DNA from: Bacteriovorax sp. Seq25_V
GTDB lineage: Bacteria > Bdellovibrionota > Bacteriovoracia > Bacteriovoracales > Bacteriovoracaceae
NCBI RefSeq assembly: GCF_000447795.1
Contig: NZ_AUNI01000017.1
Span: 62,001 to 126,000, forward strand
Length of the DNA: 64,000 bases
Reading direction: 5' to 3'
Of the stretch, positions 1 to 64,000 are shown one piece after another (position 1 is the first letter of the stretch; each line of letters opens with the position of its first letter). The position numbers were made by a program, and so were the translations under genes. The notes beneath the pieces are model-generated. The model saw only the letters and a list, made by a program, of their open reading frames with translations. It searched no databases and was not told the DNA's origin.

Positions 1-32
1 TTCCTAGGTAAAAAGTAGACTTTTATAACCTA

Positions 33-61
33 TTGAAAAGGGTTTCGTTTGAAAGTACAAT
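33..61 (+). promoter_or_regulatory. sigma70-like promoter for the TPR lipoprotein/RodZ unit
   Basis: TTGAAA at 33-38 and TACAAT at 56-61 are separated by 17 bp, close to the sigma70 consensus. The implied transcript would start near 68 and leave a leader of about 29 bases before the ATG at 97. I see no convincing gene in bases 1-96. Confidence 0.55.
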
Positions 62-96
62 TAAAGGTATATTTTCTCTAAAATGGGACATAGCCG

Positions 97-903
97 ATGA
101 AAAATATCTTTATCATAATCACGTTAGGATTTCTTGTATCTTGTGCTTCTAATAATGTTGAAAAAAATAAAAAAGCAGACTTATATTTTTCACATGGAAC
201 TCAAAAGTTAATTGAGCAGGATTACACTGAAGCGCTGAAGAATTTACTTGAAGCTCAAAAGCTAGATCCTTCAAATACAAAAATTATAAACAATCTTGCA
301 ATGGCCTATTACTTTAAAGGCAAACCTGATATTGCGATGAAAATGTTAAAAGAGTCTCTTGAATTAGATGAGAAAAATTCAGATGCAAGAAATAATATTG
401 CTTCGATTTACTTCACAGAAAATAAACTAGATCTTGCACAAAAAGAGTACGAAAAAATTTTAGGTGATCTGCTTTATCAACACACTTACCGTGTTCAATA
501 CAATCTGGCTCTTATCGAGTTTAAAAAAGGAAATAGAACTAAAGGATTAAGTTATCTTGAACAAGCGGTTGGAAATAGAGCCGACTACTGTCCTGCAAGT
601 TATTTGCTAGCAAATGAATATCGAAGACTTGGACAAAAGGCTAAATCTCTAGAGACTTACAAAATTGCAACTCGTGAAAACTGTGCAAAGAATCCACAAG
701 CTTTCTATGAGTGGGGACAGCTACTTTCGGAATTAGGAAGAGATGACGAAGCTCGCGAAAAGTTCAACTACATCATTGATAAATTTCCAAAGTCAAAGTA
801 CTTCACTCTTGCACTTGAAAGTAAGAATAATATAAAAAAAAGCAGAATTTTAAGCGTAAATAAAGTTGAAAAGATTGATTCATTTGAATCAAGCGAGTTT
901 TAA
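97..903 (+). CDS. TPR-repeat lipoprotein, PilF/PilW-like
   Basis: This 268-residue protein starts with a lipoprotein signal whose lipobox LVSC ends at Cys16, so it is probably anchored in a membrane. The rest is a run of tetratricopeptide repeats (about residues 28-235) with recurring ALKNLLEAQKLDP-type helices, ending in a polar tail. PilF/PilW proteins of this kind help assemble the type IV pilus secretin, and pilF commonly sits beside rodZ as it does here. The ATG at 97 is the first usable start, since an ATG at 83 runs straight into a stop. The Shine-Dalgarno is weak. The TPR lipoprotein call is firm; the pilus role is inferred from context. Confidence 0.8.
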   Translation: MKNIFIIITLGFLVSCASNNVEKNKKADLYFSHGTQKLIEQDYTEALKNLLEAQKLDPSNTKIINNLAMAYYFKGKPDIAMKMLKESLELDEKNSDARNNIASIYFTENKLDLAQKEYEKILGDLLYQHTYRVQYNLALIEFKKGNRTKGLSYLEQAVGNRADYCPASYLLANEYRRLGQKAKSLETYKIATRENCAKNPQAFYEWGQLLSELGRDDEAREKFNYIIDKFPKSKYFTLALESKNNIKKSRILSVNKVEKIDSFESSEF

Positions 904-904
904 A

Positions 905-2101
905 ATGGATTTTGAAACAGAAACATATACCAATGAAGGGATTGTATTACCAATGAACGAAGAAAGACAAAACGAAACATTAGGTTCTTTTCTTAAAAAG
1001 GCTCGTGAAAAAAAATCTTTAAGTCTTGATGCAATTAGTAGGCATACAAAAATAAGTAGTTCAAACTTAGATGCTTTAGAAAAAGATAATAGAGACGCCT
1101 TACCAAATATCGCTTACGTTAAAGGTTTTGTAAAATCTTACTGTAAAATTGTTGATACAGATCTTGATTATTGCCTTGAACTACTCGAGCAGTTATATGG
1201 TCAAGAGATTCATCGTGAAGAAAAAATTGTTCCTCAAATAGTTGCTGAAGCAACGCAAGCAACAAAAAACACTCCTGCGATTGAACTGAGTTCTGACTTA
1301 AAGGTCAAACTTCTTGGGATGGTCGCAGTAGTAGCAATTGGTGGCTTTATCGCATATAACCGCTCAAGTGAAGTACCTCAAGAGGTAAAGAGTGAGGTAG
1401 TTAAGCCTGAAACACTAACATCGAAGACTCCTCTGACTGTAACGACAGAAACAAACTCTACTGCAGAAACAAGTGTTGATGACCCTTCAAGTGATGCAGC
1501 TGTAGAAATTGAATCTAAAGATACGATAGAAGAAGTAACTGAAGTTAAGGCTGATGTAGCTCCAACACCATCCCCTGTAAAAGCAGAAGTGGCTGAAACG
1601 AAGAAGGAAGTTGAAGTAGCTCCCGCCCCAGCTCCTGAACCAGTAAAGAAAGAAAAGGTTAAGGCTGAAGATAAAAAAGAAATTGATTTTTACAATCTTC
1701 CATATCCTCTTTACAAAATTTCAAAAGATGCTGATGAAGCGAAGAAACTTATCCCCGCAGGATATCAAATTCTTTCAGAAGGAAAGCAAAACGTATTCAT
1801 TACGGCTACAGAGGGTGATACTTGGATCACTTACAAGCAAGACTCTGATCAAGTTAAGAAGTTTATCCTAAAACAAGGTCGTTACCTAATTATTAGAGGG
1901 AATGATGTAAGAGTTTTCCTTGGAAATGCTAATGTTACAAAAGTATTTTTAAATAATAATCTTCTTGATTTCACAACAAAGAGTGGAGTTAAAAGTTTAG
2001 TTTTCCCTCAAGAACTTGGAAAGAAACTAAAACTCCCACTATTCATTTTTAAAAATGACGGTTCAGTTATTACTTCAGAAGAATACTTGCAGGGCAACTA
2101 G
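905..2101 (+). CDS. RodZ-like cytoskeletal/transmembrane HTH protein
   Basis: The N-terminal helix-turn-helix (about residues 27-90, with LGSFLKKAREKKSLSLDAIS) matches the RodZ-type HTH that binds MreB. A single membrane span follows (about 135-152, GMVAVVAIGGFIAY). Next comes a long Pro/Glu/Lys-rich periplasmic linker with PAPAPEP runs, and then a C-terminal beta-type domain (about 265-398), the usual RodZ architecture. I start it at the ATG at 905, one base after the stop of the TPR gene. An upstream in-frame start at 866 would overlap that gene, and an ATG at 953 is also possible. RodZ acts with MreB in cell shape and wall elongation. Confidence 0.78.
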   Translation: MDFETETYTNEGIVLPMNEERQNETLGSFLKKAREKKSLSLDAISRHTKISSSNLDALEKDNRDALPNIAYVKGFVKSYCKIVDTDLDYCLELLEQLYGQEIHREEKIVPQIVAEATQATKNTPAIELSSDLKVKLLGMVAVVAIGGFIAYNRSSEVPQEVKSEVVKPETLTSKTPLTVTTETNSTAETSVDDPSSDAAVEIESKDTIEEVTEVKADVAPTPSPVKAEVAETKKEVEVAPAPAPEPVKKEKVKAEDKKEIDFYNLPYPLYKISKDADEAKKLIPAGYQILSEGKQNVFITATEGDTWITYKQDSDQVKKFILKQGRYLIIRGNDVRVFLGNANVTKVFLNNNLLDFTTKSGVKSLVFPQELGKKLKLPLFIFKNDGSVITSEEYLQGN

Positions 2102-3246
2102 CTTGCCCAATCAAGCTTCTTATAAAAATAGCTTCCAAAGATCAATGTCATTATCGTAGGAAAGAAGATTGCCACATATGGCTCAAGATTAGATTTCTTC
2201 ACGAGAGAAATCCCTCCAAAGAAACAAAGATAATAAATAAGGACGGCAACAAAGGCAAATAAAGTCGTATTGCCAGACTTTCCTCTCCCCTTTTTAACAC
2301 CAAAAACAAAGCCAATTAAAACAAAAGCTATGCACTGAAGAGGAATATTATAACGACTCCAGTATTCGAGTTGAGAATTTCTAAGGAGATAACGAATCTC
2401 TCTATACTTGTTGGGATCACCTTCGAGATTAGGCAACTGTCCTTTATAGTTTTTTATTCTTGCAATCAATTCCGTATTCGTCTTCATCGTATCTTTATTC
2501 AAAGTACCAGACGTCGTATCAGAAACAATTGGGAACTCATATTTTTGGAAAAGAATTTTTTCTACTTTATCGCCATCCTTATCAAGAGAAGTAATATTAC
2601 CTTCAAAAAGATCAAGCCTAATATCAAGAGAAGGATTATCAAGATCCTCTGTCTTAATAAGTGCTCCTCTTTTTGCAAATATAATTTTCTCTTTATCGCT
2701 ATTAGACTTAATTTTGATGAAAACCCTTTCCATCTTCTTTCCGTCATCATAAACGTCCTCAGCAAAGAGAATAACGCCAGGAATCTCAGTATAAAACTTC
2801 TCCTTCTTAATATCTGCGAGAAAACCGCTTGAAGTTAGTTTTAAAACGGTATTTTGAAAAAGTTTGTTTGAATGTGGAATGATATTTCTATTAACGCTAA
2901 AAATCGAAACTGAGCAGAGTACTGCGAGCACAATAAAAGGCATGAATAGTTTTTCTTTGCTAATTCCCATGGCCCTAATTGCAACAATCTCAGAATCCTC
3001 ACTGAGTTTGTTCAAGGTGTAAATCATCGCAAAAAGAAGTGCGAGTGGAACAACCATTGGAAGATATGCGAGGGCGATTTGTCCAAAGAGCTCAAACATC
3101 ACATCAAGGCCAACTCCCTTTTTTGTAACAACTCGCATCAATCGAAATAATTGAGTTGTCAGCAAAAAGCACACGAAAAAGAAGAGGCTCATCCCAAAAG
3201 GGGGTATAAAACTAGCCGCTAAGTATCTTTGATAGAGCTTAAACAC
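2098..3246 (-). CDS. LptF/LptG family permease (YjgP/YjgQ)
   Basis: This 382-residue protein has the LptF/G layout. Membrane helices lie in the first 120 residues, a soluble periplasmic jellyroll-like region spans about 125-300, and three C-terminal helices follow (IPLQCIAFVLIGFVFGVKKG and two after it). Conserved features include GQIALAYLPMVVPLALLFAM and the SEDSEIVAIRAMGIS segment that contacts LptB. LptF and LptG form the inner-membrane gate of the LPS transporter. Only one is present here, so the partner must lie elsewhere. The gene meets the RodZ gene tail to tail with a 4-bp overlap. Confidence 0.88.
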   Translation of the reverse strand: MFKLYQRYLAASFIPPFGMSLFFFVCFLLTTQLFRLMRVVTKKGVGLDVMFELFGQIALAYLPMVVPLALLFAMIYTLNKLSEDSEIVAIRAMGISKEKLFMPFIVLAVLCSVSIFSVNRNIIPHSNKLFQNTVLKLTSSGFLADIKKEKFYTEIPGVILFAEDVYDDGKKMERVFIKIKSNSDKEKIIFAKRGALIKTEDLDNPSLDIRLDLFEGNITSLDKDGDKVEKILFQKYEFPIVSDTTSGTLNKDTMKTNTELIARIKNYKGQLPNLEGDPNKYREIRYLLRNSQLEYWSRYNIPLQCIAFVLIGFVFGVKKGRGKSGNTTLFAFVAVLIYYLCFFGGISLVKKSNLEPYVAIFFPTIMTLIFGSYFYKKLDWAS

Positions 3247-3311
3247 TCTTTACTCCCGAATTTTTGTCAAAATTATTTAACTGTGTTAGTTTACCCCGTC
3301 ATAAAAAGATT

Positions 3312-3353
3312 AACAACTTAAGGTTTTCAGCCGAAAAGTTGTTACATTATAAA
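3312..3353 (+). promoter_or_regulatory. inverted repeat and -10 element upstream of the aminopeptidase gene
   Basis: AACAACTT (3312-3319) and AAGTTGTT (3336-3343) form a perfect 8-bp inverted repeat with a 16-base spacer. It is followed by a TATAAA box at 3348-3353, 25 bp before the aminopeptidase ATG. The repeat covers the place where a -35 would sit (TTTCAG, weak). It could be an operator or a leader hairpin; the sequence cannot tell these apart. Confidence 0.35.
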
Positions 3354-3378
3354 TTTAATACCCAACTAAGGAGCTCAA

Positions 3379-4932
3379 ATGAAGTTCACGCTTAACCTTA
3401 ATGCTAAATCGCATACGGTAGCAGATCTTGTTGTTGTTGGAGCATATGCAAAACCAGCAGCAAAAGAAGAAGCTAAAAAAACAACAAAGAAAGCAACAGC
3501 TAAAAAAGCTGCTACTACTGAAGCCGGGATTGTTAACAATCACTGGGAAAAAGAAATTAAAACTGCTTTTGAAGCAGTAAAGAATTCTAAAAACTTTAAA
3601 GCGACTAAAGGAGAGAAGTTTACTTTCACTCACAACGGTCACGAAATACTAGTTCTAGGACTTGGAGAAAAAGCGAAGCTTGAATCTGAAGACCTAAGAA
3701 AAGAATTAGCAAAGCTGTCTAAAGATGTATCGAAGTACTCAAAAGTTGCTCTTCAATTTGATGGTCTTCAAACAAAAGGCAACACTGAAGACTCTCTACA
3801 AATTCTAGTTGAAGCATTTACTCTTGCTGCTTATAAGTTTGATAAGTACCTAAGTGATGCAAAAAAATCAGAACTTAAAGAAGTTGTAATTGATTCTACT
3901 GAAAAATCAGCAAAAGCTAAGAAGCTTCAAGCTGTTATCGACGATACGTTAAAAGTTACAGACGCGATTAACTATGCAAGAGATCTTGTTAACGAGCCAC
4001 CTAACGTTCTTAGAAGTACTGAGTACGCAAAGAGAATCAAGGCTGACGTAGCAAAAATCAAAGGTGTTAAGTGTAAAGTACTTGGAAAAACAGAAATGAA
4101 GAAAGAGAAAATGGATCTTTTCCTTTCTGTAAATAATGGTTCAGGTTTTGATGCACAATTAGTGCACCTTACTTACACTCCAGCCAAAGCAAACTCAAAA
4201 ACTAAGCACATTGCACTAGTTGGTAAGGGTCTTGTATTTGATACAGGTGGATATTCATTAAAGCCAGGTGGTTCAATGATGAATATGAAATTTGATATGG
4301 CAGGTTCTGCAACTGTTTATGCTGCATTTAGAGCTGCTGCAAACCTAGGACTAAACGTAAAAATTACTTGTATCCTTGGTATTACTGATAACGCTGTAAA
4401 TGAATTAGCAACAATGCCAGATTCAATTGTTAAAGCTAGAAATGGTAAGACAGTTGAAATCCTAAATACAGACGCAGAAGGAAGACTAGTTCTTGCAGAT
4501 TGTCTTGATTATGCTTGTGATCAAAAACCAGATGCAATCATCGATGCTGCAACTCTTACTGGTGCATGTCTTGTTGCTCTTGGTGGTGAAGTTTGTGGAC
4601 TTATGTCTAACAACGATAAACTTGCTCAATCACTTCTTAAGTCTGCAAAGTCTGCAGATGAATATATGTGGCAACTTCCAATCATCCCAGAGTGGACAAA
4701 AGATATGAAAGGAACAATTTCGGATCTTAAAAACATTGGTAGTTCAGGATGGGGTGGAACAGCTAAAGCAGCTGCATTCTTACAAGAATTCATCAAAGAT
4801 GATATTGCATGGGCACACTTAGACATCGCAGGTGTTGGAGATAGTCAATCACACCTTCCATACTGTCCAGCAAAAGGTGCTTCTGGAACAATCGTAAGAT
4901 CACTACTTGAGTATCTAAAATCTAATGCCTAA
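3379..4932 (+). CDS. pepA: leucyl aminopeptidase (M17 family)
   Basis: This 517-residue cytosolic metalloexopeptidase removes N-terminal residues from peptides. The catalytic domain (about 190-510) carries the M17 signature NTDAEGRL at about residue 362 and the metal-binding lysine region GKGLVFDTGG near 280. It also has DMAGSATV and GWGGTAKAAAFLQEF further on. The N-terminal domain has an unusual Lys/Ala/Thr-rich insert at about residues 25-48, which resembles a histone-H1-like tail more than the rest of the protein. The ATG follows a good AAGGAG. The stop overlaps trmL by 8 bp, so the two are probably translated from one message. Confidence 0.93.
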   Translation: MKFTLNLNAKSHTVADLVVVGAYAKPAAKEEAKKTTKKATAKKAATTEAGIVNNHWEKEIKTAFEAVKNSKNFKATKGEKFTFTHNGHEILVLGLGEKAKLESEDLRKELAKLSKDVSKYSKVALQFDGLQTKGNTEDSLQILVEAFTLAAYKFDKYLSDAKKSELKEVVIDSTEKSAKAKKLQAVIDDTLKVTDAINYARDLVNEPPNVLRSTEYAKRIKADVAKIKGVKCKVLGKTEMKKEKMDLFLSVNNGSGFDAQLVHLTYTPAKANSKTKHIALVGKGLVFDTGGYSLKPGGSMMNMKFDMAGSATVYAAFRAAANLGLNVKITCILGITDNAVNELATMPDSIVKARNGKTVEILNTDAEGRLVLADCLDYACDQKPDAIIDAATLTGACLVALGGEVCGLMSNNDKLAQSLLKSAKSADEYMWQLPIIPEWTKDMKGTISDLKNIGSSGWGGTAKAAAFLQEFIKDDIAWAHLDIAGVGDSQSHLPYCPAKGASGTIVRSLLEYLKSNA

Positions 4933-5401
4933 TTCAGCAATTTTTAACATTGTACTATATGCGCCTGACATTCCCGGTAATACCGGGAGTGTTGGACGCA
5001 CTTGTATCGCTCTTGGTGCACGCCTTGTTTTAATCAAGCCTTATGGCTTTGAATTAAGTGAGAAGGCCGTTAGAAGAGCAGGACTTGATTACTGGAAGCA
5101 TGTTGATCTTGTTGAATACGAATCATATGAAGACTTTCTTGCTGGAGAAAAACCAGCAATCGAAGATCTCTATTTTTATACAAAAACATCTGAAAGACTT
5201 TTTTTCTCTCAAGGATACAAAAAGGGGTGCTACCTTATCTTTGGCTCAGAAACAAAAGGTCTTCCTCAACATATCTTTGATACATATCCAGAAAGGCTTT
5301 ACGGCCTCCCAATGTACTCTGAACATGTAAGAAGCTTGAATCTCTCAAACGTTGCAACGACTGTTGCCTATGAAGCTCTAAGAAATATTTCGTTTAAGTA
5401 A
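4925..5401 (+). CDS. trmL: tRNA (cytidine/uridine(34)-2'-O)-methyltransferase TrmL
   Basis: This 158-residue SPOUT-class enzyme methylates the ribose of the wobble base of tRNA-Leu species. It has the TrmL order of motifs: NIVLYAPDIPGNTGSVGRTC at the N-terminus, IFGSETKGLP in the middle, and PMYSEHVRSLNLSNVATTVA forming the knotted SAM site. The length equals the usual 150-160 residues. It overlaps the end of the aminopeptidase gene. Confidence 0.92.
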   Translation: MPNSAIFNIVLYAPDIPGNTGSVGRTCIALGARLVLIKPYGFELSEKAVRRAGLDYWKHVDLVEYESYEDFLAGEKPAIEDLYFYTKTSERLFFSQGYKKGCYLIFGSETKGLPQHIFDTYPERLYGLPMYSEHVRSLNLSNVATTVAYEALRNISFK

Positions 5402-5414
5402 CATTACCTGCTTT

Positions 5415-5456
5415 GGAGCGAACCAACGTCGGCTTCGGCTCCTGCCTCTCGCCGAC
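5415..5456 (+). other. GC-rich interleaved stems after trmL (possible RNA pseudoknot)
   Basis: GGAGCGAA (5415-5422) can pair with TTCGGCTCC (5434-5442, one bulged G). GTCGGC in the intervening loop (5428-5433) can pair with GCCGAC (5451-5456). The two pairings interleave, which is the topology of an H-type pseudoknot. The patch is much richer in G and C than its surroundings and is not within any gene I can support. It may be a 3' UTR structure, a small RNA or a dispersed repeat. Confidence 0.35.
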
Positions 5457-5474
5457 ATACTATCCATCCTGGAT

Positions 5475-5500
5475 ATAAAAAAGGGAGACCGAAGTCTCCC
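5475..5500 (-). terminator. intrinsic terminator of the outer-membrane gene pair
   Basis: The stem GGGAGAC/GTCTCCC (5483-5489 and 5494-5500) has a CGAA loop. On the minus strand it is followed by a run of six T, correct for transcripts coming from the genes at 5533-7907. Confidence 0.8.
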
Positions 5501-5532
5501 CTATTTAAATTATTCTAAATGAATCCTTCAAA

Positions 5533-6747
5533 TTAGAATTTGTAAGTCATACCAACTCTTGTAAGTAGGTTGTCTGTAGCAAGAACACCATTCTTAGCAG
5601 ATGACGTAGAGTTTCTAGCTACACCAGTTGTACCAATAAAACCATCAACAGAAAGAGCACCAAATTCTAAAGTTGCTCCAGCATTAACAGTTGTAGAGTT
5701 AGCAATTGTTGACTCTCCATCAGTTGTAGAACCATTATATGCACCTAAAGCACTATTCTGTAGACCTGCTGTTGTTGATGCCCCCTGAATTACAGAAGAT
5801 AAGTTTTTCGACTTAACTTTTGAATGAAGATTATGAGAAACAGATCCTCTAAGAGTTAACCAAGAAGTCGCCTTTCCTTCGTATCCAAGAACAAGAGGAA
5901 CAACAGTTCTATTAAGTTCTGCCTTTCCTGCAGCATACTTAAGCTCTACATCAAGTTTAGTAAATTGAACTCTAGCAAATACTGAACCTTCGTCAGCAAC
6001 CTTGTAGTTCTTTCCAAAACCAAGATCAATTCTTGTGAATCCACCATCAGTTTTAACGTCAGAAAGAGTTTGTTCCCAATCAAATTTCTTAAATGCTCCA
6101 TGAAACTTCACGTCGTTCATCATATATGAACCACCTAATTGAAACCCAAGCTTACCTTCAAACTTTGGCTTTCCTGTTCCATTTTTGTTCTCAGCTTCAG
6201 AGTTTAAAGAAATATTAGCAAAACCATCCCAATTTGCTTGATGGGCACCAAGTCTAAGAGCCATTGCTGAATCTTCGATCTTTTCTTTACCAGTTTCTTT
6301 CTTTTCAGAAGCAGCATAAACAAAGTTTGCTCCCCACTTCATATCAGATCCACCAGCAATGAAAAGATCTAATTGATTATCAGCTGTATTTAAAACAGTG
6401 TCTCCAGAAGAAGCTAAAATTCTTAAAAATGAAGAAACATTTGACTCATTTCCAAGGTACGCGCCATAAGTATAGGCTCCAGATTTTTTAAGGAATCCAC
6501 CTTGAGCTTTTGGATCAGCATCTTGATCTAAAGTAGAAGCTGAAGTTGTTGCAGTCCCCCCCCACTCTAGAAATACTTGATTCGCGTACTCATTTGCATA
6601 AGAAGCGTTAGTAAAAATATATCTTGAATCCATTACATAGAAGTTGTCTTCTACTTCATCTCCAAGCGCAAGAAGTCTTGCCTTAGAAGCATATGCACTC
6701 ATTGAAAGAGTTGAAAGTGCAAGTGCTGAAATTACGATTTTTTTCAT
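5533..6747 (-). CDS. outer-membrane beta-barrel protein, paralog 1 (contains poly-G tract)
   Basis: This 404-residue protein has a Sec signal (cleavage after SMSAYA at residue 20). A long stretch of alternating beta segments follows, ending in VGMTYKF, with the terminal aromatic typical of BAM substrates. I do not recognise a specific family, and porin or adhesin-like roles are possible. It is clearly a paralog of the next gene, sharing SKARL-ALG after the signal, the EWG segment and ATSWLTLRGSV against ATSWLTLRASV. Codons 62-64 form a run of eight G. The start has a TAGGAG Shine-Dalgarno, and it lies 29 bp downstream of its paralog, probably in one transcript. Confidence 0.8.
   Translation of the reverse strand: MKKIVISALALSTLSMSAYASKARLLALGDEVEDNFYVMDSRYIFTNASYANEYANQVFLEWGGTATTSASTLDQDADPKAQGGFLKKSGAYTYGAYLGNESNVSSFLRILASSGDTVLNTADNQLDLFIAGGSDMKWGANFVYAASEKKETGKEKIEDSAMALRLGAHQANWDGFANISLNSEAENKNGTGKPKFEGKLGFQLGGSYMMNDVKFHGAFKKFDWEQTLSDVKTDGGFTRIDLGFGKNYKVADEGSVFARVQFTKLDVELKYAAGKAELNRTVVPLVLGYEGKATSWLTLRGSVSHNLHSKVKSKNLSSVIQGASTTAGLQNSALGAYNGSTTDGESTIANSTTVNAGATLEFGALSVDGFIGTTGVARNSTSSAKNGVLATDNLLTRVGMTYKF
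6556..6563 (-). repeat. homopolymeric tract of eight G within the outer-membrane gene
   Basis: On the coding strand the codons TGG GGG GGG (Trp62-Gly63-Gly64) give eight consecutive G in a low-GC region. The paralog at the same place has TGG GGA and no run. Such tracts can slip during replication and switch surface proteins on and off. Confidence 0.85.
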
Positions 6748-6776
6748 AATATTAATCTCCTAAAATTAAGTTTAAA

Positions 6777-7907
6777 TTAGAACCAGTAAGATACTGCAAC
6801 TCTAGTCATTAAGTTATCTGTAGCAAGAACACCTTTCTTAGATGTCGCACTAACAGTTCCTGTTCTGCTGCTATCAGTTGTTCCGATAACACCATCAACC
6901 ATTAGCTTTCCAAAAGTAAAAGTTGCACCAGCGTTAACTCTTGTAGAGTTTGCTACTGTTTCTTCTGTTTTAGAACCATTAGCAAGCTTTGTCTCTTTAT
7001 CACCAATAACAACATTTTGAACAACAGAAGCTCTTAGAGTTAACCAAGAAGTAGCAGCAGTTTCGAAACCAACAGTAAGTGGAAGTGTATTTGTGTTAAC
7101 TTCTTTTTCTGAAGTTCCTGTAGCTTTCTTATTTTCTTCTTTATTCATGTTATATCTAACATCCATGAACATTGTAGAACCAGCAGCAATTTCGTGAGTT
7201 TTAGCAACACCAACTGCGATATTTGATTCCGTTACTTCTGCAGTAATTGCATTAGAAATAGTTGTTTTGTATCCAGACTTGTCATAATCAGCATAGAACT
7301 TCATTCCGTTCATTCCATATGAAGCACCAACATTGATCCCTGTTTCCGCATCATACTTATCTCCAGCAGCTGCTCCACCTTTAGACTCATCTTTTAAAAG
7401 GATATTTGTATAAGCTTCGATTGCTCCGTGCTCAACACCAAGTCCTAGACCCATTGTACTGTTTTCTTTTTTGATTCCAGTTGATGGCTTGTTTTCATTT
7501 GAAGAGAAAGAGAATCTAGCTCCCCACTTCATTCCCATATCACCAGCTAAGAAAAGCTCAGTTACATTGTCTGTAGTTGCTACGTTAGCAGTAGACTTAG
7601 TTGAGTTATTTGTATCGTACTCGTTACCTACGTATACACCGTAAGAAAAAGAGTTAGACTTCTTGAAAAATCCACCTTCTGCGTGTGGCGCAGCTTCAGA
7701 ATCTGCCGTACTTGCTGAAGTTCCCCACTCAGCAACAACATAATCACTCATAGAGTTTAGTTTAGCTGGGTTTAGGAATACACTTCTTGAGTCGTCAAGA
7801 AATAGAGATGCTCTACCATCTTGTCCAAGAGCTTGTAATCTTGCCTTAGAAGCAAAAGCCGACGTTGAAAGAACTGCAAGTCCTGCAATTACTAAAGTTT
7901 TTTTCAT
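6777..7907 (-). CDS. outer-membrane beta-barrel protein, paralog 2
   Basis: I start this at the ATG at 7907, which follows AGGAG and opens a clean signal peptide (KKTLVIAGLAVLSTSAFA, cleavage near residue 19). A longer reading with 36 extra residues lacks this fit. The 376-residue product ends in RVAVSYWF, with the terminal Phe of outer-membrane barrels, and parallels the downstream gene along its length. Function unknown; likely an abundant barrel, as its upstream region has a consensus TTGACA and its codons are regular. Confidence 0.78.
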   Translation of the reverse strand: MKKTLVIAGLAVLSTSAFASKARLQALGQDGRASLFLDDSRSVFLNPAKLNSMSDYVVAEWGTSASTADSEAAPHAEGGFFKKSNSFSYGVYVGNEYDTNNSTKSTANVATTDNVTELFLAGDMGMKWGARFSFSSNENKPSTGIKKENSTMGLGLGVEHGAIEAYTNILLKDESKGGAAAGDKYDAETGINVGASYGMNGMKFYADYDKSGYKTTISNAITAEVTESNIAVGVAKTHEIAAGSTMFMDVRYNMNKEENKKATGTSEKEVNTNTLPLTVGFETAATSWLTLRASVVQNVVIGDKETKLANGSKTEETVANSTRVNAGATFTFGKLMVDGVIGTTDSSRTGTVSATSKKGVLATDNLMTRVAVSYWF

Positions 7908-7983
7908 CTTAAAATCTCCTTGATATAACAGATTTGATCTGTCTCTCTTTAAGTAACTATTAATAAATTTTGTACTTATTAAA

Positions 7984-8012
7984 ATTCTCAGGGCCTTTGA
8001 CAATTTTGTCAA
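7984..8012 (-). promoter_or_regulatory. promoter with overlapping palindrome for the outer-membrane gene pair
   Basis: On the minus strand, TTGACA (8012-8007) is followed after 17 bp by GAGAAT (7989-7984), a good -35 with a weak -10. The -35 is half of a near-perfect palindrome, TTGACAA-AA-TTGTCAA (7997-8012), with 7-bp arms. This looks like an operator placed on the promoter. Confidence 0.45.
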
Positions 8013-8051
8013 CACCCCGAAATTAGAGAATTTTTAAAGATTGAGGGCCAA

Positions 8052-9170
8052 TTAGCCCTTTATTAAACGCTGCACAAGAAGAGCTCTTGTCAGTAAAGAT
8101 GTCTCCAGATTGGAATCTTCGAAGTTTTGATTTTTTCTTAGTCGAGCAGAAAATGGAGCGTTAAAACCAATAAAAGTCAGCTTATCTAGCTCATCTTTTT
8201 CTTCTTCCAAGAAATTATCGTCAATTTTTGGACAGTATGTATTTTCTCTTAAAACAACAAATTCACGACACTTTTTCTCATTAAATTTTTCGAAACTTTT
8301 TTCAAAATTTTTCTTTAAAAGTCTTAATTTTTTAGAAATATCCTCTTCTGTCGTTTCTTCCTTATTAATAAATGTTACAAATCGAGCTAATTGACCTTTT
8401 TCCGTCTTCTCAAACTCTCCAATAAAATGTCCCCAATCATGGGTAAAACTTAGTGGAAAAAAGAAAGTGTTCTTACTGTCTGTAAGCTCTTCTTCCAGTT
8501 CCATATGAAAGTATAAAGCGCAAGGGGTTTTCGTTGATTCACAGAACGCTACAAAGTTATCTGTAAGCGCTCTCTTGTCCTTAAAAAGTTCGTAGAATGT
8601 ATCAGGAGTGTGAGAATAGAAGATTTGCTCGCATTCAATAACAAGGCCATTTGTACAAGTAATCTTAAAGTTTGCTTGATCAATTAAGTCTTCTGGAATT
8701 GCTTTTTCAATCTTTGAAATTTTAACAACAAGACTTTGCTCTATTATCTTCTCTAATAAATTTTCTTCTTTTAAAACTGGTAATAACTCTTCAAGTTCTA
8801 CATTGACATGATCAGCAGTAAAGAACTCCTCGCCCCACAGAAGAGTTTGAGGTTTTGTTCTCTTTCCAAAGTCATGAAACTTCAATTCTTTATAAAATTG
8901 ACTGTTGTATACTTCGAGCCCCTCAACGACTTTTGAAATAGCAGAGATATTTTCTTCACCTCTAACTAAAGAAGGCCCAAGAATTTTTAAATTTGCTTCA
9001 TCGATTGCATCTGAAGTTAATATTTTTGCCGAACCAGGCTCAATTCTATTTAGGTGTGAACATAAATCAATTGCAAAAACACCAAACCCAATAACAGCAT
9101 TTTTAATAAATATTTTTTCTTCTTTTACTTCTTCGACTTTTTTTAATTTTAGAATGTCACTAAAGGCCAT
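8052..9170 (-). CDS. hypothetical protein with possible Rossmann N-terminus
   Basis: This is a 372-residue protein of unknown function. After a charged N-terminus comes KNAVIGFGVFAIDLCSHL (about residues 24-41), which resembles the GxGxxA turn of FAD/NAD-binding proteins. The order of later segments (KITCTNGLVIECEQIFYSHTPD around 170, then a C-terminal FIGFNAPFSAR) is also reminiscent of a flavoprotein, but no complete signature is present. There is no signal peptide or membrane span, so it is probably cytoplasmic. It is read toward the outer-membrane pair but is separated from it by their own promoter. Confidence 0.6.
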   Translation of the reverse strand: MAFSDILKLKKVEEVKEEKIFIKNAVIGFGVFAIDLCSHLNRIEPGSAKILTSDAIDEANLKILGPSLVRGEENISAISKVVEGLEVYNSQFYKELKFHDFGKRTKPQTLLWGEEFFTADHVNVELEELLPVLKEENLLEKIIEQSLVVKISKIEKAIPEDLIDQANFKITCTNGLVIECEQIFYSHTPDTFYELFKDKRALTDNFVAFCESTKTPCALYFHMELEEELTDSKNTFFFPLSFTHDWGHFIGEFEKTEKGQLARFVTFINKEETTEEDISKKLRLLKKNFEKSFEKFNEKKCREFVVLRENTYCPKIDDNFLEEEKDELDKLTFIGFNAPFSARLRKNQNFEDSNLETSLLTRALLVQRLIKG

Positions 9171-9233
9171 GAGTGCGGTTCTCCGTTGTTTTGCGAATGC
9201 ACTAAGATACCTATTATGATGGGATTTTTAAAG

Positions 9234-9260
9234 AAAAAAAAACCCGAAACAAAGTTCGGG
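9234..9260 (-). terminator. intrinsic terminator of the MltD-like gene
   Basis: CCCGAA (9243-9248) and TTCGGG (9255-9260) form a stem. On the minus strand it is followed by a long T run, directly after the stop of the gene at 9269. Confidence 0.85.
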
Positions 9261-9268
9261 TCATTTAT

Positions 9269-10744
9269 TTAATCAACAACTAGCTTATCACCAGCTCGTA
9301 TCATCCTATTCTTTACAATATCAAGATTAGAAACAATTAACTTATCAAGTGAGATTCCATTCTTTCTAGCAACAGTCCAAAGAGAATCACCTTTTTGAAC
9401 AGTATAGTAGCGGCTTGGGTTCGAAATTGGCTTTGCACGAGCTCTAGCAAGCTTGATTCTTGAACGATAGTTACGCTTTCTAAGAACACTCTTACGTGGC
9501 ATATCGTAAAGATCAGCATACATTTCAGCTCTTACACTTTGACCATTTCTAAACGGAAGAACAACCTCCTGACCAGATTTCAATCTTGAGTTTTTAGAAA
9601 GGCCATCGTTTAACCAAGTTAGTACTTCTACATCCTTAATTTTGAACTTTCTTGCGACATCCCTAAGATCTGATCTTGAGCTCTTTACACGATACTTCTG
9701 AAAATCTGAAGCAAAATAATTTGCGTACTGACAACAAGAATCCCACTTAGCTTTCAACCCTACAGGAATTCTTAAAGAATATTTTTCTTGAGTCGGTGGA
9801 GTAAACCATCTTAGAAGTTCTGGATTTAAATAATGAAGTTCATCAAATTCAACTTCAAGAAGTTCAGCAACTTTAAATAAATCTGTACCACCATCAACTA
9901 CGATCTCTTCATAATCAAGAGGCTCGTGAAATTCGATATCATCAAAACCAAACGCTTTTAGGTTTTTCCCAATAATAGCAAGTGCCATAATTTTTGGAAC
10001 ATAGTTTTTTGTTTCAGGCTTTAGGTATCTTCCGTTTCTTAGTTTCCAGAAGTTCTCTGTCCCATATCTTTTTATCGCACGCCCCATCTTTCCTTCTCCT
10101 GCATTATATGCAGCAGCAGCGAGTTCCCACGATTCAAAATCACCATATAACTTCTTCAAATACATTGCAGCGGCTTGTGACGATTTGATTGGATCTCTTC
10201 TCTCGTCGGTATACCAATCAATTTTTAGACCATAACGCTTCCCTGTATATGGCATGAACTGCCAAGGCCCAACGGCCTTCGCCCAAGATTTCGCTTTTGA
10301 TTGAAAACCTGATTCGGCCATAGCAAGAAAGATTAGATCTTTTGGTAATCCATTCTCTGCAAGAATTCTACTCATCAGTGGAGCGTATCTTCCGGCACGT
10401 GCAGAGTATCTTTCAAAGAAACCTCTACCTCTATTTAAGAAGTAGCTGATCCATTTTTTTACGGCGTCGTTATAAACAACCGGAATATCAAAATAGTAGT
10501 TTTCTAGCTTTAAGTGCTCAGCACCATAAAGGAAGTAAGTCTTCCCATCATAATGATAAGGCTCATCAATTAGAGAGCTTCCAATAATCTGAGAGCTCGA
10601 CGCAGGAGGCGTCGTCTCTGTTGTCGATGAATCAGCAGGAGCTGCATTAGAGACTTCCGTGTTCGCTGACTCATTTGTGTTCAACATAGAACACGAACTA
10701 AAAATCAACGCTGCAGCTACAAATTTAGAACATTTTCTTAACAT
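9269..10744 (-). CDS. mltD: membrane-bound lytic murein transglycosylase D-like lipoprotein
   Basis: This enzyme cleaves peptidoglycan glycan strands, producing 1,6-anhydro ends. The N-terminus from the ATG at 10744 gives a lipoprotein signal (RKCSKFVAAALIFSSC). An SLT domain follows with the catalytic glutamate in LAMAESGF and the typical AVGPWQFMPYTGKRYGL and AAAAYNAGEGKMGRAI motifs. The C-terminus has a clear LysM (YTVQKGDSLWTVARKNGIS) and a weaker LysM-like repeat before it. This is the MltD arrangement. An upstream ATG at 10786 is in frame, but neither start has a strong Shine-Dalgarno. In a predator such enzymes could also act on prey wall; that is inference. Confidence 0.88.
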   Translation of the reverse strand: MLRKCSKFVAAALIFSSCSMLNTNESANTEVSNAAPADSSTTETTPPASSSQIIGSSLIDEPYHYDGKTYFLYGAEHLKLENYYFDIPVVYNDAVKKWISYFLNRGRGFFERYSARAGRYAPLMSRILAENGLPKDLIFLAMAESGFQSKAKSWAKAVGPWQFMPYTGKRYGLKIDWYTDERRDPIKSSQAAAMYLKKLYGDFESWELAAAAYNAGEGKMGRAIKRYGTENFWKLRNGRYLKPETKNYVPKIMALAIIGKNLKAFGFDDIEFHEPLDYEEIVVDGGTDLFKVAELLEVEFDELHYLNPELLRWFTPPTQEKYSLRIPVGLKAKWDSCCQYANYFASDFQKYRVKSSRSDLRDVARKFKIKDVEVLTWLNDGLSKNSRLKSGQEVVLPFRNGQSVRAEMYADLYDMPRKSVLRKRNYRSRIKLARARAKPISNPSRYYTVQKGDSLWTVARKNGISLDKLIVSNLDIVKNRMIRAGDKLVVD

Positions 10745-10886
10745 GAAAATTCCAACCCTTTTATACAAATGAAGCCCCTTCATCATGAAGAGGCTCTACT
10801 ATTGTCTTTTTTTTAGTGTTGAGAGTCAACAGACTAAATTTTTTCCCTTTACTTTTCAAACACTTACAAAGGCGTTTTTTAAGAAA

Positions 10887-12176
10887 TCAGGTAGTTGCAA
10901 CAGCCTCGACATCATCTTTCAAATCTGAGTCATCAAGCATAGAATCGACAACTAAAGTTCCCACACTGTCTCCGAACACGTTCACTGTAGTTCTAAACAT
11001 ATCAAGCACCCTGTCGACAGCTAAAATAAGCCCAATCCCCTCGATCGGAAGTCCAACAGCAGAAAGTACGATACTCATCGTAATTAACCCTGCGCCAGGA
11101 ATTGCAGCAGCTCCGATAGCTGCTAGTGAAGCCGTTAGAAAAATGATCAATTGCTGATTAATTCCAAGATGAATTCCATAGGCCTGTGCAATAAAGATTG
11201 CCGCTACTGATTCGTAGAGAGCTGTTCCATCCATATTGATTGTGGCTCCAAGCGGAAGAACAAATTTTGCTGTGTCTTTTCTTACCCCAAGGTTCTCTTC
11301 AACATTTGCCATTGTAATTGGAAGTGTCGCAGCAGAGGATGCAGTAGAAAAAGCGGTGATCAATGCTGGTCCAATTCCCCTTAAAATAAACATTGGTGAT
11401 TTTTTTGATTTCCAACTTCCAATAAAAAGTAAAAGTATTCCGTGACAACCAAGCCCTAGAATTACAGTTAGCATATATTTTGAAAGTGAGACAATCGCCG
11501 AGAAACCAGACTTTGCAAGGACTCCTGTCATCAAAACAAAAATCCCAACCGGTGCAAATTTCATAATTCCATGAGTCAGAAAGAGTGACATCTTCTCAAG
11601 AGAATTAATAACTTTAACCACTGGTTCACTTTCTTTTGGAAGATAAAGTGCTACCATCCCAAAAAGAATTGAGAAGACAATTACTTGAAGAATTTGTCCT
11701 TCTGCCATTGCTTGCACAGGATTCTTTGGAACAGCATTAAGAATTACTTCTTTTACCGCATTATAAAGAGCAAACCATCCACCTGAGTTTTGAGATACCT
11801 TTGCTTGCATACCTTCATTAAGTCCATGAAGTCCTGCCGTCCCAAGATCAGCTCCTACCCCTGGATTAATAAGATTCACGAAAATAATTCCAACAAGAAC
11901 AGCGACAGCTGTTGTCATGAAATAATAGATCACAGCCTTTACGCCCATCTTTCCAAGTGACTCAGGTGTACCTAAATGATACATGGCCATAAAAATTGAA
12001 GAGAAAACAAGAGGAATGATAACCATCTTTAGTAGACTGATGAAAATATCGCCGATTGGTTTCATGTAATCAACAACATGTCCTAGTCCTGTGAAATATA
12101 AAATTAGCCCTAACGCTAAACCAGCAATCATACCAATTGCAATTCTCTGTGCCTCTTTCTTGGAAGCTTCCTGCAT
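10887..12176 (-). CDS. dicarboxylate/amino acid:cation symporter (DAACS family)
   Basis: This 429-residue inner-membrane carrier couples uptake of acidic amino acids or C4-dicarboxylates to Na+ or H+. Several helices are evident. The family's two re-entrant motifs are visible: TAFSTASSAATLPITM (serine-rich HP1) and LPLGATINMDGTALYE (the NMDGT cation site). The C-terminal region has AIPGAGLITMSIVLSAVGLP (HP2) and VDRVLDMFRTTVNVFGD. Substrate cannot be assigned. Confidence 0.92.
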   Translation of the reverse strand: MQEASKKEAQRIAIGMIAGLALGLILYFTGLGHVVDYMKPIGDIFISLLKMVIIPLVFSSIFMAMYHLGTPESLGKMGVKAVIYYFMTTAVAVLVGIIFVNLINPGVGADLGTAGLHGLNEGMQAKVSQNSGGWFALYNAVKEVILNAVPKNPVQAMAEGQILQVIVFSILFGMVALYLPKESEPVVKVINSLEKMSLFLTHGIMKFAPVGIFVLMTGVLAKSGFSAIVSLSKYMLTVILGLGCHGILLLFIGSWKSKKSPMFILRGIGPALITAFSTASSAATLPITMANVEENLGVRKDTAKFVLPLGATINMDGTALYESVAAIFIAQAYGIHLGINQQLIIFLTASLAAIGAAAIPGAGLITMSIVLSAVGLPIEGIGLILAVDRVLDMFRTTVNVFGDSVGTLVVDSMLDDSDLKDDVEAVATT

Positions 12177-12222
12177 TTAATGCCCCTTTTGTAACTGATT
12201 TCAAAAAATGATTTAATTAACT

Positions 12223-12756
12223 ATGTTTAAAAAAACTATATTATCTATTGTCCTTACTTTCCAAATTTTTGTAAACACGGCAAAAGCTTTGGTCGAAGAG
12301 CCAAATTACAACTTTACCTTTGATAAATTTGAAGTCTTCAATCCTGGAAAAGAGTTAAGCGACATTAAAAAGACTTATCCCAATTTAAAATTAATTAATA
12401 AGTCTGGCTCAACAGAGCTCTACGAAGTCGATATCATCCATCAGAGATACAAGTTTCCACTCTACTTTCAGATTAAAGATCAAAAGGTAATTGATTATTT
12501 TGCTCGCCTACCAAATTACTTTATTCATGATACATTTCATCAGTCTTTGATTAACCGTTTCGGAAAACAAAATAAATTCTACAATAAAAATAGTACTTCA
12601 TTTTATTTGTGGACTAATGCGAATGGAAATATTGTAACCTACAGTGGAGCGTGTACCATCACATGCTTTCCTATTTTTGTTCATGTGATTTCAAACAAGG
12701 ATCAGACTCTCCTCAAAGAGAGCCTGATCGAAAAATTCAAGAAAAATCAATTATAA
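12223..12756 (+). CDS. exported hypothetical protein
   Basis: This 177-residue protein has a signal peptide (FKKTILSIVLTFQIFVNTAKA, cleavage near 22). The mature domain of about 150 residues has mixed alpha/beta character and a Cys pair in GACTITCFP that could form a disulfide. I do not recognise a family. The C-terminus overlaps the end of lgt on the other strand by 10 bp. Confidence 0.65.
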   Translation: MFKKTILSIVLTFQIFVNTAKALVEEPNYNFTFDKFEVFNPGKELSDIKKTYPNLKLINKSGSTELYEVDIIHQRYKFPLYFQIKDQKVIDYFARLPNYFIHDTFHQSLINRFGKQNKFYNKNSTSFYLWTNANGNIVTYSGACTITCFPIFVHVISNKDQTLLKESLIEKFKKNQL

Positions 12757-13535
12757 ATTTTTTGATTTAATTTATTTGCCATAGCGTAAAGAGCAAAGCC
12801 AGCGATGATCATGATTGCACAAAGAATCTGACCCATTGTCATGAATCCAAAATAATATCCAAGTTGTGCATCGGCTTCCCTGAAAAACTCAACACCAAAG
12901 CGAAATGCCCCATATCCAATGAGGAAGAAGCTTGAAATCTGCCAGTATTTTTTAACCTTATTCACAGCAAACCAAAGAATTAGCGATAACACCAATCCCT
13001 CAAAGAACGCCTCATAAAGCTGAGAAGGATGCCTTGGATAAGGACCACCTGTTTTAAATATCATACCCACAGGACTTGTTGTAATTCTTCCGTACAATTC
13101 GCCATTAATAAAGTTTCCTAAACGCCCAAAGAAAATTCCAGGCGCACCAACGAGACAAACACTATCCATAATTTGTCCCCACTCTACTTTATTTTTCTTT
13201 GCAAAAATAAAACCTGCGACAAGAAAACCGAGAACTGCTCCGTGAAAACTGAGTCCCCCTTTCCACACCGCGAAGACTTCGCCGAGGTTGTGCTGGTAAT
13301 ATGACCAGTTATAAACGAAAACATAAATAAATCTCGCACCAAGCACCATGCAAAGACCCATGATAAATGTAAGAGAATCAATTTGTTCTTCAGTTATTTT
13401 TAAGAAATTTTTCTTAATTAGATTTTTAAGTAGATAGCCCGCAAGAATAAATCCTACTACGTACATTAGTGCATACCAACGAACTTGTAATGGACCTAGT
13501 GAAATCAATACTGGGCTGATATCTGGTGCGTGCAT
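12747..13535 (-). CDS. lgt: prolipoprotein diacylglyceryl transferase
   Basis: Lgt transfers diacylglycerol from phosphatidylglycerol to the lipobox cysteine of prolipoproteins in the inner membrane. The signature GRLGNFINGELYGR is present at about residue 132, as are FHGAVLGF and RHPSQLYEAFFEG. The length (262) and seven or so membrane spans fit the family. It serves the several lipoproteins predicted in this window. Confidence 0.95.
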   Translation of the reverse strand: MHAPDISPVLISLGPLQVRWYALMYVVGFILAGYLLKNLIKKNFLKITEEQIDSLTFIMGLCMVLGARFIYVFVYNWSYYQHNLGEVFAVWKGGLSFHGAVLGFLVAGFIFAKKNKVEWGQIMDSVCLVGAPGIFFGRLGNFINGELYGRITTSPVGMIFKTGGPYPRHPSQLYEAFFEGLVLSLILWFAVNKVKKYWQISSFFLIGYGAFRFGVEFFREADAQLGYYFGFMTMGQILCAIMIIAGFALYAMANKLNQKIYN

Positions 13536-13589
13536 TAAAACTCCTTCTTTAATTCAAGAAAGAGTCTAGCATAAATTTTTTAGCGGTGA

Positions 13590-14411
13590 CTACTCCAAAC
13601 GAGCATCTTGCCTTGGCTTAAAGTTTTCACGCGGGAATACTTTACCAAGATAATATTTCGCACATGCTTGAATAAGTTGCCTTGTCGGAGCAGGAAGCCC
13701 TTGAACTCCAAAGTATGTGCAATTAACCGATAGAAAACTTAACAAGTCTTCAAATCTCATATCGCGACTAGCATTCTTTAAATGATTATCTAATTTAATA
13801 AAACAGAAATTATGCTTCAGTTTTTTCTCACCTTCCAAAGTCAAAATACGATGCCTAGTCACGTCAAAAAATACTGCCTCTCCACGTGTATCAACTGCAC
13901 GCTGTATTACTGCTCCCTCTTCAACTGGCGTACCCCAAAAACCAACAATGCCATGACTCACCAATGACCAACTTAAAAATCTATTGACGATGATTCTATA
14001 TGCTCTCTCGTTATCAACATGTCCAAAGTCAGAGAAGCAACCCATCTTCCATTCACTTGTACCAAGCGAGAAGACAAGCATCGCTACATTACGATATCGA
14101 TAAACACTGTATCCCTGTTTCTGCACAAGACTCTCAGGGCCCCACTTATCACTTTCTCTTGTTGCTGCAATTTGCCTCGCGACCATAACTGAAGCCTCAG
14201 ACACTGTAAGCACTCTCGCACCATGCTTATTAGCGATATTGTGCTCAGCATCTTTTGAGTCTTTCTCATTAAGCTCGTCAAATTTCATTGTCCTTAAAAA
14301 ACCTGTAATATCAGGATCAAAATCAGATGCAATAAATCTTATATAGACAGGAAGATCCAACTTCCTCATAAATTGAAAATAAACGTATTTTTCATTAGTT
14401 ACATTACTCAT
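13590..14411 (-). CDS. hypothetical protein
   Basis: I use the ATG at 14411 because AAAGGG lies 8 bases upstream; the two in-frame starts further up (14438, 14417) are badly placed. The 273-residue product has no signal peptide or membrane span. It contains several Trp/Phe-rich segments (LGTSEWKMGCFSDFGH; HGIVGFWGTPVEEGAVIQRAVD). I do not recognise it. It sits alone between lgt and the rplU promoter. Confidence 0.65.
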   Translation of the reverse strand: MSNVTNEKYVYFQFMRKLDLPVYIRFIASDFDPDITGFLRTMKFDELNEKDSKDAEHNIANKHGARVLTVSEASVMVARQIAATRESDKWGPESLVQKQGYSVYRYRNVAMLVFSLGTSEWKMGCFSDFGHVDNERAYRIIVNRFLSWSLVSHGIVGFWGTPVEEGAVIQRAVDTRGEAVFFDVTRHRILTLEGEKKLKHNFCFIKLDNHLKNASRDMRFEDLLSFLSVNCTYFGVQGLPAPTRQLIQACAKYYLGKVFPRENFKPRQDARLE

Positions 14412-14541
14412 AATCATTACCCTTTGCCTAAATGACAAACCGACCCAACTGACTTATCGCCATTTCTCAAGCTATCTTTAAACATTAAACAAAAAGCCAC
14501 TAAAACAGCTATAAATCCCCTCCAGGAAAGATATTTCAAAC

Positions 14542-14568
14542 TTGACATAAGGCCCAAAAAACTATAAA
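14542..14568 (+). promoter_or_regulatory. promoter for the L21/L27 genes
   Basis: TTGACA (14542-14547) and TATAAA (14563-14568) have the right sequences, but the 15-bp spacing is short. A shifted -10 of TAAAAA would give 17 bp. Transcription would start near 14575 and include the hairpin at 14602-14638. Confidence 0.5.
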
Positions 14569-14601
14569 AATCCTAGTTCGATGACCAATTAATTCAAATT
14601 T

Positions 14602-14638
14602 GGGGTCACAAGTTTTCAAAGAACTTCTTTGGAACCCC
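14602..14638 (+). promoter_or_regulatory. leader hairpin upstream of rplU, candidate ribosomal-protein autoregulatory site
   Basis: GGGG (14602-14605) pairs with CCCC (14635-14638), and nine pairs (14614-14622 with 14626-14634, one G-U) form an inner stem with a three-base loop. An internal bulge of about eight bases lies on the 5' side. It sits 27 bases before the start codon and just before the AAGGAG. Ribosomal-protein leaders that bind their own product often look like this; no known L21 leader was matched. Confidence 0.45.
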
Positions 14639-14664
14639 TAGATTTGCACTCATAAGGAGAATAT

Positions 14665-14970
14665 ATGTACGGAATCGTTGAAATTTCTGGACACCAGTAC
14701 AGAGTTGAAGCAGGTATGACTATTGATGTAGAAAAGCTACACCAAGAAGCAGGAACTACAATTGAACTAGATAAAGTTCTTTTCGTAGGTGGCGAAAAAG
14801 CTACTGTTGGTACACCAGTTGTTGCTGGAGCAAAAGTTGTTGCTGAAGTTGTAAGACATGACAAATCTAGAAAAATTATCGTTTTCAAGAGAAAGCCAGG
14901 TCGTTACAAGAGAAAGAACGGACACAGACAAGAATTTACAACTTTAAAAATTAAAGAAATCAAAGCTTAA
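14665..14970 (+). CDS. rplU: 50S ribosomal protein L21
   Basis: This 101-residue protein of the large subunit has the L21 pattern: [20 protein letters not shown] at the start, [16 protein letters not shown] in the middle, and [20 protein letters not shown] near the end. It is first in the conserved rplU-rpmA-obgE order. AAGGAG lies ahead of the ATG. Confidence 0.97.
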
Positions 14971-15031
14971 TTTTTAAAGCAGTTTTATAATAGAAAATAA
15001 TTTATTTTAAAATTTTTCAGGAGTTTAAGAT

Positions 15032-15286
15032 ATGGCACACAAGAAAGCCGGTGGTTCGACAAGTAACGGTAGGGATTCAAACCCAAATATGTACGGTGTT
15101 AAGAAGTTTGGTGGCGAAGTTGTTATCCCAGGTAACATCATCGTAAGACAAGCTGGTTCAAAATTTCACCCAGGTAAAAACGTTAGAGAAGGTAAAGATT
15201 GTACTCTTTATGCAGTTGTAGAAGGTACAGTAAAATTTGGTTACTACAATAAGAACAAAAAAATTGTTTCTGTAGTTCCAGCATAA
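15032..15286 (+). CDS. rpmA: 50S ribosomal protein L27
   Basis: This 84-residue protein has an N-terminal tail [17 protein letters not shown] that reaches the peptidyl transferase centre, followed by [24 protein letters not shown]. It starts directly with AHKK and lacks the cleavable extension found in some Gram-positives. It is cotranscribed with rplU and followed by a terminator. Confidence 0.97.
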
Positions 15287-15314
15287 TTTAAAAGAATTAA
15301 ATCATGTAAATAGG

Positions 15315-15348
15315 AAAGGGAATCTAGTCATTAGATTCCCTTTTTTTT
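15315..15348 (+). terminator. intrinsic terminator after rpmA
   Basis: GGGAATCTA (15318-15326) pairs with TAGATTCCC (15332-15340) around a five-base loop, followed by eight T. It separates rplU-rpmA from obgE. Confidence 0.9.
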
Positions 15349-15371
15349 ATACTCGCGAAAATACAATTTAA

Positions 15372-16408
<1,037 letters not shown>

Positions 16409-16409
<1 letters not shown>

Positions 16410-16876
16410 TGAGTAGTAACGAGTTTATTAACAAAAACGTAGATGAAATTTTAAGCAATAAAGAAATTGATAGCACACTTGCAAAAGCAATGGCATGTGC
16501 ATGGATCTGTGGAAACTTCAAAGGTATCAACCTTAAGATTCTTGATATGAAGAAATCAACCTCGCTTGGTGATTACTTTGTTCTTGCTTCAGCAACAAAC
16601 TTCACACAAGCTTCAGCAATGGGACAAGAGATCACTGTTCAAATGAAAAGAGTTGGTCTAGAAGTTCTTTCTCGCGAAGGTATTAACAATGGAGCAGATT
16701 GGTTACTGATTGACCTTGGAGACTTCATCGTTCACATCTTCCAAGAGACTGCACGTCACATATATGATCTTGATAATTTATGGGATGCTCCATCAATTCA
16801 AATTCCAAACGAGTATTACTACTCATCCGATATGGAAGAAAGCACTTCTGGAAGTGCACCAAAAGGTTACTTCTAG
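16409..16876 (+). CDS. rsfS: ribosomal silencing factor RsfS
   Basis: RsfS binds L14 and blocks subunit joining under starvation. The core matches the family: LKILDMKKSTSLGDYFVLASATN, then MKRVGLEVLSREGINNGADWLLIDLGDFIVHIF. The protein is 155 residues, longer than the usual 105-130, with an N-terminal extension of about 35 residues and a short Ser-rich tail. It lies between obgE and rlmH in one tight operon. Confidence 0.93.
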
Positions 16877-16879
16877 GAG

Positions 16880-17347
16880 ATGAAAGACCTTCACCTGGTA
16901 GTTATTGGAAAGCTCAAAGATAAGAATATTCTTGCGCTAGAAAATGACTACCTTAAAAGGCTCAAGTCCCCTTCTCTCTCTATTTATGAATGCAAAGGCC
17001 ATCAAGAAGATATCGAGGCCGAAGTCAAAGAACTCAAACAAAAATGTAAAGCAATTGAAGATAAGCATGGCAGGCAATATATTGTAGCGCTTACCGAACA
17101 TGGTAAAACCATGACAAGTGATAAACTCTCAGAATTTATTTTTGATGTCATTGAAAATAAGCAATGCGGGGTCACTTTTCTAATCGGTGGAGCGGCAGGT
17201 TTTCCAAAAGACTTTCTTGAGGAGTGTGATTATAAACTCTCACTCTCTCCTATGACTTACCCACATCAACTTGCAAGACTTTTATTTGTCGAGCAAGTTT
17301 ATAGAGCGAAGACCATCTACGATGGTCATCCCTATCACAAGAATTAG
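16880..17347 (+). CDS. rlmH: 23S rRNA (pseudouridine(1915)-N3)-methyltransferase RlmH
   Basis: This 155-residue SPOUT methyltransferase modifies pseudouridine 1915 of 23S rRNA in the assembled ribosome. It has LVVIGKLKD at the N-terminus, FLIGGAAGFP for the SAM site and the diagnostic C-terminus EQVYRAKTIYDGHPYHK. It starts 3 bp after rsfS, with AGGAG just inside the end of rsfS. Confidence 0.96.
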   Translation: MKDLHLVVIGKLKDKNILALENDYLKRLKSPSLSIYECKGHQEDIEAEVKELKQKCKAIEDKHGRQYIVALTEHGKTMTSDKLSEFIFDVIENKQCGVTFLIGGAAGFPKDFLEECDYKLSLSPMTYPHQLARLLFVEQVYRAKTIYDGHPYHKN

Positions 17348-18015
17348 AATAAATTCGTCCAAGGAAAGAAGCGACTCTTCTCTTTCCCTTCAACTTTAAT
17401 CTTCGATCTTAGTTGTCCAATGAACTTATCTTCAAGTTGATTATAATTGATATCCTCAATAACGATTGCTAACTCATCTTGAACATAGTGAGAGTCAACA
17501 TCGTCAAGATCTGACTCATCTGCTGTTTCAATGGCTGCATCAAATGCAATTCCAAGATCACGGTGAATAAATGGATCCAAAGCATCAAAAGCAGCTCCAG
17601 CGGCGGCTCCCGTGATTACTCCAGGAACTGTTCCAGTTAGAAAAGCACCACATGCAAGAGCGGCCCCATCGTAAGCGAGAATATACATTCCAACGCCAAG
17701 ACCGACATATGACCCAATGACAAAACCCGCAACAACGGCACCGACATCACCAACGACAGCATATAAACTATTTCTATAATTTTGAGATGAAACACTATCT
17801 AGATCAGCACGAGAAAAGTAAACATCTTCCCCAAAGAGTGGCTCACATTTCATTGAGTCCATCATTAGATCACAGGTCTTAACCTGATACCCTCTTTCTG
17901 TCTCATCAACTTTTAAAAATTTGCCTTCAGTTTCCTCTGCCTTAATGATTAGTGCATTAGAATTAAAAGAAATAAGTAGGGCCAATAAAGTAATAAAATT
18001 CGTAATTCTTTTCAA
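17344..18015 (-). CDS. exported glycine-zipper protein of unknown function
   Basis: This 223-residue protein begins with a signal peptide (RITNFITLLALLISFNSNA). Its central part (about residues 88-145) is a hydrophobic Gly/Ala-rich stretch with repeated GxxxG spacing (GSYVGLGVGMY; GVITGAAAGAAFDAL), like glycine-zipper segments that pack in membranes. Acidic residues dominate the remainder. No family recognised. Its end overlaps rlmH tail to tail by 4 bp. Confidence 0.68.
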   Translation of the reverse strand: MKRITNFITLLALLISFNSNALIIKAEETEGKFLKVDETERGYQVKTCDLMMDSMKCEPLFGEDVYFSRADLDSVSSQNYRNSLYAVVGDVGAVVAGFVIGSYVGLGVGMYILAYDGAALACGAFLTGTVPGVITGAAAGAAFDALDPFIHRDLGIAFDAAIETADESDLDDVDSHYVQDELAIVIEDINYNQLEDKFIGQLRSKIKVEGKEKSRFFPWTNLF

Positions 18016-18113
18016 AATATACTCCTAAGCTAGATTACTTAAGAGTCTAATAGAGTTTTTTTCAGTTTGAGAGCTTTCGGAAATATTTACTACTACTGTC
18101 TATTTTTTTGACA

Positions 18114-18899
18114 CTATTCTTCAGTAGTCCCATTTTCATCACTCTCAGTTGAAGGCACTATAAGTGTATGATTATGCTTAACATCGTCATGAAGACCTAT
18201 GAAGTAAATTGTTTTAAACTTAGAAATCTCTCCATCAAGTTCCGAAATAACAGATGCTACTTTCTCTAGAGATGGGCGATATTTTTCTGATATCTGATTT
18301 TTTACTTTTTCTATCTCGCTATATTTTTCATTAATAGCAGCAAGCTTTTCACGATACATTTTTTCTAGCTCTCGCTTTTTTTCATCTATTATCGCGCGTT
18401 TTTTATCAACAACTTCAAGCTCTTTATCTTTATCTTTTAAAATAGTATTTTGTACTTTGATTTCAGTTCTTCTATCGTAAAAGAGATTCAACTGATTAAC
18501 AGCATAGAGGTAAAGAGCGAGTGATCTCGTTTTCACTTGCTCTTTTACTTTTTCATTAAGAAAAGCAGGGACGAGTTTCGCAAAAGATGCATTATCATTT
18601 TCTCTAATATTTTCCAGAGTTAGAAACATCATCTTAACTTTTCCAACAGTAAGAATATCTCCTGGGGAAAGAGGAACGGGCTCAACAACTTGATAACCAT
18701 TACACTTAGTCCCGTTACTAGAACCTAAATCTTCTAACATGTATCTACTTTCTTCTTTATCGAAAGTAATTTTACAGTGCAATCTTGAAAGACTTTCGTC
18801 ATCAATAAGAACATCAGCCTCGATAACTCTTCCAACTACTGCTTCATTTTCAATTTCGTAGAGATATTGCTGTTCAATATTCCAAAGAAATACAACCAT
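18114..18899 (-). CDS. FHA-domain protein with coiled coil
   Basis: An FHA domain lies in the first 95 residues, with the phosphothreonine-binding motifs GRVIEADVLI, SLSRLHCKI and LEDLGSSNGTKCNG. A long Lys/Glu-rich coiled coil follows (about 130-215) and then an acidic tail. FHA domains read phosphothreonine, so a serine/threonine kinase partner is expected elsewhere. The ATG at 18899 has AAGG upstream; an in-frame start 24 bases earlier has no Shine-Dalgarno. There is no signal peptide. It probably acts as a scaffold near the membrane or in the cytoplasm. Confidence 0.83.
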   Translation of the reverse strand: MVVFLWNIEQQYLYEIENEAVVGRVIEADVLIDDESLSRLHCKITFDKEESRYMLEDLGSSNGTKCNGYQVVEPVPLSPGDILTVGKVKMMFLTLENIRENDNASFAKLVPAFLNEKVKEQVKTRSLALYLYAVNQLNLFYDRRTEIKVQNTILKDKDKELEVVDKKRAIIDEKKRELEKMYREKLAAINEKYSEIEKVKNQISEKYRPSLEKVASVISELDGEISKFKTIYFIGLHDDVKHNHTLIVPSTESDENGTTEE

Positions 18900-18966
18900 A
18901 GGTCCGCCTTCAATACGTTTCATATTATTGTATCAAGAAATAAAATTGATGCAAGATTAAGGCTGC

Positions 18967-19971
18967 TTAAGAAACACCGATTAATTTTTTTATTTCAGCA
19001 AGCTGACGACTTGAGACTTCTCTCACTGCATCTGCCCCATCCTTTAAAACTGTATCGATATAACCAGGATCAGCGAGAAGCTTATCATACTCAGCTCTAA
19101 TAGGTGCAACCTCACGGTTTACAACGTTAAAAAGCTCAGCCTTGGCATGTCCCCAACCAATCCCCTCTCGAAATCTCTTTGCAAACGCTTCCTGTTCCTC
19201 ATTTGAAGAAAAGAATTTATACATATCAAAGATAAGTGAGTTATTTGGGTCCTTAGGCTCTTCTGGTCCAGTTGAGTCTGTTACGATTTTATTAATCGTT
19301 TTTTGAAGCTTCTTCTCTGGTAGTAAAAGTGGTATGTGATTATTATAACTCTTACTCATCTTTCTTCCATCAAGACCCGGAAGAAGTTTATTTTCCCCCT
19401 CAGCTACAATCGCTTTTGGAAGTTTAAAAAAATCCTTTTTATAGGCATGATTAAAACTAGAAGCAATATCACGTGCGATCTCAATATGCTGAAGCTGATC
19501 CTCACCAACAGGAACAATATCAGAATTAATATGAAGAATATCTGCGGCCATTAATATTGGATAGGTAAAAAGTCCTAGATTAACTCCCTGATCTTCATCC
19601 TTTCCATTTTCAGTATTTGTTTGAACAGCGGCCTTGTAAGCATGGGCTCTATTCATTAAACCTTTTGCCGTAAAACAATTGATAATCCAATTTAGTTCTA
19701 AGATTTCTGGAATATCACTTTGCTTATAAAGAACTACTTTTTTAGGATCAAGTCCACTAGCAAGCCAAGCGGCTGCAACTTCACGAATATCACTTCTTAG
19801 CTGGTCTCCATTATGGATAGTAATCAATGAATGGTAATCAGCAATAAAGTAGTAACCTTTAAACTCGCCCTTATTGGCCGTTTCAATTGCTGGTTTAATT
19901 GCACCCATGTAGTTTCCTAAGTGGGGCATTCCTGTTGGCTTAATTCCTGTTAAACAAATTTTTGATGACAT
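18967..19971 (-). CDS. trpS: tryptophan--tRNA ligase
   Basis: This 334-residue class I synthetase charges tRNA-Trp. It has the HIGH-type motif TGMPHLGNYMG near the N-terminus and GRKMSKSYNNHIPL as the KMSKS loop at about residue 200. GEDQLQHIEIARDIA, which is characteristic of TrpS, is also present. Confidence 0.96.
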   Translation of the reverse strand: MSSKICLTGIKPTGMPHLGNYMGAIKPAIETANKGEFKGYYFIADYHSLITIHNGDQLRSDIREVAAAWLASGLDPKKVVLYKQSDIPEILELNWIINCFTAKGLMNRAHAYKAAVQTNTENGKDEDQGVNLGLFTYPILMAADILHINSDIVPVGEDQLQHIEIARDIASSFNHAYKKDFFKLPKAIVAEGENKLLPGLDGRKMSKSYNNHIPLLLPEKKLQKTINKIVTDSTGPEEPKDPNNSLIFDMYKFFSSNEEQEAFAKRFREGIGWGHAKAELFNVVNREVAPIRAEYDKLLADPGYIDTVLKDGADAVREVSSRQLAEIKKLIGVS

Positions 19972-20032
19972 ATCTCTAAATCCTATTTTTTCTAAATATA
20001 GCGAATTTTAAACAATTTTAGGAGCTAAAAAT

Positions 20033-20057
20033 AAAAAAAGGCCCGTTTAAAGGGCCT
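20033..20057 (-). terminator. intrinsic terminator of the 102-residue gene
   Basis: AGGCCC (20039-20044) and GGGCCT (20052-20057) pair around a seven-base loop, and on the minus strand a run of seven T follows. It separates the small gene at 20086-20394 from trpS. Confidence 0.85.
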
Positions 20058-20085
20058 CTTAATCGACGTATATCTAGTCTAATAA

Positions 20086-20394
20086 TTAATTATCGTATTG
20101 AACAACTTTCGCGTTAGTCATATTTTCAGTCAGGATATCCATAGAGTATTCAATAGCCTGATCCGCATATGGGATTCCATTAAATTGAAGGTCTGTTGCA
20201 AAGTGAGATTGTTTAATGAGTGCTGCACACATTCTCATCACTTCTGCACTACTTTCAAAGAATTCACCTTCTTCATCCGTCGTAATTACATGGGCAATCA
20301 TCGAATTTATAGACTTTAGTAGGCGAACCTGAGCTGCCGACATTTCAGATGCATCAACTTCAATTAAAACCTTCTTACTTTTTCCAAAACCCAT
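20086..20394 (-). CDS. small conserved-looking cytoplasmic protein
   Basis: The ATG at 20394 has GGAG six bases upstream and gives 102 residues. A GTG 12 bases further up overlaps the Shine-Dalgarno and is less likely. The sequence (GKSKKVLIEVDASEMSAAQVRLLKS region, then an amphipathic helical half) has no signal peptide or membrane span. I do not recognise a family. It has its own terminator. Confidence 0.72.
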   Translation of the reverse strand: MGFGKSKKVLIEVDASEMSAAQVRLLKSINSMIAHVITTDEEGEFFESSAEVMRMCAALIKQSHFATDLQFNGIPYADQAIEYSMDILTENMTNAKVVQYDN

Positions 20395-20512
20395 TTTAAA
20401 CTCCACTAGCTATATATTTTTCTTAGGACTAATCCCTTGCTCCTAATTCTTATCGCCAGAATTTAATGTTATTTTAGATATTTATGTCCGACTAAAGTTT
20501 ATGATTAATATT

Positions 20513-20541
20513 TTGACATTTGATATTAATAGTTTTAATAT
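20513..20541 (+). promoter_or_regulatory. strong promoter of the initiator tRNA gene
   Basis: TTGACA (20513-20518) and TAATAT (20536-20541) are spaced by 17 bp. The predicted start near 20548 is about 30 bases before the tRNA. Confidence 0.8.
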
Positions 20542-20576
20542 CCAATACAGAAGTTGTTCAGATTTCAATAATTTAT

Positions 20577-20652
<76 letters not shown>

Positions 20653-20679
20653 AAACTACAATTAAATAAAAATATAGAT

Positions 20680-20708
20680 GCCAAGCCCGAAAGCTTGGCT
20701 TTTTTTTT
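20680..20708 (+). terminator. intrinsic terminator of the tRNA gene
   Basis: GCCAAGC (20680-20686) pairs with GCTTGGC (20693-20699) around CCGAAA, followed by nine T. It ends just before the stop codon of the convergent gene at 20710. Confidence 0.9.
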
Positions 20709-20709
20709 G

Positions 20710-21813
20710 TTATTTTCTCTGATCTCTATAGTTTTTCTCTGTATGGTACTTTGTATCTTTAACCTTCTCTCTATAGCGTAAAGCTGGCTTTCCATCTTCT
20801 TGTCGACTCTTATCATAAACATCCCTTGCTGCGTAAGAGTCATTTACAAGACAGTTTCTAAGCTTAATATACGGAGCACATTTTCCTTCAACAAACTTCT
20901 CATACTTCTGCTGGTTCTCTCTCTCAAACTCTTCTTTTAAAGATCCAGTTCTAAAGTTGATCGCCTTCATTTGAGAGTTGATTTCATCCTGGCTAATTTT
21001 TTTAACAAATGATTCACACGTTAAACGTGAATCATCATAATCCTTGAAATATTGCTTCATTTTAAGCTTCAAATACGATTGCTCACGATCAGGCATTGAA
21101 GATTCAATCTGATAAGCAATACTGTCAACAGACTCTCCATTTTCACAAGCATTCGCGAGTCTACTTACTTCTGACATAATCTTATTAAAGTTCTTTTCAG
21201 TAGCTTCCGCATACTCATCTTCGCAACTAATACACCAGCTATTCTCTTCGAAATTCTCGTTGAGAACGACTAGTGCTGCGAAAATACCATGTTCAAAATT
21301 CTTTTCACCACTAGCAACCGCTGATGAAATTAGAAATTCAAAAAGAATATTTGTCGTTACTTTTTGATCCAAATGAGTCTTAAAGTGCTCTAAGCGGCTT
21401 TTAAAGTTACCTTGTCCAAAAACAACTTCTTTTCCATCGATGTACATTGTTCTCATTAATAGAGATTCCTCAGTAAAAGAAATCTTTGTTGAACCATATT
21501 TTAAATATGCTGTTGTTCCCTTCAAGACAATTGGAGGAAGATATCTAATTTTATTTTTGATAAAATATTCACGACTCAATGCCTGATCCTCTTCTGTTTT
21601 AAACAGCTTCGAAAGATGAGTAACACTCGTTCTATTTCGATTGTACTTCTCGATGTTGTCATAAAATAAATCGGAATATTTTTTAGCAAAAACATTCGTA
21701 AAATATTTATTTGCCCCCGCCTCAGCATTGCGATTCTTTTCTTCCAGTGCAAATGTACTTACAGACGTCAAAAGAATCGTAGATAGTGCAACTCTTGTAA
21801 TGTATTTTCTCAT
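20710..21813 (-). CDS. exported hypothetical protein, mostly helical
   Basis: I use the ATG at 21813, 8 bases after GAGG; a TTG 18 bases earlier is in frame but overlaps that site. The 367-residue product has a signal peptide (RKYITRVALSTILLTSVSTFA). The mature part is charged and helical, with a CISCEDEYAEA segment and Arg/Lys-rich ends. I do not recognise a family. It converges on the tRNA terminator. Confidence 0.68.
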   Translation of the reverse strand: MRKYITRVALSTILLTSVSTFALEEKNRNAEAGANKYFTNVFAKKYSDLFYDNIEKYNRNRTSVTHLSKLFKTEEDQALSREYFIKNKIRYLPPIVLKGTTAYLKYGSTKISFTEESLLMRTMYIDGKEVVFGQGNFKSRLEHFKTHLDQKVTTNILFEFLISSAVASGEKNFEHGIFAALVVLNENFEENSWCISCEDEYAEATEKNFNKIMSEVSRLANACENGESVDSIAYQIESSMPDREQSYLKLKMKQYFKDYDDSRLTCESFVKKISQDEINSQMKAINFRTGSLKEEFERENQQKYEKFVEGKCAPYIKLRNCLVNDSYAARDVYDKSRQEDGKPALRYREKVKDTKYHTEKNYRDQRK

Positions 21814-21965
21814 ATAAGGGACCTCACTCAATCTATACCTTATCCCTCTAGTCGGGTACTTACTGAATAAAGTTGAATAAATTTTGTCGCTGACCTATAT
21901 ATTCAGATATTTAGATGTTTAAAAAATTTAACAATACTTGAAATTTACTGACTTAAAAGTTTGGC

Positions 21966-21992
21966 AAAAAAAAGGCCTCAAACGAGGCCTTT
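21966..21992 (-). terminator. intrinsic terminator of the rluB gene
   Basis: AAAGGCCTC (21971-21979) and GAGGCCTTT (21984-21992) pair around AAAC, and the minus strand continues with seven T. It lies directly after the stop at 21995. Confidence 0.88.
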
Positions 21993-21994
21993 AG

Positions 21995-23023
21995 TTATTT
22001 TACGAATTGTACGTGAGAATGTTTTCTGGCCATCGCCTTCTTTTTCATTCTTTGAAATTTTGCTTCCTTACGTTTTTTGTGTTCAGCTTCTTTTGCTTCC
22101 CAAGCTTCTGTTCTCTCTTTTTTAGCCTTAAGAGCCTTTGTTTCAGTGATTTTCTTTAAAGAATCATAATAAGTCTCACGCTTGAATTTCTCAAAAGCCT
22201 TATCATCAGCTGCAGTACATGACTGCACTCCTTTTTTCTTTAAAGATACAGTCTTCTTCTCAGAGAAGTATTCTGCATCTTCAACAAGTTTTACTCCGTT
22301 TGCATCAATACCAATTAAGTTTAAAAGTTGTTTCTTAGAAACAGCTCTAAACTTTCCAGGTCCAATTCCTTCTACAGGAAGTCCTCCGATTGCAACACGT
22401 CTTAGTTTATCAACAACAACGTTGTTCGCTTCACAGATTTTTCTAATCTCACGATTCTTTCCTTCTGTGATTCTAAACTCTATCCAAGTCTTAGTTGGAA
22501 GTTGCTTAATAACACGAACTGATTTTGGTTTTAATTTAACACCATCAATCTCAGCTCCCTCTCTAAGGTTATTCAAAAGGAACTCATTCACAGCACCAAA
22601 TACTTTTACTTCGTAAACTTTTACGATATCAGAACTTGGGTGAATAATTGTATTTGCAAGGTCACCATCATTAGTAAGAATTAAAAGACCTTCAGAAAGG
22701 TAATCTAATCTACCAACAGGATAAATTCTCTCACTCACTTCTTTACAGAAGTCCATAACAGTCTTTCTACCCTCTGGATCACTAACTGTTGTCATTACTC
22801 CACGTGGCTTATTCATTACAAGATAGATTTTTTCAACAGCACCTAGGTCTGCAACTTTTCCATCTACAAGAACAGCATCCGCTTCTGGGTCAACTTTAAC
22901 ACCAAGTTCTCTTTCAACTACACCATTAACTTTAACTCTCCCCTGAGAGATTAGTTCTTCGGCCTTTCTTCTTGATGTAATTCCACAATCTGCAATAAAT
23001 TTTTGTAATCTAACTGATTTCAT
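21995..23023 (-). CDS. rluB: 23S rRNA pseudouridine synthase, RluB/RsuA family
   Basis: An S4 RNA-binding domain (LQKFIADCGITSRRKAEELI, residues 6-60) precedes the RsuA-type catalytic domain. The active-site aspartate is in YPVGRLDYLSEGLLILTNDG (about residue 105), and RITEGKNREIRKI follows. A basic C-terminal tail (about 270-342) is typical of RluB. The ATG at 23023 has GGAGG five bases upstream; an earlier TTG would lie on that site. It ends the S2P-scpA-scpB-rluB gene order also known from other phyla. Confidence 0.9.
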   Translation of the reverse strand: MKSVRLQKFIADCGITSRRKAEELISQGRVKVNGVVERELGVKVDPEADAVLVDGKVADLGAVEKIYLVMNKPRGVMTTVSDPEGRKTVMDFCKEVSERIYPVGRLDYLSEGLLILTNDGDLANTIIHPSSDIVKVYEVKVFGAVNEFLLNNLREGAEIDGVKLKPKSVRVIKQLPTKTWIEFRITEGKNREIRKICEANNVVVDKLRRVAIGGLPVEGIGPGKFRAVSKKQLLNLIGIDANGVKLVEDAEYFSEKKTVSLKKKGVQSCTAADDKAFEKFKRETYYDSLKKITETKALKAKKERTEAWEAKEAEHKKRKEAKFQRMKKKAMARKHSHVQFVK

Positions 23024-23131
23024 TTGATCCTCCAATCTGCCATCACGGCCGTTTGAAATTATTAAGATTAAGCCCGCCGAACTTATCTTATGAAGCGGGC
23101 TTATGCAAGCGTATAGTATTTTTTTCAGCTA

Positions 23132-24679
23132 TTAATTAAGCTCGTCTGAATCACCTAAGTCGTTGTTTTTCATAAAGCTTAAGTCGATATCAAAGTCCTT
23201 CGCTTCATCAATCATACGATCTGTCATCGAATCGATATCATTTGAGATCTCATCTTCATCCATTTCGTTATCAATTAGAGAGTTACCACCTAGTAATTTT
23301 GAAAACGCATCATCAAGGGCCTGAGCAAGTTTTAACGCCTCATCGTCTTCATCATTCCCCATGATATTGATAACTTCTTCAGTCTCAGTTTCTTCCTGAG
23401 CTTCATCTTCTTCACTTTCTGCAAATGCAGCAGCGACTAATGCCTCAGCATCTTCTTCCTCTTCTGAGTCAAGTTCGAACTCAACATCGAGAGAGTCATC
23501 TTCCATCTCAAGCTCAATATCAGATTCATCTTCATCGTCAAATTTAATTGCTTCACCTGTTTCAAGGTCTAGCATTTCAAACTCTTCTTCCTCAAATTCT
23601 TCTGGAATATTAAATGGACCAGCAGTTAAGTCAGAGATAACTTTTGGATCTGTCACGGCCGTAAAGATCTCAGAAATAACAGAGTTTTTATTTTCTTTTG
23701 AAACAAGAGTCTTATCAAGGAACTCTTCAAGAAGGTCAAATGCAGTTTTTACAACTTCACTCTCTCCTTTAATTCTTTTCTTCTCTTCAACTTTAAGAGA
23801 CTTAATAAAGTCTGTTTCAGCTTCGATTGACTTGATTGAATCACTTAAAGAATCAAGCTCGTTAAGTTCATCAGCATCAAACTTCGCCTTAATATCAGAA
23901 CTCACAAGAGTTGAAATATCAGTAATCTTACCTACACCTGCAACGGCCATCTCTTGCAGCTCATGCTCCGGTGGTAATTGGTCAAGGTTTGCAAGGTTGA
24001 ATACTTCAAGAAATTCCTCTGTTGTTCCATAAAGAACTGGCTTACCAACTTCCTCAGAACGACCAACAACACGAACAAGTCTCTTATCCATCAGTCCTCT
24101 TACAATGTGAGAACTATCAACACCTCTAATCTTCTCCACTTCAACTTTCGATACAGGTTGCTTGTATGCGATTACCGCTAGTACCTCAAGCGCAGTAGGA
24201 GAAAGAACAAGCTCATTAACTTTGAATAGATCTTGAACATACTTCGAATAAGTTGCTTTTGTTCTAAATTGATATCCGTTAGCAACTTCCTGAAGTCTAA
24301 TTCCATGGTGCTTGCTTTCATATTCTTTCTGAAGACGAGTGATTGATTCGTGAACTACACGTAGAGGCATATCCTCATCAATTAATTGCTTAATTTTTTG
24401 AAGTGCAACAGGTTTGTCACTCATGAATAGGATTGTTTCAATAGCTCCACAAATTGTGTCGTCATTTAATCCCGTTCTTGCTTTCCAAAGCTTATCTTCT
24501 TGAAGCTTTTCATCCATATAATCAAGCTCTAGTTTTAAGTGCTCTTCTGGATATGATAAGTCTTCATCATTTGGAAACATAACAAGCTCAACTTCCATCT
24601 CATCATCAGTTGGAGCTAAGATTAATTCTGCCATTGTTTCTTCTGTTGTGTTTGTCTCATTCATGTTGTTGTCTCTCAC
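23132..24679 (-). CDS. scpB: segregation and condensation protein ScpB with long acidic C-terminal extension
   Basis: ScpB binds ScpA and SMC to form the bacterial condensin. The winged-helix core is at about residues 75-235 (CGAIETILFMSDKPVALQKI; LSPTALEVLAVIAYKQPVSK; IRGVDSSHIVRGLMDKRLV). Typical ScpB proteins are about 180-250 residues. This one has 515, with roughly 70 extra residues in front and about 270 behind, the latter very rich in Asp and Glu. The start is a GTG at 24679 overlapping the scpA stop (GTGA); an ATG at 24664 is an alternative. Confidence 0.9.
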   Translation of the reverse strand: MRDNNMNETNTTEETMAELILAPTDDEMEVELVMFPNDEDLSYPEEHLKLELDYMDEKLQEDKLWKARTGLNDDTICGAIETILFMSDKPVALQKIKQLIDEDMPLRVVHESITRLQKEYESKHHGIRLQEVANGYQFRTKATYSKYVQDLFKVNELVLSPTALEVLAVIAYKQPVSKVEVEKIRGVDSSHIVRGLMDKRLVRVVGRSEEVGKPVLYGTTEEFLEVFNLANLDQLPPEHELQEMAVAGVGKITDISTLVSSDIKAKFDADELNELDSLSDSIKSIEAETDFIKSLKVEEKKRIKGESEVVKTAFDLLEEFLDKTLVSKENKNSVISEIFTAVTDPKVISDLTAGPFNIPEEFEEEEFEMLDLETGEAIKFDDEDESDIELEMEDDSLDVEFELDSEEEEDAEALVAAAFAESEEDEAQEETETEEVINIMGNDEDDEALKLAQALDDAFSKLLGGNSLIDNEMDEDEISNDIDSMTDRMIDEAKDFDIDLSFMKNNDLGDSDELN

Positions 24680-25590
24680 TGTAGAATGCTATCTTCGTCT
24701 TGTTGTGTTTGTGTGTTTTCTAATTCTTCTGTACGAGATTGAACGACAACCTCTTCAGCTGCTGCCAGGAGGTCCTCTGCATCAATCTTTGTTGCGCCTT
24801 CTTCTTCCTCATCAAAACCATCAGCTTGTTCAACGTCAAAATCTTCAAGTGATCTAACAACGTCAACATATACATTTCCAAAACTTTCATTTTGAAAAAT
24901 TTCAATTCTCTTTAAACGAGCAAGTTCAAGCAGGGAGATGAAAGTGATTACAACGTTATCAATAGTCTTTCCACCATCCGAGTCAAGAAGTTCGTTTAAG
25001 CTCGATTTATTACCTAGGCTTAAATTTGTTTTTAAGAAGTTTAGTTTTTCTTTAATCGATAATCGATCTCTCTTAACAACTGTATATTTTCTATTCTCTC
25101 TAAATAGGAAATCAACCATTGAAAGAGTTAATTTCTCGAGATCCATTGGAGTTAGAATCGAGTTTACAATTTCTTGTCTATTAATTTTTGGTTTCACAAA
25201 AATATCTGTTCCCTTCTTTGGAAGTTCCCATAATTTCTGTCCCATTTTTTGAAAATGCTGAAGCTCTTCAAGTCTTCTAATAAGTTCAGCCTGACTTGTG
25301 ATATTCAGTGAATCCCCTGCTCCAAGTTCCGTCATCAGTGCTGTATTCTCTTCTTCAGTGATACAGTTTTTAGATTTTAGAAGAACAAGAGTAGACGCTA
25401 AATAGAGATAGTCCCCGGCGATATCAAAGTTCAGTTCCTTCATATCTGCAAGATAATCAAGGTATTGCTTAGTAATCTTTGTCAGGTCTAATTCCTTTAC
25501 CGACATTTGCTCTTTTTGTATAAGCATCAAAAGAAGCGAAAGTGGCCCGTCAAAGAAATCTGTTTTTACATTAATCGTAGTATCTAACAT
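24676..25590 (-). CDS. scpA: segregation and condensation protein ScpA
   Basis: This 304-residue kleisin bridges the SMC head domains. The N-terminus FFDGPLSLLLMLIQKEQMSVKELDLTKI (start of that block near residue 12) and ADMKELNFDIAGDYLYLASTLVLLKS are typical. The C-terminal winged helix (VVITFISLLELARLKRI) is present near 220-240. A short acidic tail of about 50 residues follows. It sits between the site-2 protease gene (6 bp gap) and scpB (4 bp overlap). Confidence 0.94.
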   Translation of the reverse strand: MLDTTINVKTDFFDGPLSLLLMLIQKEQMSVKELDLTKITKQYLDYLADMKELNFDIAGDYLYLASTLVLLKSKNCITEEENTALMTELGAGDSLNITSQAELIRRLEELQHFQKMGQKLWELPKKGTDIFVKPKINRQEIVNSILTPMDLEKLTLSMVDFLFRENRKYTVVKRDRLSIKEKLNFLKTNLSLGNKSSLNELLDSDGGKTIDNVVITFISLLELARLKRIEIFQNESFGNVYVDVVRSLEDFDVEQADGFDEEEEGATKIDAEDLLAAAEEVVVQSRTEELENTQTQQDEDSILQ

Positions 25591-25596
25591 CTAAAA

Positions 25597-26256
25597 CTAC
25601 CCCATCATCCAAACAAATAAATTCATCGCCGCATACCCAAGGTAAAGCGCCGGTTGTAGGAGATATGAAAAAATATTTGTAAACCAAAGTAGTAAAATGA
25701 ACACAAAGCTATACCTCTGTAGTTCCTCATACTTTCTGGCCATATTATAATCAAGAAATGTTGAAACCATTTTCGAACCATCTAGAGGAGGAAATGGAAT
25801 CAGGTTGAAAACAGCAAGAACGATATTGATCAGAACTGAGTACTCACTCATCTTAATCAGCTCTTTTCTCACAATAAAATCAAGTGGTAGTTGCGTGTAA
25901 AAAAGCGCAAAAAGAAATGTTGAAACAAGGGCCATCAAAATATTTGCCCCAGGTCCCGCGAAACTTACCCAAAAAATTCCTGCCTTCATATTTCTAAAAC
26001 GACGTGGATCAACTGGAACCGGTTTAGCCCAACCAAAAGGGATCGGACCAATCATAAGACCAATAAGTGGAAATATAATTGTTCCCACTAAATCATAGTG
26101 AACAGCAGGGTTTAATGTAAGTCTTCCCTGATATTTAGCTGTGTCGTCACCGAACTTCATTGCCATCCAGGCGTGACCAGCTTCGTGAATTACGATAGCG
26201 AAAAGAAAGCCAGGGAGGCAGAGCGCTAATTTTTCAATAAAAAGTGAAATATCCAT
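25597..26256 (-). CDS. site-2 protease family zinc metalloprotease (M50)
   Basis: This 219-residue membrane protease has the zinc motif HEAGHAW (about residue 24) and the second metal site NLIPFPPLDGSKM near 160. There are about six membrane spans and no PDZ domain, which places it with the small YwhC/Rip-like group. Such proteases cut membrane proteins in the bilayer; the substrate is unknown. It leads the scpA-scpB-rluB operon. Confidence 0.9.
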   Translation of the reverse strand: MDISLFIEKLALCLPGFLFAIVIHEAGHAWMAMKFGDDTAKYQGRLTLNPAVHYDLVGTIIFPLIGLMIGPIPFGWAKPVPVDPRRFRNMKAGIFWVSFAGPGANILMALVSTFLFALFYTQLPLDFIVRKELIKMSEYSVLINIVLAVFNLIPFPPLDGSKMVSTFLDYNMARKYEELQRYSFVFILLLWFTNIFSYLLQPALYLGYAAMNLFVWMMG

Positions 26257-26346
26257 CCGACATTCATACCAAAACTTACTAAAACTATCAAATATATGCG
26301 TTGCAAAAAGAGCAAAATGTAAGAACTAGTTAAGAAAAAGATGCCT

Positions 26347-26377
26347 TTGAGGATAATTTACCAATTTTTGATATAAT
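26347..26377 (+). promoter_or_regulatory. promoter very close to the Nudix gene start
   Basis: A perfect TATAAT (26372-26377) lies only 7 bases before the ATG at 26385, with TTGAGG at 26347-26352 (19-bp spacer). No Shine-Dalgarno is seen. The transcript would start at or next to the ATG, as in leaderless mRNAs. Confidence 0.5.
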
Positions 26378-26384
26378 TATTGAT

Positions 26385-26798
26385 ATGAGCGATCAAGCAA
26401 GAAAAGTCCAAGTAGTTGTATTTAGAAAACAAGACAATGAATTCTATTGTCTCCTGTTAAAGACAAATCCCGAGCGAGGATCGTTTTGGCAAAATGTGAC
26501 AGGCTCAGTCGACGACGGAGAAGACTTCGAAACAGCTGCTAAAAGAGAGCTTTTCGAAGAAACCGGAATAAAGTCAAATGTCACACTACTTGACTATCAA
26601 ATTGAATTTTTTGACCGCTGGAAAAGAAATGTTCTAGAGAAGTGTTACTTTGCTATCTCGAATACGGACAAGATTCAAATCTCAGTCGAAGAACACACTG
26701 ATTATGAATGGGTTCCTGTAAACGAGATCACTCCAACAAACTTTAAATTCGAAACAAATTATGAGGCGTTCAAGAGGGCCATGAAATGTTTAAGCTAA
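26385..26798 (+). CDS. Nudix hydrolase, NudB-like
   Basis: This 137-residue hydrolase has a full Nudix box: GSVDDGEDFETAAKRELFEE followed by TGI at about residues 42-64. Proteins of this size with an N-terminal KVQVVVFRKQDNEFYCLLLK strand resemble dihydroneopterin triphosphate pyrophosphatase (NudB, folate pathway). Substrate cannot be fixed from sequence alone. The end overlaps the next gene by 13 bp. Confidence 0.85.
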   Translation: MSDQARKVQVVVFRKQDNEFYCLLLKTNPERGSFWQNVTGSVDDGEDFETAAKRELFEETGIKSNVTLLDYQIEFFDRWKRNVLEKCYFAISNTDKIQISVEEHTDYEWVPVNEITPTNFKFETNYEAFKRAMKCLS

Positions 26799-27706
26799 TC
26801 GGTCTTCTACTACTATCAAACTTTATTTTTGCAGCAGATATTTTGGATAAGCTCATCAAGATGGATAAAACCAACGAAGTTGCGCAAATTCAAATTCCAC
26901 CAAAGCGTTTTGAATATAATGATGATGTTCCGGATGCACAGAAATTTACTGCTGTTATTCGAAAAGGTGCCCTACTCCAGGATCTCGATGGGGAGAATTA
27001 CTACCAAGCAAATGCAAATTTCGTCATTCGCGTTCGTGAAGTTGAAAGTGGAAGCTTTTATAGTTTTGTTATTGATAAGAATAACAAAGCACGCCTTGTT
27101 TGCCTCTCAACCGATATTCAACGTATCGATAACATCGTTAATCTAACTCCGAAGAAAATCAACTTTAGTAAAGAAAACTTTGAGTATCGTAAGATCGATG
27201 TTAATAAAATTCTCGTACTCAATACAATGCTCACAAGTGGTACTCACTTTTTTAATTTTTATGAGGACGCCTCCGCTCATAGTTCAATGGGACTTAATAT
27301 TGAAGCAAGCTTCAAAAATCAAGAACTCATTCCTTTTGCCCTCACAATGAGCTTCAATCGCATTTCAGGGGAAATTCTAAGCTGGGACTATGCTAATCTT
27401 GGAATGAAACTTTTCAAGACAATCAATTTTGAAAGTGGAAATAAACTTATCTTTTCAGCTGAAGCACAACGCTCTCTATATGGTCAAGCAAACTTAGGAG
27501 AGAACTCGATTTCTCTAATTGAAAATAAATTTAGCCTCGGAGCAACTTATCAGTTCGGAAACTGGCTGCTGGGTCTTGAGGCCTCAAAAGAACGCCTCTT
27601 CATTCCGGCTGATATTAATCTTGTTGACAATAACTTAGAAAATACTAACCAGTACCAGACAAGCTACCTGCTTAAGTTGGGCTACTCATTCGATATACAG
27701 CTATGA
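26786..27706 (+). CDS. exported protein with C-terminal barrel-like half
   Basis: This 306-residue protein has a short signal (FKLIGLLLLSNFIFAAD). Residues about 50-120 form a beta-rich domain with repeated R-V-R strands. The second half (from about 165) has alternating hydrophobic strands ending in LLKLGYSFDIQL, suggestive of an outer-membrane barrel. No family recognised. The next gene overlaps its stop (ATGA), so the two are translationally coupled and probably work together. Confidence 0.65.
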   Translation: MFKLIGLLLLSNFIFAADILDKLIKMDKTNEVAQIQIPPKRFEYNDDVPDAQKFTAVIRKGALLQDLDGENYYQANANFVIRVREVESGSFYSFVIDKNNKARLVCLSTDIQRIDNIVNLTPKKINFSKENFEYRKIDVNKILVLNTMLTSGTHFFNFYEDASAHSSMGLNIEASFKNQELIPFALTMSFNRISGEILSWDYANLGMKLFKTINFESGNKLIFSAEAQRSLYGQANLGENSISLIENKFSLGATYQFGNWLLGLEASKERLFIPADINLVDNNLENTNQYQTSYLLKLGYSFDIQL

Positions 27707-28671
27707 AAAAAATTTTGGCCACTCTCTCGATAACAGCAAATATCTATGCCGCAACAGGAGTGGTAAAAGCCCTTGAAATACCTATTTTAATTGCGGAGGA
27801 TGAGTCTAGCTCTATTTTACAAATGAAGCGTCTTGGTGAAAAAATTCACATTCACGACAATTCTCTCGATTCCGACTCTGACTATTACCTAACACTAACA
27901 AGAGATGGACGAGAGGCTTATGTTAGTAAAAAGTTTATAAAAATAATTCGTAAAAATATTCAGGAACTTGAAACAAATATAGCCTTAGAAAATGATCCGA
28001 CAGACTACCGTCTTGATGAACCTATGCCTGAGTCATATCCATTTAAAATCTATAGTCATAATAAAGCACTGATTGGTTTTAATTATGGACAAGGAACAGT
28101 TAATACTTACGAATACGGTAATCAAGTTACACGCGAGCAGTTCAATCCTACCCTAGCTCTGGATATACGCTACTTAAGAAATCCGAGTTTTGATAAAACC
28201 GACAGAGTCTATTATGGACTTCACTTCGGTGGTCAAACAGAACGTAATGAAGTGCAAGTAACTGAAAATGTTTTTTCGCAAGAGAGCCACATGAAACTCT
28301 TTATTGGGCCATCATTCCTCTACACATTCTATAGAAGAAATAGTTTTGAGATTGATTTCAATGTCGATGCATCTTTCAACTATCAAAGATCATTCGTGTC
28401 TCAAGAAAGAACCAGTACAAATGAATCAGAAGAAAGAGAGTTTAGTGGAACTTTTATCTCAATGAAAATGGGTGCTAACTTCATTCATCGAAGAATTTTT
28501 GATACTCCCGATCTCGACTTTTATCATGGCCCACAGCTCTCTATAAACTCTCCATATACCTTAACAACTTCGACTCCAGCGGAGATTGCCGAACTATGGC
28601 CGTCAGATACTTTTAATATTCAAGCGGACTTTGCTCTAAGCTATAGCCTTGGATTTACAGTAAGATACTAA
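27703..28671 (+). CDS. exported barrel-like protein, partner of the preceding gene
   Basis: This 322-residue protein has a signal peptide (KKILATLSITANIYA). It then has an SH3-like beta segment (LTRDGREAYVSKKFIKII, about residues 64-90). From about 125 onward come beta strands rich in Tyr and Phe that end in LSYSLGFTVRY, typical of outer-membrane barrels. Its start codon overlaps the stop of the preceding gene. Function unknown. Confidence 0.65.
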   Translation: MKKILATLSITANIYAATGVVKALEIPILIAEDESSSILQMKRLGEKIHIHDNSLDSDSDYYLTLTRDGREAYVSKKFIKIIRKNIQELETNIALENDPTDYRLDEPMPESYPFKIYSHNKALIGFNYGQGTVNTYEYGNQVTREQFNPTLALDIRYLRNPSFDKTDRVYYGLHFGGQTERNEVQVTENVFSQESHMKLFIGPSFLYTFYRRNSFEIDFNVDASFNYQRSFVSQERTSTNESEEREFSGTFISMKMGANFIHRRIFDTPDLDFYHGPQLSINSPYTLTTSTPAEIAELWPSDTFNIQADFALSYSLGFTVRY

Positions 28672-28796
28672 GATTTCGGCAACAATTTCCTCCCCTAAGA
28701 ATTAATTTTAAATTTCTAAATTAAAACTTTTATCCCTCGATAAGTTTAATAACAAGGGCATGATGCCTATTAAATCAAATCTCTAGGAGGGATCCA

Positions 28797-29021
28797 ATGA
28801 CGACTCAATCACACAACAACACAGAAGTACTTTTCCAAAAACTTGGAAACACTTGGTATATCTTTGCAGAAATCGATAATGAGACAGTTTATTCAACGAT
28901 GCCAGAAGGTATGGACCCATATACAACAAGCCTAGAGCTTTACAATGTAATCGAAGATCACATGGCAAGAGTTTCTAAAATTAGATCTAAGAAGAAAGGA
29001 AACCCAGAAGCGGCTGCTTAA
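28797..29021 (+). CDS. small hypothetical protein (74 aa)
   Basis: A very strong Shine-Dalgarno (AGGAGGGATCC) precedes the ATG, so high translation is likely. The product is polar, begins TTQSHNNTEVLFQKLGNTWY and ends with a basic then Ala-rich tail. It has no signal or membrane span. Function unknown. It is followed 9 bp later by another small gene. Confidence 0.72.
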   Translation: MTTQSHNNTEVLFQKLGNTWYIFAEIDNETVYSTMPEGMDPYTTSLELYNVIEDHMARVSKIRSKKKGNPEAAA

Positions 29022-29030
29022 TTAGATTTT

Positions 29031-29282
29031 ATGGGCGTTAAAAAATTCCAAAACCTATTTAAAAATAATGAAGCTTCAGCCAAGAAAACTGGAGCTTCAT
29101 CTAACGAGGCTAATATGGAAGCGAGAAAAGAATCAGCAAACTCTAATAATAAAAATGTTGCAGATAAGGCTTCTGTTGAGCAGATGACAAAGCTTATTCA
29201 AAATAAGCTAAAAGATCCTGCGATGGCAAAGAAAGCGGCTCAAATCATTGAAGAGCTTTTAAACAACACTTCCAAGAAATAA
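29031..29282 (+). CDS. small hypothetical protein (83 aa) with KLKDPAMAKKAAQ motif
   Basis: Residues 1-45 are Lys/Asn/Ala-rich and probably disordered. Residues 48-80 form an amphipathic helix (KLIQNKLKDPAMAKKAAQII). A related segment is encoded again just downstream (29330-29470). No family recognised; likely cytoplasmic. Confidence 0.68.
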   Translation: MGVKKFQNLFKNNEASAKKTGASSNEANMEARKESANSNNKNVADKASVEQMTKLIQNKLKDPAMAKKAAQIIEELLNNTSKK

Positions 29283-29329
29283 TTTCAAGACCACTTCCCT
29301 ACTTCTAAAAAACATCCTATATTTAGGGA

Positions 29330-29470
29330 ATGGAAAAAGAAGAAATCACACTTACAAAACTACAAGAGCTCATCAAGTTAAAACTTGAAGACCCTGAAGT
29401 TGCGCAAAAAACAGCGCAGGCCCTCAGTAATCTTCTAAATACAGAAACGAAGACAAAGCCTAAACAGTAG
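29330..29470 (+). CDS. small protein (46 aa) related to the preceding gene
   Basis: This short reading frame encodes 46 residues. Its segment ELIKLKLEDPEVAQKTAQAL aligns with KLIQNKLKDPAMAKKAAQII of the gene just upstream, which supports it as a real, diverged copy of the helical module without the disordered front. The Shine-Dalgarno is poor (AGGG directly before the ATG). Its last 11 bases overlap the end of the convergent membrane-protein gene. Confidence 0.55.
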   Translation: MEKEEITLTKLQELIKLKLEDPEVAQKTAQALSNLLNTETKTKPKQ

Positions 29471-30245
29471 TCTCTTCTCCAGCTTCCTCTTCTTCACTTG
29501 TAATCAATACGGACACAGGTAATTTAAATGAGTTCTTATATATGACGTATGAGCCTGTTACGACTGTTGGTATTAAAATAATCAAACCAAGTCCTAACGG
29601 AATAGCTGCAATTATATAGATAAAAATCCACAGAATGAGATGAAACACATAAGTTAAGAAATTTTTTTTACAACCACTAAGGGCCAACAGAAGTGATTCC
29701 TTAACACTTAAATCATGTAGAGTGACAATAACAATAGAGCAGCTATAGACGTACAGCATCGCCATACATACTAAAGCCGTTACTAGTGAAACAATTACCG
29801 TTAACCCCGCTAGAACCACTCCAATTGGCTGATTCAAGGCGGCCATCAAAGTTTCCTGATTACTTACTCCAATCGCGGCAAAGGTTCCACCAAGAATCAA
29901 TAGAGGAAAGATCAATAAGAGACCAACTCCGCAAAGAATCAATACAATTTTTAAGTAGTCCCACATTCTTCTGCGAAAACTGCTAAAAAAATCTTCGATG
30001 TAAACATCGTGCCCTTGATCTGCTTTATAAGCACAAAAGGCATACCCTCCAGCGAAAATAGCACCAATAGGAATGTTTAAAATCCCAAGGATAGGGATAA
30101 CTCCAACAATCATCGAGACAACAAAAGCGATGATGAAGAACATAAAGAACATCCAGTACTGTTTTTTTGTCAGACTCAATGTCTCTTTAATCCAGTCGAC
30201 TGCTTTCCCAATACTATTACTTACTACGATTTCTTCGTAATCCAT
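29460..30245 (-). CDS. multi-pass membrane protein
   Basis: This 261-residue inner-membrane protein has about six spans (for example MFFMFFIIAFVVSMIVGVIP and FHLILWIFIYIIAAIPLGLG). It resembles the family of small membrane proteins with a duplicated four-helix unit (DUF4013 or BPSS1780-like). The N-terminal 30 residues are cytoplasmic and the C-terminus is acidic. No transport motif is seen. Confidence 0.7.
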   Translation of the reverse strand: MDYEEIVVSNSIGKAVDWIKETLSLTKKQYWMFFMFFIIAFVVSMIVGVIPILGILNIPIGAIFAGGYAFCAYKADQGHDVYIEDFFSSFRRRMWDYLKIVLILCGVGLLLIFPLLILGGTFAAIGVSNQETLMAALNQPIGVVLAGLTVIVSLVTALVCMAMLYVYSCSIVIVTLHDLSVKESLLLALSGCKKNFLTYVFHLILWIFIYIIAAIPLGLGLIILIPTVVTGSYVIYKNSFKLPVSVLITSEEEEAGEETTV

Positions 30246-30442
30246 TTTCTCTCCCTATCTCATTCAATTTTAAGATATTATACAATACATGTTCACCTTC
30301 TTACGTATTAATATAAATTAATCCTAATATCAGTTATTTAGACTGCACAATCCTTGTACTAAAAGCCACTTAAATCTAGAAAGTAATGGACGAAGCCTCA
30401 CTTATTTGATAACAAACTGCAATAATTTTAGGAGCATCAAAA

Positions 30443-31135
30443 GTGGACAAGCCATACACAGAAGATTTTGAGTATACTCACAAAAATCCATACCATGACA
30501 AATTAACAGAATTTGACGAATTCGTTCTTCGCGATCACGAAGCTGAAGAGCATAAAGGGCTTTGGAACAAAGAGATCTTCAAAAGAGATGCACCACTTTG
30601 TCTCGAGATTGGAAGTGGTTACGGTCACTTCATGCTTGATTATTGTGAGAAGTATCCAACTGATAACTTCGTTGGTCTTGATTACCGCTTTAAAAGAAGC
30701 TACGCGCTTGCAAAGAAACTAGCCCGTCACCCATATCAGAACTTTCGCTACTTGAGAGCGAAGGGAGAAAGAATCGAGTTCATGTTCGCTGAAAATGAAC
30801 TTGATAAATTATTCTACTTCTTTCCAGATCCATGGCCAAAGAAGAGACACATGAAAAAAAGACTATTCCAAAAGAACTTCCTAGAGAGAGCTTATAAGGT
30901 TCTTAAGCCAGGTGGTTACTTCTTCATTAAAACTGATCACGATGGATATGGTGAGTGGATGAAGGAGATTATTGAAGATCAAGATCTCTTTGAAGTAGAG
31001 CTAATGACAACAGATCTTTGGAATGAGCCGGAAGATAACTTCCTTAAAACTTTCAAAACTAAATTTGAAAAGATATTCCTAGAACAAGGTATCAATATTA
31101 AGGCTTTTATCTTAAAATCAAAGAAGAGCTCTTAA
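30443..31135 (+). CDS. trmB: tRNA (guanine-N7-)-methyltransferase TrmB
   Basis: This 230-residue enzyme makes m7G46 in the tRNA variable loop. It has a Rossmann SAM site (CLEIGSGYGHFMLDY, about residue 53) and the family signature FFPDPWPKKRHMKKRLFQ near 130. TDLWNEPEDNFLKTFKTKFE is at the C-terminus. The start is GTG at 30443 with TTAGGAG 8 bases before it. It lies just upstream of dnaG. Confidence 0.94.
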   Translation: MDKPYTEDFEYTHKNPYHDKLTEFDEFVLRDHEAEEHKGLWNKEIFKRDAPLCLEIGSGYGHFMLDYCEKYPTDNFVGLDYRFKRSYALAKKLARHPYQNFRYLRAKGERIEFMFAENELDKLFYFFPDPWPKKRHMKKRLFQKNFLERAYKVLKPGGYFFIKTDHDGYGEWMKEIIEDQDLFEVELMTTDLWNEPEDNFLKTFKTKFEKIFLEQGINIKAFILKSKKSS

Positions 31136-31155
31136 GTACAAAAAATTCAGGTAAT

Positions 31156-33033
31156 ATGTCGCTACAAAACTTGCGTGAGAAAATCGTTAACGAAATTCCC
31201 ATCTCGGAGTTAATCTCTCGATATGGGATCAATCTAACTAGAAAACCTTCTGGCTATGTTGGCGTATGTCCTTTTCACGGAGACACAAATCCATCAATGT
31301 CTGTTTCTGACGACAAGAGAATCTACAAATGCTTTGCCTGTGGAGCAGGTACGACCCACTTTGATTTTGTCATGAATCTTCACAACCTAAGTTTTGTTGA
31401 AGCATTAAAAGATATAAGTGAGAAATTTGGGATCGATTTCGAATCATTTACAGAAAAAACTGAGAAGTCCCAAAAAGTTATCTACGCAGAAAAAATCCTC
31501 AAGGCATCAAGTGAGGTCTTTTACAAAATTGGCCAATCTTCCTGCGAGCCATTTAAAGAGTTTGTTCAGCAAAGAAACCTCTCTCAAGAAATTGTCGAGC
31601 TCTACAAACTTGGATTCGCACCCAAGAAAAATACTGTTATAGACTATATCTCATCACTCCCAAAAAAAGCTCAAGATGAGGTCCTAGCTGTCAGTCAAGA
31701 AATCGGACTCATTAAATATAGCGATAGAAATAAGTCCCAATATGATACCTTTCGCGACCGTATTATCTTTCCAATCTGGGACCATTACGGGAAAGTGATT
31801 GGCTACACAAGTCGCTCGATCCATAAGGATCAGATGCCTAAATACCTTAATTCAGGTGAATCTTTCATCTTTAACAAGCGTAACCTATTGTATGGTCTTC
31901 ATCTTGCAAAACCTTTCATTAGAAAGCGAGATGCCGTCATTCTCGTTGAAGGGAATATGGATCAAATTACGATGTTTAGAAAAGGTTATGAACATTCAGT
32001 TGCTATAATGGGAACCGCACTTGGAGACAATTCTCTGCGCGCACTGAAGTCACTTACTCATAACGTCTACCTCGGACTTGATGGAGATGACGCTGGATTT
32101 AATGCATCTGTGCGAATCAATAAGCAGCTATTACAAAATGGAATCATTCCAAATTATATCGATTTTGCACCTCATAAAGATCCAGATGATTTTTTAAATA
32201 ATGAAGGCGCTGTCGCTCTTCAAAACAGAATTGACGACTCAAAAGCATTTATTGATGTACTCTTTGAAAAGCTTCTACCTGAAACAGGACTCGATATTGT
32301 CGACACAAAGCTAAAAATCCTCGATCAAGCTTTTGAAATTGTCGCTCCATTAAAAACAGACCTTCGCGCGACAGAGAGATTAATGAAGTGGGCCCAAAAG
32401 CTTGGACTTAAATCTGCTTCAGAAAAAATTATCGAAAGCTATGAAAACTTCTTAGGAAATAATCGCGAATACCCTACAGCAGCACCGCAACCAACCGATG
32501 AGGAAGCTAGAATTCACGAAGAAATGATGGCCTTCAATGAGCAAGAACTCTATGCAAGAGAAGTGCCAAATGGCCCTGAAACCTTATCAAAAGTGGAAGA
32601 AACTTTGATTATCGCTTTAATTGAGCATCCTGACTGTCTGGAGCATGAGCAAATGAGCGATTTACTTGATTTTATGGGCTCTGATAGGGTAAAACAATAT
32701 ATTCTTAAACTGCGAGAAATCATTTTTGAAATTGATCAGAAAGAGTTTAAGAACTTTGCAGTTAATATCGCAAAAGAGTTTGGCCTCGAAGATGTTGCGC
32801 TTAAAGGTGTTAATAAATCACAAGACTTCTCAATTGAAAAAGATACTGCAAAAAAGATTTTAATCGATCTTGAAAAAAAATTGATAAAGGAAACATTAAA
32901 AGAAAAAAAAGAACTTCTAAAAACAAAGAGACAGTATGTCCAAACTGAAGAAGAACTCTCTCAACTTTTAATGGAAATCCATCAAATAGAAAAGAAACTG
33001 TACAGTTTAAATAATCCGAAAGGACCCCTGTAA
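31156..33033 (+). CDS. dnaG: DNA primase
   Basis: This 625-residue primase lays RNA primers for replication. The N-terminal zinc ribbon is CPFHGDTNPSMSVSDDK to YKCFACG (about 38-63). The RNA-polymerase domain and TOPRIM fold follow, with ILVEGNMDQITMF (about 265) and YLGLDGDDAGF (about 309). The C-terminal third is the helicase-interaction region. It is followed by rpoD as in the classic macromolecular synthesis operon, without rpsU. Confidence 0.95.
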   Translation: MSLQNLREKIVNEIPISELISRYGINLTRKPSGYVGVCPFHGDTNPSMSVSDDKRIYKCFACGAGTTHFDFVMNLHNLSFVEALKDISEKFGIDFESFTEKTEKSQKVIYAEKILKASSEVFYKIGQSSCEPFKEFVQQRNLSQEIVELYKLGFAPKKNTVIDYISSLPKKAQDEVLAVSQEIGLIKYSDRNKSQYDTFRDRIIFPIWDHYGKVIGYTSRSIHKDQMPKYLNSGESFIFNKRNLLYGLHLAKPFIRKRDAVILVEGNMDQITMFRKGYEHSVAIMGTALGDNSLRALKSLTHNVYLGLDGDDAGFNASVRINKQLLQNGIIPNYIDFAPHKDPDDFLNNEGAVALQNRIDDSKAFIDVLFEKLLPETGLDIVDTKLKILDQAFEIVAPLKTDLRATERLMKWAQKLGLKSASEKIIESYENFLGNNREYPTAAPQPTDEEARIHEEMMAFNEQELYAREVPNGPETLSKVEETLIIALIEHPDCLEHEQMSDLLDFMGSDRVKQYILKLREIIFEIDQKEFKNFAVNIAKEFGLEDVALKGVNKSQDFSIEKDTAKKILIDLEKKLIKETLKEKKELLKTKRQYVQTEEELSQLLMEIHQIEKKLYSLNNPKGPL

Positions 33034-33063
33034 AAAGGGCTTAAGATCTTAGGAGTGAATACC

Positions 33064-34812
33064 ATGTCAAGCGCTATGACATTTTTAAAATCGAGAGATT
33101 TTTTAAAACTTCTGGAAAAAGGAAGAGACAACTCTTACCTAACACCAGAAGAAATTAACGATGCTATACCTGCAAGCATTATCGATCCAGAACTTGTCGA
33201 CGAAATCATGCTTGCCCTCCAAGAAGCGCAAGTTGATGTACAAGAAGATGTATTTGAAGAAGAAGATGACGGGATCAAACTAGACGGAACTGAAGTAATT
33301 GAAGAAACTCTATCAAAAGAAGAAAGAGCAGAACTCAAGTCCGCATCAACAGATCCAGTTAAACTTTATTTAAAAAGAATGGGTTCAGTCGCTCTTCTTA
33401 CAAGAGAAGGCGAAGTTGTTATTGCTAAAGAAATTGAAGACGGAGAGAGAGAGATTATTCTTTCATCTCTAAAATCAGCTCACGCTCTAGAAGAAATCGT
33501 AAAACTTAAAGAGAAAATTGAGTCTTTAGAAAGCCACACTGAATTTGTTAGAGATCTTGTAAGAGGTCTTGATGAAGAATCATCACAGAAAGAAGTTGAT
33601 AAAGTAAGAGATCAAATCTTTGCAATTTGTGACAGAGTACAAAAACTATTAAGCGAAATTATCGATGAAGATGGAACGCTTAAAAAACTTACTGCTGAAC
33701 AATCAAAGAACATGAATGATCTTTCTGAGCAACTTGCTGACCTGACTTTCAATAGAAAGATCATCAACAGCTTCGTTGAGCCAGTAAAGAGATACTACCT
33801 ACAATTCAAAGATCTTTATGAGCAACAAGACAGAATCTTCAAATTCCTAGAAGTTGAAGACTATGAGCAGTACAAGCTTCTTTACGATAAGATTATGGAA
33901 GACGATGCTTTCAAGCGTTCTCTTGCAAAAGATCTTTTCACGACAGATGCTAAAATTGAGCAACTAGTTAGAAACCAAGAAGATATTCTAAGAAAACTAA
34001 GAAGAATTTCTATTGAAGCTGGAATGAGCTTTGAAGATATCGAGACTGTTTACAAGATTATCCTTAAAGGTGAAGAGAAGGCCGATAGAGCGAAAGCTCA
34101 ACTTGTAGAAGCTAACTTAAGACTTGTTGTTTCGATTGCTAAGAAATACACAAACAGAGGACTTCAGTTCCTAGACCTTATTCAAGAAGGAAACATCGGT
34201 TTAATGAAAGCCGTTGATAAATTCGAATACCGTCGTGGTTACAAATTCTCTACTTATGCAACATGGTGGATTAGACAGGCAATTACAAGAGCAATCGCTG
34301 ACCAAGCAAGAACAATCCGTATTCCTGTTCACATGATTGAAACTATCAACAAGATGGTTAGAACTCAAAGACAACTTATCCAAGAACTTGGTAGAGAGCC
34401 TACTCCGGAAGAAATTGCAGAGAAAATGGAAATGCCAGTTGATAAAGTTAAAAAAGTTCAAAAAATCTCGAAAGAGCCAATCTCTCTTGAAACACCAATC
34501 GGTGAAGAAGAAGATTCATCTCTTGGAGATTTCATTGAAGATAAGAAGATCATCTCTCCTGCTGATGCAGTTATGAGTATCACTCTTTCGGAGCAAACGA
34601 GAGCTGTGCTATCTACTCTAACTCCAAGAGAAGAGAAAGTTCTAAGAATGCGTTTTGGTATTGGTGAAAAGTCAGACCATACTCTTGAGGAAGTTGGTCA
34701 AGATTTCTTCGTTACGAGAGAGCGTATTAGACAGATCGAGGCTAAGGCCCTAAGAAAACTTAGACACCCATCGCGTGCTAAGATGCTTAAGTCTTACCTA
34801 GATAAAAACTAA
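33064..34812 (+). CDS. rpoD: RNA polymerase primary sigma factor RpoD (sigma70)
   Basis: The ATG at 33064 has TTAGGAG 8 bases upstream; an in-frame GTG at 33055 lies inside that site. The 582-residue protein has an acidic region 1.1 and region 1.2 ([20 protein letters not shown]). A long non-conserved helical part follows. Region 2 is [19 protein letters not shown] and [15 protein letters not shown] (about 360-410), and region 4 is [20 protein letters not shown] near the end. This is the housekeeping sigma factor, consistent with the consensus promoters found in the window. Confidence 0.95.
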
Positions 34813-34824
34813 ATCTCATTAACT

Positions 34825-34852
34825 AAAAGCGCCCAATGGGCGCTTTTTTTTT
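34825..34852 (+). terminator. intrinsic terminator of dnaG-rpoD
   Basis: AAAAGCGCCC (34825-34834) and GGGCGCTTTT (34838-34847) pair around AAT, with more T to 34852. Confidence 0.92.
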
Positions 34853-34922
34853 GCCATAAAAACTATTTCACTCAATTACTAAGTTTAATATGTTCCTAAT
34901 ATAATTTTCAGGAATTTTCGTA

Positions 34923-34928
34923 TATAAT
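34923..34928 (+). promoter_or_regulatory. -10 element upstream of the SNF2 gene
   Basis: A perfect TATAAT (34923-34928) has no good -35 at 16-18 bp. A transcript from it would start near 34935, only about 14 bases after the -10's end and before the in-frame stop at 34946-34948. Confidence 0.4.
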
Positions 34929-34948
34929 AGAAGCTTTAATATCACTAA

Positions 34949-35062
34949 ATAAACGAGCTTATTATTAGTACAAATACAGATTTCTTTTCACCAATTATTA
35001 TTCAAAAAGCGAAGAGACTTCTTCAACAAGGAAGAGTCTCTCTGTCTTTTCAAAAAGGTGAT
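34949..35062 (+). other. in-frame coding extension of the SNF2 gene lacking a canonical start
   Basis: Between the in-frame stop at 34946-34948 and the first ATG at 35063, the same frame reads FFSPIIIQKAKRLLQQGRVS and onward without a break. This is the pattern found at the N-terminus of SWIM-SNF2 proteins. No ATG, GTG or TTG occurs in it; the codons available are ATT (34961 and 34964), ATA (34949) and CTG (35042). A GAG at 34955-34957 could serve as a weak Shine-Dalgarno for ATT. Confidence 0.55.
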
Positions 35063-38000
35063 ATGGATGGCTTCTTAATCGCTACAGGTATTGTAAAAGA
35101 TAATAAGACACACGAATCTAAAATCGTTTATAAAAAGAGACTAGAAGGCACTGAAGAAGGTCCTCTATCTACTAATTGCGATTGTACGGAATGGCATGAA
35201 GGAACGCATTGTCAGCATACGGCAGCGATTTTTCTCCACTACCAATCGATGAAGGGGACTAAGCAAGATGATGGAAGTATTCTTCCATTCGTAGGAACGA
35301 CGGGAGTTCACCCAACAAAGTACTCAACGATTATCAATGGCCCAAATGATCTTGAGAACACTCCCCTTTCTCCAATGTATTCAACTCTTCGCTATACCTT
35401 AACAACAAAGAAAACGATTGATTTTCCTATTCCACAAAATTTTACGGGAAAGATCATCATTAATATCTGTCCAAATAAAGAGTTTTCAACAGACTTTCAA
35501 GATGATGTTAAACAAAGTGTTAAGTACTACTTCAAACTTGATGACAAAATATATAAGAAAATATCTATTTTAGAGAATTTGTATCTATTTAACTGGGAAA
35601 CAGGAGATGCATATTTTTTAACTTCCGACATTAAAGAATTTTTTTCTACAGTTCGTGCAAATATATACACTCTATCTATAGATGATCTTCTAAATCTCTC
35701 ACTTGATAGTCGTTGTGCAGATAAATTTGAATATCAAATTGAAGACCAGGAAATAGATTTCAAAGAAATCGAAGAGCCTCAACTTCGTGTTTATATCTCA
35801 ACAAGTGATCGTAAGGGATATAGTAACTTTGCCTTTGATTATTATAACAAAAAAGAAAATAGAACGAGACCTCCACTATTTCTCACTCAATTAACATTTG
35901 ATGGTGGCTCTCTCGATATTTTCAGAAAGAAATCTGAGTCATATTCTTTCCTTCAGGAAGTTGCAAGCTTCTTTGAAATTGAATCTGATTCATATAAAAA
36001 AGTTCTTTCAGGAAAATCAAAGAAGAATATGTGGATCAGAGCTATCTCAAATCTAGCAGATCGAGACTACACTCTCACATTCGATCATGAAAATAAATCT
36101 CTCTATAAATATGAGAACAACCTTCAAAAATTAATATTCAACCTTATGGTAAACAATTTTGGTGAACAGTTCTTTAGATATTCATATTATTACAAAGATA
36201 CAAATGAGCTAATCTATCAAGTCTCGATGAATACAATAGTAACTGGACTTTCTAAATTTTATACCGCAACTGCTCCTTATGGAGTTCAAGTTTTCTATAA
36301 CAAAGCTGAACTTAGTAGCTGGAGTTCTAGAATCCGCTTTGAACGAAAGCAAATTGGACGTAGTGGCTGGTTTGATCTTGAACTTGAAATATCTGAAGAT
36401 GATATGGAGATTCTCAATAACGCAGATATTGAAAATAATATTGCCATCACGAAGAATGGTGTCGTTCTCCTAACACAAGAACAAAAAGATCTTTTAAAGT
36501 TTGTTACCAAATATACAAAACTTGAAACGAAGGAAGAAATTAACGAAGGTCGCTTCAAAAAATTTATTCTTCCATTTAATCGAGCGAGAGTATTTGAGCT
36601 TTTCGAACTTAAAAAACTTGGACTTGAAGGAGCACTAACTCCTGAAGAAATTGAGCTTTGTGAGAGACTTCAAAATCTTGAAACAATGCCTCAGTACGAC
36701 ATGCCTGCAGAATTTAATGCAGAATTACGTCCATACCAAAAGACCGGTTACAACTGGCTGAGATTTCTTTATGAGAATAAGCTTGGAGCCTGCCTTGCTG
36801 ATGACATGGGTCTTGGTAAGACGATACAAACGATCTGCTTCCTACAAAGTATTCAAGACAAGATTGGCCGAGTTCTTATCGTATGTCCTGTTTCTATTTT
36901 ACTTAACTGGGAAAATGAATTTAAAAAATTCTCAAATATGGATGTTCATATCTTTCATGGGATGAATAGAGAAATTCCAAAAGATAAGAAAGTTATTCTT
37001 ACGAGTTATGGTATTTTAAAGAAAGAATTAGATACTTTCTTCGAAGAAGAAAACTTTGATGTCTTCATCATGGATGAGGTTCAACACTTAAAGAATATCC
37101 GCTCTCTTGGTGCGTACAGTGCTAGGAAGATCAAAGCAGACTTTAGAATCTGCTTAACAGGTACACCTGTTGAGAACGATCTTGCAGAATTTTTTAATAT
37201 TCTTGACCTCGCAATTCCTGGTCTATGGGGAGACTTGAGATTTTTAAGATCCACTTCGACTCCAAAAAGTAGAGTATTTGCAAGAAAGACATCTGCACCA
37301 TTTATTCTAAGACGTACAAAGAACCAGGTTTTAACAGATCTTCCGCCTAAGATTGAAAACAATGTTTACCTCGGATTTAACGACCAGGAACAAAACTTCT
37401 ACACAGATAAACTTAAGAGTATTAAGTCTAAAATTACAAATTCTCCTAAACAAAAGAAGTACGGTGAAATTCTTAAGGGTCTTCTCGAGCTTCGCCAAAG
37501 CTGTTTATGGCAAAGTCATGACAATAATTCAACAAGGCACTATAAACATCTAGAGTCGACTAAAATTGAATTTCTCATGGAAAATATTGAGCAAATTCTT
37601 GAGGAAGGTCACCAAGCAATTATCTTCTCTCAGTTCACAACTTACCTTGATATTATTGAGACGGCGTTTAATGAGAAATGCTGGAAGTACTCTCGCATTG
37701 ATGGATCCCAGAGCGTAAAGAAGAGACAAAAGTCAGTGGACGCATTCCAATCAGGAGAAACTCCTCTATTTTTAATTTCACTTAAGGCCGGGGGTGTTGG
37801 TTTAAACTTAACTGCAGCAAGTTACGTTTTCATTATGGACCCTTGGTGGAATCCAGCCGTTGAAAGCCAGGCTATCGACAGAGCATATCGTATTGGACAA
37901 CAAAATAAACTTACCGTTTTTAGGCCTATTATTAAGGGTACTGTTGAAGAAAAAGTTCTAAAACTACAAGATATGAAGCGTGAACTCTTCAAGGAACTTC

Positions 38001-38071
38001 TCCCTGATGATGATGAAAGTCTATTCACAGGAAAGTTAACTATGAAAGATTTCGAGGACTTATTCAATTAA
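35063..38071 (+). CDS. SNF2-family helicase with SWIM zinc finger
   Basis: The protein has 1002 residues from the first ATG and probably about 34 more. A SWIM zinc finger (CDCTEWHEGTHCQHTAA, about residues 39-55) precedes a long linker. The Swi2/Snf2 ATPase follows, with DDMGLGKTIQTI (about 580), DEVQHLKN, LTGTPVEND, then GGVGLNLTAASYVF, DPWWNPAVESQAIDRAYRIG in the second lobe. These ATPases move along DNA and remodel protein-DNA complexes; the exact role in bacteria is unclear. It stands alone between rpoD and the transpeptidase-like gene. Confidence 0.92.
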   Translation: MDGFLIATGIVKDNKTHESKIVYKKRLEGTEEGPLSTNCDCTEWHEGTHCQHTAAIFLHYQSMKGTKQDDGSILPFVGTTGVHPTKYSTIINGPNDLENTPLSPMYSTLRYTLTTKKTIDFPIPQNFTGKIIINICPNKEFSTDFQDDVKQSVKYYFKLDDKIYKKISILENLYLFNWETGDAYFLTSDIKEFFSTVRANIYTLSIDDLLNLSLDSRCADKFEYQIEDQEIDFKEIEEPQLRVYISTSDRKGYSNFAFDYYNKKENRTRPPLFLTQLTFDGGSLDIFRKKSESYSFLQEVASFFEIESDSYKKVLSGKSKKNMWIRAISNLADRDYTLTFDHENKSLYKYENNLQKLIFNLMVNNFGEQFFRYSYYYKDTNELIYQVSMNTIVTGLSKFYTATAPYGVQVFYNKAELSSWSSRIRFERKQIGRSGWFDLELEISEDDMEILNNADIENNIAITKNGVVLLTQEQKDLLKFVTKYTKLETKEEINEGRFKKFILPFNRARVFELFELKKLGLEGALTPEEIELCERLQNLETMPQYDMPAEFNAELRPYQKTGYNWLRFLYENKLGACLADDMGLGKTIQTICFLQSIQDKIGRVLIVCPVSILLNWENEFKKFSNMDVHIFHGMNREIPKDKKVILTSYGILKKELDTFFEEENFDVFIMDEVQHLKNIRSLGAYSARKIKADFRICLTGTPVENDLAEFFNILDLAIPGLWGDLRFLRSTSTPKSRVFARKTSAPFILRRTKNQVLTDLPPKIENNVYLGFNDQEQNFYTDKLKSIKSKITNSPKQKKYGEILKGLLELRQSCLWQSHDNNSTRHYKHLESTKIEFLMENIEQILEEGHQAIIFSQFTTYLDIIETAFNEKCWKYSRIDGSQSVKKRQKSVDAFQSGETPLFLISLKAGGVGLNLTAASYVFIMDPWWNPAVESQAIDRAYRIGQQNKLTVFRPIIKGTVEEKVLKLQDMKRELFKELLPDDDESLFTGKLTMKDFEDLFN

Positions 38072-38107
38072 CTCAAGAAATCTCGCCTAGTATCCGACAG
38101 GTTTACT

Positions 38108-38986
38108 ATGTTAAAACTTTTTCTACTTTCTTTAACTAGTTTTGTATTTGCTCGTGATATTGATATCCAAAAACAAGTCACCGACATACTAGCTGGCCCG
38201 CAACCAGAGTGTATTAGTTGCCTTGAATCAGCCTATCGAGCAGTAAATCCCTTATGTGAAAATGGTCTGGATGACTCGTGGAAAGCTAATTGCGACAAAC
38301 TTTTTGACGCTGGAATACCAAAAGATGCACTAGAGTTTACACTTAAAACTTTTAATAAAAATCTCCATAAGTTTAAATCTAATAAATGCTTCAAATGGGG
38401 GGAACCTAAAAATCACTACTCATTTGCGAGAACAAATGAGGCTGAGTTTAAAAACAAAGTTAAAGATGGAATTGCTAATAAATGTCAGATTGTTATCAAC
38501 GATACTCGTGAGAAACAAATGCAGTATCGTGGAACGATGTACTATATCGACCTTTGCGAAGGAAGTGAGCCTAAAGTCATCAAGACTTACTTTAATATGG
38601 GAACCGGTACATACACCAATAACTTTGCAAATGTTTCAGGAAAAAAATCTACTGTTCTTGGTGCGTTCTTAACTAACTACCAAGTTTTTGATTATCAACC
38701 AGGAAATGTTAAGTATCAAAATCTCCGCTCTTTTATCAAAACAAAAATTGGAAAAAACTATGCCCACGGAGTGCAACTGTTTGGACTACAAAAAACAAAT
38801 AATAATGCTTCAAATGATATGAAGTATCTTCATGTCTCTCCATACCGTTCGAGTTGGGGTTGTCCGTCTATTGATCAAAAAAATTATTGGATGATCGAAG
38901 AGCTCGCCAAGAATGGTCCATCCCTATTGGTTAATTATGGAGAAAAAAGTAAAATGGAAGACATAAACAAGTGCTCAGAGGATTAA
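38108..38986 (+). CDS. exported L,D-transpeptidase-like (YkuD_2-type) protein
   Basis: This 292-residue protein has a signal peptide (LKLFLLSLTSFVFA). The C-terminal half carries YLHVSPYRSSWGCPSID (about 239-255), which matches the murein L,D-transpeptidase catalytic-domain pattern of a His ahead of Ser-x-Gly-Cys, with Cys as nucleophile. NYAHGVQLFGLQ nearby supplies a second His. Several other cysteines in the N-terminal half may form disulfides. Such enzymes make 3-3 crosslinks or attach or exchange residues on peptidoglycan. In predatory relatives L,D-transpeptidases modify the prey wall; a similar role here is inference. Confidence 0.78.
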   Translation: MLKLFLLSLTSFVFARDIDIQKQVTDILAGPQPECISCLESAYRAVNPLCENGLDDSWKANCDKLFDAGIPKDALEFTLKTFNKNLHKFKSNKCFKWGEPKNHYSFARTNEAEFKNKVKDGIANKCQIVINDTREKQMQYRGTMYYIDLCEGSEPKVIKTYFNMGTGTYTNNFANVSGKKSTVLGAFLTNYQVFDYQPGNVKYQNLRSFIKTKIGKNYAHGVQLFGLQKTNNNASNDMKYLHVSPYRSSWGCPSIDQKNYWMIEELAKNGPSLLVNYGEKSKMEDINKCSED

Positions 38987-38988
38987 TG

Positions 38989-39339
38989 ATGAAATATCTA
39001 ATTGTATTACTATTTAATTTTCTATGTTTCGCTGAATGTCTTTCTTTTAAGGTGCAAAAGCTTGATTCTTTTGAAATTGATCTTAAAGACAAGAAAGAGC
39101 TCTCTTTAATAAAAATACAAATTGATGGGAAAAAAATTGAAGGTTGGTTTTTCTGCGCCCTTACAAGATCAAAATACTCTTGCAAGGGAGATGATGATAG
39201 TGGGGAATTTAGTATACAGAAGAAAAAAGACGGAAGTTCACTTCTTGAAATTAAACATCTAAAAGTTGGACAACCAGACGGTCTTTCCTACACATTTCAA
39301 AACACGCGAGAAAAATACCGTGGACGCAGCTGTAACTAA
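38989..39339 (+). CDS. small exported hypothetical protein
   Basis: Starting at the ATG at 38989 (AGGA about 7 bases upstream) gives 116 residues with a signal peptide (KYLIVLLFNFLCFAECLS). The mature part has a Cys pair plus further Cys near FCALTRSKYSC and a C-terminal RGRSCN. Function unknown. It starts 2 bp after the transpeptidase-like gene and is probably cotranscribed with it, so it may assist that enzyme. Confidence 0.65.
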   Translation: MKYLIVLLFNFLCFAECLSFKVQKLDSFEIDLKDKKELSLIKIQIDGKKIEGWFFCALTRSKYSCKGDDDSGEFSIQKKKDGSSLLEIKHLKVGQPDGLSYTFQNTREKYRGRSCN

Positions 39340-40073
39340 TCTAGTAGGTAACTTGCTATTTCAATCTCTCGCTCTTTTCCCCAAATAAATGGAGCTTTGT
39401 ATTTAATCTGATTAAGGAGGGTAACCTCTCCTCCCTCAGACATAGTCTTAATACCACGCGAATGACAAATCACTATCCCTGCAGCAATGTCCCAAATATT
39501 CTTATTTCTTTTTGAAATTACAACATCACAGGCTCCTCCAGCGAGAAGACCAAGCTTATAAGCAATACTACCCATAGGAGTTAAGCTAATTTGCTCATTT
39601 CTTTCATGATCGACAAGATTCTTCTCCCATTCACTTCGAGATACCATGACATGGATAGTTGGAGGCACAACAGTTCGAGGCTCAATTGAAATGTGAAGAT
39701 CACTAGAAATTTCAAAACCTGTAAATGGATTATAAATCCAGCCATAATTTTTTGGATCATTAATATCAGCAGAGTTTAGAATGGCAAGAGATACAGCACA
39801 CTCGCCATAACCTTTTACAAACTCTCGCGTTCCATCGATCGGATCGAGAACAATGACTGGAAACTTAAATTCTTCAGGATTTTCTTCACTGTAAAAATTT
39901 AAGTACCCATGTCTCTTTGAAAAAATCTCTTGTGTTTTTTCTGAAACAAAAATATCAAATTCAGTCACAGGAGACTTATCGGACTTGATTTCAATTTTAA
40001 GATCACGACTTCTAAGCTCGTGAAGTTTCTTGTAGATTTCTTTCTTTAGTTCTTCTAATTCAATTCTATACAT
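39336..40073 (-). CDS. inositol monophosphatase-family phosphatase (CysQ/SuhB-like)
   Basis: This 245-residue metal-dependent phosphatase has the family sites YSEENPEE (metal glutamate, about 66), DPIDGTREF (about 82-90) and WDIAAGIVI (about 200). Candidates for the substrate are 3'-phosphoadenosine 5'-phosphate, inositol phosphates or a sugar phosphate of the adjacent LPS locus; the sequence does not decide. It directly abuts the upstream glycosyltransferase (its ATG follows that gene's stop), in an operon of three. Confidence 0.85.
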   Translation of the reverse strand: MYRIELEELKKEIYKKLHELRSRDLKIEIKSDKSPVTEFDIFVSEKTQEIFSKRHGYLNFYSEENPEEFKFPVIVLDPIDGTREFVKGYGECAVSLAILNSADINDPKNYGWIYNPFTGFEISSDLHISIEPRTVVPPTIHVMVSRSEWEKNLVDHERNEQISLTPMGSIAYKLGLLAGGACDVVISKRNKNIWDIAAGIVICHSRGIKTMSEGGEVTLLNQIKYKAPFIWGKEREIEIASYLLD

Positions 40074-40955
40074 TTATGATACCAGGATAAAATTTTTATA
40101 CTCACCAATTCTTATATTTGTAAGATATTCAATAAAGTCACTCAATATCACTCGCGTATCTTTAATTGAGATATCAAGAGGAAGAGAGAGAATATCAATT
40201 TCATTTGTATTCTCTAGTATCCATTTTTCCATCACTTTTGGATGTGTTCCTCCAAAAGCACGAAGCCCCCAAATACGAGAATAGTGAAACTCCTCAGTTT
40301 GAAAGTCTTTCCCATGATATAATTTTGTAAATGCTTCTGTTTTCTTGCTCATCACCTGCTCTTGTCTGGCCCAACCGTAATGATAAATATGGGCATCGAT
40401 CTTAAAGCATTTGATTTTAGAATCATCATGATTTCTAAATCCTTGAGCATCCAACCAACTCTTAATTCCAACTTTGTTACGAATTAGTCTTATTTCATGG
40501 CGGTATGTTTTCTTAGTTACCTTAACGATATTAGTGTTGCCATAAAAGTGATGATAGTTAAAAACCAACCCGTTTATAGATTTATCGGCTTCCAGTTTAC
40601 GAATTCCCGCCCTAATGCTTTCATAGTCTTTTTCATGTAGACATTCATCACCTTGGATATAAATTCCATAATCTCCAGTGATGGCATCAAGAGCGATATT
40701 TGTTTGTTCAGAAAGAATTAGTCCCTGTTTTTGAATTTCGGGATTCCAGTATGATTTTAAAAATACATATTTACTATCAGAAAATTTATTCGTGAGATAC
40801 TCATAAGTACCATCATCTTTAGTACAAGCTTCATCTTCAAAACCAACATTAATAACCACTTCGTCACACAACGGTGCTATAGACTCAATCGCCTCAGTAA
40901 AGGGGTAACCTAAGCTCAAACCATTTTTAATAAATGTGAAACCGGAAACTTTCAT
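40074..40955 (-). CDS. glycosyltransferase, GT2-like fold
   Basis: This 293-residue protein starts VSGFTFIKNGLSLGYPFTEA, the first strand of a GT-A fold. IYIQGDECLH (about 95) stands where GT2 enzymes have a metal-binding DxD/GDE. It has no membrane span. It abuts both neighbours without any gap (heptosyltransferase upstream, phosphatase downstream), so all three are translated from one message. A role in LPS core or another surface sugar is likely. Confidence 0.78.
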   Translation of the reverse strand: MKVSGFTFIKNGLSLGYPFTEAIESIAPLCDEVVINVGFEDEACTKDDGTYEYLTNKFSDSKYVFLKSYWNPEIQKQGLILSEQTNIALDAITGDYGIYIQGDECLHEKDYESIRAGIRKLEADKSINGLVFNYHHFYGNTNIVKVTKKTYRHEIRLIRNKVGIKSWLDAQGFRNHDDSKIKCFKIDAHIYHYGWARQEQVMSKKTEAFTKLYHGKDFQTEEFHYSRIWGLRAFGGTHPKVMEKWILENTNEIDILSLPLDISIKDTRVILSDFIEYLTNIRIGEYKNFILVS

Positions 40956-41957
40956 TTATATATCCTTCTTTATTTGCTCGAAAACATTTTCAGGAGTTGT
41001 CATTGACATGCAAATCATCGATTCACATGTTGATAGTCCACAGTAATGAGCTGTTTGAGTACGACACTCAAGTCCCTCGATATAAAAATAAGGGTGCTTC
41101 GCCTGAGAATATGGATGCCACTCATTAGGTGGTTCGGGACCAAACAAAGTATATGATTTGATCCCACTGGCGATAGCAATATGTTTCAAACCTGTATCAT
41201 TACCAATATATAACTTTGATTGATGAAAATAATTTGGAAGTTTAGAAAGATCAACTCTTACAATCTCTAAACTGTTCTCTTTATCAAGTATGTTTAACTT
41301 TTCCTCTATTCTCTTATCTTCAGCAGAGTTTGAAAGTGGTACAGATATTTCCACTTCAGGGAAGCCATTTTTTATCAGATGAGCGAGAGCTACATAATTT
41401 TCAAGACTCCACATCTTAGTTTCTCTGGTTGCAACAACTCCAAGTATTACTCGCGCTTTTTGAGCTCCACTTAAGTTTTTAAATGAAGGTTCAAAATTTA
41501 AGTAACTCGGCACCATGCCATTTTTACCAAGATATGTATAAGCTCCATCGAGATCTCTTTGGATCAGTGGCTTAATCATTCCCTGATCTAAAACCTCACC
41601 TTTTCTTTCGTGATGATTATGGAATGTATAATTGAAACCAAGAATATATTTAAAAAAAGTAAAAAATTTCTTGGTTCGTCCACTCAAGTGCATTTCATGG
41701 ACGTGATCAATTTTAAGCTCTTTTAGTATTCGATAAAATTTAACGTAATCAGAAATACTTTCAATAGATAGAGGAATAATTCCATCTGCATCAGTCTTTA
41801 TTTCTTCGTATAATTTTGCCGTCCAGCCCCGAACGCCATAATAAATTTTACTATTTGGATAAATTGAACGAAGATAAGAGATAGTAGACAGACCCATAAC
41901 CGAGTCACCGAGTGCTCGATATTTAACAACTAAGATTGTGGGTGAATCGTTTTTCAT
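40956..41957 (-). CDS. heptosyltransferase-like glycosyltransferase (GT9)
   Basis: This 333-residue GT-B enzyme has the GT9 hallmarks: N-terminal KYRALGDSVMGLSTISYLRS, and C-terminal YIGNDTGLKHIAIASGIKSY followed by LFGPEPPNEWHPY. These enzymes add heptose (ADP-heptose donor) to the lipid A-Kdo core on the cytoplasmic face. Its start is only 12 bp from the divergent glycosyltransferase at 41970. Confidence 0.88.
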   Translation of the reverse strand: MKNDSPTILVVKYRALGDSVMGLSTISYLRSIYPNSKIYYGVRGWTAKLYEEIKTDADGIIPLSIESISDYVKFYRILKELKIDHVHEMHLSGRTKKFFTFFKYILGFNYTFHNHHERKGEVLDQGMIKPLIQRDLDGAYTYLGKNGMVPSYLNFEPSFKNLSGAQKARVILGVVATRETKMWSLENYVALAHLIKNGFPEVEISVPLSNSAEDKRIEEKLNILDKENSLEIVRVDLSKLPNYFHQSKLYIGNDTGLKHIAIASGIKSYTLFGPEPPNEWHPYSQAKHPYFYIEGLECRTQTAHYCGLSTCESMICMSMTTPENVFEQIKKDI

Positions 41958-41969
41958 AAAGGCCTATCA

Positions 41970-42734
41970 ATGATTAAGATTTCTGCTGCCATTATAACGT
42001 TTAATGAAGAACACAACATTGAGCGCTGCATAAAATCAGTAATGGACGTTGTTGATGAAATAGTTGTTATTGACTCGTTCTCAACAGATAAGACAAAAGA
42101 AATATGTCTTCAATATAAGACTAAATTTATCGAAAATCCATTCGCGGGGCATATTCAACAAAAGAACTTTGCTCTCTCTCAAACGACTCACGATATTGTT
42201 CTTTCCCTTGATGCCGACGAGGCCCTTGACGACAAACTTAGAGAACAAATTACTGCCCTTAAGTCTAACTTTACCAAAGATGGTTACTTCTTTAATCGTC
42301 TCACAAACTATAATGGCCAATGGATCTACCACTGTGGATGGTATCCAGATAAGAAGCTGAGACTTTTCAATAAACACAAAGCAAAGTGGGCCGGAGTAAA
42401 TCCCCATGATATTATCGAAATGTCAGAAGGTACATCAACCCAATATATAAGTGGAAATCTTCTCCACTATAGCTATGATTCAATTACAGATCATATTAAC
42501 CAAACAAATAAATTTACAACAATTGCAGCAAAAGAAGCATACAATCGTGGTGTTCGTTCAAGTGTTTTCAAAATAGTCTCTCGTCCGATACTCAAATTTT
42601 TTAAAGACTACTTTCTTAAGCGTGGATTTCTCGATGGAAGATATGGCTTTATCATCTGTTGTATTAATTCTCTTTCCGCACTACTAAAGTTCTCGAAGAT
42701 TTATGACTTACAAACTCAGAGGAGAATAGATTGA
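41970..42734 (+). CDS. glycosyltransferase family 2 (LPS core WaaE-like)
   Basis: The 254-residue enzyme begins KISAAIITFNEEHNIERCIKS and carries EIVVIDSFSTDKT (about 30-43) and LSLDADEALDD (DxD, about 75), the GT2 nucleotide-sugar motifs. KKLRLFNKHKAKWAGVNPHD is typical of WaaE-type LOS core beta-glucosyltransferases. It overlaps the next glycosyltransferase by 4 bp. Confidence 0.88.
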   Translation: MIKISAAIITFNEEHNIERCIKSVMDVVDEIVVIDSFSTDKTKEICLQYKTKFIENPFAGHIQQKNFALSQTTHDIVLSLDADEALDDKLREQITALKSNFTKDGYFFNRLTNYNGQWIYHCGWYPDKKLRLFNKHKAKWAGVNPHDIIEMSEGTSTQYISGNLLHYSYDSITDHINQTNKFTTIAAKEAYNRGVRSSVFKIVSRPILKFFKDYFLKRGFLDGRYGFIICCINSLSALLKFSKIYDLQTQRRID

Positions 42735-43714
42735 AAATTGTTTTCTATCATCATGCACCTCTTCCTGTGAAAACTTATGGTGGAACAGAAAGAATTATGT
42801 TTTGGCACATGAAGGAGCTTGCAAGTCTCGGTCATCAGGTTATCTTACTAGGTCACCCAGAATCAAATGTTAAAGAGTATGGAATAAAACTTATTCCTCT
42901 AGATAAATCTATAATTAGAAATGGATGGGAAAAACTAATTCCAAGAGATGCAGATATTATTCATTTACAAATCAGTTACCAAATCCCTAAAGAAATTATC
43001 GACATACCACAGGTTTGCACAATTCATGGAAACGGACAGCCTGGCGAAATTTTTCATAAAAATGCTGTCTTTGTTTCAAAGGCACATGCCAAACTTCATA
43101 GTTCAGAATCATTTGTCTACAATGCCATTGACTTTGATGAATACCCTCGCCCAAAACACTTACACAAATCAAGCGAAAATCTACTGTTTCTTGCAAAAGC
43201 TTCATGGAGTGTGAAAAACCTTAAAGACTGCAAGACTGCTGCAATCAATTCAAAAAAGCATCTCCACATTGCAGGCGGAAGGTCATTTAGTTTTTCAAAG
43301 TATATTCATAATCATGGGTTAATTGGTGGCGAAGAAAAATTAAAACTTATTCGCAAATGCGATGCACTTCTATTTCCTGTACGCTGGCATGAACCATTTG
43401 GTTTAGCGATGATTGAATCAATGTCACAGGGTCTTCCTGTTATTGGCTCACAATATGGAAGTCTTCCAGAAGTTATTGGTCCTGCAGGTATTGCTTGCAA
43501 GAACAGGCAAGATTTTTTAGAGGCCGTTAATGATTTTAATTTTAGTTTGAGCGCCAAGCAAATTATAGAATATGCTCAAAGCAAATTTGCAATCTCTGGT
43601 TATACAAAATCATACTTGAAGCTATATGAAAAAGTTATTTCAGGACAATCTCTAAACGAATCAAATCCATTCTATAGTTTAGAAAAAAGAGCAGAAGAAC
43701 TTCTACCTTTTTAA
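42731..43714 (+). CDS. glycosyltransferase family 4
   Basis: This 327-residue GT-B enzyme starts at TTG (42731), which overlaps the stop of the previous gene (TTGA) and has GAGGAG upstream. The N-terminus has LPVKTYGGTERIMFWHMKEL. The C-terminal EPFGLAMIESMSQGLPVIGSQYGS matches the nucleotide-sugar site (E-x7-E). It meets the aldose-epimerase-like gene tail to tail. Probably part of LPS core or surface glycan assembly. Confidence 0.87.
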   Translation: MKIVFYHHAPLPVKTYGGTERIMFWHMKELASLGHQVILLGHPESNVKEYGIKLIPLDKSIIRNGWEKLIPRDADIIHLQISYQIPKEIIDIPQVCTIHGNGQPGEIFHKNAVFVSKAHAKLHSSESFVYNAIDFDEYPRPKHLHKSSENLLFLAKASWSVKNLKDCKTAAINSKKHLHIAGGRSFSFSKYIHNHGLIGGEEKLKLIRKCDALLFPVRWHEPFGLAMIESMSQGLPVIGSQYGSLPEVIGPAGIACKNRQDFLEAVNDFNFSLSAKQIIEYAQSKFAISGYTKSYLKLYEKVISGQSLNESNPFYSLEKRAEELLPF

Positions 43715-44598
43715 CGGATATGATAGACCATATCCATTTTAAAGGTCTTCTCTTGTTCCAAATCGATTATCCCCTCCTTCATCATAATATCTCCTGTTGT
43801 GTCTGTCGCATCAGTGACTCCAAATGAAGGGGTAATTTGTACAAAATTCGCACCTGGAAATGATCTAAAAGAAATATAAGGTACACTTTCAAAATTAATA
43901 GCAATCGATTTTTCACTAACACGATTTTTAAGTGCCACAGATGAAGACGAGAGATCGCGAAAAATAAGTTCTCCATGTTTAAAAAGATCATAATTAAAAT
44001 TAATCTTTCGATCACTTAAAACTTTCTTATTATCAACATGCTCAAAGTTTACTAAATCATTATCAAGATTATACGCTCCCCTCTCTTCACGATTTGAAAA
44101 CTCCAGGTAGTAATCCTCAAGTGCTTCAACAGCAAGCGGAACATTAAAAACAGTTCCATATCCTATAGAAAAGAGCATCTCCTTCTTATCCATATTTTTC
44201 ACTTCTATTGAAACTGAAAGCTTCGGTCCATAAACTTTAAAAGTAATGACAAGGTTAAACATGAACGGGTAACAAAGAAGAGTATCCTGATCGTGAGAGA
44301 GGCTAAGTGAAACTTGATCTTTCATCTGACTTTTAACATGGAACTTCATGTCTTTTGCAAAACCATTTTTTTGCATCTGATGGTACTTACGACCAATGCG
44401 ATACTTATCATCTTTAAGTTTTCCAACTACAGGGAAGCAAAATAGCGATGAGATTGGAGAAATGGCTTTCTTTTCCTGCCAGATATACTCTACGCGGGAT
44501 TCGAGATCGAATAGACTTTTTAGCTCAGCACCCACTAAGGAGATTGTTGCGCTAATAAATTCACTTTCAATAGTAATTAAAGATGAGTCATCCACCAT
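43711..44598 (-). CDS. aldose 1-epimerase-like protein (galactose mutarotase fold)
   Basis: This 295-residue protein has the beta-sandwich epimerase pattern. GAELKSLFDLESRVEYIWQ lies near the N-terminus, FCFPVVGKLKDDKYRI is the sugar-binding loop, and FSIGYGTVFNVPLA, with no His in this segment, corresponds to the GxHPxF region of LacX/YeaD-like members. The canonical His is therefore lost, and the enzyme could be non-catalytic or act on an unusual sugar. It converges on the glycosyltransferase genes. Confidence 0.75.
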   Translation of the reverse strand: MVDDSSLITIESEFISATISLVGAELKSLFDLESRVEYIWQEKKAISPISSLFCFPVVGKLKDDKYRIGRKYHQMQKNGFAKDMKFHVKSQMKDQVSLSLSHDQDTLLCYPFMFNLVITFKVYGPKLSVSIEVKNMDKKEMLFSIGYGTVFNVPLAVEALEDYYLEFSNREERGAYNLDNDLVNFEHVDNKKVLSDRKINFNYDLFKHGELIFRDLSSSSVALKNRVSEKSIAINFESVPYISFRSFPGANFVQITPSFGVTDATDTTGDIMMKEGIIDLEQEKTFKMDMVYHIR

Positions 44599-44721
44599 TT
44601 CATTATATCGAAGATTTATTAAAAATCACACACTTACTATTTTACCCCTGTCGTTACCCGAGTTCCATCATCAGTTAATTGAATTTAAAAGCTTGATTTC
44701 ACATGGAGTATCCCACCCTGG

Positions 44722-44734
44722 GTCACAAAGTGAC
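44722..44734 (+). promoter_or_regulatory. short dyad upstream of the histidine-kinase-like gene
   Basis: GTCAC-AAA-GTGAC is a perfect 5-bp dyad in the 216-bp gap before the kinase-like gene. It lies about 80 bp before the start at 44815. It may be an operator half; nothing else in this gap is clear. Confidence 0.2.
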
Positions 44735-44814
44735 ATTCCGGCCTGAGCCAAATTCGCATTTTTTGCGTACTGAAATTATATTCGCCCCAGATGAACAACA
44801 TGAGTGAGGAAATA

Positions 44815-45474
44815 ATGAGTACATTAAATATCGTAGAACTTAATACAAGAACATTTGCTAATACAAAAGAACAAGCAAACCCAGTGAAAAGCTTCTTACA
44901 TGATATTCGCTCACCTCTTCAAGCTCTACAAGCACTAGTATCAGTTCAGAGTTTATCGGATGAAGAAAGAAATTCAATGTACGAGTCTTGTATGAAAAGG
45001 ATCGCTTCATTGACTGGTCAAAAAAATGAAGAAAAGAGGTCAGAAGAAAAAGAGGTTTGCATTGCAAACTTATTCAATTCAATCAAAAAGCAAAAAGAAC
45101 TGGAGCTAGGATGTCAGATTTCAACAAGTGCAAATCTTCTAAACCCGTGGCTAAAACTTCCTCTCTCGACTTCAGAGATTGAGAATATACTTTCAAATCT
45201 TATCAATAATTCAATTAACGCTTCTAGTAGAAATATTTCGATTAAAGCTAGATTACATAAGAATTTTTTAAAAATTGAGGTTATCGATACTGGAAAAGGC
45301 ATCGAAGCAAGCAAAATATCTAAAATTGGACAAGTTGGACAAACATACACAGAAGGAGGACAAGGCCTAGGACTAACAAACACAATTAAACTTTTAAAAA
45401 GCATCGGCGGAGATCTTTCATGCCGATCAATTCCCAATGTTATAACTCAATTCACAATTTCCATTCCCCTTTAA
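44815..45474 (+). CDS. soluble histidine-kinase-like protein (no sensor, no membrane span)
   Basis: From the ATG at 44815 (AGG five bases before) the product is 219 residues. It has a DHp-like helix with the phospho-acceptor region FLHDIRSPLQAL (about 28-39). A HATPase_c domain follows, with N box ILSNLINNSINAS, G1 VIDTGKGIEAS and G2 GGQGLGLTNTI. It has no input domain, so it may receive its signal from a partner. No response regulator is adjacent. A small output kinase or a phosphorelay component are the likely options. Confidence 0.85.
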   Translation: MSTLNIVELNTRTFANTKEQANPVKSFLHDIRSPLQALQALVSVQSLSDEERNSMYESCMKRIASLTGQKNEEKRSEEKEVCIANLFNSIKKQKELELGCQISTSANLLNPWLKLPLSTSEIENILSNLINNSINASSRNISIKARLHKNFLKIEVIDTGKGIEASKISKIGQVGQTYTEGGQGLGLTNTIKLLKSIGGDLSCRSIPNVITQFTISIPL

Positions 45475-45493
45475 TCCCACCAAATTTTCTTTT

Positions 45494-45532
45494 AAGTGAG
45501 GGTTGTTAAAAACAACCTTCACTTTCTTTTTT
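45494..45532 (+). terminator. intrinsic terminator after the kinase-like gene
   Basis: AAGTGAGGGTTGTT (45494-45507) pairs with AACAACCTTCACTT (45511-45524, one G-U) around AAA, then TCTTTTTT. It isolates the kinase-like gene from metF. Confidence 0.9.
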
Positions 45533-45590
45533 ACCACTTTCCTTGTAAAATAAGGCTTTGAAATCCCCTTTAAATCAGCATGGAAAGAAT

Positions 45591-46535
45591 ATGAAAGTAA
45601 TTGAGCATATCTCAAAGTCAAACGGCACTCTTTTTAGTTTTGAAATTGTACCTCCACCAAGAGGAAAGACTATTACTGCAGTAACAGATGTAGTTGAAAC
45701 TCTACTTCCACATAATCCTTCATGGATTGATGTAACTGCCCACCCCGCTGGCGCATACTATAATGAAAGACCAGATGGAACAATTGAAAGGAAAATCTAT
45801 AAGAAGCGCCCAGGAACTATTGGGATCTGTGGTGTTATTCAAAATAGATTTCGTGTTGATACTGTAACCCACTTACTAACTCAGGGGTTTACGAAAGAAG
45901 AAACAGAAGACGCCATGATCGAACTTAACTTTCTTGGTATTCACAACGTTCTTGCTCTTCGTGGAGATGGTCTTAACTATAATAAGCAATACGACAAGTC
46001 TCGCTCGGTAAATCATTATGCCATCGATCTTGTTAAACAAATCAATGACGTAAAAAATGGAAGATTTCTTGATGAACTTTCACAGTCACTTCCGCTAGAC
46101 TTCGGTGTTGGTGTTGCTGGTTACCCAGAAAAACATTTTGAAGCCCCAAGTCTTAAACTAGATATTCAACACCTCAAAGATAAAGTTGATGCTGGTGCTG
46201 ATTATATCGCGACACAGATGTTCTTTAAGAATGAAAAATATTTTCAATTTGTTGAACTATGTAGACAGGCCGGAATTCAAGTGCCAATCGTCCCAGGAAT
46301 TAAAGTTATAAAAAACCTGAAGCAGTTCAACTCTGTCCCAAGTAATTTCTATGTTGATTTCCCAGATGAGTTCGTAGAAGAAGCACATGCGAACCCTAAA
46401 CACGTCGAAGAAATTGGAATAAATTTCGCGATTAAACAATGTGAAGAACTAGTGAATGCTAAAGTCCCATCCCTACACTTCTACGTTATGAATGATGCAA
46501 AAAGTGTAGCTCAAGTAGTAAAGAAGTTTTTTTAA
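45591..46535 (+). CDS. metF: 5,10-methylenetetrahydrofolate reductase
   Basis: MetF reduces methylenetetrahydrofolate to 5-methyltetrahydrofolate with FAD, feeding MetH. The ATG at 45591 gives KVIEHISKSNGTLFSFEIVPPPRG, the normal start of the barrel; an in-frame TTG 33 bases earlier is unlikely. LNFLGIHNVLALRGDG and GVAGYPEKHFEAPSL and AGADYIATQMFF are diagnostic. It is followed without a gap by metH. Confidence 0.93.
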   Translation: MKVIEHISKSNGTLFSFEIVPPPRGKTITAVTDVVETLLPHNPSWIDVTAHPAGAYYNERPDGTIERKIYKKRPGTIGICGVIQNRFRVDTVTHLLTQGFTKEETEDAMIELNFLGIHNVLALRGDGLNYNKQYDKSRSVNHYAIDLVKQINDVKNGRFLDELSQSLPLDFGVGVAGYPEKHFEAPSLKLDIQHLKDKVDAGADYIATQMFFKNEKYFQFVELCRQAGIQVPIVPGIKVIKNLKQFNSVPSNFYVDFPDEFVEEAHANPKHVEEIGINFAIKQCEELVNAKVPSLHFYVMNDAKSVAQVVKKFF

Positions 46536-49500
46536 ATGAGTATTAAAAAAGAATTAGAAAATTTGGTAAAGTCTCAAATTGTTTTCCTTGATGGAGCAAT
46601 GGGGACAATGATTCAACAATATAAATTAGAAGAAAAGGATTTTAGAGGAGAACGTTTCAAAAATTCAAAGATTGACCTAAAAGGAAATAATGATCTTTTA
46701 AACATCACTCGTCCTGAAATTATTAAAGAGATTCATACGAAGTATCTTCGTGCTGGTTCAAATATAATCGAAACAAATACTTTTTCAGGGACAAAAATCG
46801 CACAAGCAGATTATGAGCTTGAAGATGCTGTATATGATATCAATTTTCAAGCAGCAAAGATTGCGAAAGAAGCATGTATTGATTTTAAAAAAGAAAATCC
46901 AAGTCATACCTGCTATGTTGCAGGCGCTTTAGGTCCAACAAATAAGACAGCTTCAATTTCTCCAGATGTTAATAATCCAGCTTTCCGAGGAGTTACTTTT
47001 GATGAGCTCGTTGAAAATTACTATTTTCAAACAAAAGGTCTTGTTGATGGTGGCGCAGACATTCTAATCGCAGAAACAACTTTTGATACACTAAATTTAA
47101 AAGCTGCTATTTTTGCAATGAATAAGTATCTCGAAGAATATAATCTAGATATTCCAGTGATGCTCTCTGTAACTATTACTGATGCTTCTGGTAGAACACT
47201 GTCTGGTCAGACTGTTGAGGCATTTTGGAATTCAGTTGCTCACGCTAAACCATTTAGTGTTGGTATTAACTGTGCGCTTGGTGCTCAGGAGATGAGACCT
47301 TATATCGAAGAACTCTCAAAAATTTCGAATTGCTATATTAGCTGTTATCCAAATGCAGGACTTCCTAACCCTCTAAGTGAAACTGGTTATGATGAGACAC
47401 CTGCACAAACAGCAAGCTTTCTTGAGGAATTTGCAACAAGTGAGCTTATAAATATTGTTGGCGGATGCTGTGGAACAACTCCAGATCATATCGCATCAAT
47501 TGTTAAACACCTCAAAGATATTAAGCCTCGAAAAATTGGAACAATAAAAGAAGAATTAAAGTTATCAGGCCTAGAGCCTCTCAACCTGAGTTCTTCAGGT
47601 GATCGTCCATTTATTATGGTTGGAGAAAGAACGAACGTCACAGGTTCACCTCGCTTTGCCAAACTTATCAAAGAAGGAAATTTTGATGAGGCCCTAAACG
47701 TCGCCAGACAGCAAGTTGAAAATGGTGCAAATATTATTGACATCAATTTTGACGAAGGTCTTCTTGATTCAAAAGCATGCATGATTCAATTTTTAAACCT
47801 AATTGCTTCTGAGCCAGATATTTGCAAAGTTCCAATCATGATCGATTCTTCAAAATGGGAAGTTATCGAAGCGGGACTAAAATGTATCCAAGGTAAAGGT
47901 ATCGTGAATTCAATCTCACTAAAAGAGGGAGAAGAAGCGTTCAAGGCCCATGCAAAACTTATTAAAGAATATGGTGCTGCTACTGTAGTTATGGCCTTTG
48001 ATGAAGAGGGGCAAGCAGCAACACAAGCAGACAAAGTTCGAATTTGCCAACGTGCATATAAAATTCTCGTAGAAGATGTTGGATTTAATCCACATGATAT
48101 TATTTTTGATCCTAATATTTTAACCGTTGGAACAGGGATCGAAGAACATAATAACTACGCAGTCGACTTCATCGAAGCCGTCCGTGAAATTAAGGCGACA
48201 TGTCCGGGAGCTTTAACATCAGGAGGAGTCTCAAATGTTTCTTTCTCGTTTAGAGGAAATAATGTTGTAAGAGAGGCCATGCATAGTTCATTTCTATACT
48301 ATGCAATTCAAGCGGGGCTAGACATGGGGATCGTCAATGCAGGGATGCTTGAGATCTACGAGAATATTGAACCCACACTAAAAGAAAAAATCGAGGATGT
48401 ACTTCTTAACAAACATCCTGATGCGACCGAAGCCCTTATTGATTATGCTGAAAGGTTTAAAGGTATACAGGGGAAGAAAAAAGAAGATGATCTTTCATGG
48501 AGACAATCTTCTCTTCAAGAGCGTATTACCCACTCTTTAGTGAAGGGTATTACTACTTTTATTGAAGAAGATGTTGAGCAAGCTCGCCAAGAACTTGGAA
48601 AGCCTCTTAACGTCATTGAAGGTCCACTGATGGAAGGAATGAAAGTTGTTGGTGATCTTTTTGGCCAAGGAAAGATGTTTCTTCCACAAGTTGTTAAGAG
48701 TGCTCGAGTAATGAAGCAGGCCGTAGCTTATCTTGAACCATTTATGGATAAAGATAAGGCAGATACTTCAAGCGCGATGAACTTTGTAATTGCCACAGTT
48801 AAGGGTGATGTTCACGACATTGGGAAAAATATTGTTGGTGTAGTACTCGCTTGTAATGGGTATAACGTAATTGATCTTGGAGTTATGGTATCTTGTGATG
48901 CCATAATTAAGGCATGTAAAGAACATAACGCAGTTCTTGTAGGACTCAGTGGTCTTATTACCCCATCTCTTGATGAGATGATTCACAATGTGGCTGAATT
49001 TGAGCGACAAGGACTCAATATCCCTGTATTAGTTGGGGGTGCGACAACAAGTCAAACTCACACAGCAGTAAAGATTGCACCACACACTCAAAATCCAGTG
49101 GTTCAAGTACCTGATGCTTCACTTGTTGTAGAAATTGCAAATAACTTATTGAGTGATAACTTTCGTGAAAAATATCTCGAAGAATTAAAAAAGAAACAAT
49201 CAAATCTAAGAGACTATTTCGAAAATTCTAAAAATAGCACAAATCAAGTTATCTCTTATGAAGAAGCATACGAGAGAAGACCTCGCTTTAATGATAAGAA
49301 AGTGATTACTCCAAGTTTTGTTGGACGCAAAGAAATCACGGATATTACAATTGAAGAAATTTCAAAATATATCGATTGGTCACCATTCTTTTGGACATGG
49401 GAATTAAAGGGAGTTTATCCAAAAATTCTTTCACATGACACATATGGAGAAGAGGCCAAGAAACTTTTTAAAGACGCTTCAAACTTTTTAGAGAGAATTA

Positions 49501-50204
49501 TTAAAGAGGATAGATTCAAGCCTCGTGCCGCTCTAGGATTCTGGAAGGCACAAAGAGAGCGCGATGATGTCCATCTCTTTAATGAAGCTGGTGACAAAAT
49601 TGAAACATTTAACTTTATTCGTCAGCAAAAAACAAAAACAAAGTCAGATGATCACTACTACTCTCTTAGTGACTTCATTCAGGAAGATAATTCAATTGAT
49701 GATTATATCGGAAGTTTTGTTGTTACAATTCACGGAGTCGAGGATTTCGCTAAGCAGTTTGAAAAAATAAATGATGACTATAGTGCAATTATGATCAAAG
49801 CAGTTGGTGATCGACTTGCCGAAGCCTATGCCGAATTAATCCATAAGAAGGCACGTGAGTATTGGGGAATTGAAAATACTGAACTTGCTATCGAAGATCT
49901 AATCAAAGAAAAGTATCAGGGTATTAGACCTGCTCCAGGATATCCAGCATGTCCAGAGCACACAGAGAAGCTTAAGATTTGGAAGCTTCTTGATGCTGAT
50001 AATACAACAGGCGCAAGCTTAACTGAAAATATGGCGATGATGCCGGCCAGTTCAGTTTCGGGTTATCTTTTCTCGCATCCTCAAAGTAAATATTTTAATA
50101 TTCTCTCTATTGGTGACGATCAAGTTGAAAGCTACGCCAAAAGAAAGGGAATGGAGCTAGAAGAAGCAAAGAAATGGTTAAGAACAATTCACATCAACTC
50201 ATAG
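46536..50204 (+). CDS. metH: cobalamin-dependent methionine synthase
   Basis: This 1222-residue enzyme transfers a methyl group from methyltetrahydrofolate via cobalamin to homocysteine. All four modules are present. The homocysteine domain has DGAMGT and the zinc cysteines in GINCALG and [10 protein letters not shown]; the folate domain has [10 protein letters not shown]. The B12 domain has [12 protein letters not shown] with the lower-ligand His (about 760) and [15 protein letters not shown], and the AdoMet reactivation domain has [15 protein letters not shown]. It begins right after the metF stop. It implies a need for B12, for which the importer at 55.8-58.2 kb is a candidate. Confidence 0.97.
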
Positions 50205-50596
50205 ATAAGTACTTCGATAATATTCGAAGTACTTATTCACAAATGTTTATCTCTGATGAACGAATAAAGCTACTCCTAGGTAGCTGTGAAGATGAGGCAC
50301 AACTACGCCCTTTATTTCACTACCTCTCCCACTCTTACAAGACAAATCCTAACCATAAAGAGACAGGAGAGATGCTTTTTAGTTTTGTAGATGAATCAGA
50401 GTATGATCTTCCTCAATGGATTGAGGCCATTGCGATTTTTCATCAATGGCTTACAGAGAAAAATCGCACGACAACTTTTCCAAAAATGCTCGGCTATATC
50501 AGTTGTTGTACACAATCACCTGAAAATAAAATGCTTAAATATCAACTAAAAGATATTTTAAATGATATGCTAAAGACTCATGGTTATGTCGGATAA
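50174..50596 (+). CDS. hypothetical helical protein between metH and the MetE-like gene
   Basis: This 140-residue, mostly helical protein starts inside metH (31-bp overlap). Its stop falls inside the start of the MetE-like gene, so the three are tightly packed. [19 protein letters not shown] and an N-terminal [15 protein letters not shown] contain cysteines, but no metal site is obvious. An ATG at 50243 is an alternative start. No family recognised. Confidence 0.62.
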
Positions 50597-51251
50597 AATT
50601 CTTACGACAGGGATTGGCTCTCTTCCTGAAATGCAAATCGACAAAGCATTTGAATACTCTCTTCAATTTGATATTCCTTTTTTTCCTCAAATCCTCAGCA
50701 TTCATGGAAATATGATCGATCAGATCAATAATTCTAACTTTCATGGACTTCAGGACTTTTATGATCACTGTACGAGGGATCACAAGAAGCTAGTTAAAGT
50801 TCAAATTGCGGGACCGGCAACAACTGGCCTCCCTGTTTCTCATTACAAAAAAATATTTTCAAAACTTGATTCACTTTCTTTCAACGGACAAGTATTAATC
50901 TTCATAGATGAACCCGTTTGGAATGAGTTTACTATCGATCATATTCGTAACCTAGGTCGTAAAGTATCAATTCACACTTGCGCAAATCTTAGCGATTTTC
51001 AACTAGATGATAATCTTCTAAACGATCTCGATTTTTTCTCATATGATTATCTTTTAAATCCTAACCTTCATAATAAGGTCAGTAACTACGAAAAATTGAT
51101 TCCTGGCTGTGTGGATAAGGATGGAAAATATTCAAATATTTTATTTGAGGGGTATAAGATAATTTCGCCAACATGTGGACTTGCTGGATCTAGTGATATT
51201 TCATTAGTCTTAAAAAATTTGCGGACCTTAAAAGATCCGCCTATAGAATAA
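50580..51251 (+). CDS. compact MetE-like (core-MetE/UroD superfamily) protein
   Basis: This 223-residue protein keeps the ordered landmarks of the C-terminal catalytic barrel of B12-independent methionine synthase. They are TTGIGSLPE at the start, VQIAGPATTG near 75, FIDEPVW with Asp110 for the substrate amine, HTC (His132 and Cys134), and SPTCG with Cys199. MetE also uses a Glu ligand 22 residues after the Cys; here Asp156 is at that spacing. Known core-MetE proteins are nearer 300 residues, so this is unusually short. An ATG two codons downstream is an alternative. It lies directly after metF-metH and may be a methyltransferase fed by a methyl-cobamide carrier. Confidence 0.68.
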   Translation: MVMSDKILTTGIGSLPEMQIDKAFEYSLQFDIPFFPQILSIHGNMIDQINNSNFHGLQDFYDHCTRDHKKLVKVQIAGPATTGLPVSHYKKIFSKLDSLSFNGQVLIFIDEPVWNEFTIDHIRNLGRKVSIHTCANLSDFQLDDNLLNDLDFFSYDYLLNPNLHNKVSNYEKLIPGCVDKDGKYSNILFEGYKIISPTCGLAGSSDISLVLKNLRTLKDPPIE

Positions 51252-51257
51252 AAGCGA

Positions 51258-51758
51258 TTAGCCAACTTTTTCAAGTGACTTTGTAAGAACCTGACCATAA
51301 CTTGTATGTCCCCAGAAAATCACTTTTTGCTTCGATGTCACATCATGAAATTTCTTGTCTTTCTTTCTATCGTTTCTAAGATTAGTAATGTATGACTCAA
51401 CATTATTAAGAAGTGAATTAAGAATCTTCTCCTCTTTTTCATTAAGAAGAATCTTTTGAAGTTTATACATATTTGCTGACTCACTATTAAAGCATGTATC
51501 AACGATATTATCATTGAGTTCTTTTATTTCATCTCTCACAGACTCAATTCGATTCGCGGCCTGCCATGCGATTTGATTTTGTGCGATTTGATAAATACCA
51601 CCAATGAAAGTCACAAGTCCTTTCGCTGTTAATCTTGCTATTACAGACAATACAATTGAAGGATCAATCTCAATATCACGAGAGATCATCGAGACATTAT
51701 TATTATTTTTTGAGATAGATTCTAAAACAACTCTTTCTAATAAAACTAAACCTTTCAT
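51258..51758 (-). CDS. hypothetical protein with winged-helix-like N-terminus
   Basis: The ATG at 51758 has AGGAG five bases upstream; an earlier GTG lies on that site. The 166-residue product begins with a helix-turn-helix-type segment (ISRDIEIDPSIVLSVIARLT, then KGLVTFIGGIYQI as a wing, to about residue 55). A helical middle and a basic KNDRKKDKKF-like C-terminus follow. A DNA- or RNA-binding role is possible, but this is not a recognised family. It is translated with the gene upstream on the same strand. Confidence 0.62.
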   Translation of the reverse strand: MKGLVLLERVVLESISKNNNNVSMISRDIEIDPSIVLSVIARLTAKGLVTFIGGIYQIAQNQIAWQAANRIESVRDEIKELNDNIVDTCFNSESANMYKLQKILLNEKEEKILNSLLNNVESYITNLRNDRKKDKKFHDVTSKQKVIFWGHTSYGQVLTKSLEKVG

Positions 51759-51766
51759 CTTCACTC

Positions 51767-52096
51767 CTACGCTACAACTTCTTTAATCGTTGAACTTTTT
51801 ACAATATCTTTAACTTCAAGCTTTCTCATACAAAATTTTTCAATTTCCATTAGAGCGTTCACTGAAAGTTCATCTAAGCAAGTATTGAATGTATTTTTAA
51901 CTGTTGATGTCTCTGCGATTTTTTCATCAATCTTCTTACTGATTTTAAGGTACTCAGTAAGTTTCATTTCAAAACCATTACAAAGCCTAAAAGCTCTCGT
52001 CATTTGAATGTCTGTAATCTCGGCCATCTCTTTGTAAGTTGGATTTCCATAAAGTTCTTTAAATCTTTCAATTAATCGCTTCTGCTCTGATTTCAT
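51767..52096 (-). CDS. small putative DNA-binding protein
   Basis: This 109-residue protein has an N-terminal helical part resembling HTH proteins (ERFKELYGNPTYKEMAEI, then TRAFRLCNGFEMKLTEYLKI). A charged helical C-terminus follows. It has a strong AGGAGG Shine-Dalgarno. It lies 8 bp upstream of the winged-helix-like gene and is divergent from the EEP enzyme, so it may regulate the shared upstream region. Confidence 0.6.
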   Translation of the reverse strand: MKSEQKRLIERFKELYGNPTYKEMAEITDIQMTRAFRLCNGFEMKLTEYLKISKKIDEKIAETSTVKNTFNTCLDELSVNALMEIEKFCMRKLEVKDIVKSSTIKEVVA

Positions 52097-52192
52097 TAAG
52101 TCGCCTCCTTATTTAACATTTTCTAATAAGCATTATTCAGGCCAATTTTTAATCAGCATAAATGACTAAAATCACGTTCAAAAAGCTTAAAT

Positions 52193-52223
52193 TGTTCTCA
52201 TTCAGGAACAAATGTGTTCTCAT
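52193..52223. promoter_or_regulatory. direct repeats and inverted repeat between divergent genes
   Basis: TGTTCTCAT occurs at 52193-52201 and again at 52215-52223, spaced 22 bp (two helical turns). TTGTTC (52192-52197) also pairs with GAACAA (52206-52211). The arrangement lies just before the EEP enzyme start and could bind the neighbouring HTH protein. Confidence 0.35.
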
Positions 52224-52229
52224 ATAAGA

Positions 52230-52997
52230 ATGAAATTAAAAGTTGCTAGTTCAAATATTCGATTTGATAACCCAAAAGATGGCGATCATGACTGGAAAGG
52301 CCGTCGCGAAATCCTTGCAGATGTTATCAATTCCTTTAATCCAGACCTTCTCGGAACACAAGAAGGCTGGCAGTGGCAGCTTTACGATCTCAAGTCCCTG
52401 CTAGAAGAACTTGATATCTCGGACTCCCATCGCTCGTGGATTGATGAAAGAATGTACCCTTCAATCTTTTATCGTAGAGAAGATCTTCACGTTCTTGATT
52501 CAGGGGACATCTGGCTATCGGAAACTCCTGATGTTGTAGCATCGAAGTCATTTAATAGTGCATTTCCAAGACTATGTACGTGGTCGAAGTTTAAATGTTC
52601 TCAAAAAAGAACACTGCTCTTTGTAGATGTTCATCTTGACCATATTCATAGTGAAACGCGAGAGGCACAAATAGGTGTTCTTATTAATGAGATTTCTAAA
52701 ATAAATGATTGTACTCATATGATACTTTGTGGTGATTTTAATGAATCTCCTAGAGAAGATGTGAGAAAGCTCATCGTTGAGAAGCTTGGTCTCTATGATC
52801 CATGGACTGCTCATGAAAAGCCGGAAGAGACTAGTCATCATAATTTTACAGGTGAAAGATGTGATGGTGCGAGAATCGACTGGATTATGCTTTCAAAGAA
52901 TATCAGTTGTGATGCAATTGATCTTCACCGTGATAGTCACCGTGGAATTTTTCCTTCGGACCACTTTCCTGTATTTGCAACAATAGAACTTAAATAG
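52230..52997 (+). CDS. endonuclease/exonuclease/phosphatase (EEP) family enzyme
   Basis: I prefer the ATG at 52230 because KLKVASSNIRFDNPKDGDHDW is the natural first strand of an EEP domain. An ATG at 52212 would add six residues and falls within the direct repeats. The 255-residue product has metal and catalytic motifs: Glu in LGTQEGWQ, HLDHIHSETR, GDFNESP, RIDWIMLS and a terminal SDHFPV. It has no signal peptide. Substrate could be a nucleic acid, a phosphodiester or a phosphatidylinositol-like head group. Confidence 0.82.
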   Translation: MKLKVASSNIRFDNPKDGDHDWKGRREILADVINSFNPDLLGTQEGWQWQLYDLKSLLEELDISDSHRSWIDERMYPSIFYRREDLHVLDSGDIWLSETPDVVASKSFNSAFPRLCTWSKFKCSQKRTLLFVDVHLDHIHSETREAQIGVLINEISKINDCTHMILCGDFNESPREDVRKLIVEKLGLYDPWTAHEKPEETSHHNFTGERCDGARIDWIMLSKNISCDAIDLHRDSHRGIFPSDHFPVFATIELK

Positions 52998-53085
52998 TTC
53001 GAGTTCAATTTCTGATCTCACAATTAAAATGGATCAATAATTTCTGATAATTAGAAGCCTGAGTAATTGCGCGTTCTTGCATAGA

Positions 53086-53169
53086 AACCTCATGAAATTC
53101 GCCATTCTTCTTTGCCCCCAATGAAGGGGACCTTATCAAAGGAGAAATCATGGACGAATTCATGAGGTT
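53086..53169 (+). promoter_or_regulatory. leader/start-codon pairing, copy 1
   Basis: AACCTCATGAA (53086-53096) is complementary to TTCATGAGGTT (53159-53169), codons 4-7 of the small gene. After one bulged A, TTCG (98-101) pairs with CGAA (155-158), for 15 pairs in all. The Shine-Dalgarno and ATG (53139-53152) are held in the closed loop. This arrangement is common to type I toxin messages, where it delays translation. Confidence 0.65.
53114..53131 (+). other. leader hairpin inside the pairing loop, copy 1
   Basis: CCCC (53116-53119) and GGGG (53126-53129) pair around AATGAA, with an outer G-C (53114-53131) across one mismatch. The second copy has different bases that still pair. Confidence 0.5.
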
Positions 53170-53233
53170 CTTAAAATTTCTAGTTCTAATTCTTCAGCTT
53201 TTGCTGTTGATATTAGAGCGTAGAAAGTTTTAG
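53150..53233 (+). CDS. 27-residue hydrophobic small protein, copy 1 (candidate type I toxin)
   Basis: The ATG at 53150 follows AAAGGAG by 5 bases. The peptide begins MDEFMRFLKF and continues as a Leu/Ile-rich single helix of about 16 residues, ending ERRKF, which fits a membrane-inserting peptide. A near-copy lies 364 bp downstream (22 of 27 residues identical, four synonymous changes among the differences). The leader can hide the start, and an intrinsic terminator follows. The gene stands alone. Other possibilities are a leader peptide or a regulatory membrane microprotein. Confidence 0.72.
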   Translation: MDEFMRFLKFLVLILQLLLLILERRKF

Positions 53234-53240
53234 GGTAATA

Positions 53241-53270
53241 GAGGTGATGTAACCGCATCACCTCTTCCTT
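53241..53270 (+). terminator. intrinsic terminator after small gene copy 1
   Basis: GAGGTGATG (53241-53249) pairs with CATCACCTC (53256-53264) around TAACCG, followed by TTCCTT, a weak T tract. The stem is identical in copy 2, whereas the loop differs. Confidence 0.75.
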
Positions 53271-53275
53271 ATGTA

Positions 53276-53304
53276 ACTTTATCAGTTTTGAAAATTGGAT
53301 GCAA
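53276..53304 (-). promoter_or_regulatory. candidate antisense promoter, copy 1
   Basis: On the minus strand, TTGCAT (53304-53299) is followed by 17 bp and TAAAGT (53281-53276). It would start an RNA near the terminator stem that reads through the whole small gene in antisense. The second copy has a matching promoter at the same offset. Confidence 0.55.
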
Positions 53305-53313
53305 TTAATTTTG

Positions 53314-53335
53314 AAAAGGTTCCTGGACACCTTTT
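53314..53335. repeat. 22-bp element with AAAAGG/CCTTTT-type arms, copy 1
   Basis: AAAAGGTTCCTGGACACC and the following TTTT form a near-inverted repeat. A variant lies at the same distance (50 bases) past the second terminator. It is 10 bp upstream of the antisense -35. It could be an operator, or a weak hairpin terminator. Confidence 0.5.
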
Positions 53336-53450
53336 AAGTGTTGTGACATCAGAATTTGAACTTTGAAAATACAAAATTGAATACGGTTAAATATTAGATG
53401 AATGAAAATAGGAAGTTATAGAAAAGTAAAGAAAACCTAAATTGCATAGA

Positions 53451-53533
53451 AACCTCATGAAATTCTCCATTCTTCTTTGTCACAATGATGTGACCTTTTA
53501 CAAAGAGGAAATCATGGACGAATTCATGAGGTT
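53451..53533 (+). promoter_or_regulatory. leader/start-codon pairing, copy 2
   Basis: AACCTCATGAA (53451-53461) is complementary to TTCATGAGGTT (53523-53533), exactly as in copy 1. The start codon (53514) and the Shine-Dalgarno lie in the loop. Confidence 0.65.
53479..53494 (+). other. leader hairpin inside the pairing loop, copy 2
   Basis: GTCAC (53479-53483) and GTGAC (53490-53494) pair around AATGAT. The loop matches copy 1 but the stem bases differ, with pairing maintained. Confidence 0.5.
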
Positions 53534-53597
53534 CTTAAAGTTTCTAATTTTAGTTCTTCAGCTTTTGCTGTGGATACTAGAAGTTAGAAATTTTTAA
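53514..53597 (+). CDS. 27-residue hydrophobic small protein, copy 2 (candidate type I toxin)
   Basis: The ATG at 53514 has GAGG 6 bases upstream. The peptide starts with the same first eleven residues as copy 1, has Trp20 in the helix and ends EVRNF. Differences are conservative in the helix (V12I, I14V) and larger at the tail. Downstream comes an intrinsic terminator and a convergent psd gene, whose read-through would also give antisense RNA. Confidence 0.72.
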   Translation: MDEFMRFLKFLILVLQLLLWILEVRNF

Positions 53598-53604
53598 GGT
53601 AATA

Positions 53605-53634
53605 GAGGTGATGTTCGCGCATCACCTCTTCCTT
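53605..53634 (+). terminator. intrinsic terminator after small gene copy 2
   Basis: GAGGTGATG (53605-53613) pairs with CATCACCTC (53620-53628) around TTCGCG, followed by TTCCTT. Confidence 0.75.
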
Positions 53635-53639
53635 ATGAA

Positions 53640-53668
53640 ATATTATCACTAATGGATTTTTGGATCAA
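53640..53668 (-). promoter_or_regulatory. candidate antisense promoter, copy 2
   Basis: On the minus strand, TTGATC (53668-53663) is followed by 17 bp and TAATAT (53645-53640), a good sigma70 match. Its -10 starts 12 bp past the terminator stem, as in copy 1. Confidence 0.6.
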
Positions 53669-53675
53669 ACCTTTT

Positions 53676-53698
53676 AAAAAAGGTTCCAGGAGACTTTT
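53676..53698. repeat. 22-bp element, copy 2
   Basis: AAAAAAGGTTCCAGGAGACTT and the following TT match copy 1 except in the centre and one arm base. It lies just past the stop of psd and 10 bp upstream of the antisense -35. Confidence 0.5.
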
Positions 53699-53699
53699 G

Positions 53700-54599
53700 C
53701 TAAAGCTTCAGGCCAGCTTGAGTTCCAATATGTAGGTATGTTTCCATCCCCTTCTTTGTATTCTCGAGAATGTCAGTAGAAGGTGCCCACTTACCTTTCT
53801 CTCCGATCACAATTACTGTTGAACCACCGAAGAGAAAGTATCCTTTCTCTTGTCCGCGTTTGAAATCTTTGAGGTCAGTTGATTGGACAATACGACCAAC
53901 ACAGATAGCTCCAACTTCTACGTAAGCAAGCTTTCCAAAGTTCTCAGTTTCAAGAATTGTCACTTCACGAATATTGGTTGAAAAGATATCGTTTTTCTTT
54001 TTAAGTGCGATCGGATTAACTGAATGATATTTTCCAGAAACCTTATAGTAGTCGATAACTTTACCGTTATCAGGATAATGAAAACGGTGATAATCAACAG
54101 GACAAAGCCTAGCAAGAAGTAGTGGTCCATCGTTAAAAGTCGAAGTCCACTTTTCGTTTGCAAGTAGCTCCTTTGCATTTAGAAATTTGCCTTTAACTGG
54201 AATTGTATCTTCGTCGCGGATTGAATCGTACCCAAAATATCTAGCCTCACAAAATGCTGGCATTTCGTTTGGTGTCTGAATAAACTCTCTCTTTCCTTCT
54301 CTAAATTGGCGGATAAAAAATTTATTAAAACTTGAATATGGATCACTCTCCGGTCGCCCTTTTTCAGGGATGTAGTCTTCCATTTTAATATCAAAATTTT
54401 TGATAAACTCAGGGATTTTATTCTTACTTGATGAAGAACTTTGCATCATTCCGTAAATAACACTGATTGGAGCCGTTGCGAGTAATGGTGATAAAATCTT
54501 TCCACCAAGGGATTCGTAGAGCCATTTTACTCCACTATCACCGTAAACTTTTTCCGTTTCAACTTGCCCATTTGGGCGGCTAAAATATTGTATTTTCAA
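53700..54599 (-). CDS. psd: phosphatidylserine decarboxylase
   Basis: Psd converts phosphatidylserine to phosphatidylethanolamine at the inner membrane. The 299-residue precursor has CPVDYHRFHYP (catalytic His region, about 165) and the self-cleavage site FLFGGSTVIVI near the C-terminus, where the Ser becomes the pyruvoyl group (GGST replaces the usual LGST). The stop is 2 bp after the second 22-bp element. It converges on the small-gene pair. Confidence 0.9.
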   Translation of the reverse strand: MKIQYFSRPNGQVETEKVYGDSGVKWLYESLGGKILSPLLATAPISVIYGMMQSSSSSKNKIPEFIKNFDIKMEDYIPEKGRPESDPYSSFNKFFIRQFREGKREFIQTPNEMPAFCEARYFGYDSIRDEDTIPVKGKFLNAKELLANEKWTSTFNDGPLLLARLCPVDYHRFHYPDNGKVIDYYKVSGKYHSVNPIALKKKNDIFSTNIREVTILETENFGKLAYVEVGAICVGRIVQSTDLKDFKRGQEKGYFLFGGSTVIVIGEKGKWAPSTDILENTKKGMETYLHIGTQAGLKL

Positions 54600-54630
54600 A
54601 CACTTATCCTTTTAATATTGATACCTTGCA

Positions 54631-54680
54631 AAGTTTTGACAAAAACTTGGCTTGAGCAAAAAATTTATTAGAATTATACA
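54631..54680 (+). promoter_or_regulatory. promoter and possible operator of the HtrA-like gene
   Basis: TTGAGC (54652-54657) and TATACA (54675-54680) are 17 bp apart. Immediately upstream, AAGTTTT-GACA-AAAACTT (54631-54648) is an inverted repeat with 7-bp arms that could bind a regulator. Confidence 0.5.
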
Positions 54681-54715
54681 TATATATAGGAAGCTCAGTC
54701 AAAGAAAGGAGGCTA

Positions 54716-55798
54716 TTGTTGAAAAATCTAAGTCTGGCCACACTATTGGTCGCGCTACTTCAGGTTCAAACCTACGCATTGTTCGAAATTAATGAAAATA
54801 AGGCGCTTCTCGAAAATGAAAAAAACACCATTTCTATTTTCAAGGACAATGTAAAATCTGTTGTTCACATTTCTAATATTAAAAAAGTAAGGCGTGGATT
54901 CTTCATGGATCTCAACCCAATGGAGGTTGTTGAAGGAGAAGGGACTGGATTTATCTGGAATAGCGATGGTTATATTGTAACTAACTTCCACGTAGTTCAA
55001 GGCGGATCAAAGTTTACCGTGAAACTTCACAAAGATCCTAAAGAGTATGAAGCAAAACTTGTCGGAACAGAACCGAGCAAAGACGTTGCTGTTTTAAAAC
55101 TTATTGATGCTCCATCATCACTTACAAATGTTAAACTCGGTGATTCAAAAGAATTACAAGTTGGTCAAAAGGCCGTTGCAATCGGAAATCCGTTTGGGCT
55201 CGACAATACACTCACTCAGGGAATTGTTTCCGCGCTAGGTAGAAGTATTACCGGAATCGGAGGGGTGAAAATTTTTGATATGATCCAAACTGATACATCA
55301 ATCAACCCGGGGAACTCGGGAGGACCACTATTAAATTCGAGTGGAGAAGTTATCGGAATGAACACGATGATTTTCTCGAAATCTGGTTCTAGTGCCGGTG
55401 TTGGTTTTTCAGTTCCAATTAATACAATTAAATCAATCGTTCCACAGTTAATAAAGTATGGAGAAGTTAAGAGAGCAGGACTTGGAATTCGCCCAATAAG
55501 TCGCGAGGAACTTGCTTACTACTACGGAATTAAAGTTGAAAAGGGATTACCAATTGGATTCGTTTTCAAAGATGGTGCAGCAGCTGATGCTGGGCTTCTT
55601 GGAATGACTCAAGACAGGGAGAATATTTATGTCGGAGATGTTATTACTGCCATTGATGGCAAAAGCGTTGATAGTTTTGATGATATATTCAATATTTTAT
55701 TTGAATACAAAATCGGCGACAAGGTTGAAGTTAGCTACATCAGAGATAAGAAAAAGGCGAAAGCGACTGTGAAGCTAGAGGCACTCAAAGCTCGTTAG
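54716..55798 (+). CDS. HtrA/DegQ-like periplasmic serine protease
   Basis: The start is TTG (54716 or the adjacent 54719) after AGGAGG. The 360-residue protein has a signal-like N-terminus (KNLSLATLLVALLQVQTYA). A trypsin-like domain follows, with the triad His in VTNFHVVQGG (about 92), Asp in SKDVAVLK (about 122) and Ser in NPGNSGGPLLN (about 201). There is a single PDZ domain at about 250-355. One PDZ is as in DegS. It is expected in the periplasm, for quality control or signalling. Confidence 0.92.
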   Translation: MLKNLSLATLLVALLQVQTYALFEINENKALLENEKNTISIFKDNVKSVVHISNIKKVRRGFFMDLNPMEVVEGEGTGFIWNSDGYIVTNFHVVQGGSKFTVKLHKDPKEYEAKLVGTEPSKDVAVLKLIDAPSSLTNVKLGDSKELQVGQKAVAIGNPFGLDNTLTQGIVSALGRSITGIGGVKIFDMIQTDTSINPGNSGGPLLNSSGEVIGMNTMIFSKSGSSAGVGFSVPINTIKSIVPQLIKYGEVKRAGLGIRPISREELAYYYGIKVEKGLPIGFVFKDGAAADAGLLGMTQDRENIYVGDVITAIDGKSVDSFDDIFNILFEYKIGDKVEVSYIRDKKKAKATVKLEALKAR

Positions 55799-56730
55799 GC
55801 CTTAGTTTTTAAAACTTGATACAGTAGCAGTGGAGCGCCCACTGTTGCTGTAATCGCTCCAATTGGTAGCTGAATTTCCCCAAAGAGATTTCGAGACAAA
55901 AAATCACATCCCACTAAGAAAATTGCTCCTAATAAAATATTATGTACCTGATACTTTGAAATATCTGCACCAAACATCCTCTTCGTAAAGTGTGGAATGA
56001 TGAGGCCTACAAAACCTATTGGTCCACAGATCCAAACAACAGTGCATACAGCAATGGAGCAAATTAGAATATAATATTTAAAGACAAAGTTTGTATCGAC
56101 GCCACGAGAGTGAGCAAAGATATCACCGATAGATAAAAGGGTTAATTGTTTTCTTTTTAAGGCCATCAGAATAAAAGCGAGACCTAGAATTGGTAGTAAA
56201 AAATAAATATCGCCCATTCCAACAACATTGAGGCTTCCCATCATCCACCGAATAAGTTTTGAGACGCTCTCATTACCAAGAAGAGATTGGATGAGGATAA
56301 TGGTACTTGAAGAAAAAATTCCAATGCAAACACCAAACATCAATATTTGACTTCGGTAATTTCCTTTTTTTATTTTTAATAAGACAAAGAATAAAGGAAT
56401 CAGAAGTAAACAGAAAATTAATACTCTATTCGTAGTATATCCAAGTTCAAATAGAAGTTCAGAAAGTGCTAGCGCAACAGCTGCGACCGAGGAAACACCC
56501 AGAGTATAAGGAGTGGCCAAACTATTTCGAAAAAGTATTTGAAAGGTCCAGCCGATATTGGCTAGAGTTGCGCCAATGAGGATTGAAAGCAGGATACGAG
56601 GAATACGCAAGCTTTGTACAATCATTGTTTCAATATCATTTAAGTGCCATGGATTTAATAGTGCACCATCTCCAAACAGAATTGAAAATACCGAAATTAA
56701 AATTAGAATTAATAACAAAGTTATTTTCAT
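55795..56730 (-). CDS. FecCD/BtuC-family ABC permease
   Basis: The 311-residue permease has about eight or nine spans. SLRIPRILLSILIGATLANIG at the N-terminus and GPIGFVGLIIPHFTKRMFG near 230 are family signatures of the B12/iron-chelate importers. It overlaps the ATPase gene by 4 bp. Substrate may be cobalamin, heme or a siderophore. Confidence 0.9.
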   Translation of the reverse strand: MKITLLLILILISVFSILFGDGALLNPWHLNDIETMIVQSLRIPRILLSILIGATLANIGWTFQILFRNSLATPYTLGVSSVAAVALALSELLFELGYTTNRVLIFCLLLIPLFFVLLKIKKGNYRSQILMFGVCIGIFSSSTIILIQSLLGNESVSKLIRWMMGSLNVVGMGDIYFLLPILGLAFILMALKRKQLTLLSIGDIFAHSRGVDTNFVFKYYILICSIAVCTVVWICGPIGFVGLIIPHFTKRMFGADISKYQVHNILLGAIFLVGCDFLSRNLFGEIQLPIGAITATVGAPLLLYQVLKTKA

Positions 56731-57446
56731 TTGATAAATACCCCATCTTCATTGCAGAAGTATTTAAACTCACGCTCAAAGATTTTATCTAAGTACCCCT
56801 CGCTTAGTAATTTGGATACTTCATCATTAAAGATGACCTCTCCATTTTTTAGACCAATTATTGAGCCTGCAATATTTGAGATAAAATTAATATTATGTGA
56901 AATGACAATTACAAGATGATTTTTAGAAAACAAAACAATTGCCTTTTCAAGCATATCTATATGAAGAGGATCAAGAAAATTCGTCGGCTCATCAAGTATT
57001 ATCGCTGCACTTTCCTGATAAAAAGAGGCCGCAAGATTTATTCTCTGCCTCTCTCCCCCACTTAATGTTGAAATTTTTTGCTTCTTAATTTTTTCAATAT
57101 CAAATATTTCATAAATTTTGGAAAGAAGATCGCTATTTTCTGATCCATCAACTCGAGCGTATTCAATAACTTCCCCTGCAGATAAATCAATATCAGAAGT
57201 CATTTCCCCACAGTAACTCACAAGTGAAGCACGTTCGAATCCAGATATATCTCGTAATGACTTATCATTGATAAGAATCTCACCACTAAAGTCGAGAAGA
57301 TTGCACATTGCTTTTGCAAGAGTCGATTTGCCAGCACCATTTTGTCCGATAATGCCCACGACTCCAGTATCCCCAAATGAGATGCCGGTCTCATGCAAGA
57401 TAACTTTGTCTAATACTGAAAAGGAGAGGTCTTTTGCAACAATCAT
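56727..57446 (-). CDS. ABC transporter ATP-binding protein (BtuD/FhuC-type)
   Basis: This 239-residue ATPase has the Walker A site GQNGAGKST, the signature LSGGERQRINLA, Walker B AIILDEPTNFLDP and the switch His (VIVISHNINF). It is coupled to the permease (4-bp overlap) and to the binding-protein gene upstream (also 4 bp). Confidence 0.93.
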   Translation of the reverse strand: MIVAKDLSFSVLDKVILHETGISFGDTGVVGIIGQNGAGKSTLAKAMCNLLDFSGEILINDKSLRDISGFERASLVSYCGEMTSDIDLSAGEVIEYARVDGSENSDLLSKIYEIFDIEKIKKQKISTLSGGERQRINLAASFYQESAAIILDEPTNFLDPLHIDMLEKAIVLFSKNHLVIVISHNINFISNIAGSIIGLKNGEVIFNDEVSKLLSEGYLDKIFEREFKYFCNEDGVFIK

Positions 57447-58228
57447 CTTATCACTCTTAAAAGCTCTGCGAAGAGCTTGTTTAATCTTGGTCCTGTCACA
57501 ACAGCAAAGTCTTTGAATATAAATCTAATTTTTGAAGCGAATATTGATTTCGCCCAAGCTCTGCGCGCCTCATTATTTTCGCGTGCACCAACTCTTATAA
57601 TATAATCAAATTTAAGCTTTAATAGTTGTTCAAGATTTAATTCAGGGTAGAGTGAGAATCCTGATGATAAGGCGTTAGTCGCGCCTAACTTTAAAAGTAA
57701 ATCATCATAGATTGTCGTAGCTCCGGCGGCTCGAACGGAGACGATATTTCCTGACTTAATTTCCTCAGAGATAATAACGAGAATTCGTTTATCATTTTTC
57801 TTGTGCTGAACAAATGACCTTTCAAAGTCAGAAATCTTTTCTTCTTTGTGCGCGTTGAATTTCTTATTAAGCTCCTTAAGGCTTGTGATGATATCATCAA
57901 GTCTTTCGTAGCCAACCAAAATATGGTCTAGGCCTAATCTCTTGATGTTGTCCAAAGATCTTGAATCTTTTGTTGTTGGAAGAAGTACAAGATTAGCTTT
58001 TAGTTCAACAATCTTTTCAAGATCGAGCATAATTGCGGAGCCGATTTTTGGAAGTTTTTTTGCTTCTTCTGGATAGAGGCAGTATGGACTTACTCCGACG
58101 AGGGATTTTTCCATATCTAAAAAATAAACCATCTCAGTGAGAGATGGCATTGTAGTAATTATTCGTAAGTCTTTTGAAAGTGTAGAAGTACAAAGAAAGA
58201 GGGAGAGAAGTAGAAAAATATTTTTCAT
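57443..58228 (-). CDS. periplasmic binding protein of a BtuF/FecB-type importer
   Basis: The 261-residue protein has a signal peptide (KNIFLLLSLFLCTSTLS). It has the BtuF-type opening (RIITTMPSLTEMVYFLDMEK, then LVGVSPYCLYPEEAKKLPKIG). The two-lobe fold ends FAELLRVIR. It is the first gene of the three-gene importer. The ligand is not certain; B12 is a reasonable guess given MetH in the same window. Confidence 0.85.
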   Translation of the reverse strand: MKNIFLLLSLFLCTSTLSKDLRIITTMPSLTEMVYFLDMEKSLVGVSPYCLYPEEAKKLPKIGSAIMLDLEKIVELKANLVLLPTTKDSRSLDNIKRLGLDHILVGYERLDDIITSLKELNKKFNAHKEEKISDFERSFVQHKKNDKRILVIISEEIKSGNIVSVRAAGATTIYDDLLLKLGATNALSSGFSLYPELNLEQLLKLKFDYIIRVGARENNEARRAWAKSIFASKIRFIFKDFAVVTGPRLNKLFAELLRVIR

Positions 58229-58243
58229 TCGTCCCTCTTTTGA

Positions 58244-59263
58244 TTATTGCATTTTTGGGTCTAGAGCGTCTCTTACACCATCACCAACAAGTACAAATAA
58301 GAATAGACTTGAAAATAGTGCTGCCGATGGGAAAGTTGCTAACCACCATGCGATTGTAAAGTTCTTATGTGCTTGGGCCAGGAGCTCTCCCCATGAAGGA
58401 GTCGGAACTTCCAGACCAAAACCAAGGTAATCAAGACCGGCGAGACCAGAAATTCCCGCTGCAATCGTGAATGGAGCAAAAGTAATAATTGGACCAAGTG
58501 AGTTTGGAAGAATGTGCTTAAAGATGATTCTCGAAGTACTCGCACCCATTCCACGTGCTGCTTCAACAAATTCGAGGTTTCTATTTTTTAAGAACTCTCC
58601 ACGTGCGTAGTAACTCACTCCCATCCATCCAAAGATAGATGAAATTAGTACGAGTAGGAAGAGACTCGGTTTGAAAATCGAGATCATCGTAAGTAGTAGG
58701 AGGAATACCGGTACCGTGTTAAAAATTTCAACAACTCTCTGGCCAAAGAAATCTACTTTCCCACCAAAGTAACCCATAAGACCACCAAGAAGAACCCCAA
58801 CAATTGTTGAGATTATCCAAACAAGGATCGCGTATGCGATTGAGTATTTATATCCATAAAGGAGACGAGTAAAGACGTCGCGTCCACGGTCATCTGTACC
58901 AAACCAGTTTGATGATGTTGGCTTTGATGGGTAAGACTCTACTTCCTCGTTACTCTCATATGGATTCCATTTTACGATAGGCCAAATCACAAGAGAATCT
59001 TCCGCAAGGGCCATCTTTCTGTAATCCACATAAAAGCTATCAGCAATACCAAAATCTTTAGGATGATAGTCTACGAAAGCTGGAAAGTATGACTTTCCAT
59101 TGTGACTCATATAAAGAGGTTTGCTATTTGCAATTAAAGGAGCTGCAAAAGTTAAAATAAAAGAAACAACTAAAAGAATAGATGCGATTACCGCAGTTTT
59201 TCTTTTCTTAAAGCGTCTCCATCTTTTTAGCGTTAATTCATTTTCAATATATTTTTCTATCAT
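58244..59263 (-). CDS. peptide ABC transporter permease OppC-type
   Basis: The 339-residue permease has a short N-terminal cytoplasmic tail. The typical large periplasmic segment lies between the first and second spans (NSKPLYMSHNGKSYFPAF region). GRDVFTRLLYGYKYSIAYA is the OppC family signature and EAARGMGASTSRIIFKHILP is the coupling helix. It overlaps the OppB gene by 4 bp. YejE-like members have a similar insert. Confidence 0.9.
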   Translation of the reverse strand: MIEKYIENELTLKRWRRFKKRKTAVIASILLVVSFILTFAAPLIANSKPLYMSHNGKSYFPAFVDYHPKDFGIADSFYVDYRKMALAEDSLVIWPIVKWNPYESNEEVESYPSKPTSSNWFGTDDRGRDVFTRLLYGYKYSIAYAILVWIISTIVGVLLGGLMGYFGGKVDFFGQRVVEIFNTVPVFLLLLTMISIFKPSLFLLVLISSIFGWMGVSYYARGEFLKNRNLEFVEAARGMGASTSRIIFKHILPNSLGPIITFAPFTIAAGISGLAGLDYLGFGLEVPTPSWGELLAQAHKNFTIAWWLATFPSAALFSSLFLFVLVGDGVRDALDPKMQ

Positions 59264-60294
59264 TCGAAATCTATCCTTGGATCAACAACTACATACAAAA
59301 TATCACTGATTAAGTTACCTACGAACATCAGAACTGTTTGGATGAAGAATAATCCCATAATTACGTTATAATCTCTTTCTAATAGTGACTGGTAACCAAG
59401 AAGTCCAAGACCATCAAGGTTAAAGATTCTCTCAATGAAAAGAGAACCAGCGAAGAACATTGAAAGGAAGTGACCAAAACCAGTAACGATTGGAACAAGG
59501 GCATTTCTTAGACAGTGTTTCATATAAACCATCTTATCCGAGAGACCTTTTGCTTTTGCCGTTCTAATATAATCTTGGCTAATTACTTCAAGCATCGAGT
59601 TCTTCATTAGAAGAGTTAAAACTGTGAACTGCCCTACCATATAAGCGACTAGTGGAAGGAAGAAGTGCCACACTCTATCCCCCATCTGGGCCCAGAAAGA
59701 AAGTTCATCATAATTATCGGAGTAGAGGTCACCAATAGGAAACCAGTCTACGAATGTTCCACCTGCAAAGTATACAAGTAGTAAAATACCAAGCATAAAG
59801 CCAGGGATTGAATATAGAGCTGACAGTAGGAAACTACTTGTCACATCAAATTTTGATCCATGCTTGATGGCCTTGAGGACACCAAGCGGAATACAAATTA
59901 GGTAAGAGAAGAAAAATGAAATTACACCGAATTGGATTGATACAGGTAACTTTCCTTTTACAACATCAAGAACAGGTTCTTCATATGTAAAACTCTCTCC
60001 GAAATCAAGTCTTGATAGATTAGATAACCAGATCCAGTACCTTTCATAAAGTGGCTTATCAAAACCGTATTGTTTCTTTAAAGCTTCAATAACTTCTTCT
60101 GAAACAGCACTATCCTTATGAGAGCCTCCAGCAATATCAGCACCAGCATCACCCATTCCACCAAATCTCATTTGTTGGATTTTCTGTTCAATTGGCGAGC
60201 CTGGAGCGAGGTTAATCATCCCAAACATTAAAATTGTGACCCCAAAAAATGTTGGGATCATAATCAAAAATCTTCTAATAATATAATTTAACAA
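59260..60294 (-). CDS. peptide ABC transporter permease OppB-type
   Basis: The 344-residue permease opens LNYIIRRFLIMIPTFFGVTI, the family's N-terminus. MINLAPGSPIEQKI and the coupling loop DYIRTAKAKGLSDKMVYMKH follow. Size and an insert of about 20 residues near position 55 are like YejB. It lies between the binding-protein gene and OppC; no ATPase gene follows, so that component must be elsewhere. Confidence 0.9.
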   Translation of the reverse strand: MLNYIIRRFLIMIPTFFGVTILMFGMINLAPGSPIEQKIQQMRFGGMGDAGADIAGGSHKDSAVSEEVIEALKKQYGFDKPLYERYWIWLSNLSRLDFGESFTYEEPVLDVVKGKLPVSIQFGVISFFFSYLICIPLGVLKAIKHGSKFDVTSSFLLSALYSIPGFMLGILLLVYFAGGTFVDWFPIGDLYSDNYDELSFWAQMGDRVWHFFLPLVAYMVGQFTVLTLLMKNSMLEVISQDYIRTAKAKGLSDKMVYMKHCLRNALVPIVTGFGHFLSMFFAGSLFIERIFNLDGLGLLGYQSLLERDYNVIMGLFFIQTVLMFVGNLISDILYVVVDPRIDFE

Positions 60295-60322
60295 CTTCTT
60301 CTCCTAAACTTCTAAGTAATGC

Positions 60323-61954
60323 TTACTTAGAAATCCACCAGTAACCTAAACCTACTTCATAAGTAAAAGTATCTTTAACTTTTTGCATTCTTGATGTGTA
60401 ACCATAGAAAGTATATCTATCATTGAATAAGAATACGTATGGATAATCCTCTGCGATTTCTTTGTATACTTTACTTAGAATTACTTTTCTCTTTTCTTTA
60501 TCAAGTTCAAAACGTGCTTCATCAATTAGCTTATCTACTGTTGGGTTTTTATAACCGATGAAGTTTGAACCTTGGTTATCAGCAGATGAAGAGTGCCAAA
60601 TTTGTTTTGGGTCCCAATCAACAGATCCACCTGACCATGCAAGTCTTACTGCTTGGAAATTTCTTTCATCAAGGGCCTTGATGAATGAGTTCCACTCGAT
60701 AACTTTAATTTTTACATCAACACCAGCTTTCTTAGCATCTTCTTTAAATACCGTTAGGTATTTTACGAAGTCCTGAGATGGCTCAAGGATTGTAAATGAA
60801 AGTGGAGTTTTCTTTCCATCAATTACTTTATCTAGAATTAAGTCACCGTCAGTGTCCTTCCATCCTTCTTTTCTAAGAATTTCAAGTGCAGCTTTTGGAT
60901 CAAACATAACTGGCTTAACTGTTTTATTAGCATATTCAGACTGAAGATAAGTTGGACCTGTTGCAGGAACAGAGTAACCATATCTAAACTTATCAATCAT
61001 TTCTTGTCTGTTTACTAGGTGGTAAAGAGCCTTTCTTACGTTCTTTGATTTAAAGATTGGATCTTGTAAGTTCCAACCGATGAATCCGTAACCTTTTGGA
61101 GACTTGTTTTCTGTTTTAACTTTTAAAACATCTTTCCCCCAAGCTTTTCCACTTGTTTTCTTTTCATACTCTTCAGCTGTTAAAGCGTTGAAGTCAAGGT
61201 CACCTTTTTCAAGTCTTTGGATTGCAATTGTAGAATCCTTGATGAATCTTAAGTAAACCTTCGCGAAGTTGTTTTCACCTTTTTTAGATTCAACTTTTTT
61301 ACCCCACCAGTCTTTGTTAGCAACAAGAGTAATTCCCTTACCTCTTTTGAAGTCCTCAAATACATATGGACCTGTACCGATAAGAGTTTTATTAAGTTTC
61401 TTCTCTTGAGCTTCTGATGGATTTTCATAGATATGCTTTGGTACAACTGTTAAACCAGCGGCAACATCAAAGTTTCCGAAGTACTTATTCTTTACGTAGA
61501 AACGAACAGTGTTCTTATCAAGAATTTCTACTTTCTCAATATTTTCATAATATGGTTTTGAGTGAGCCGTGTGGTACTTGTCTTCTGGGTGCATAATTGC
61601 ATCAAAAGAGAACTTAACGTCTTCAACTGTTAATGGTTTACCATCATGCCACTTTACGCCTTCTCTAATTTTAAAATCAAATTGAAGACCATCTTTAGAT
61701 ACTGTCCAAGAAGTAGCAAGAGCTGGCTCCCAGTTATAAGTGTCAGAGTTACGTGTCCCAAGTGACTCAAGAACATAGTTCTGTACACTAGAAGCATAAG
61801 CATCTGATGATGATAGTGGGTTAAGTGTTGTTGGCGTACTTCCTAAGTTGTAATAAAAAGTTCCACCTTGCTTAGCATTTGGATTTCCTACAGCGTAAGT
61901 AAAAGTCGCCGCAGAAACACTCATTAATAGAAAAAGAGTTTTCATCATTTTCAT
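60323..61954 (-). CDS. extracellular solute-binding protein, OppA/YejA type
   Basis: The ATG at 61954 has AAGGAAG 5 bases upstream and opens a signal peptide (MMKTLFLLMSVSAATFTYA). The longer frame would start 25 codons earlier without a good signal. The 543-residue product has the SBP_bac_5 pattern: EGVKWHDGKPLTVEDVKFS (about 98), GTGPYVFEDFKRG and FIGWNLQDPIFKSKNVRKAL. It binds peptides or opines for the OppBC pair. The combination resembles YejABE, which imports microcin-type peptides, but this is tentative. Confidence 0.9.
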   Translation of the reverse strand: MKMMKTLFLLMSVSAATFTYAVGNPNAKQGGTFYYNLGSTPTTLNPLSSSDAYASSVQNYVLESLGTRNSDTYNWEPALATSWTVSKDGLQFDFKIREGVKWHDGKPLTVEDVKFSFDAIMHPEDKYHTAHSKPYYENIEKVEILDKNTVRFYVKNKYFGNFDVAAGLTVVPKHIYENPSEAQEKKLNKTLIGTGPYVFEDFKRGKGITLVANKDWWGKKVESKKGENNFAKVYLRFIKDSTIAIQRLEKGDLDFNALTAEEYEKKTSGKAWGKDVLKVKTENKSPKGYGFIGWNLQDPIFKSKNVRKALYHLVNRQEMIDKFRYGYSVPATGPTYLQSEYANKTVKPVMFDPKAALEILRKEGWKDTDGDLILDKVIDGKKTPLSFTILEPSQDFVKYLTVFKEDAKKAGVDVKIKVIEWNSFIKALDERNFQAVRLAWSGGSVDWDPKQIWHSSSADNQGSNFIGYKNPTVDKLIDEARFELDKEKRKVILSKVYKEIAEDYPYVFLFNDRYTFYGYTSRMQKVKDTFTYEVGLGYWWISK

Positions 61955-62073
61955 CGGTTCTTCCTTGTTTTGAATGTGAACACCTAAGTACTCTAACATA
62001 TAAAAAATAACACAATAATACCAGAGCAAGACTGTACTTGTATTTCACTCTTTTGACTAGTAGCAAGATGACA

Positions 62074-62760
62074 CTACTTTAAATAATAATAATTTGGATC
62101 GAGTGACCATCGATCAATAGAAAGGTTTTGATCTTCAACTCTATACTGCTCTAATTTGTGTTGCACTTCGTTGAGTCTAATTTTTAATCCTTCGTTATTA
62201 CGTTGGATTTCGGTTTGATCGCTTTCAAGCTTAGCTAACTCTTCGCGCCATTCTGCTTGAAGTTTTTTCTGAAGAATTTCGTAACGAGTATTAACGCCGT
62301 CGACTCGTTGCATATATGTTTCAATAATTTTATCATTTCTTTTAATCTTTGAATTTAACGCAAGACGTTTTTTAGCAAGAATTTCCACCAACTCTTTTCC
62401 CATGGAAATATTATTTACTAAATCTTGTGATTGGAAATAATAATAACGCCCAACAGTAAAAGTTGTAAGCTTTGTGCAGTTAACATATTTTGGAACTTTT
62501 AAAAGAATATACTCTGAAGATCTTCCAAGAACGATACCCTCACAACGGGCCTGCTTTTGGTGTTGAGTCCAAAATTCGACCTTATCAAGTTTATTTAGGT
62601 ATTTTACGTTATCAAAATTTACTTTGAATTTAACAAGTCTTGCTTCTTCTGAATACGATGAGACTCGGCCAGTAAAATGACCAAGATCTTCGGGACTCGA
62701 CATTTTTGTCCAGGCCTGAAGGTTGACTAAAAGAATCAGAAAAAACGTAGCTATTCTCAT
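62074..62760 (-). CDS. exported coiled-coil protein of unknown function
   Basis: A signal peptide (RIATFFLILLVNLQAWT) is followed by a beta-rich domain (about 20-115). A long charged helix that should form a coiled coil comes next (about 125-205, with QKKLQAEWREELAKLESDQT), and the end is Tyr-rich. Function unknown. It may act at the periplasm or cell surface. It sits between the OppA and methyltransferase genes on the same strand. Confidence 0.68.
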   Translation of the reverse strand: MRIATFFLILLVNLQAWTKMSSPEDLGHFTGRVSSYSEEARLVKFKVNFDNVKYLNKLDKVEFWTQHQKQARCEGIVLGRSSEYILLKVPKYVNCTKLTTFTVGRYYYFQSQDLVNNISMGKELVEILAKKRLALNSKIKRNDKIIETYMQRVDGVNTRYEILQKKLQAEWREELAKLESDQTEIQRNNEGLKIRLNEVQHKLEQYRVEDQNLSIDRWSLDPNYYYLK

Positions 62761-62807
62761 TAACTAAATTTTAATACGGATTCGAAAAATTTGCATTGCA
62801 GAAAAAA

Positions 62808-63479
62808 CTACTCTTTTGGCTTTTGAACAATGATACTTGCCGTGAATTCACTACGGTGAAGTGGTTGTTCGTATTTTAGAATGTTAAATTTTGGAAAGAG
62901 AGTTAGAAGCTCGTCATTCTTTAAAAGATAACTATCCTTTTCCTTCATTCCATTCATTTCTTTCTCTTTCAGAGTATAACCTTCAAAAACAAGAACTCCA
63001 CCGGGCTTGAGCCAGTCCATCAATTTTTTCACGATCTCTCTATCAACATAGTAGAAACAAATGATGGCATCAATTGAACCATTAGGAACATCGTAGTCAT
63101 TTACACTCTTATGAACTGTATCTATACGAACACCAAATTCGCGGGCAAGCATTCGGGCTTTTTTAATGGCCACATTACTAATATCGATTCCTGTTACCTT
63201 ATAACCTTTTGTTGCTAGGAAAACTGCATTTCGCCCTTCTCCCATTCCGATATCGAGAACTCTTGATCCATTTGGAATAAAGTCATAATTCTTTGCGAGA
63301 AATTTTGCAGGAGCCTTTCCATAGACATAATTATTTTGAGCGAATTTCTTATCCCAAAAACCTTTTGTTTCTCCTGTTCGTCTTGCACCTGTTAAAAGTT
63401 CAAAACGGCTTCCTGAAATATTTTCGCGGGCAAAGGAGCTAGAAATTAAAAGTAAGCATATAAAAAATTTATTAAACAT
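62808..63479 (-). CDS. class I SAM-dependent methyltransferase with N-terminal signal peptide
   Basis: The 223-residue protein has a predicted Sec signal (FNKFFICLLLISSSFA, cleavage before RE). A complete TehB-type Rossmann domain follows: VLDIGMGEGRNAVFLATKGY (about 74), TGIDISNVAI, and IICFYYVDREIVKKLMDWLK. Methyltransferases need SAM from the cytoplasm, so export is unexpected. Its ATG overlaps the upstream gene by 8 bp. Alternatives are that the hydrophobic start is a membrane anchor, or that the true start is internal. Confidence 0.8.
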   Translation of the reverse strand: MFNKFFICLLLISSSFARENISGSRFELLTGARRTGETKGFWDKKFAQNNYVYGKAPAKFLAKNYDFIPNGSRVLDIGMGEGRNAVFLATKGYKVTGIDISNVAIKKARMLAREFGVRIDTVHKSVNDYDVPNGSIDAIICFYYVDREIVKKLMDWLKPGGVLVFEGYTLKEKEMNGMKEKDSYLLKNDELLTLFPKFNILKYEQPLHRSEFTASIIVQKPKE

Positions 63480-63960
63480 CGTCTTCGTCTTCGTGTTCTT
63501 GTAAAGTCAGGTTATCGTCAAACTGACTTTCTTCGATTTCAATATTTTCAGCTAGAGGAACTACAATGCTCTCCTCTTCATCTTCATCACCCATCTCTGC
63601 ATTGAGATACAAAGAAAGCATTTCGTACTTTGTTTCGATGTCACGTACTTGAAGTGAAACATTATCTCTCATTGTTGCGGGCATGTCTTCACTGTGATTG
63701 AGGTACCACTTGAGTTTTTCAACTTTCGTATAGAAATTATCTAAGGCGATTAGAACTTCTTCAGAGAGAAGTCTTAGTTGCTCGATTGTAATTGTATCAT
63801 AGAGGCATTTGAAAATATCTTTGAAGTGTTCTCTTGATCTTTTAAGAGAAAGAATTGTTAGATATTCTTTTTCTCTATGTTTAATTCTTTCAAATAATCT
63901 TTTTGAATCATTTCTAAGAATGACAAGCATTCTCAATGAATCATCTGATATCCCTCTCAT
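63472..63960 (-). CDS. acidic helical protein of unknown function
   Basis: This 162-residue protein has basic helical N-terminal two-thirds (RLFERIKHREKEYLTILSLK) and a strongly acidic C-terminus (GDEDEEES, EHEDEDDV). It has no signal peptide. Its stop overlaps the start of the methyltransferase gene, so translation is probably coupled. The start (ATG at 63960) has only a weak purine-rich site; transcription begins beyond the window. Confidence 0.6.
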   Translation of the reverse strand: MRGISDDSLRMLVILRNDSKRLFERIKHREKEYLTILSLKRSREHFKDIFKCLYDTITIEQLRLLSEEVLIALDNFYTKVEKLKWYLNHSEDMPATMRDNVSLQVRDIETKYEMLSLYLNAEMGDEDEEESIVVPLAENIEIEESQFDDNLTLQEHEDEDDV

Positions 63961-64000
63961 CCCACTCTCTCTTTTAGACCGAAGGTAACTTCGCTCTTCT

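Follow-up and report, generated by a model that had tools for sequence, protein, structure and literature searches.

The toxin mRNA of hok/sok is kept inert by pairing of its two ends and is activated by processing, and the system has an upstream reading frame, mok; txpA/RatA and bsrG/SR4 are convergent pairs in which the antisense RNA overlaps the 3′ end of the toxin mRNA. AapA/IsoA, found in Helicobacter and Campylobacter, combines a short toxic peptide, several chromosomal copies, and a cis antisense RNA, and its full-length mRNA is inert for translation through a 5′-3′ long-distance interaction and successive hairpins that mask the Shine-Dalgarno sequence (PMC6733600). According to one account (PMC4147584), the antitoxins of TisB/IstR-1, ShoB/OhsC, Zor/Orz, and DinQ/AgrB target a long 5′ UTR and leave the coding sequence free of overlap. 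A 2025 paper describing a cyanobacterial case states that all type I systems known until then came from Proteobacteria, Firmicutes, and Tenericutes (PMC12390103); a search of the open-access literature found no type I system for Bacteriovorax or Bdellovibrio.

The window, a 64,000-nucleotide stretch of the genome of Bacteriovorax sp. Seq25_V, carries two candidate type I units in an intergenic gap flanked by an Exo_endo_phos gene and by a phosphatidylserine decarboxylase gene in convergent orientation. Direct repeats of 216 and 38 nt, spaced by 364-365 bp, define the two units, which match throughout from leader to 27-codon reading frame, hairpin, tail, and palindromic element; we thus recovered both the repeats and the two 27-residue frames, 364 bp apart, of the original prediction. 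Both leaders begin TTGCATAG. In unit 1 the leader (53078-53149, plus strand) holds the 5′ arm (53086-53105) of a start-sequestering helix, an apical hairpin CCCC-AATGAA-GGGG (53116-53129), and a CCTT/AAGG hairpin over the Shine-Dalgarno sequence (53131-53142); it is followed on the same strand by ORF1 (53150-53233, stop included), encoding the 27 amino acids MDEFMRFLKFLVLILQLLLLILERRKF and folding through codons 8-27 into hairpin P4, by hairpin P5 (53240-53265), and by the tail CCTTATG (53267-53273), which pairs with codons 4-8 (weakly in this unit) or with the 5′ end. Unit 2 has its plus-strand leader at 53442-53513 (5′ arm 53451-53470; apical hairpin TCAC-AATGAT-GTGA, 53480-53493), ORF2 at 53514-53597, stop included, encoding the 27 amino acids MDEFMRFLKFLILVLQLLLWILEVRNF, P5 at 53604-53629, and the tail CCTTATG at 53631-53637, which pairs with TTCATGAGG of its own frame. 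The 20-nt leader arms are 80-85% complementary to the start region at both units (53150-53169 in unit 1, 53514-53533 in unit 2), bearing out the proposal that each leader pairs with its own start. The proposed intrinsic terminator fared less well: the P5 hairpin is real and covaries, but has no U-tract at either unit and is not called by a terminator scan. Because P5 lacks a U-tract in this class of units, the 3′ end of the mRNA is uncertain.

Across relatives the encoded peptide is a hydrophobic single helix of 24-30 residues, and the pattern ME(E/D)xxRVLxLxxLLLQL recurs in different genera. The ratio dN/dS is 0.26 over 241 close pairs, which share members and are not independent; substitutions are concentrated at third positions, and the start codon, Shine-Dalgarno sequence, and stop are conserved. 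Judged from this pattern, the reading frame is under purifying selection as a protein, the opposite of the random substitution that would have counted against the original prediction; nor did we meet the repeat routinely without its frame, which is kept in nearly all relatives and lost to frameshift, missing start, or deletion in a handful of decayed copies whose RNA is still recognizable (L075_1082, L156, L167, L170, L179, L183, and L184). The peptide, which the original prediction did not recognize, matches no Pfam, NCBIfam, or PADLOC profile, scoring 11.5 bits against a cut-off of 38 with the TisB family profile (NCBIfam TIGR04459), and the unit matches nothing in Rfam, whose covariance models, curated type I antitoxins included, found only a tRNA in the whole window at gathering score.

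The predicted RNAs of about 200 nt fold with z-scores of -10.2 (unit 1) and -9.1 (unit 2), none of 200 shuffles being as stable. The leader base-pairs across the start codon and the ribosome-binding site, the reading frame folds on itself, and a third hairpin follows. Helix covariation among 36 sequences is 0.436 versus 0.206±0.009 when shuffled and at most 0.141 when slid, and since the structure was drawn from one of the 36, the shuffle and swap controls carry more weight than the slides. Beyond the third hairpin, the tail (CACCTNATN) is paired to codons 4-8 and prefers its own partner: the pairing scores 18.7 versus 14.8±0.39 with partners swapped (0 of 500 swaps), and 19.7 versus 14.9±0.52 in 29 hold-out loci; likewise, leader and start score 21.3 together versus 18.4±0.32 for leaders with other starts. 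By computation the Shine-Dalgarno sequence and start codon are about 80% paired in the full-length RNA, and their accessibility, low in that RNA, rises mostly upon removal of the leader. The toxin mRNA is thus predicted to be folded so that its translation start is blocked.

The leader's apical loop, CAATGA(A/T)G, is nearly invariant in all classes while its stem covaries freely, and the loop itself may be recognized by something. Upstream of the sense RNA we saw no obvious promoter of the sigma-70 type, and a sigma-54-like promoter, tried by eye, fails on the window copies. An inverted motif, TTTCA-n3-7-(T/C)GAA, occurs in the roughly 110 nt that precede 17 of 100 units (for example, upstream of the leaders of L054, L063, and L058), with 0.7 expected from shuffles, an excess that may partly reflect shared ancestry among related loci; it is possibly an operator or an element of the sense promoter.

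Directly past the tail, on the reverse strand, lies an extended -10 promoter, and units with this layout, including both in the window, form class I. At unit 1 the promoter spans 53276-53304 (-35 TTGCAT at 53299-53304, -10 TAAAGT at 53276-53281), and at unit 2 it spans 53640-53668 (-35 TTGATC at 53663-53668, -10 TAATAT at 53640-53645), with a 17-nt spacer and a TG before the -10 in each case; transcription is predicted to begin near 53269 and 53633, in agreement with the positions 53270 and 53634 proposed beforehand. The promoter is conserved in position and strand across genera, and on that strand only, with a mean score of 9.86 versus 8.19 in shuffled sequence and 7.73 when the opposite strand of those regions is scored, and 10.65 versus 8.23 in hold-out loci. 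The support is comparative, a stricter consensus scan having listed neither window site, and no terminator was found for the predicted RNA. From this promoter conservation we infer a class I antisense RNA.

Class II comprises thirteen loci of the same toxin, one of them in the window's own genus (G005), in which the class I antisense promoter is absent. Here a short gene of about 65-79 nt lies upstream of the leader on the opposite strand, divergently oriented, with a TGnTAnnnT element of the extended -10 kind and an intrinsic terminator, and its predicted transcript is complementary to codons ~4-9 and to a segment after the stop, that is, to both flanks of the ORF hairpin. For the nine RNAs in which promoter and terminator were both placed automatically, mean duplex energy is -23.7 with the cognate mRNA versus -11.0 with non-cognate mRNAs, and all nine rank their own mRNA first; two of the thirteen loci (L082 and L085) have no exact match longer than 9 nt, a length that shuffles also reach. 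The upstream gene is a clear candidate for an antitoxin RNA gene. At another locus in G005, L171, we found no tail of the usual kind and no clear RNA upstream, and left it outside both classes.

The original prediction held that the unit was duplicated as a whole, which stands, and described two copies, to which the genome adds others: it has three further close copies, five in all, and a diverged sixth, all four additional copies being on another contig (C21). In the sixth, the leader/start helix is preserved through compensatory changes (AACCTTGTTAATTCC with GGAATTAACAAGGTT). That copy (L017 1586-1675; G000:C21 ~124085-124175) also retains its RNA fold and a frame of 27 codons, yet reads ATA at the start instead of ATG, suggesting either a dead toxin or a non-standard start. 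A covariance model built from these six copies recovered full-length relatives in 37 of 129 Bacteriovoracaceae genomes (E up to 1); a second, built from 36 sequences, extended this, at a cut-off of E 0.01, to 42 of the 129 genomes and 17 of 48 genera; the best match reached 1e-39, and about 35 of the 42 had a match below 1e-6, so that the proposed covariance search did find relatives. Several genomes have four to ten copies, often in tandem; in one (L054; G031:C24 1-6500), four tandem units adjoin HTH_3 (HigA-like) genes, suggesting a toxin-antitoxin island.

We were unable to trace the family further. Among 240 genomes of the same phylum outside Bacteriovoracaceae there were three weak model matches (E 0.003-0.008), which were rejected as the number expected by chance, and plasmid, phage, and viral-contig searches gave no match. 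When 84,980 species were scanned with a degenerate DNA pattern, almost all of the records found came from Bacteriovoracaceae/Halobacteriovoraceae, among them Halobacteriovorax marinus 36_234_T64 and a Bacteriovorax stolpii assembly; matches in Bacteroidales, Abditibacteriota, Eubacterium, Aureibaculum, and Akkermansiaceae had no RNA-model match and were treated as chance, and a weak match to model R1 (L089) was set aside because its peptide is unconvincing. On these searches the toxin family was found only in Bacteriovoracaceae.

Each window unit is followed by a REP-like element without strand, the palindrome AAAAGGTTCCTGGACACCTTTT (53314-53335) past unit 1 and AAAAGGTTCCAGGAGACTTTT (53678-53698) past unit 2. 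The 22-bp element (AAAAGGTKCCWGG) was correctly placed at the end of the duplicated unit by the original prediction, but is not confined to it, being a REP-like sequence also found elsewhere. It is rare in most family genomes checked; the window genome has three exact copies, each of them at a toxin unit, and of 101 units examined 20 have the element in the 200 nt that follow. Several copies elsewhere adjoin IS200-like (Y1_Tnp) transposase genes (e.g., in G136, G117, G067, and G129). The only Y1_Tnp/IS200-like gene in the window genome (L016 984-1481; G000:C21 ~202183-202680) is about 160 bp upstream of a toxin copy, and in Halobacteriovorax G092 a Y1_Tnp gene is about 275 bp from one. G067 has 51 exact REP-like copies, often as inverted pairs (e.g., in C245 and C317), versus 0-11 in the other genomes checked. 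The element may have helped spread or duplicate the toxin unit.

How does this family compare with the systems described above? i) As in hok/sok, the mRNA appears to be inert by end pairing and would be activated by processing, but the units lack a conserved upstream frame of the mok kind and encode a peptide about half as long; ii) as in txpA/RatA and bsrG/SR4, the predicted class I antisense RNA starts beyond the 3′ end of the toxin mRNA and overlaps it, but reads on into the ORF; iii) like TisB/IstR-1, ShoB/OhsC, Zor/Orz, and DinQ/AgrB, class II combines a predicted antitoxin RNA, encoded upstream and divergently, with a hydrophobic peptide that is similarly short and with leader processing as the likely trigger, but the RNA would target codons ~4-9 and the post-stop segment; and iv) AapA/IsoA (PMC6733600), compared by architecture only, is closest in its working, with several copies and an inert full-length mRNA whose ends pair, but in Bacteriovoracaceae the tail pairs with codons 4-8 rather than the Shine-Dalgarno sequence, the 5′ leader is the main block on the start, and antisense transcription would start from a promoter beyond the mRNA tail.

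A conserved peptide and a sequestered start do not by themselves imply toxicity, and the product might instead be a small regulatory or structural membrane protein whose start is controlled by RNA, for example in a thermosensor-like manner; we consider this unlikely given predicted dedicated antisense RNA genes in two layouts, together with tandem, multi-copy, patchy distribution and decayed copies, all typical of type I modules. The extreme stability of the fold, the REP-like neighbours, and the copy with ATA for ATG would also suit a structured non-coding RNA or mobile repeat with an incidental frame, an explanation that becomes highly improbable in light of the dN/dS value, the conserved start, Shine-Dalgarno sequence, and stop, and a peptide pattern kept across genera. 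It is scarcely credible that the units regulate a neighbouring gene in cis, as its leader or attenuator, for although the window units lie in an intergenic gap, copies adjoin different genes in different orientations. With a selected frame, a conserved opposing promoter, and a homologous subclass that has a clear candidate antitoxin RNA gene, the type I interpretation was right in substance, and we put at about 0.85 the probability that the units are type I toxin-antitoxin modules of a family not described before, in which the peptide would be toxic and an antisense RNA would be made. It is also probable, if less firmly so, that homologous toxin mRNAs of this Bdellovibrionota family are controlled in two ways, some by a cis-antisense RNA in convergent layout and others by a divergent RNA of about 70 nt that clamps both flanks of the ORF hairpin, in modules perhaps spread with the help of REP/RAYT elements.

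In such a type I module, a sense RNA of about 200 nt would encode a single-helix hydrophobic peptide of 24-30 residues that most likely inserts into the inner membrane and disturbs it. The full-length mRNA would be largely untranslatable, with the leader covering the Shine-Dalgarno sequence and start codon, a small hairpin additionally holding the Shine-Dalgarno sequence, and the 3′ tail bound to codons 4-8, until the start is freed by processing that probably acts on the 5′ leader and may also act on the tail. In class I, a sigma-70-type promoter past the tail would start an antisense RNA that runs back through P5 and the ORF and neutralizes the mRNA by forming a duplex with it; in class II, the divergent upstream RNA would bind the two mRNA segments flanking the coding-sequence hairpin.

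The family belongs to relatives of known bacterial predators and is absent from Rfam, Pfam, NCBIfam, and PADLOC. The class II layout points to a mode of action in which a small RNA bridges a hairpin within the coding sequence, and of this we found no description in the portions of the review literature consulted. One toxin with two kinds of RNA antitoxin would offer a natural comparison, through which the origin and switching of type I antitoxins may become testable.
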